Below, one piece after another: positions 1-11,537 of a stretch of DNA of 11,537 nucleotides (within the stretch, counting starts at the first letter, position 1; each line of letters opens with the position of its first letter). Location: contig URVO01000021.1 in assembly GCA_900551335.1 (NCBI GenBank), positions 1 to 11,537 of the forward strand, in the 5' to 3' direction. The DNA comes from an uncultured Phascolarctobacterium sp. (GTDB lineage Bacteria; Bacillota; Negativicutes; Acidaminococcales; Acidaminococcaceae). The translations under genes and the position numbers were made by a program. The notes under the pieces are model-generated. The model ran no database searches, was not told the DNA's origin, and saw only the letters and a list, made by a program, of their open reading frames with translations.

Positions 1-13
1 ACTTATCACGTTA

Positions 14-799
14 TTAGTAGCCACCGCCACCGCCGCCATGATCATCATCACTGCAATTGTCGCTTACGCTGCCGTCGTCGCTAGAGCTGCTTCTGTCATT
101 CTTCGGCTTCGGCACTGCTGCTACCGTAGTATGGGTATAAATATCGTCTTCATGCACCAGCTTGAAGGTTTCCTTATTCAGGTAAGCATCTGCCGCCACC
201 TCGTTGCGTACATTGCTCATGCTGCTCATCAGCATGCCGCGATATACGTAGGCGATAATGCCGCCGCCAGCCAAGCCGATAATCAATGCCAGCCAGTTGA
301 ATTCCTTCTCAGGCTCCCAGGGCTCGCCGTTAGCTTCATAATAGCTCATGAGCTCGCCGCCCTTTTGTGCGTAGGTGATATACGCTCCGGCATAATCATT
401 GTTCTTCAGCTTAGCTACCATAGGCTTGCTCATGTATTCTACACCAGCATTACCTTTGACAACCTCTTTCAGCTTTTTGTCAGTGCTGATATACCATTTG
501 CGTTTGTCGATAACCTGCAAAAGCACCATATTGCCGTTGGCACCGTCATTATAAACATCATCAATCAGCTTGTTGGCATATTTGCCGGGTTCCTCATTGT
601 TGATGGTTTTCATGACTACAACGCCCATACGGATCCCATGCTCCTGCTCCTGTCTGCGCAGCTCTGTGAGCACCTCACGCTTCTGCTGCGGAGTCAGTAC
701 ATTGGCATTATCTACCAGGCTCGGCGCTGCTGCCAAACCAACGCTTGCCAGCATCAGGGCTGCCAGCATGGTCAAGATTACAAATAACTTTCTCATCAT
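14..799 (-). CDS. TPM-domain (YgcG/YdjH-like) exported membrane protein
   Basis: Secreted TPM-domain protein, probably the YdjH member of a YdjGHI-type envelope-stress complex. The 261 residues begin with a signal peptide (about 1-25, ending GLAAA). A TPM fold follows at about 28-150: it opens with LVDNANVLTP, has the KRKWYIST strand, and ends with the KLKNNDYAGAYITYA helix. A transmembrane segment spans about 168-186 (NWLALIIGLAGGGIIAYVY). The tail is Ser/Asp-rich and ends in six glycines and a tyrosine, the low-complexity ending typical of YgcG relatives. The TPM domain therefore faces outside and the tail is inside if the signal peptide is cleaved. TPM domains have been proposed to be phosphatases, but no function is shown here. 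The SD is GGGAGGTG at 803-810. Two ATGs in tandem (799 and 796) are possible; 796 gives 7-base spacing. The SD touches the stop codon of the preceding gene, so the two are probably translationally coupled. Family call is confident, role is inferred from neighbours. Confidence 0.85.
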   Translation of the reverse strand: MMRKLFVILTMLAALMLASVGLAAAPSLVDNANVLTPQQKREVLTELRRQEQEHGIRMGVVVMKTINNEEPGKYANKLIDDVYNDGANGNMVLLQVIDKRKWYISTDKKLKEVVKGNAGVEYMSKPMVAKLKNNDYAGAYITYAQKGGELMSYYEANGEPWEPEKEFNWLALIIGLAGGGIIAYVYRGMLMSSMSNVRNEVAADAYLNKETFKLVHEDDIYTHTTVAAVPKPKNDRSSSSDDGSVSDNCSDDDHGGGGGGY

Positions 800-808
800 G
801 GCACCTCC

Positions 809-1912
809 CTACATCACGAACCAGGCGATAAGATAAACCAAAATCGCACCGATGAGGAAGGAAATCAGCGTGTAATTACGCAGCTTGCCGTAATCAATCG
901 GCAGACTGCCGACGAACTTGCCGGTCTGACCGTTCATCATAAAGGTGTAGGGCTTATCTTCAAAACGAGTTGTTAAAATCCACACCGGCACCATTGCATA
1001 GTGTACATCGTTTTCTTCCTTGATAACCGCAAGGTCATTATTGGCGCTGACCGAGGTATAACCGGTAACGGTGTTTTCCAGACAAGATTCCGCACTTTTT
1101 ACTACGCGCGCGTCTGCACGGCTTACGGCTGCCTCCGCATCAACATCATACTTATCTGCCAGATAACCGGCTAAATAAGATGTGCTGAAGGGAACCATAT
1201 CCTTGTAATCAAACGGCTCAATGCTTTCCATGAACTGGTCGTCCATCTTCTCGCTGCCGTCTACAGGAATACGCTCAAAGGACATTGTGCCTTCACGAAC
1301 GCAGTTATAGTGCAATGTAGTCGTAATAATCTCGTCATCCGTTTCATAAACGGAATCACTGCGGCCTTCAAAGCTGCCGCTCGCATTAACCGAGGAATCG
1401 AACAGCCAGAACGGTACATACATCGCCTGGATATCCTCCACACGGTTATTAGCTGTAAAAGCATCGGGCAAAAGCTTCTTGCCCTTATAGAATTCCTTGA
1501 GCGCAGCTACAGCCTGCTCCTTGGTTTTCTTGAACGGAATTACGAAGTCCGGCTTCAGCATATTGTCGAAGCGGCTCGGAAGCATCGTCGGGTTGCCGCA
1601 GTAGCAGCACTCTGTCGCCATGGTGTTTTCGTCGCAGACGATTTCGGCACCGCAGCTGGAGCAGGTGAACGCCTTCATCATTTCAGCTTCTTCCTTCTCC
1701 CATTCGCTGCCTGCGTTAGCGGTATCCCACTTGGCTTCCTTAGCTGCCTGCGCCTTCGCTGCAGCAGCCTCCTTCGCTGCATATAACTCCTCTACTGCCT
1801 TGATTTCCAGTTCCGTACCGCAATATTCGCACGTCACCTTATCATGCCCGGGCAGGAATGTTAAAGGAGCATTACAATTTGGGCACTGATAGTTTACAGA
1901 GGTTGCAGCCAT
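809..1912 (-). CDS. Tail-anchored double zinc-ribbon protein (YdjG-like)
   Basis: A 367-residue protein with two N-terminal zinc ribbons and one C-terminal membrane helix. Ribbon 1 uses C10-x2-C13 and C28-x2-C31 (QCPNCNAPL...CEYCGTELE), a TFIIB/PriA-like knuckle pair that often makes automatic annotation call such proteins 'replication restart' or 'helicase' proteins. There is no helicase domain here. An Ala/Lys/Glu-rich helix (about 38-62) links to ribbon 2, C84-x2-C87 and C102-x2-C105. The body (about 110-345) has no motif I recognise. The last 19 residues (LISFLIGAILVYLIAWFVM) form a membrane anchor, which leaves the zinc ribbons in the cytoplasm. Length and layout match B. subtilis YdjG, which acts with YdjH and YdjI at the membrane with PspA. 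The start at 1912 is supported by GAGGTGA at 1917-1923. The downstream TPM gene starts 10 bases after its stop. Confidence 0.8.
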   Translation of the reverse strand: MAATSVNYQCPNCNAPLTFLPGHDKVTCEYCGTELEIKAVEELYAAKEAAAAKAQAAKEAKWDTANAGSEWEKEEAEMMKAFTCSSCGAEIVCDENTMATECCYCGNPTMLPSRFDNMLKPDFVIPFKKTKEQAVAALKEFYKGKKLLPDAFTANNRVEDIQAMYVPFWLFDSSVNASGSFEGRSDSVYETDDEIITTTLHYNCVREGTMSFERIPVDGSEKMDDQFMESIEPFDYKDMVPFSTSYLAGYLADKYDVDAEAAVSRADARVVKSAESCLENTVTGYTSVSANNDLAVIKEENDVHYAMVPVWILTTRFEDKPYTFMMNGQTGKFVGSLPIDYGKLRNYTLISFLIGAILVYLIAWFVM

Positions 1913-2066
1913 AATATCACCTCAATATTCTGTAGCTTAGCAGGCTCACTGCTCTCTCAGCCGAGAGCAGCAGTGCCGCCTGCCAGCTTTACACTTCGTC
2001 ATCCAGAACATCTCTGTTCTCCCCCTGCATAGGGGCCTTCATCGTGCCTCACACGATAGCCGGGGC
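1913..2066 (-). other. Structured intergenic spacer with four successive hairpins
   Basis: This 154-base gap inside the operon is packed with inverted repeats, listed in minus-strand order. H1 is ATCGTG/CACGAT (2057-2052 with 2046-2041). H2 is CCCCT/AGGGG closing ATGC (2035-2022). H3 is AGAACA/TGTTCT closing a GNRA-type GAGA loop (2020-2005). H4 is a long stem with GCAGGC/GCCTGC at its base (1983-1978 with 1945-1940), topped by CACTGCT/AGCAGTG and a CTCTC/GAGAG pairing (within 1975-1947). None is followed by a T-run, so this is not an ordinary terminator. It could be a dispersed intergenic repeat, an mRNA processing or stabilising element, or a small RNA. A 17-codon frame (2042-1989, MKAPMQGENRDVLDDEV) also crosses H2 and H3. 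I do not match it to a known RNA family. Confidence 0.6.
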
Positions 2067-3587
2067 TTATTGTTTATCGTTGTCGTCGAAAATATCGCCG
2101 CACTCAGGGCAGAACTTCGGCGGATTATGCGGATCATCAGGTACCCAGCCGCACTTATCGCACTTGAAAACGGGTGCGCCCTCAGGCTTCTTCGCACCGC
2201 AGTTAGCGCAGAATCTTCCTTGGTTTACAGTGCCGCAGCTGCAGGTCCAGCCTGCCTGCTCTGCCGGCTTCGGCGCGCCGCACTCAGCGCAGAATTTGCC
2301 GGTGTTGCCGCTGTGACCGCAAGCGCAGGTCCAGCCTGCTTCTGCTGCCTTCGGCTCAGGCTTCTTCGCACCGCATTCAGCACAGAATTTGCCGGTGTTG
2401 CCGGCACGACCGCAGCTGCAGGTCCAGCCTGCCTCAGCTGCTTGCGGAGCCGGAGCAGCTGCGGGAGCTGCTGCGCCCATTGCTGCACCACCCATCGGTG
2501 CGCCGCCCTGCTGCATGCCAGGCTGAGCATAGCCGCCCTGTGGCGGATAGCCAGGCTGAGCGTAGCCTTGCGGCGGCTGCATAGCCATCTGCTGGTTCAG
2601 AGCGTTCATCATGTTGCCGCCCTGAGCACCTGCCATACCCATGCCCATGAAGCCCATCATCGCGCCGCCCTCGTTGCCGGCAGCAGTCTGCATAGCAGTA
2701 CCGGTTGCACCGGTCATGAAGGCCATGCGTGCATTCGGATTAGAGAGAGCCTGCAGATCGCGGATGTATTTTTCGTCCTCTTCGCTTGCTTTAACGCTGC
2801 TTACGCCGAAGGAAATAACCTCTACGCCGCGCAGCTCGCGCCATTTCTTGCTCAGCACGTCATTGAGTGCATCGCCGATTTCCTGTGCATGACCAGGCAG
2901 TGCACTGTAGCGCACGCCCTTTTCACTCATCATGCCAAAGGCTTGGTTCAGGCCGGTCAACAGCTCAGTTTTCAGCTGGCCGTCAATCTCGCTGCGCTGA
3001 TATTCGTCGCTTACGTTGCCGCAAACATTGGTATAGAACAAAATCGGATTGGTAATCTTGTAGCTGTACTCGCCAAAGCAGCGGATAGGAATATCCATAT
3101 CCAGACCGATGCGCTGGTCAACAACACGGAAGGGAATCGGGCTGGCCGTGCCATATTTATTGCCGATGATTTCCTTCGTATTGAAGAAGTACACGCGCTG
3201 ATCCTTGCCAGGATCGCCGCCATAGGTGAAACGCTTGCCGATCTGAGCAAAGACATTCTTAACACTCTGCATATTCAGGCCATCTGCCATGATGGACGGC
3301 TCAGAAGAGGTATCATAAGTATATTCACCCGGCTCGGAGCAAAGCTCTACAACCTTGCCGTTTTCTACGATAATCATGCACTGACCTTCGTTGATGGCAA
3401 TGGTGGAGCCGTTGCTGATGATGTTATCCTCTGCCGTAGTGTTGGAGCTGCGTCCTTGGCTAGAGGTACGCTTCATGCCCTTGGCAACCAGAACATCCGG
3501 CTTCATGCTTTCACAGTAAATAAACTCTTTCCATTGATCGCCCAGTACGCCGCCAGCTGCGCCTAAAGCTGCTTTAATCAAACCCAT
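2067..3587 (-). CDS. SPFH-domain protein with C-terminal zinc-ribbon array (YdjI-like)
   Basis: A 506-residue SPFH (stomatin/prohibitin/flotillin) family protein of the bacterial YdjI type, often annotated 'virion core protein'. The N-terminus (MGLIKAALGAAGGVLGDQW, then FIYCESMKPDVLVAKG) and an SPFH domain at about 25-245 match the family; there is no long hydrophobic N-terminal anchor. In B. subtilis YdjI is needed to bring PspA to the membrane, where it works with YdjG and YdjH. A Gly/Met/Gln/Pro-rich linker (about 295-386) follows. Three tandem WTCxCG...FCxxCG ribbons come next (387-473; Cys 390/392/402/405, 421/423/433/436, 449/451/460/463), then a fourth CxxCGW...CPxCGD rubredoxin-like knuckle (476/479/493/496). 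At 506 residues it is much longer than the roughly 320 I recall for YdjI; the linker and ribbons account for this. The start is fixed by AGGAGG at 3595-3600, 7 bases upstream. First gene of the operon, with its own promoter at 3671-3699. Confidence 0.88.
   Translation of the reverse strand: MGLIKAALGAAGGVLGDQWKEFIYCESMKPDVLVAKGMKRTSSQGRSSNTTAEDNIISNGSTIAINEGQCMIIVENGKVVELCSEPGEYTYDTSSEPSIMADGLNMQSVKNVFAQIGKRFTYGGDPGKDQRVYFFNTKEIIGNKYGTASPIPFRVVDQRIGLDMDIPIRCFGEYSYKITNPILFYTNVCGNVSDEYQRSEIDGQLKTELLTGLNQAFGMMSEKGVRYSALPGHAQEIGDALNDVLSKKWRELRGVEVISFGVSSVKASEEDEKYIRDLQALSNPNARMAFMTGATGTAMQTAAGNEGGAMMGFMGMGMAGAQGGNMMNALNQQMAMQPPQGYAQPGYPPQGGYAQPGMQQGGAPMGGAAMGAAAPAAAPAPQAAEAGWTCSCGRAGNTGKFCAECGAKKPEPKAAEAGWTCACGHSGNTGKFCAECGAPKPAEQAGWTCSCGTVNQGRFCANCGAKKPEGAPVFKCDKCGWVPDDPHNPPKFCPECGDIFDDNDKQ
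2169..2429 (-). repeat. Tandem zinc-ribbon coding repeats
   Basis: Three in-frame repeats of 31, 28 and 28 codons inside the SPFH gene, each encoding GWTCxCG, a short turn, then G(K/R)FCAxCGAxKP. The DNA copies are visibly alike (for example, two near-identical stretches around the GKFCAECGA codons). This points to internal duplication. Repeats 1 and 2 are closest to each other (both NTGKFCAECGA). Repeat 3 has lost one residue between the knuckles (TVNQGRFCANCG), so it looks older or diverged. Such repeats can expand or contract by recombination, so copy number may differ between strains. Confidence 0.75.
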
Positions 3588-3608
3588 AATACAACCTCCT
3601 TTGTATTA
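3587..3608 (-). promoter_or_regulatory. Palindrome presenting the SD of the SPFH gene in its loop
   Basis: On the minus strand, TAATACAA, the Shine-Dalgarno AGGAGG and TTGTATTA follow one another directly. The arms form a perfect 8-bp inverted repeat with the whole SD as the six-base loop, and the last arm base is the A of the ATG start codon. Because the stem is A/T-rich it would be weak as RNA. It may keep the SD exposed, modulate initiation, or serve as a DNA or RNA protein site. The sequence is direct observation; any regulatory effect is inference. Confidence 0.55.
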
Positions 3609-3627
3609 CAAAAAATTTTTAAGCTTC

Positions 3628-3644
3628 CCTGCGTCTGCCGCAGG
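3628..3644 (-). promoter_or_regulatory. 5'-leader hairpin of the SPFH operon
   Basis: A G/C-rich 6-bp stem, CCTGCG/CGCAGG with a five-base loop, lies between the predicted transcription start (near 3664) and the start codon at 3587. On the minus strand it is followed 8-9 bases later by AAAAATTTTTT, so an attenuator is conceivable, but the gap to the T-run is longer than in a standard intrinsic terminator. It more likely stabilises the 5' end. On the plus strand a T-rich stretch also follows, but no plus-strand gene ends here. Confidence 0.4.
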
Positions 3645-3670
3645 TGTTGTTTTTAATCGACTGCATTTTT

Positions 3671-3699
3671 ATTTTAGCAAACATCCTATACTTTTTCAA
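3671..3699 (-). promoter_or_regulatory. Sigma-A type promoter for the SPFH/zinc-ribbon/TPM operon
   Basis: Read on the minus strand, a -35 box TTGAAA (3699-3694) is followed after exactly 17 bases by a -10 box TAAAAT (3676-3671). TG stands one base upstream of the -10, forming an extended -10 element. Transcription would start near 3664, leaving a leader of about 75 bases. This is the best promoter match in the intergenic region and points the right way. One arm of a 9-bp inverted repeat overlaps the -10 region. Confidence 0.7.
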
Positions 3700-3715
3700 A
3701 TTCATTTTTGCTAAA
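3673..3715. promoter_or_regulatory. Candidate operator: 9-bp inverted repeat around the promoter
   Basis: TTTAGCAAA at 3673-3681 and TTTGCTAAA at 3707-3715 are perfect inverted copies separated by 25 bases, with centres 34 bases apart, close to three helical turns. One copy overlaps the extended -10 element and the other sits just upstream of the -35. This arrangement would suit a repressor that binds both sides of the promoter. The binder is unknown; the divergent LuxR-type regulator is one candidate. In this A/T-rich stretch chance is possible, though a perfect 9-bp match in this position is notable. Confidence 0.4.
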
Positions 3716-3904
3716 TTCTCCTAAAGCGGTTTACTAATCGCCGATTATGTTATACACTAAGGTTATACGAAAACTACATCTCGTCTTCTGCAGCTTTAGT
3801 TTAACAAAAATCCCGTCATCTGACACTACCCGAAAGGTTAATTTTGGATAGGATAGGCAAAATTTTTTGCTGCACCTGCACTTTTATACTGGAGGTTTTC
3901 CCTT

Positions 3905-5251
3905 ATGAAGCGTATTTTCACCCTGCTGCTCAGCCTGTGCGTTCTACTTCTGGCAGGCTGCGGCTCTGACAAGAGTCTTAATCCTGATAAGCCTGTTTCC
4001 GTCACCATCTGGCATGTATACGGCAACCAGACTAATTCGCCCTTCAACGATTTGATTGATAAATTCAACGCCAGCGAAGGCAAAAAGCAGGGCGTTATTG
4101 TCAAGGTGGAATCCGTCAGCAGCTCCAACGTCATCGACAAGGCGCTCTACGCATCTGCCAAGGGTGCTCCCGGCGCTGCAACGCTGCCGAATATGTTCAC
4201 AGCCTATCCGCGCGTCATTGATAATCTCGAGGACAAGCTGCTGCTCTGGGATGAATATCTCACGCAGGACGATTTAAAGGTCTATAAGCCGGAATTTCTT
4301 GCAGAGGGCTATAAGGGCAAAAAGCTTTATATGCTGCCCATCGCCAAATCCACTGAGCTGTTTTTCCTGAACCAGACCTTCTTCGACCGCTTTGCCGCAG
4401 AAAATAATATCAAGCCTGCTGATCTTGGCGATTACGACAAGCTTTTCGCCATCTGCCGCCAATACTACAAATGGAGCGGCGGCAAAAATATGTGCCAGCT
4501 GGATGATTTCTACAATTATTATCTTACGAGCATGGAGTCCCTCGGTGACCCGCTCATCAAGAACGGCAAGCCCGACCTGACCTGTCCCGCCTTCAAGCGT
4601 GTCTTCCGCGCAGCAGCGCAGACAGCCATCGCCGGCGGCCTGGGTATTGAAAAGGGCTATGCCACTGACGGCTGGAAGACGGGCGCCTTAATCAGCAACG
4701 TCGGCTCCACTGCCGCCATCATGTATATGTGTGATTACGTAACGCATCCCGATAATACACGCGAGGACATCATCACCAACTACTATCCTAACCCCGTCTT
4801 CAGCGGCGGCACGGTGAAGCTGCTGCAGCGCGGCGTCGGACTTTTGGCTATCAAAAGCAAGGATGAACGTCAAAACCTTGCCTGCGCAATCTTTGCCAAA
4901 TGGCTGGCACAGAAGGATAAAAATATTTACTTCGCTGTGCACGCAGGCTATCTGCCCTCGAATGGTGAAGCGCTGACGGAGGTGCTTGCTCATCCGGATA
5001 TGGTGCATAACGCCAAATATCAGAAGCTTTATACCTGCATGCAGCAGGTTTACAGCAAGGGCGACTTTCTGCACCTGCCGCATTACCCCAACGCCGGGGA
5101 AACGCAGCGCAGCCTGGAATATGGCAGCAAGAATATCCTGCGTCAGGCACACAGACAATATCTTGCCGAGGTACAGGCAGGCGCAGAGCCGCAGGCCGTC
5201 CTCGACCGTTTAGTAGAAGAAAGCTACCAGAAGCTTTTGACCTATAAATAA
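3905..5251 (+). CDS. Extracellular solute-binding lipoprotein (ABC family 1-like)
   Basis: A 448-residue lipoprotein resembling UgpB/MalE-type (family 1) binding proteins. The signal peptide MKRIFTLLLSLCVLLLAGC has a lipobox LAGC with Cys19 as the lipidated residue. Family features include the first strand VSVTIWHVYG (about 31-40), the FNDLIDKFNAS helix, the KGKKLYMLPIAKSTELFFLNQTFFD hinge region, a GAAAIMY-like TAAIMYMCDY strand and the LAIKSKDERQNLACAIFAKWLA helix near the C-terminal lobe. It would bind a small extracellular ligand, perhaps a sugar or glycerophosphodiester, but specificity cannot be read from the sequence. SD GGAGG lies 9 bases before the start. No permease or ATPase follows. 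Instead, 20 bases downstream, comes a membrane-anchored regulator gene, so it may be a sensor's binding partner, or it may feed a transporter encoded elsewhere. Confidence 0.85.
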   Translation: MKRIFTLLLSLCVLLLAGCGSDKSLNPDKPVSVTIWHVYGNQTNSPFNDLIDKFNASEGKKQGVIVKVESVSSSNVIDKALYASAKGAPGAATLPNMFTAYPRVIDNLEDKLLLWDEYLTQDDLKVYKPEFLAEGYKGKKLYMLPIAKSTELFFLNQTFFDRFAAENNIKPADLGDYDKLFAICRQYYKWSGGKNMCQLDDFYNYYLTSMESLGDPLIKNGKPDLTCPAFKRVFRAAAQTAIAGGLGIEKGYATDGWKTGALISNVGSTAAIMYMCDYVTHPDNTREDIITNYYPNPVFSGGTVKLLQRGVGLLAIKSKDERQNLACAIFAKWLAQKDKNIYFAVHAGYLPSNGEALTEVLAHPDMVHNAKYQKLYTCMQQVYSKGDFLHLPHYPNAGETQRSLEYGSKNILRQAHRQYLAEVQAGAEPQAVLDRLVEESYQKLLTYK

Positions 5252-5271
5252 GCCTGCAGAAAGGAGAGCCT

Positions 5272-7050
5272 ATGCCGCAACGCTTAAAGTTTTTCCTGCA
5301 CAACAGAAAAAAAATCTGGCAGTCCCGACGCTCTCTGCGCAGCCGCTTCGTCTACTATCTGGCCTCGCTGTTTTTGGTCGGCGTCACCTCGCTGCTGCTC
5401 CTGCTCAACGCCATCGGCATTCTTCAGCCGCTTAATTATGACTTGGAGCGCTTTATGGACTACGAGCTGGACGCTCATACTAACGACATCAAACGTCAGA
5501 TGGACAGCCTCGCAGCGCACAACACGGACCTGTCGCAGCAGCTGGCCAATGAGATTGAACAGACGATGTACATGTTCGGCCTGGGTACGGACTTCGCCAA
5601 GCTCAACGATAATCCGCAGGTGCTCTCGGCCATTCAGGAGCGCAGCTACAACGTGCTCACCTCCAAGATGCAGCAGTCGCCCTGCAGCGGCGTGCTTTAC
5701 CTCGTTGATGCCAGCATCAACACCAGGACGCCAACCAAAACCTATAACGGCATGTTTTTGAAATACACCAACATTCATTCCGAAAACACGCTGTTCAACG
5801 AAATCTGTATGTTCCGCGGCAGCCCTGAGCTGGCGCGTCAAAAAAACATCAGCCTCTACAGCACCTGGCAGCTGGAGCTGGACACCAACGCCTTCCCGCA
5901 AACCACTCAGCTGCTGCAGGAGGAGCCTGATTCGCCAGGCTTTTTGCTCACTGACGTTGCCCGTCTGCGTGAAAGCTGGGAACGCTCGCGCCTTTTCGTT
6001 ATGCCGATTATCAGCAGCAGCGGCAAAGCTATTGGCCTGTGCGGCTTTGAAGTCAGCAGCGTTTATTTTCAGCAGCGCACCCGCAACGCCGATTATAAGG
6101 GCTATCCGCTCATCACTGCTATCCTCGACAAAAAAAATGACACGCAATATTCCGGACAGCTTTCCAGCTCGGCCTGGCAGAGCGATGCCCTGCTGAATTT
6201 CAGCAAGGATAAGGACTATGTTTATTTTACCTCCGGCAGCAATAGCTTCATAGGCAAGATGCAGTCCCTCGATATCGGCGACACCGAGCACCAGATTGCC
6301 GTTCTGCTGCCGCGTGAAAGCTATGACGCACTGCTGGCGCAGGCACGCTGGCGCTTAGCACTGCTGCTGAGCTTCCTGCTCGTGCTCTCTATCGGTTCCT
6401 GCTACTTCCTCAGCAAAAAATATGTGGAGCCGATTATCAGCGACCTGCAGCAGCTGCAAAGCAATCCTGACGCTGCACCTCAGTCGAACCTGCTGGAGAT
6501 AAACCAGTTCTTCGACTTCCTGCAAAGCAAATCGCAGCAGCAGGAGGAAAAGCTGCGTCAGCTCAGCAAGGAGCGCAACGCCGTCCAACAGCAATACGGA
6601 CTGGCAGCCACACGCCTCAAGGACGCGCAAAGCAGACAGCAGGCGATTGCCGAGCAGTACAAAGCTCTAGAAGAGCAGCTGCACGCCCTCAAGAGCGAAA
6701 TGGAGCAGGCACGCCAGCAGATGGCGCAGGCACTGCAGGAAAAGGAGCAGGCACAGCAGCAGTTCAACTTCGCCCAGACCGCGCTCGACAAGGTTGTAGC
6801 GAAAAAGCTGCAAATCATCGACCACGACAGCTATAAAATGTTTATCGACAATCTCTCTACGCTCACCACGAAGGAAAAAGAAATTTTCGACCTGTATACG
6901 CAGGGACTGTCTACCAAGGATATCATCGCCCAGCAGCAAATCAGCGAAAATACGCTGAAATACCATAACAAAAATATCTACAGCAAGCTTGGCGTAAAAT
7001 CACGCAAGGAGCTACTGCAGTATATTGAGCTGATGCGCAACACAAGATAA
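5272..7050 (+). CDS. Membrane-anchored one-component regulator: Cache-like sensor, coiled coil, LuxR HTH
   Basis: A 592-residue membrane transcription regulator. A basic N-terminus leads into transmembrane helix 1 (about 26-50). An extracellular sensor of about 310 residues follows; its FVMPIISSSGKAIGLCGFEV strand pair resembles double-Cache domains. Transmembrane helix 2 is at about 360-381. A cytoplasmic region begins KKYVEPIISDLQQL (HAMP-like position), and a Gln/Glu/Ala-rich coiled coil runs from about 402 to 515. The C-terminal LuxR/GerE helix-turn-helix is at about 528-588 (LTTKEKEIFDLYTQGLSTKD, then SENTLKYHNKNIYSKLGV). There is no histidine kinase, receiver or cyclase domain, so ligand binding outside would act directly on a DNA-binding domain tethered to the membrane, probably through coiled-coil dimerisation. 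SD AAGGAGAG lies at 5261-5268. Cotranscribed with the binding lipoprotein. The sensor family call is less sure than the HTH. Confidence 0.85.
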   Translation: MPQRLKFFLHNRKKIWQSRRSLRSRFVYYLASLFLVGVTSLLLLLNAIGILQPLNYDLERFMDYELDAHTNDIKRQMDSLAAHNTDLSQQLANEIEQTMYMFGLGTDFAKLNDNPQVLSAIQERSYNVLTSKMQQSPCSGVLYLVDASINTRTPTKTYNGMFLKYTNIHSENTLFNEICMFRGSPELARQKNISLYSTWQLELDTNAFPQTTQLLQEEPDSPGFLLTDVARLRESWERSRLFVMPIISSSGKAIGLCGFEVSSVYFQQRTRNADYKGYPLITAILDKKNDTQYSGQLSSSAWQSDALLNFSKDKDYVYFTSGSNSFIGKMQSLDIGDTEHQIAVLLPRESYDALLAQARWRLALLLSFLLVLSIGSCYFLSKKYVEPIISDLQQLQSNPDAAPQSNLLEINQFFDFLQSKSQQQEEKLRQLSKERNAVQQQYGLAATRLKDAQSRQQAIAEQYKALEEQLHALKSEMEQARQQMAQALQEKEQAQQQFNFAQTALDKVVAKKLQIIDHDSYKMFIDNLSTLTTKEKEIFDLYTQGLSTKDIIAQQQISENTLKYHNKNIYSKLGVKSRKELLQYIELMRNTR

Positions 7051-7057
7051 AGCAATA

Positions 7058-7093
7058 AGGGACTGACGCACACGCGCCAGTCCCTCTTTCTTT
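7058..7093 (+). terminator. Intrinsic terminator of the binding protein/regulator operon
   Basis: An 8-bp stem AGGGACTG (7058-7065) with CAGTCCCT (7078-7085) is extended by an inner CGC/GCG pairing (7067-7069 with 7074-7076) around an ACAC loop, and is followed by CTTTCTTT on the plus strand. It starts 8 bases after the stop of the regulator gene. The minus-strand nucleotidase operon ends at 7098, and after the hairpin its strand reads TATTGCTTTATCTT, so the element may terminate both convergent operons, less strongly on the minus strand. Confidence 0.8.
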
Positions 7094-7097
7094 GCCC

Positions 7098-8714
7098 TTA
7101 TTTAATTGTAATTCTGCCGTCGCCATAGGCGTTTGCATATTTATCGCTGATTTTCGCATTGAGATGGTTCTGGATATATTCCATAATCGCGTCTGCATCA
7201 GAAATCTTCGCATCCTGCAGCAGCTTCGCGCCCTTGAACATTATCATGCCGTCACCGGCGGACTTCAGGATATAGCCGTTGCCGCCCACGCTATAGATTT
7301 TATTAACATCAAGCGGCTTGCCGTCTACCATAACATCCACAACGCGTCTTGCACCGGCAACCTTAACGAAATTGCCCTTCTCGTCCAGTATAACGCTCGA
7401 CGGTACAGAGCTGTCAATAGTATAGCTCAGGCCTGCTACCTGCATAAAGCCACCGCTTTCCTCAGGATAGCTCATCGCGCCCATCTCCAGTGCATCCAGC
7501 ACCTGCTGACCGCTGGCCTCCAAAACCGTGCACATATTGCCAAACGGGAAAGCCTCAAGAATATCGTTGTAGGTCAGCACGCCAGCCTGCAGCTCGTTGC
7601 GGATGCTGCCGCCGTTCACCAGCACGATATCACAATCCAGCACAGCCTTATACGCATCGGCTACGAAATCACCCAAAGCACAGCCATGGTTGCGCACAAT
7701 GCGTTCGCCGGTCTTAGGGTCGTTGCTGTGTACCTGCACCAGCGCTTCACCTACCGGCTGTGCCAGCAGCGGTGCATAAATGTCCATTTCCCGGGCAATA
7801 ACCTTCTGCACCTCGGCATCCTTGCCGTTTGCAGCAGTAATCAGCTTCGTCTCCAGCTTGCCTGCCGGTGTAATCACCAGCTGCCCAACAGTCTTCAGCT
7901 TGGTGCCTGTCTGCGCCAGCAAAACGTCCTTGCCCTTTTTGTTCTGCACCACGCGTTCATATCTTTCATGCGAATGGCCGTCGATGATGCCGTCTACGCC
8001 GGTCGTATGCTTCGCAATATTTTCACTGCTCCACTGCGGCGTCGTGCCGTCCATGCCCAGATGCCCAACTATGAAGACATAATCTGCGCCCTGCTTACGG
8101 GCAGCGTTGATATTTTTCTGCAGCTGCTTATAAAGCTTCTTGCCGCTCGTGTCCTCGCAGAAGCTGTAAATATATTTTCCCTGAGCATCCTGGAAAAAAG
8201 TCGGCGTCGAGGTGGTCAAGGCCTCTGGCGTCGTTGCACCGACGAAGGCCACCTTCTTATCCTCAAACTCCATCAGCTTATAGCCGGGCAGCACCTGCTT
8301 TTTCGTGCGCAAATCCATAAAGTTCGCGCTGTAATAGCCAGCCTGCTGCTGCGGCACCAGCTCCAGGAAGCGTGCCATGCCATAATCAAATTCATGGTTG
8401 CCGGGAATGCAGAAGTCATAGCCGACTGCGTTCATAATGTTCACTACGGCCTCGCCTGTCGACAGCTTGCCAAGAGGAGCGCCCTGAATCGCATCGCCTG
8501 CATCCACCAGCGCCACGTTCGGCGTCTGTGCCAGCGCATCCTTTTTCAGCTGCGCCAGACCTGCAAAGCCGATGTTATCATTCACGCCGCAGTGAATGTC
8601 ATTCGTATGCAGAATCACAATATCATGCTCCAGCGCCCACGCCAGCAGCGGAGCGGAAAGCGTCATCGCTGTCGTAACTAAGAGCAGCGAGGTTTTCTTC
8701 CAAAAATTTTTCAT
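7098..8714 (-). CDS. Exported 5'-nucleotidase/metallophosphoesterase (UshA-like)
   Basis: Secreted two-domain nucleotidase of 538 residues that would hydrolyse nucleotides, or related phosphoesters, outside the cytoplasmic membrane. The signal peptide is MKNFWKK plus a hydrophobic core ending LLAWA (about 1-27). The N-terminal metallophosphoesterase domain carries all expected metal ligands: D39/H41 (NDIH), D74 (DAGD), N106/H107 (GNHE), H218 (VGHLG), H247/H249 (GHSH). The C-terminal 5'-nucleotidase domain begins about 330 and has the GDFVADAY, LVNGGSIRNEL and EAFPFGN motifs used in substrate binding. An upstream ATG at 8741 would add nine residues and overlap the preceding gene. I choose 8714 because it gives a proper signal peptide, an AAAGGA site 9 bases upstream, and a 4-base gap to the preceding gene. 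Last gene of a four-gene operon. Confidence 0.9.
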   Translation of the reverse strand: MKNFWKKTSLLLVTTAMTLSAPLLAWALEHDIVILHTNDIHCGVNDNIGFAGLAQLKKDALAQTPNVALVDAGDAIQGAPLGKLSTGEAVVNIMNAVGYDFCIPGNHEFDYGMARFLELVPQQQAGYYSANFMDLRTKKQVLPGYKLMEFEDKKVAFVGATTPEALTTSTPTFFQDAQGKYIYSFCEDTSGKKLYKQLQKNINAARKQGADYVFIVGHLGMDGTTPQWSSENIAKHTTGVDGIIDGHSHERYERVVQNKKGKDVLLAQTGTKLKTVGQLVITPAGKLETKLITAANGKDAEVQKVIAREMDIYAPLLAQPVGEALVQVHSNDPKTGERIVRNHGCALGDFVADAYKAVLDCDIVLVNGGSIRNELQAGVLTYNDILEAFPFGNMCTVLEASGQQVLDALEMGAMSYPEESGGFMQVAGLSYTIDSSVPSSVILDEKGNFVKVAGARRVVDVMVDGKPLDVNKIYSVGGNGYILKSAGDGMIMFKGAKLLQDAKISDADAIMEYIQNHLNAKISDKYANAYGDGRITIK

Positions 8715-8718
8715 AGTT

Positions 8719-9222
8719 TCACATCCTTTCGACTGTGCCATCAGCCTGCAGCTTTTTACACAATGCCTGCAGCGCTGCGCGCAGCTCCTTTTCCTGCTCC
8801 GCGGTCAGCTCCGCCGTAAACACTGCCTGACTGTCCATTTCCAGCTCCAGACTGCGCTCATCAGCATCCAGCGCCACGCAGCCGTCATCAGGCTGCTTCG
8901 GCTCCACGATAGCCCAAGCAAGCAGGTTCACTACCTTCTCCAGCTGGTCAATCTCGGCACGCTCATTGCGCGTCACCAAAGCACGCTCCAGCTCACAGCG
9001 CTCGCCCTGCCCGCTATCCAGGAAATTGCAGCATACCCTTCTGTCGCCCTTGCTATCACGATAAACGTAGAAGCTGAAGCTGTAATCATAGCACATAGCG
9101 CTTTTACTATAGCTCAGGCTCCTCCAGTCCATAGGTACGCTGCCGCCTGCCTCCGCCTGCGCTGCAGAAACAGCAAGCAGCAGTAAGGCAGCTGCTAAAC
9201 TCAAAAGCATGGTTTTCATCAT
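8719..9222 (-). CDS. Exported cysteine-rich protein of unknown function
   Basis: A 167-residue protein that I do not recognise. It has a clear signal peptide (about 1-23, MMKTMLLSLAAALLLL ending SAAQA) and no lipobox. The mature part has six cysteines (44, 64, 65, 76, 115, 155), an even number compatible with disulfides. An aromatic strand (CYDYSFSFYVYRD) is followed by an acidic helical half (ALVTRNERAEIDQLEKVVNL, then LTAEQEKELRAALQALCKKL). The start at 9222 is chosen for AAGGCGGTG just upstream; a GTG at 9228 is also in frame but overlaps the SD, and the next ATG (9219) is possible. It ends 4 bases before the exported nucleotidase gene, so the two are probably translationally coupled. A periplasmic or surface helper of the nucleotidase is a guess from context only. 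Confidence 0.75.
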   Translation of the reverse strand: MMKTMLLSLAAALLLLAVSAAQAEAGGSVPMDWRSLSYSKSAMCYDYSFSFYVYRDSKGDRRVCCNFLDSGQGERCELERALVTRNERAEIDQLEKVVNLLAWAIVEPKQPDDGCVALDADERSLELEMDSQAVFTAELTAEQEKELRAALQALCKKLQADGTVERM

Positions 9223-9244
9223 CTGCACCGCCTTTGCTCTTTTC

Positions 9245-9979
9245 TCAGCCTACCGCGTCATTGCTCGTCAGCAGTCTTACCTCGCCATCAGGCGCAAGGC
9301 TGTATACATCCCACAAGCCTCTGTCTACGAGATAGGTCATCAACAATTCGCCGCCACGATAAACCTCCACGCTGGTATAACCAGCACCGCTAGGCATATA
9401 GTCCTTCAGAATCCGGCTATGCTTGTCAGCATCATAACCATACTTAAAGGTTAAATCAGCAGCACGTAAATCAAGGCCAACCATTTCCACGTTCAAATGC
9501 TGCAGATAAACTAAAGTCATGCGCTCGCTGGCACCGATATAGCTCTGCACTGCGGTGTACTTGCCGCCGATATCAGGATTGCTCACCTTCGTATCGCCCA
9601 GCTCCCGTGCATCAATCGTCGGCAGCAGCTCCACATTATTGTCGTCCAGGCGTACCTCAGCTAAAAGCGTGCCATGGGGAAAGAGAAACTCCTGCACCTT
9701 GCCGTCACGATGAAGCTCGTAATTTTCCAGCGTCAGAGTGCTATGCTCATATTTTCCTGCCCCAGCCAGACGCAGGTCATTGTCATTACCGCTCTCATAC
9801 ACGGTTACATCAATAAAATTACCATTTTGCGTCCTAAACAGCGTCAGCATGCCATTGTCCCTGCCCTGCGCATCTGTACGCATATAGCAGCAGGAGCCAT
9901 AATCCTGCTCACAGGCCAGGCAGCTCGCACTAAAAGCAAGCAGCACGCAGGCCAGAAGTAATCTAAAGATTTTTTTCAT
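9245..9979 (-). CDS. Exported protein of unknown function
   Basis: A 244-residue protein with no family I can name. The N-terminus MKKIFRLLLACVLLAFSASCLAC is a signal peptide. Cleavage after Ala22 (signal peptidase I) fits better than lipidation, since neither Cys20 nor Cys23 has a canonical lipobox, but a lipoprotein cannot be excluded. The mature protein starts with a Cys-rich CEQDYGSCCYM patch and then appears mainly beta (MLTLFRTQNGNFIDVTVYES, LTLENYELHRDGKVQEF, YTSVEVYRGGELLMTYLVDR), suggesting a strand-rich binding fold. SD GAGGTGG lies 7 bases before the ATG. It follows the cytosolic nucleotidase gene by 15 bases and precedes the small exported protein by 22, so it belongs to the nucleotidase operon. 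Confidence 0.75.
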   Translation of the reverse strand: MKKIFRLLLACVLLAFSASCLACEQDYGSCCYMRTDAQGRDNGMLTLFRTQNGNFIDVTVYESGNDNDLRLAGAGKYEHSTLTLENYELHRDGKVQEFLFPHGTLLAEVRLDDNNVELLPTIDARELGDTKVSNPDIGGKYTAVQSYIGASERMTLVYLQHLNVEMVGLDLRAADLTFKYGYDADKHSRILKDYMPSGAGYTSVEVYRGGELLMTYLVDRGLWDVYSLAPDGEVRLLTSNDAVG

Positions 9980-9994
9980 GTCCGTCCACCTCTT

Positions 9995-11461
9995 TTACGC
10001 TTCTATCACCAGCCTGCCTTCGACCTCTCTATGCATATGCTGATGTGTTGTAAAATATTCCTCAATCACCTCGCGATAGGATGTCGCTACAATCCTGAAG
10101 CCGCCGTTGGCCATAACCTCATCCAGCGTAACATCCAGGAATTCTGCAAGATTGCTGAAATGGTATTTCGAAAGCGCCAGCTTATAGATTTTTTCCGGCT
10201 CCAGCGGCCTGCCGTTAAAAAGCAGCTTCTTGAACTGCTGCAGGCTACGGCTCCACGCCACCTCAAAGCCAGAGGATAATTGATAAAACTCCGTATGGGC
10301 GCCGCTAAAGGCCTCCTCGCGCAAAAAGCGCCTCAGCATCCGTTCCACCTGCGCTCCCGTCACCTTGATCATATAGGTGGCTTCGTCGAAGGGGAAGCAC
10401 TCGCTGAAATCAGCATAATGCACCACCGGTCCCAGCGCCTTGCTGCGGATAGCCCCGGAGCCCATGAACGCCATATCCACGCCCAGGCTTTCGCACAAAG
10501 CATCGGCAGCAAGATTGCCTAACGGTGTTTCCTGCGTCCGTAGCGGATGCTCCAATCGCTGCGTGAAGCGAGTCACAATGCGGTTATACTTTTTATCGGT
10601 AACCTCTTTATACTGCAAAATGAAGTTATAAATCTCTTCATCCAACGGACAGGTTTCGTCATTGATGGGAATAGTACGCCAGGTGTAGCTGTCCACAGCG
10701 TTTCTGTCAGTATCCACCATAATATCGAAGCGACCGATCTGGTCTGTACCCGTACCAGCCTGCACAATCAGAATATCGTTAACCTCCGCAGGCTCCGTCG
10801 GCAGCGTGTGCGAATGACCGCCGATGATAACGTCCACACCCCACGCAGGATCCAGAATCGCTGCCAGCTCCTTGTCCTCCTCAAAGCCGATATGCGTAAG
10901 CAGAATCGTGAAATCTATATCTATCGCATTATAAGCATTGCAGATGCGGCCAACCTCCTCTGCCGCCTCGCCGATATCAATGAAGGAGCCGATATATTCC
11001 TCCATCCGCGTATGTGCAAGCACCTCCTGCGTAATGACACCGATAAAAAGAATCTTCATCCCATCAAGCTCGGCAATATAATGTGATTCAAACATTCTTC
11101 TATGGTTCGTACGGATATAAAAATTGGCGTTGATAATCGGGAAGTTTGCGCATTTCTCCAAAAAAAGCAGGTGCGCAATGCCATAATCAACCTCATGATT
11201 GCCAATAGTCGCTACATCAGGGCCGAGCAGATTCATAATCTCGATAGTAGAAACGCCTCTGAACTCCGAATCAATGACAGAACCACGAAACATATCCCCG
11301 GCAATCGCATAGAGCACATTTTTTTCTTCTGCTCTCACCTTATTGACATAGCCGCTCAGTCTAGCCACACCGCCAACGAGCTTGCTGTCAATTTTTTCCG
11401 CGAAAAAATCTCCATGCATATCATTAGAGTGCAGCAGTGTCAGTTTCTTTAAATTTTTCAT
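9995..11461 (-). CDS. Cytosolic 5'-nucleotidase-family metallophosphatase (YunD-like)
   Basis: A 488-residue paralogue of the exported nucleotidase, but with no signal peptide: MKNLKKLTLLHSNDMHG enters the catalytic domain directly, so it should act in the cytoplasm. Metal ligands are complete: D14/H16 (NDMH), D56 (AGDMFRGS), N88/H89 (GNHE), H190 (LTHIG), H216/H218 (GGHSH). The C-terminal nucleotidase domain (about 310-485) has TPLGNLAADAL, FMGSGAIRSKALG and ECFPFDEATYMIKVTG. Size and lack of export match B. subtilis YunD-type proteins; the substrate is unknown and could be a nucleotide or another phosphoester. The SD is GAGGGGTGG just upstream of 11461. First visible gene of the four-gene operon; its promoter should lie in or beyond the last 76 bases. 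Confidence 0.88.
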   Translation of the reverse strand: MKNLKKLTLLHSNDMHGDFFAEKIDSKLVGGVARLSGYVNKVRAEEKNVLYAIAGDMFRGSVIDSEFRGVSTIEIMNLLGPDVATIGNHEVDYGIAHLLFLEKCANFPIINANFYIRTNHRRMFESHYIAELDGMKILFIGVITQEVLAHTRMEEYIGSFIDIGEAAEEVGRICNAYNAIDIDFTILLTHIGFEEDKELAAILDPAWGVDVIIGGHSHTLPTEPAEVNDILIVQAGTGTDQIGRFDIMVDTDRNAVDSYTWRTIPINDETCPLDEEIYNFILQYKEVTDKKYNRIVTRFTQRLEHPLRTQETPLGNLAADALCESLGVDMAFMGSGAIRSKALGPVVHYADFSECFPFDEATYMIKVTGAQVERMLRRFLREEAFSGAHTEFYQLSSGFEVAWSRSLQQFKKLLFNGRPLEPEKIYKLALSKYHFSNLAEFLDVTLDEVMANGGFRIVATSYREVIEEYFTTHQHMHREVEGRLVIEA

Positions 11462-11537
11462 GCTGCCACCCCTCTCTAGCTGCTGCCGCTTTACTTACAC
11501 GCCAAGCGGTTATTATTCATCTCAAGCCCACGGATCC
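11462..11537 (-). other. Upstream region of the nucleotidase operon (incomplete)
   Basis: These 76 bases hold the SD and leader of the cytosolic nucleotidase gene. A 6-bp inverted repeat, CCGCTT at 11486-11491 and AAGCGG at 11504-11509, could form a leader hairpin. A/T-rich GAATAATAA on the minus strand near 11510-11518 resembles a -10 box, but its -35 would sit at the window edge, so no promoter can be claimed. The window ends on GGATCC. Confidence 0.35.

What the first reader, a model, noticed from the sequence alone, without database searches (positions are those of the whole stretch)
3905..7050. Binding lipoprotein paired with a membrane LuxR sensor and no transporter
A family-1-like solute-binding lipoprotein is cotranscribed with a membrane protein that has an extracellular Cache-like domain and a cytosolic HTH. 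With no permease or ATPase gene nearby, the pair may form a one-component signalling system in which the loaded lipoprotein docks on the sensor and the DNA-binding domain responds directly. This is the best candidate for a little-described system in the window.
Basis: partly seen in the sequence, partly recalled or inferred. Interest (0 to 1): 0.7.

Follow-up and report, generated by a model that had tools for sequence, protein, structure and literature searches.

The report
Binding-protein-gated membrane transcription factor pair
A surface binding lipoprotein and a membrane-spanning DNA-binding protein form a gene pair kept together across gut bacteria without transporter genes in their operon, next to a conserved DNA site and membrane-stress-type genes, so they probably act as one outside-to-DNA sensing switch.

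Summary
In this Phascolarctobacterium window a solute-binding lipoprotein (3905-5251 +) is followed after 20 bp by a two-TM protein with a double-Cache (dCache) sensor, a coiled coil and a LuxR/GerE HTH (5272-7050 +). SBP-first: 73 of 74 testable loci have the regulator's sensor directly after the SBP. Regulator-first: 21 of 21 new loci have the SBP. An operator, CYACCC-N14-GGGTRGG, lies in the divergent promoter region; a matrix built only from Clostridia loci picks out one site in the window, 3823-3856, at 20.1 bits (next 1.2). It lies between the pair and a divergent SPFH/zinc-ribbon/TPM operon resembling B. subtilis ydjGHI. I conclude that this is a two-gene signalling module, probably SBP-gated, whose receptor is itself the transcription factor. 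Docking, ligand and direction of regulation are not shown. SBP-activated receptors listed in PMC9602780 (passages) are kinases, chemoreceptors, cyclic-di-GMP enzymes and Ser/Thr kinases. In Clostridia relatives (not the window) the divergent operon carries a covarying leader RNA with no convincing Rfam match.

The parts
3905..5251 (+). Solute-binding lipoprotein, 448 aa (SBP); lipobox LAGC with Cys19 at 3959-3961
   Evidence: Pfam SBP_bac_8 E 1.8e-16; Cys19 invariant in 55 sequences; model pLDDT 92.3, CUT1-type SBP fold
5272..7050 (+). Membrane one-component regulator, 592 aa (REG)
   Evidence: GerE E 1.5e-14; model; 65-sequence alignment A3
5335..5415 (+). REG TM1, residues about 22-48
   Evidence: helix 22-48 in the model; hydrophobic stretch at the same place in homologues
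5416..6345 (+). REG double-Cache sensor, residues about 49-358
6346..6414 (+). REG TM2, residues about 359-381
   Evidence: second hydrophobic stretch in homologues and helix 348-397
6493..6810 (+). REG cytosolic coiled coil, residues about 408-513 (low confidence around 438-450)
   Evidence: helices 408-441 and 449-513; weak coiled-coil matches
6859..7023 (+). REG LuxR/GerE helix-turn-helix, residues 530-584
   Evidence: Pfam GerE; PDB GerE 1fse E 3.1e-7
3823..3856 (.). Predicted operator: CACTACCC-N14-GGATAGG, the GGATAG half repeated once more up to 3857
   Evidence: PWM from 25 Clostridia loci: 20.1 bits, next best in window 1.2, best of 40 shuffled windows (one strand each) 3.8
3798..3826 (-). 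Possible divergent promoter: GTGTCA (3826-3821), 17 bp, TAAACT (3803-3798), its -35 abutting an operator half-site
   Evidence: position equivalent to TATAAT/GATAAT in Clostridia loci; by eye, weak -10
2067..3587 (-). Divergent SPFH/Band_7_1 protein with C-terminal zinc ribbons (YdjI-like), proposed target
   Evidence: Band_7_1 E 2.3e-18; SPFH enriched near the pair
809..1912 (-). Zinc-ribbon protein with C-terminal TM (YdjG-like), proposed target
   Evidence: two CxxC ribbons and a C-terminal hydrophobic stretch in the sequence; below Pfam cut-offs; same cluster in 9 of 80 loci
14..799 (-). TPM-domain membrane protein (YdjH-like), proposed target
   Evidence: TPM_phosphatase E 2.3e-18; 6 of 80 loci
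7057..7086 (.). Terminator-like hairpin after REG, between convergent genes
   Evidence: 13-bp stem, scored on the minus strand

Best explanation
The two genes encode a single outside-to-DNA signalling switch. The SBP, anchored by lipid outside the cytoplasm, binds a small extracellular solute and changes the state of the dCache sensor of its partner, probably by docking on it. The change passes through TM2 and the coiled coil of a REG dimer to the LuxR/GerE HTH, which binds half-sites GGGTRGG arranged as an inverted repeat (CYACCC-N14-GGGTRGG) plus tandem copies in the divergent promoter region. There it controls the divergent membrane/envelope operon (in the window SPFH, zinc-ribbon and TPM genes) and probably its own operon. 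Shown by computation: conserved pair, no transporter in the operon, dCache and SBP folds, a conserved operator at the predicted place in the window, consistently divergent accessory genes. Inferred: docking, dimer, ligand, HTH-to-operator binding, activation rather than repression.
For: Pair conserved: 73 of 74 testable SBP loci (80 examined, 6 end at a contig edge; two of the 73, L074 and L075, have a GGDEF output) and 21 of 21 new regulator-first loci. dCache fold and SBP fold. SBP divergence follows the sensor more than the HTH of the same polypeptide. Output can change while SBP+dCache stays: SBP followed by dCache-GGDEF in L074 (Pfam), and by eye in L075 and L091. Sensor can change while HTH type, operator and target genes stay: a HisKA_7TM-LuxR protein beside predicted sites, the RNA leader and DUF4428/DUF6935 genes in L158. 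Operator: cross-class test; dyad TACCC-N14-GGGTA in 12 of 48 upstream regions versus at most 4 for any dyad in 30 shuffled sets. Genes of 13 accessory families upstream of the SBP: 148 of 148 on the opposite strand. Predicted sites in trans in G001 precede a DUF6935 gene, a zinc-ribbon-like gene and a dCache-GGDEF-EAL gene. SPFH near the pair: 8 loci versus 0.40 expected in 50 genomes.
Against: No binding or expression data. A complex of the two proteins could not be modelled here. Constant adjacency also fits an orphan SBP whose uptake system lies elsewhere, with REG sensing alone. The operator is not recognised in about half of the pair loci (27 of 48 match the relaxed pattern, and one of these, L005, looks like a hairpin); L003, L005 and L079 have good pairs without it. 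The strict pattern is not diagnostic at large: 41 of 295 genomes of one order match it, and many of those matches have GC-rich spacers and lie in genomes without REG. HK/RR-type genes near some loci (clusters 8, 9, 14, 17) lie on either strand (24 + and 14 -), so not every recurrent neighbour is divergent. The sensor-versus-HTH correlation could partly reflect different constraint on a conserved HTH.
Confidence: 0.62

Rival explanations
1. The SBP is an orphan transport SBP that serves a transporter encoded elsewhere; REG senses its ligand directly with its dCache domain and regulates, among others, the SBP gene. The two proteins never touch.
For: SBP fold is a normal CUT1-type transport SBP. 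dCache domains often bind ligands directly (general knowledge). Adjacency alone would be explained by autoregulation. Genomes were not searched for a distant transporter.
Against: No transporter-like ORF was seen between SBP and REG in the 80 loci, and none within six ORFs upstream of the SBP where a position could be given. Permease- or ATPase-like ORFs occur in 13 of 80 loci at scattered places; the only true ABC piece directly after REG is an 86-aa convergent ORF in L053, the L070 motif hit is a peptidase, and the L037 permease pair lies three and four ORFs beyond REG on the other strand. Pfam on neighbours lists ABC_tran once and no BPD_transp_1 among the 25 families shown per side. SBP tracks the sensor. 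The SBP stays with dCache when the output is GGDEF.
Confidence: 0.22
2. The empty SBP holds REG off and ligand (or envelope damage that displaces the SBP) releases it, so the lipoprotein is an inhibitory sensor partner for envelope state, not a nutrient sensor.
For: Divergent genes look like envelope/membrane genes: SPFH, TPM, zinc ribbon, lipoproteins, SLH proteins. B. subtilis YdjGHI acts with PspA at the membrane under stress (PMC8581546, passages).
Against: The SBP keeps a binding-protein fold with many invariant residues, which argues for a real ligand; there are no data on the sign.
Confidence: 0.12
3. The operator belongs to another regulator (for example the small LuxR protein or the HK/RR genes near some loci), and the SBP-REG pair acts on other targets.
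For: A LuxR response regulator or small LuxR protein lies near the pair in 11 of 80 loci and the c8 membrane kinase-like protein in 11. L001 and L002 have a small LuxR gene just upstream of the SBP, in L001 between SPFH and SBP.
Against: Of 26 operator-bearing loci, 22 lack these genes in the stretch held, and so does the window; REG is the only DNA-binding protein that I found common to them. In L158 the sites go with another protein that shares the REG-type HTH.
Confidence: 0.08

Closest known systems
SBP-activated transmembrane receptors (BctC-BctE and XylFII-LytS seen in PMC9602780 passages and references; GlnH-GlnX in an abstract; TorT-TorS recalled)
   Same: An extracytoplasmic SBP that acts on a transmembrane receptor
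   Different: Outputs listed in PMC9602780 (passages) are sensor kinases, chemoreceptors, cyclic-di-GMP enzymes and Ser/Thr kinases; here the receptor carries the DNA-binding domain itself, and no transporter is encoded alongside
Membrane one-component transcription factors of the ToxR/CadC type (recalled, no call)
   Same: Signal input outside, DNA-binding domain inside, one polypeptide
   Different: LuxR/GerE HTH at the C-terminus after a dCache sensor and coiled coil; paired with an SBP
dCache receptors (Tlp1, PctA, mmHK1 and others)
   Different: LuxR output; below Pfam detection for Cache in the window protein
B. subtilis pspA-ydjGHI (Psp-like membrane stress operon)
   Same: SPFH, TPM and zinc-ribbon/TM genes together (PMC8581546 and PMC11237479, passages)
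   Different: No PspA among the nine window ORFs scanned; sigma-W controlled in B. subtilis, here proposed to be under SBP-REG

Membership tests
SBP-dependent receptor system | SBP-fold extracytoplasmic protein encoded beside a transmembrane receptor with an extracytoplasmic sensor | tested here: met
   adjacency
SBP-dependent receptor system | SBP binds the receptor sensor | not testable with these tools
   no complex prediction available; only indirect co-divergence
SBP-dependent receptor system | Output of a receptor class already listed for SBP activation (kinase, chemoreceptor, DGC/PDE, Ser/Thr kinase) | tested here: not met
   C-terminal GerE HTH as the only output domain found; list from PMC9602780 passages
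LuxR/GerE one-component regulator | GerE HTH with sensor in the same chain and no receiver domain | tested here: met
dCache sensor | Long N-terminal helix followed by two PAS-like lobes between two TM helices | tested here: met
dCache sensor | Match to a Cache profile in the window protein | tested here: not met
   none at E 0.1; GGDEF relative L074 matches MCP-like_PDC_1 (28.0 bits, cut-off 27) and dCache_1 below cut-off
CUT1 ABC transporter SBP | SBP fold | tested here: met
CUT1 ABC transporter SBP | Permease genes in the operon | tested here: not met
pspA-ydjGHI operon | SPFH, TPM and zinc-ribbon/TM genes side by side on one strand | tested here: met
   the zinc-ribbon gene by eye
pspA-ydjGHI operon | PspA gene in the operon | tested here: not met
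   not among the nine window ORFs scanned; the minus-strand run reaches the window edge and the genome beyond is not held

The most novel reading that the evidence does not exclude
A new class of SBP-gated receptor in which a solute-binding lipoprotein signals through a dCache sensor straight to a membrane-tethered LuxR transcription factor, spread over Phascolarctobacterium and relatives, Lachnospirales, Oscillospirales and a few other lineages. It controls a Psp-like SPFH/zinc-ribbon/DUF6935 envelope regulon through a conserved GGGTRGG operator, with an undescribed pseudoknotted leader RNA as a second control layer in Clostridia.
Probability: 0.5. Interest if true: 0.82.

Novelty: new variant of a known kind. 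Interest (0 to 1): 0.72.

Why it matters
It would add a receptor class to SBP signalling, one that skips phosphotransfer and second messengers, and it would propose a regulator for Psp-like SPFH/TPM/zinc-ribbon modules in gut anaerobes. It can be tested directly: the pair, a 34-bp operator and a divergent promoter fit in one reporter construct.

Tried and rejected
One search used a permease motif in a wrong register; its empty permease result is discarded. One search used a corrected one but a narrow ATPase motif that missed some ATPases (for example in L017); one search repeats the scan with a wider motif and one search checks the nearest candidates by Pfam. Pfam, NCBIfam and PDB sequence searches did not identify the sensor; the model did. 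Fusion evidence: L098 has SBP and REG in one ORF, but the SBP lacks its N-terminus and an internal stretch, so I treat it as a deletion or assembly artefact. RNA hairpin reading of the operator: rejected as the main reading because the Y/R position breaks the pair in 5 of 25 training sites (C with A) and tandem direct copies cannot pair with each other. Defence: PADLOC gave three weak matches to REG and none to four other window proteins. Rfam: no match at gathering score in 10 sources, none at E 5 for the L022 stretch, only matches far below gathering score for the window and L018 stretches. Nucleotide ligand: suggested by UpG-binding SBP structures, two 5'-nucleotidase genes in the window and a nucleoside hydrolase near a predicted site in L152, but nucleotidase genes are near the pair in only 4 of 80 loci; kept as a lead only. 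Literature: the listings, judged by title and start of abstract, showed no paper on an SBP acting on a one-component transcription factor; searches covered the accessory genes. Only open-licence PMC papers are searched. DUF6935 had no paper.

Rows left out: the SBP scan kept the best 80 of 88 loci. Upstream neighbours scanned 123 of 143 at positions -1 and -2 (70-899 aa), downstream 92 of 125; I left out by hand the L004 duplicates and a number of short or probably spurious ORFs. Both Pfam tables show only the 25 most frequent of 42 and 84 families. Neighbours of 900 aa or more were not scanned. The RNA alignment holds 41 of 42 extracted leaders (L023, near-identical to L019, left out). The operator matrix left out L001, L005 and the window.
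Full report

Is the pair real? From the SBP side, an alignment search of 84,980 species genomes found 88 loci and kept the best 80. Six end at a contig edge; of the other 74, 73 have a homologue of the regulator's sensor directly after the SBP on the same strand, two of them (L074, L075) with a GGDEF output. The exception, L080, holds only a fragment of the SBP. The median gap is 12 bp in 68 ORF pairs (range -80 to 362). From the regulator side, searches of 250 genomes of the class of G001, 59 of its family, 295 of the order of G003 and 295 of the order of G006 found matches in 3, 2, 7 and 17 genomes (by recalled taxonomy these are Negativicutes, the Phascolarctobacterium family, Lachnospirales and Oscillospirales; the family set overlaps the class set, and two of the 17 genomes have HTH-only matches). 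Among these, 21 loci with a sensor match were new, and all 21 have the SBP directly upstream, one in a single ORF with a deleted SBP (L098) and one truncated (L099). The regulator is rare, but in the loci seen its sensor is never without the SBP. Four further loci were HTH-only (L114, L115, L118, L120; the last cut by a contig end).

No transporter in the operon. In the 80 loci no transporter-like ORF was seen between SBP and REG, and none within six ORFs upstream where a position could be given. A motif and cluster scan marks 16 permease- or ATPase-like ORFs in 13 of 80 loci at scattered places. Nearest to the pair are an 86-aa convergent ABC_tran piece after REG in L053, a motif hit in L070 that is a peptidase, an ABC ATPase two ORFs after REG in L041, and a true permease pair (BPD_transp_1) three and four ORFs after REG on the other strand in L037. 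Pfam on 123 upstream and 92 downstream neighbours lists ABC_tran once and no BPD_transp_1 among the 25 families shown on either side.

Does the SBP act on the sensor? Indirect evidence only. Pairwise SBP distances over 80 non-redundant pairs correlate with the sensor (0.905) more than with the HTH (0.773) of the same protein; partial correlations are 0.75 and 0.18. With 73 random sensor columns the range is 0.84-0.92 against 0.76 for the HTH (79 pairs). The SBP also stays with a dCache-like protein when the output is GGDEF (L074 by Pfam, L075 and L091 by sequence). Both facts fit an SBP that works through the sensor; neither proves docking.

The divergent genes. Around the 80 loci recurrent families lie upstream of the SBP: DUF6935 in 29 loci, a 460-aa lipoprotein in 26, a 150-aa protein in 19, small zinc-ribbon proteins in 14, DUF4428 proteins in 13 and 7, SPFH in 10, YdjG-like in 9, TPM in 6. 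For 13 such families, all 148 genes found upstream are on the opposite strand; eight more lie downstream, also on that strand; 58 of 80 loci have at least one. HK/RR-type clusters (8, 9, 14, 17), which I did not count among them, lie on either strand (24 + and 14 -). SPFH is enriched: 8 loci, not counting L001, against 0.40 expected from 58 copies in 50 genomes. In the window the divergent genes are SPFH, zinc-ribbon/TM and TPM, the content of B. subtilis ydjGHI without pspA (passages of PMC8581546 and PMC11237479). The passages of PMC8581546 report YdjI, YdjG and YdjH working with PspA at the membrane. PMC11237479 does not contain 'LuxR' (0 occurrences), and its two 'solute-binding' passages concern other systems.

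The operator. In 48 non-redundant regions upstream of the SBP (the window's included), TACCC-N14-GGGTA occurs in 12, against at most 4 for any dyad in 30 first-order shuffled sets. The relaxed form [TC]ACCC-N14-GGGT[AG] is in 27 of 48, 25 of these 63-96 bp before the SBP start, in many loci followed by two tandem GGGTRGG copies near -45 and -30. A matrix from 25 Clostridia sites, without any Phascolarctobacterium sequence, gives one outstanding hit in the window, 3823-3856, 20.1 bits; the next is 1.2 and the best of 40 shuffled windows (one strand each) 3.8. On the opposite strand the first half-site abuts the -35 region of a TATAAT-like box in many Clostridia loci, a usual place for an activator of the divergent operon. 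In the window the equivalent box is a weak TAAACT (3803-3798), and a better-scoring box lies nearer SPFH (TTGAAA-17-TAAAAT, 3699-3671). The sign of regulation is therefore a guess. The strict pattern is found in 40 of 50 pair-bearing genomes, the reversed control pattern in 4 of 50; many of the 40 are training loci. G001, a Phascolarctobacterium, has six distinct sites: besides the SBP promoter they precede a DUF6935 gene next to zinc-ribbon and TPM genes, a zinc-ribbon-like gene (two sites), a small lipoprotein-like gene and a dCache-GGDEF-EAL gene. In the order of G006 at large 41 of 295 genomes match, many with GC-rich spacers, and control matches are also common there, so the pattern alone does not mark the system.

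Sensor exchange. In G574 (L158) predicted sites (31.8 and 11.5 bits), the leader RNA and DUF4428/DUF6935 genes sit beside a protein with a HisKA_7TM sensor and a REG-like HTH; no SBP-dCache match was found in that genome. HisKA_7TM-GerE proteins also lie beside the RNA in G660, G698 and G740, none of which had a REG match. In L034 such a protein sits directly upstream of an SBP-REG pair. So HTH type, RNA and target genes go together while the sensor varies.

Leader RNA (relatives, not the window). Downstream of the divergent TATAAT-like box many Clostridia loci carry a 100-145 nt leader with GCGCCAAC in a hairpin loop. On 41 sequences a four-helix, pseudoknotted structure pairs 92.2 percent of cells, with 13 of 22 pairs changed on both sides and a covariation score of 0.309, against 0.069-0.123 for slid versions; four of five measures were reached by 0 of 500 shuffles, the fifth (pair types) by 23. 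One pair of helix 1 fails in 21 of 41 sequences, and I derived the structure from this alignment. Rfam 15 has no match at gathering score in 10 sources and no convincing one in the closer looks. A model without the pseudoknots finds it in 9 of 197 genomes; it does not match the window at E 0.1.

Verdict. It works like SBP-activated receptors but differs from the receptor types listed in PMC9602780 (passages) in carrying its own DNA-binding domain. I file it as a new variant of a known kind, with docking, ligand and sign unproven.

Noticed in passing
L018:2808-2949 (-), L022:8382-8481 (-) and 39 more loci of alignment A7: Conserved leader RNA with GCGCCAAC loop, four helices and pseudoknots with strong covariation upstream of the divergent accessory operons in Clostridia; no convincing Rfam match. 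Candidate new cis-regulatory RNA.
   Followed up: partly
L158:6031-7086 (-); L162:1700-2845 (+); L167:144-1220 (-); L172:1869-2960 (+); L034:898-1860 (+): HisKA_7TM sensors fused to a GerE HTH beside the same RNA or accessory genes: a second sensor type for what looks like the same regulon.
   Followed up: partly
L074, L075, L091: Related SBPs followed by a dCache-GGDEF protein in Clostridium-type genomes (Pfam for L074; the others by sequence).
   Followed up: partly
L013, L015, L018, L019, L020, L023, L025, L039, L044, L057: A 71-79 aa Cro-like HTH gene overlaps the regulator stop by 4 bp in 10 of 80 loci.
   Followed up: no
L113:1426-3774 (+): REG homologue of 782 aa with an extra C-terminal region that by eye resembles that of the nearby c8 membrane kinase-like protein.
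   Followed up: no
window 7098-8741 (-) and 9995-11461 (-): Two 5'-nucleotidase-family genes; with UpG-binding SBPs as structural neighbours this hints at a nucleotide ligand, but the link is not conserved.
   Followed up: partly
window 3588-3791 (-): The window's own SPFH leader is predicted to fold strongly (-49.2 kcal/mol, z -4.0) though it does not match the Clostridia RNA model.
   Followed up: no
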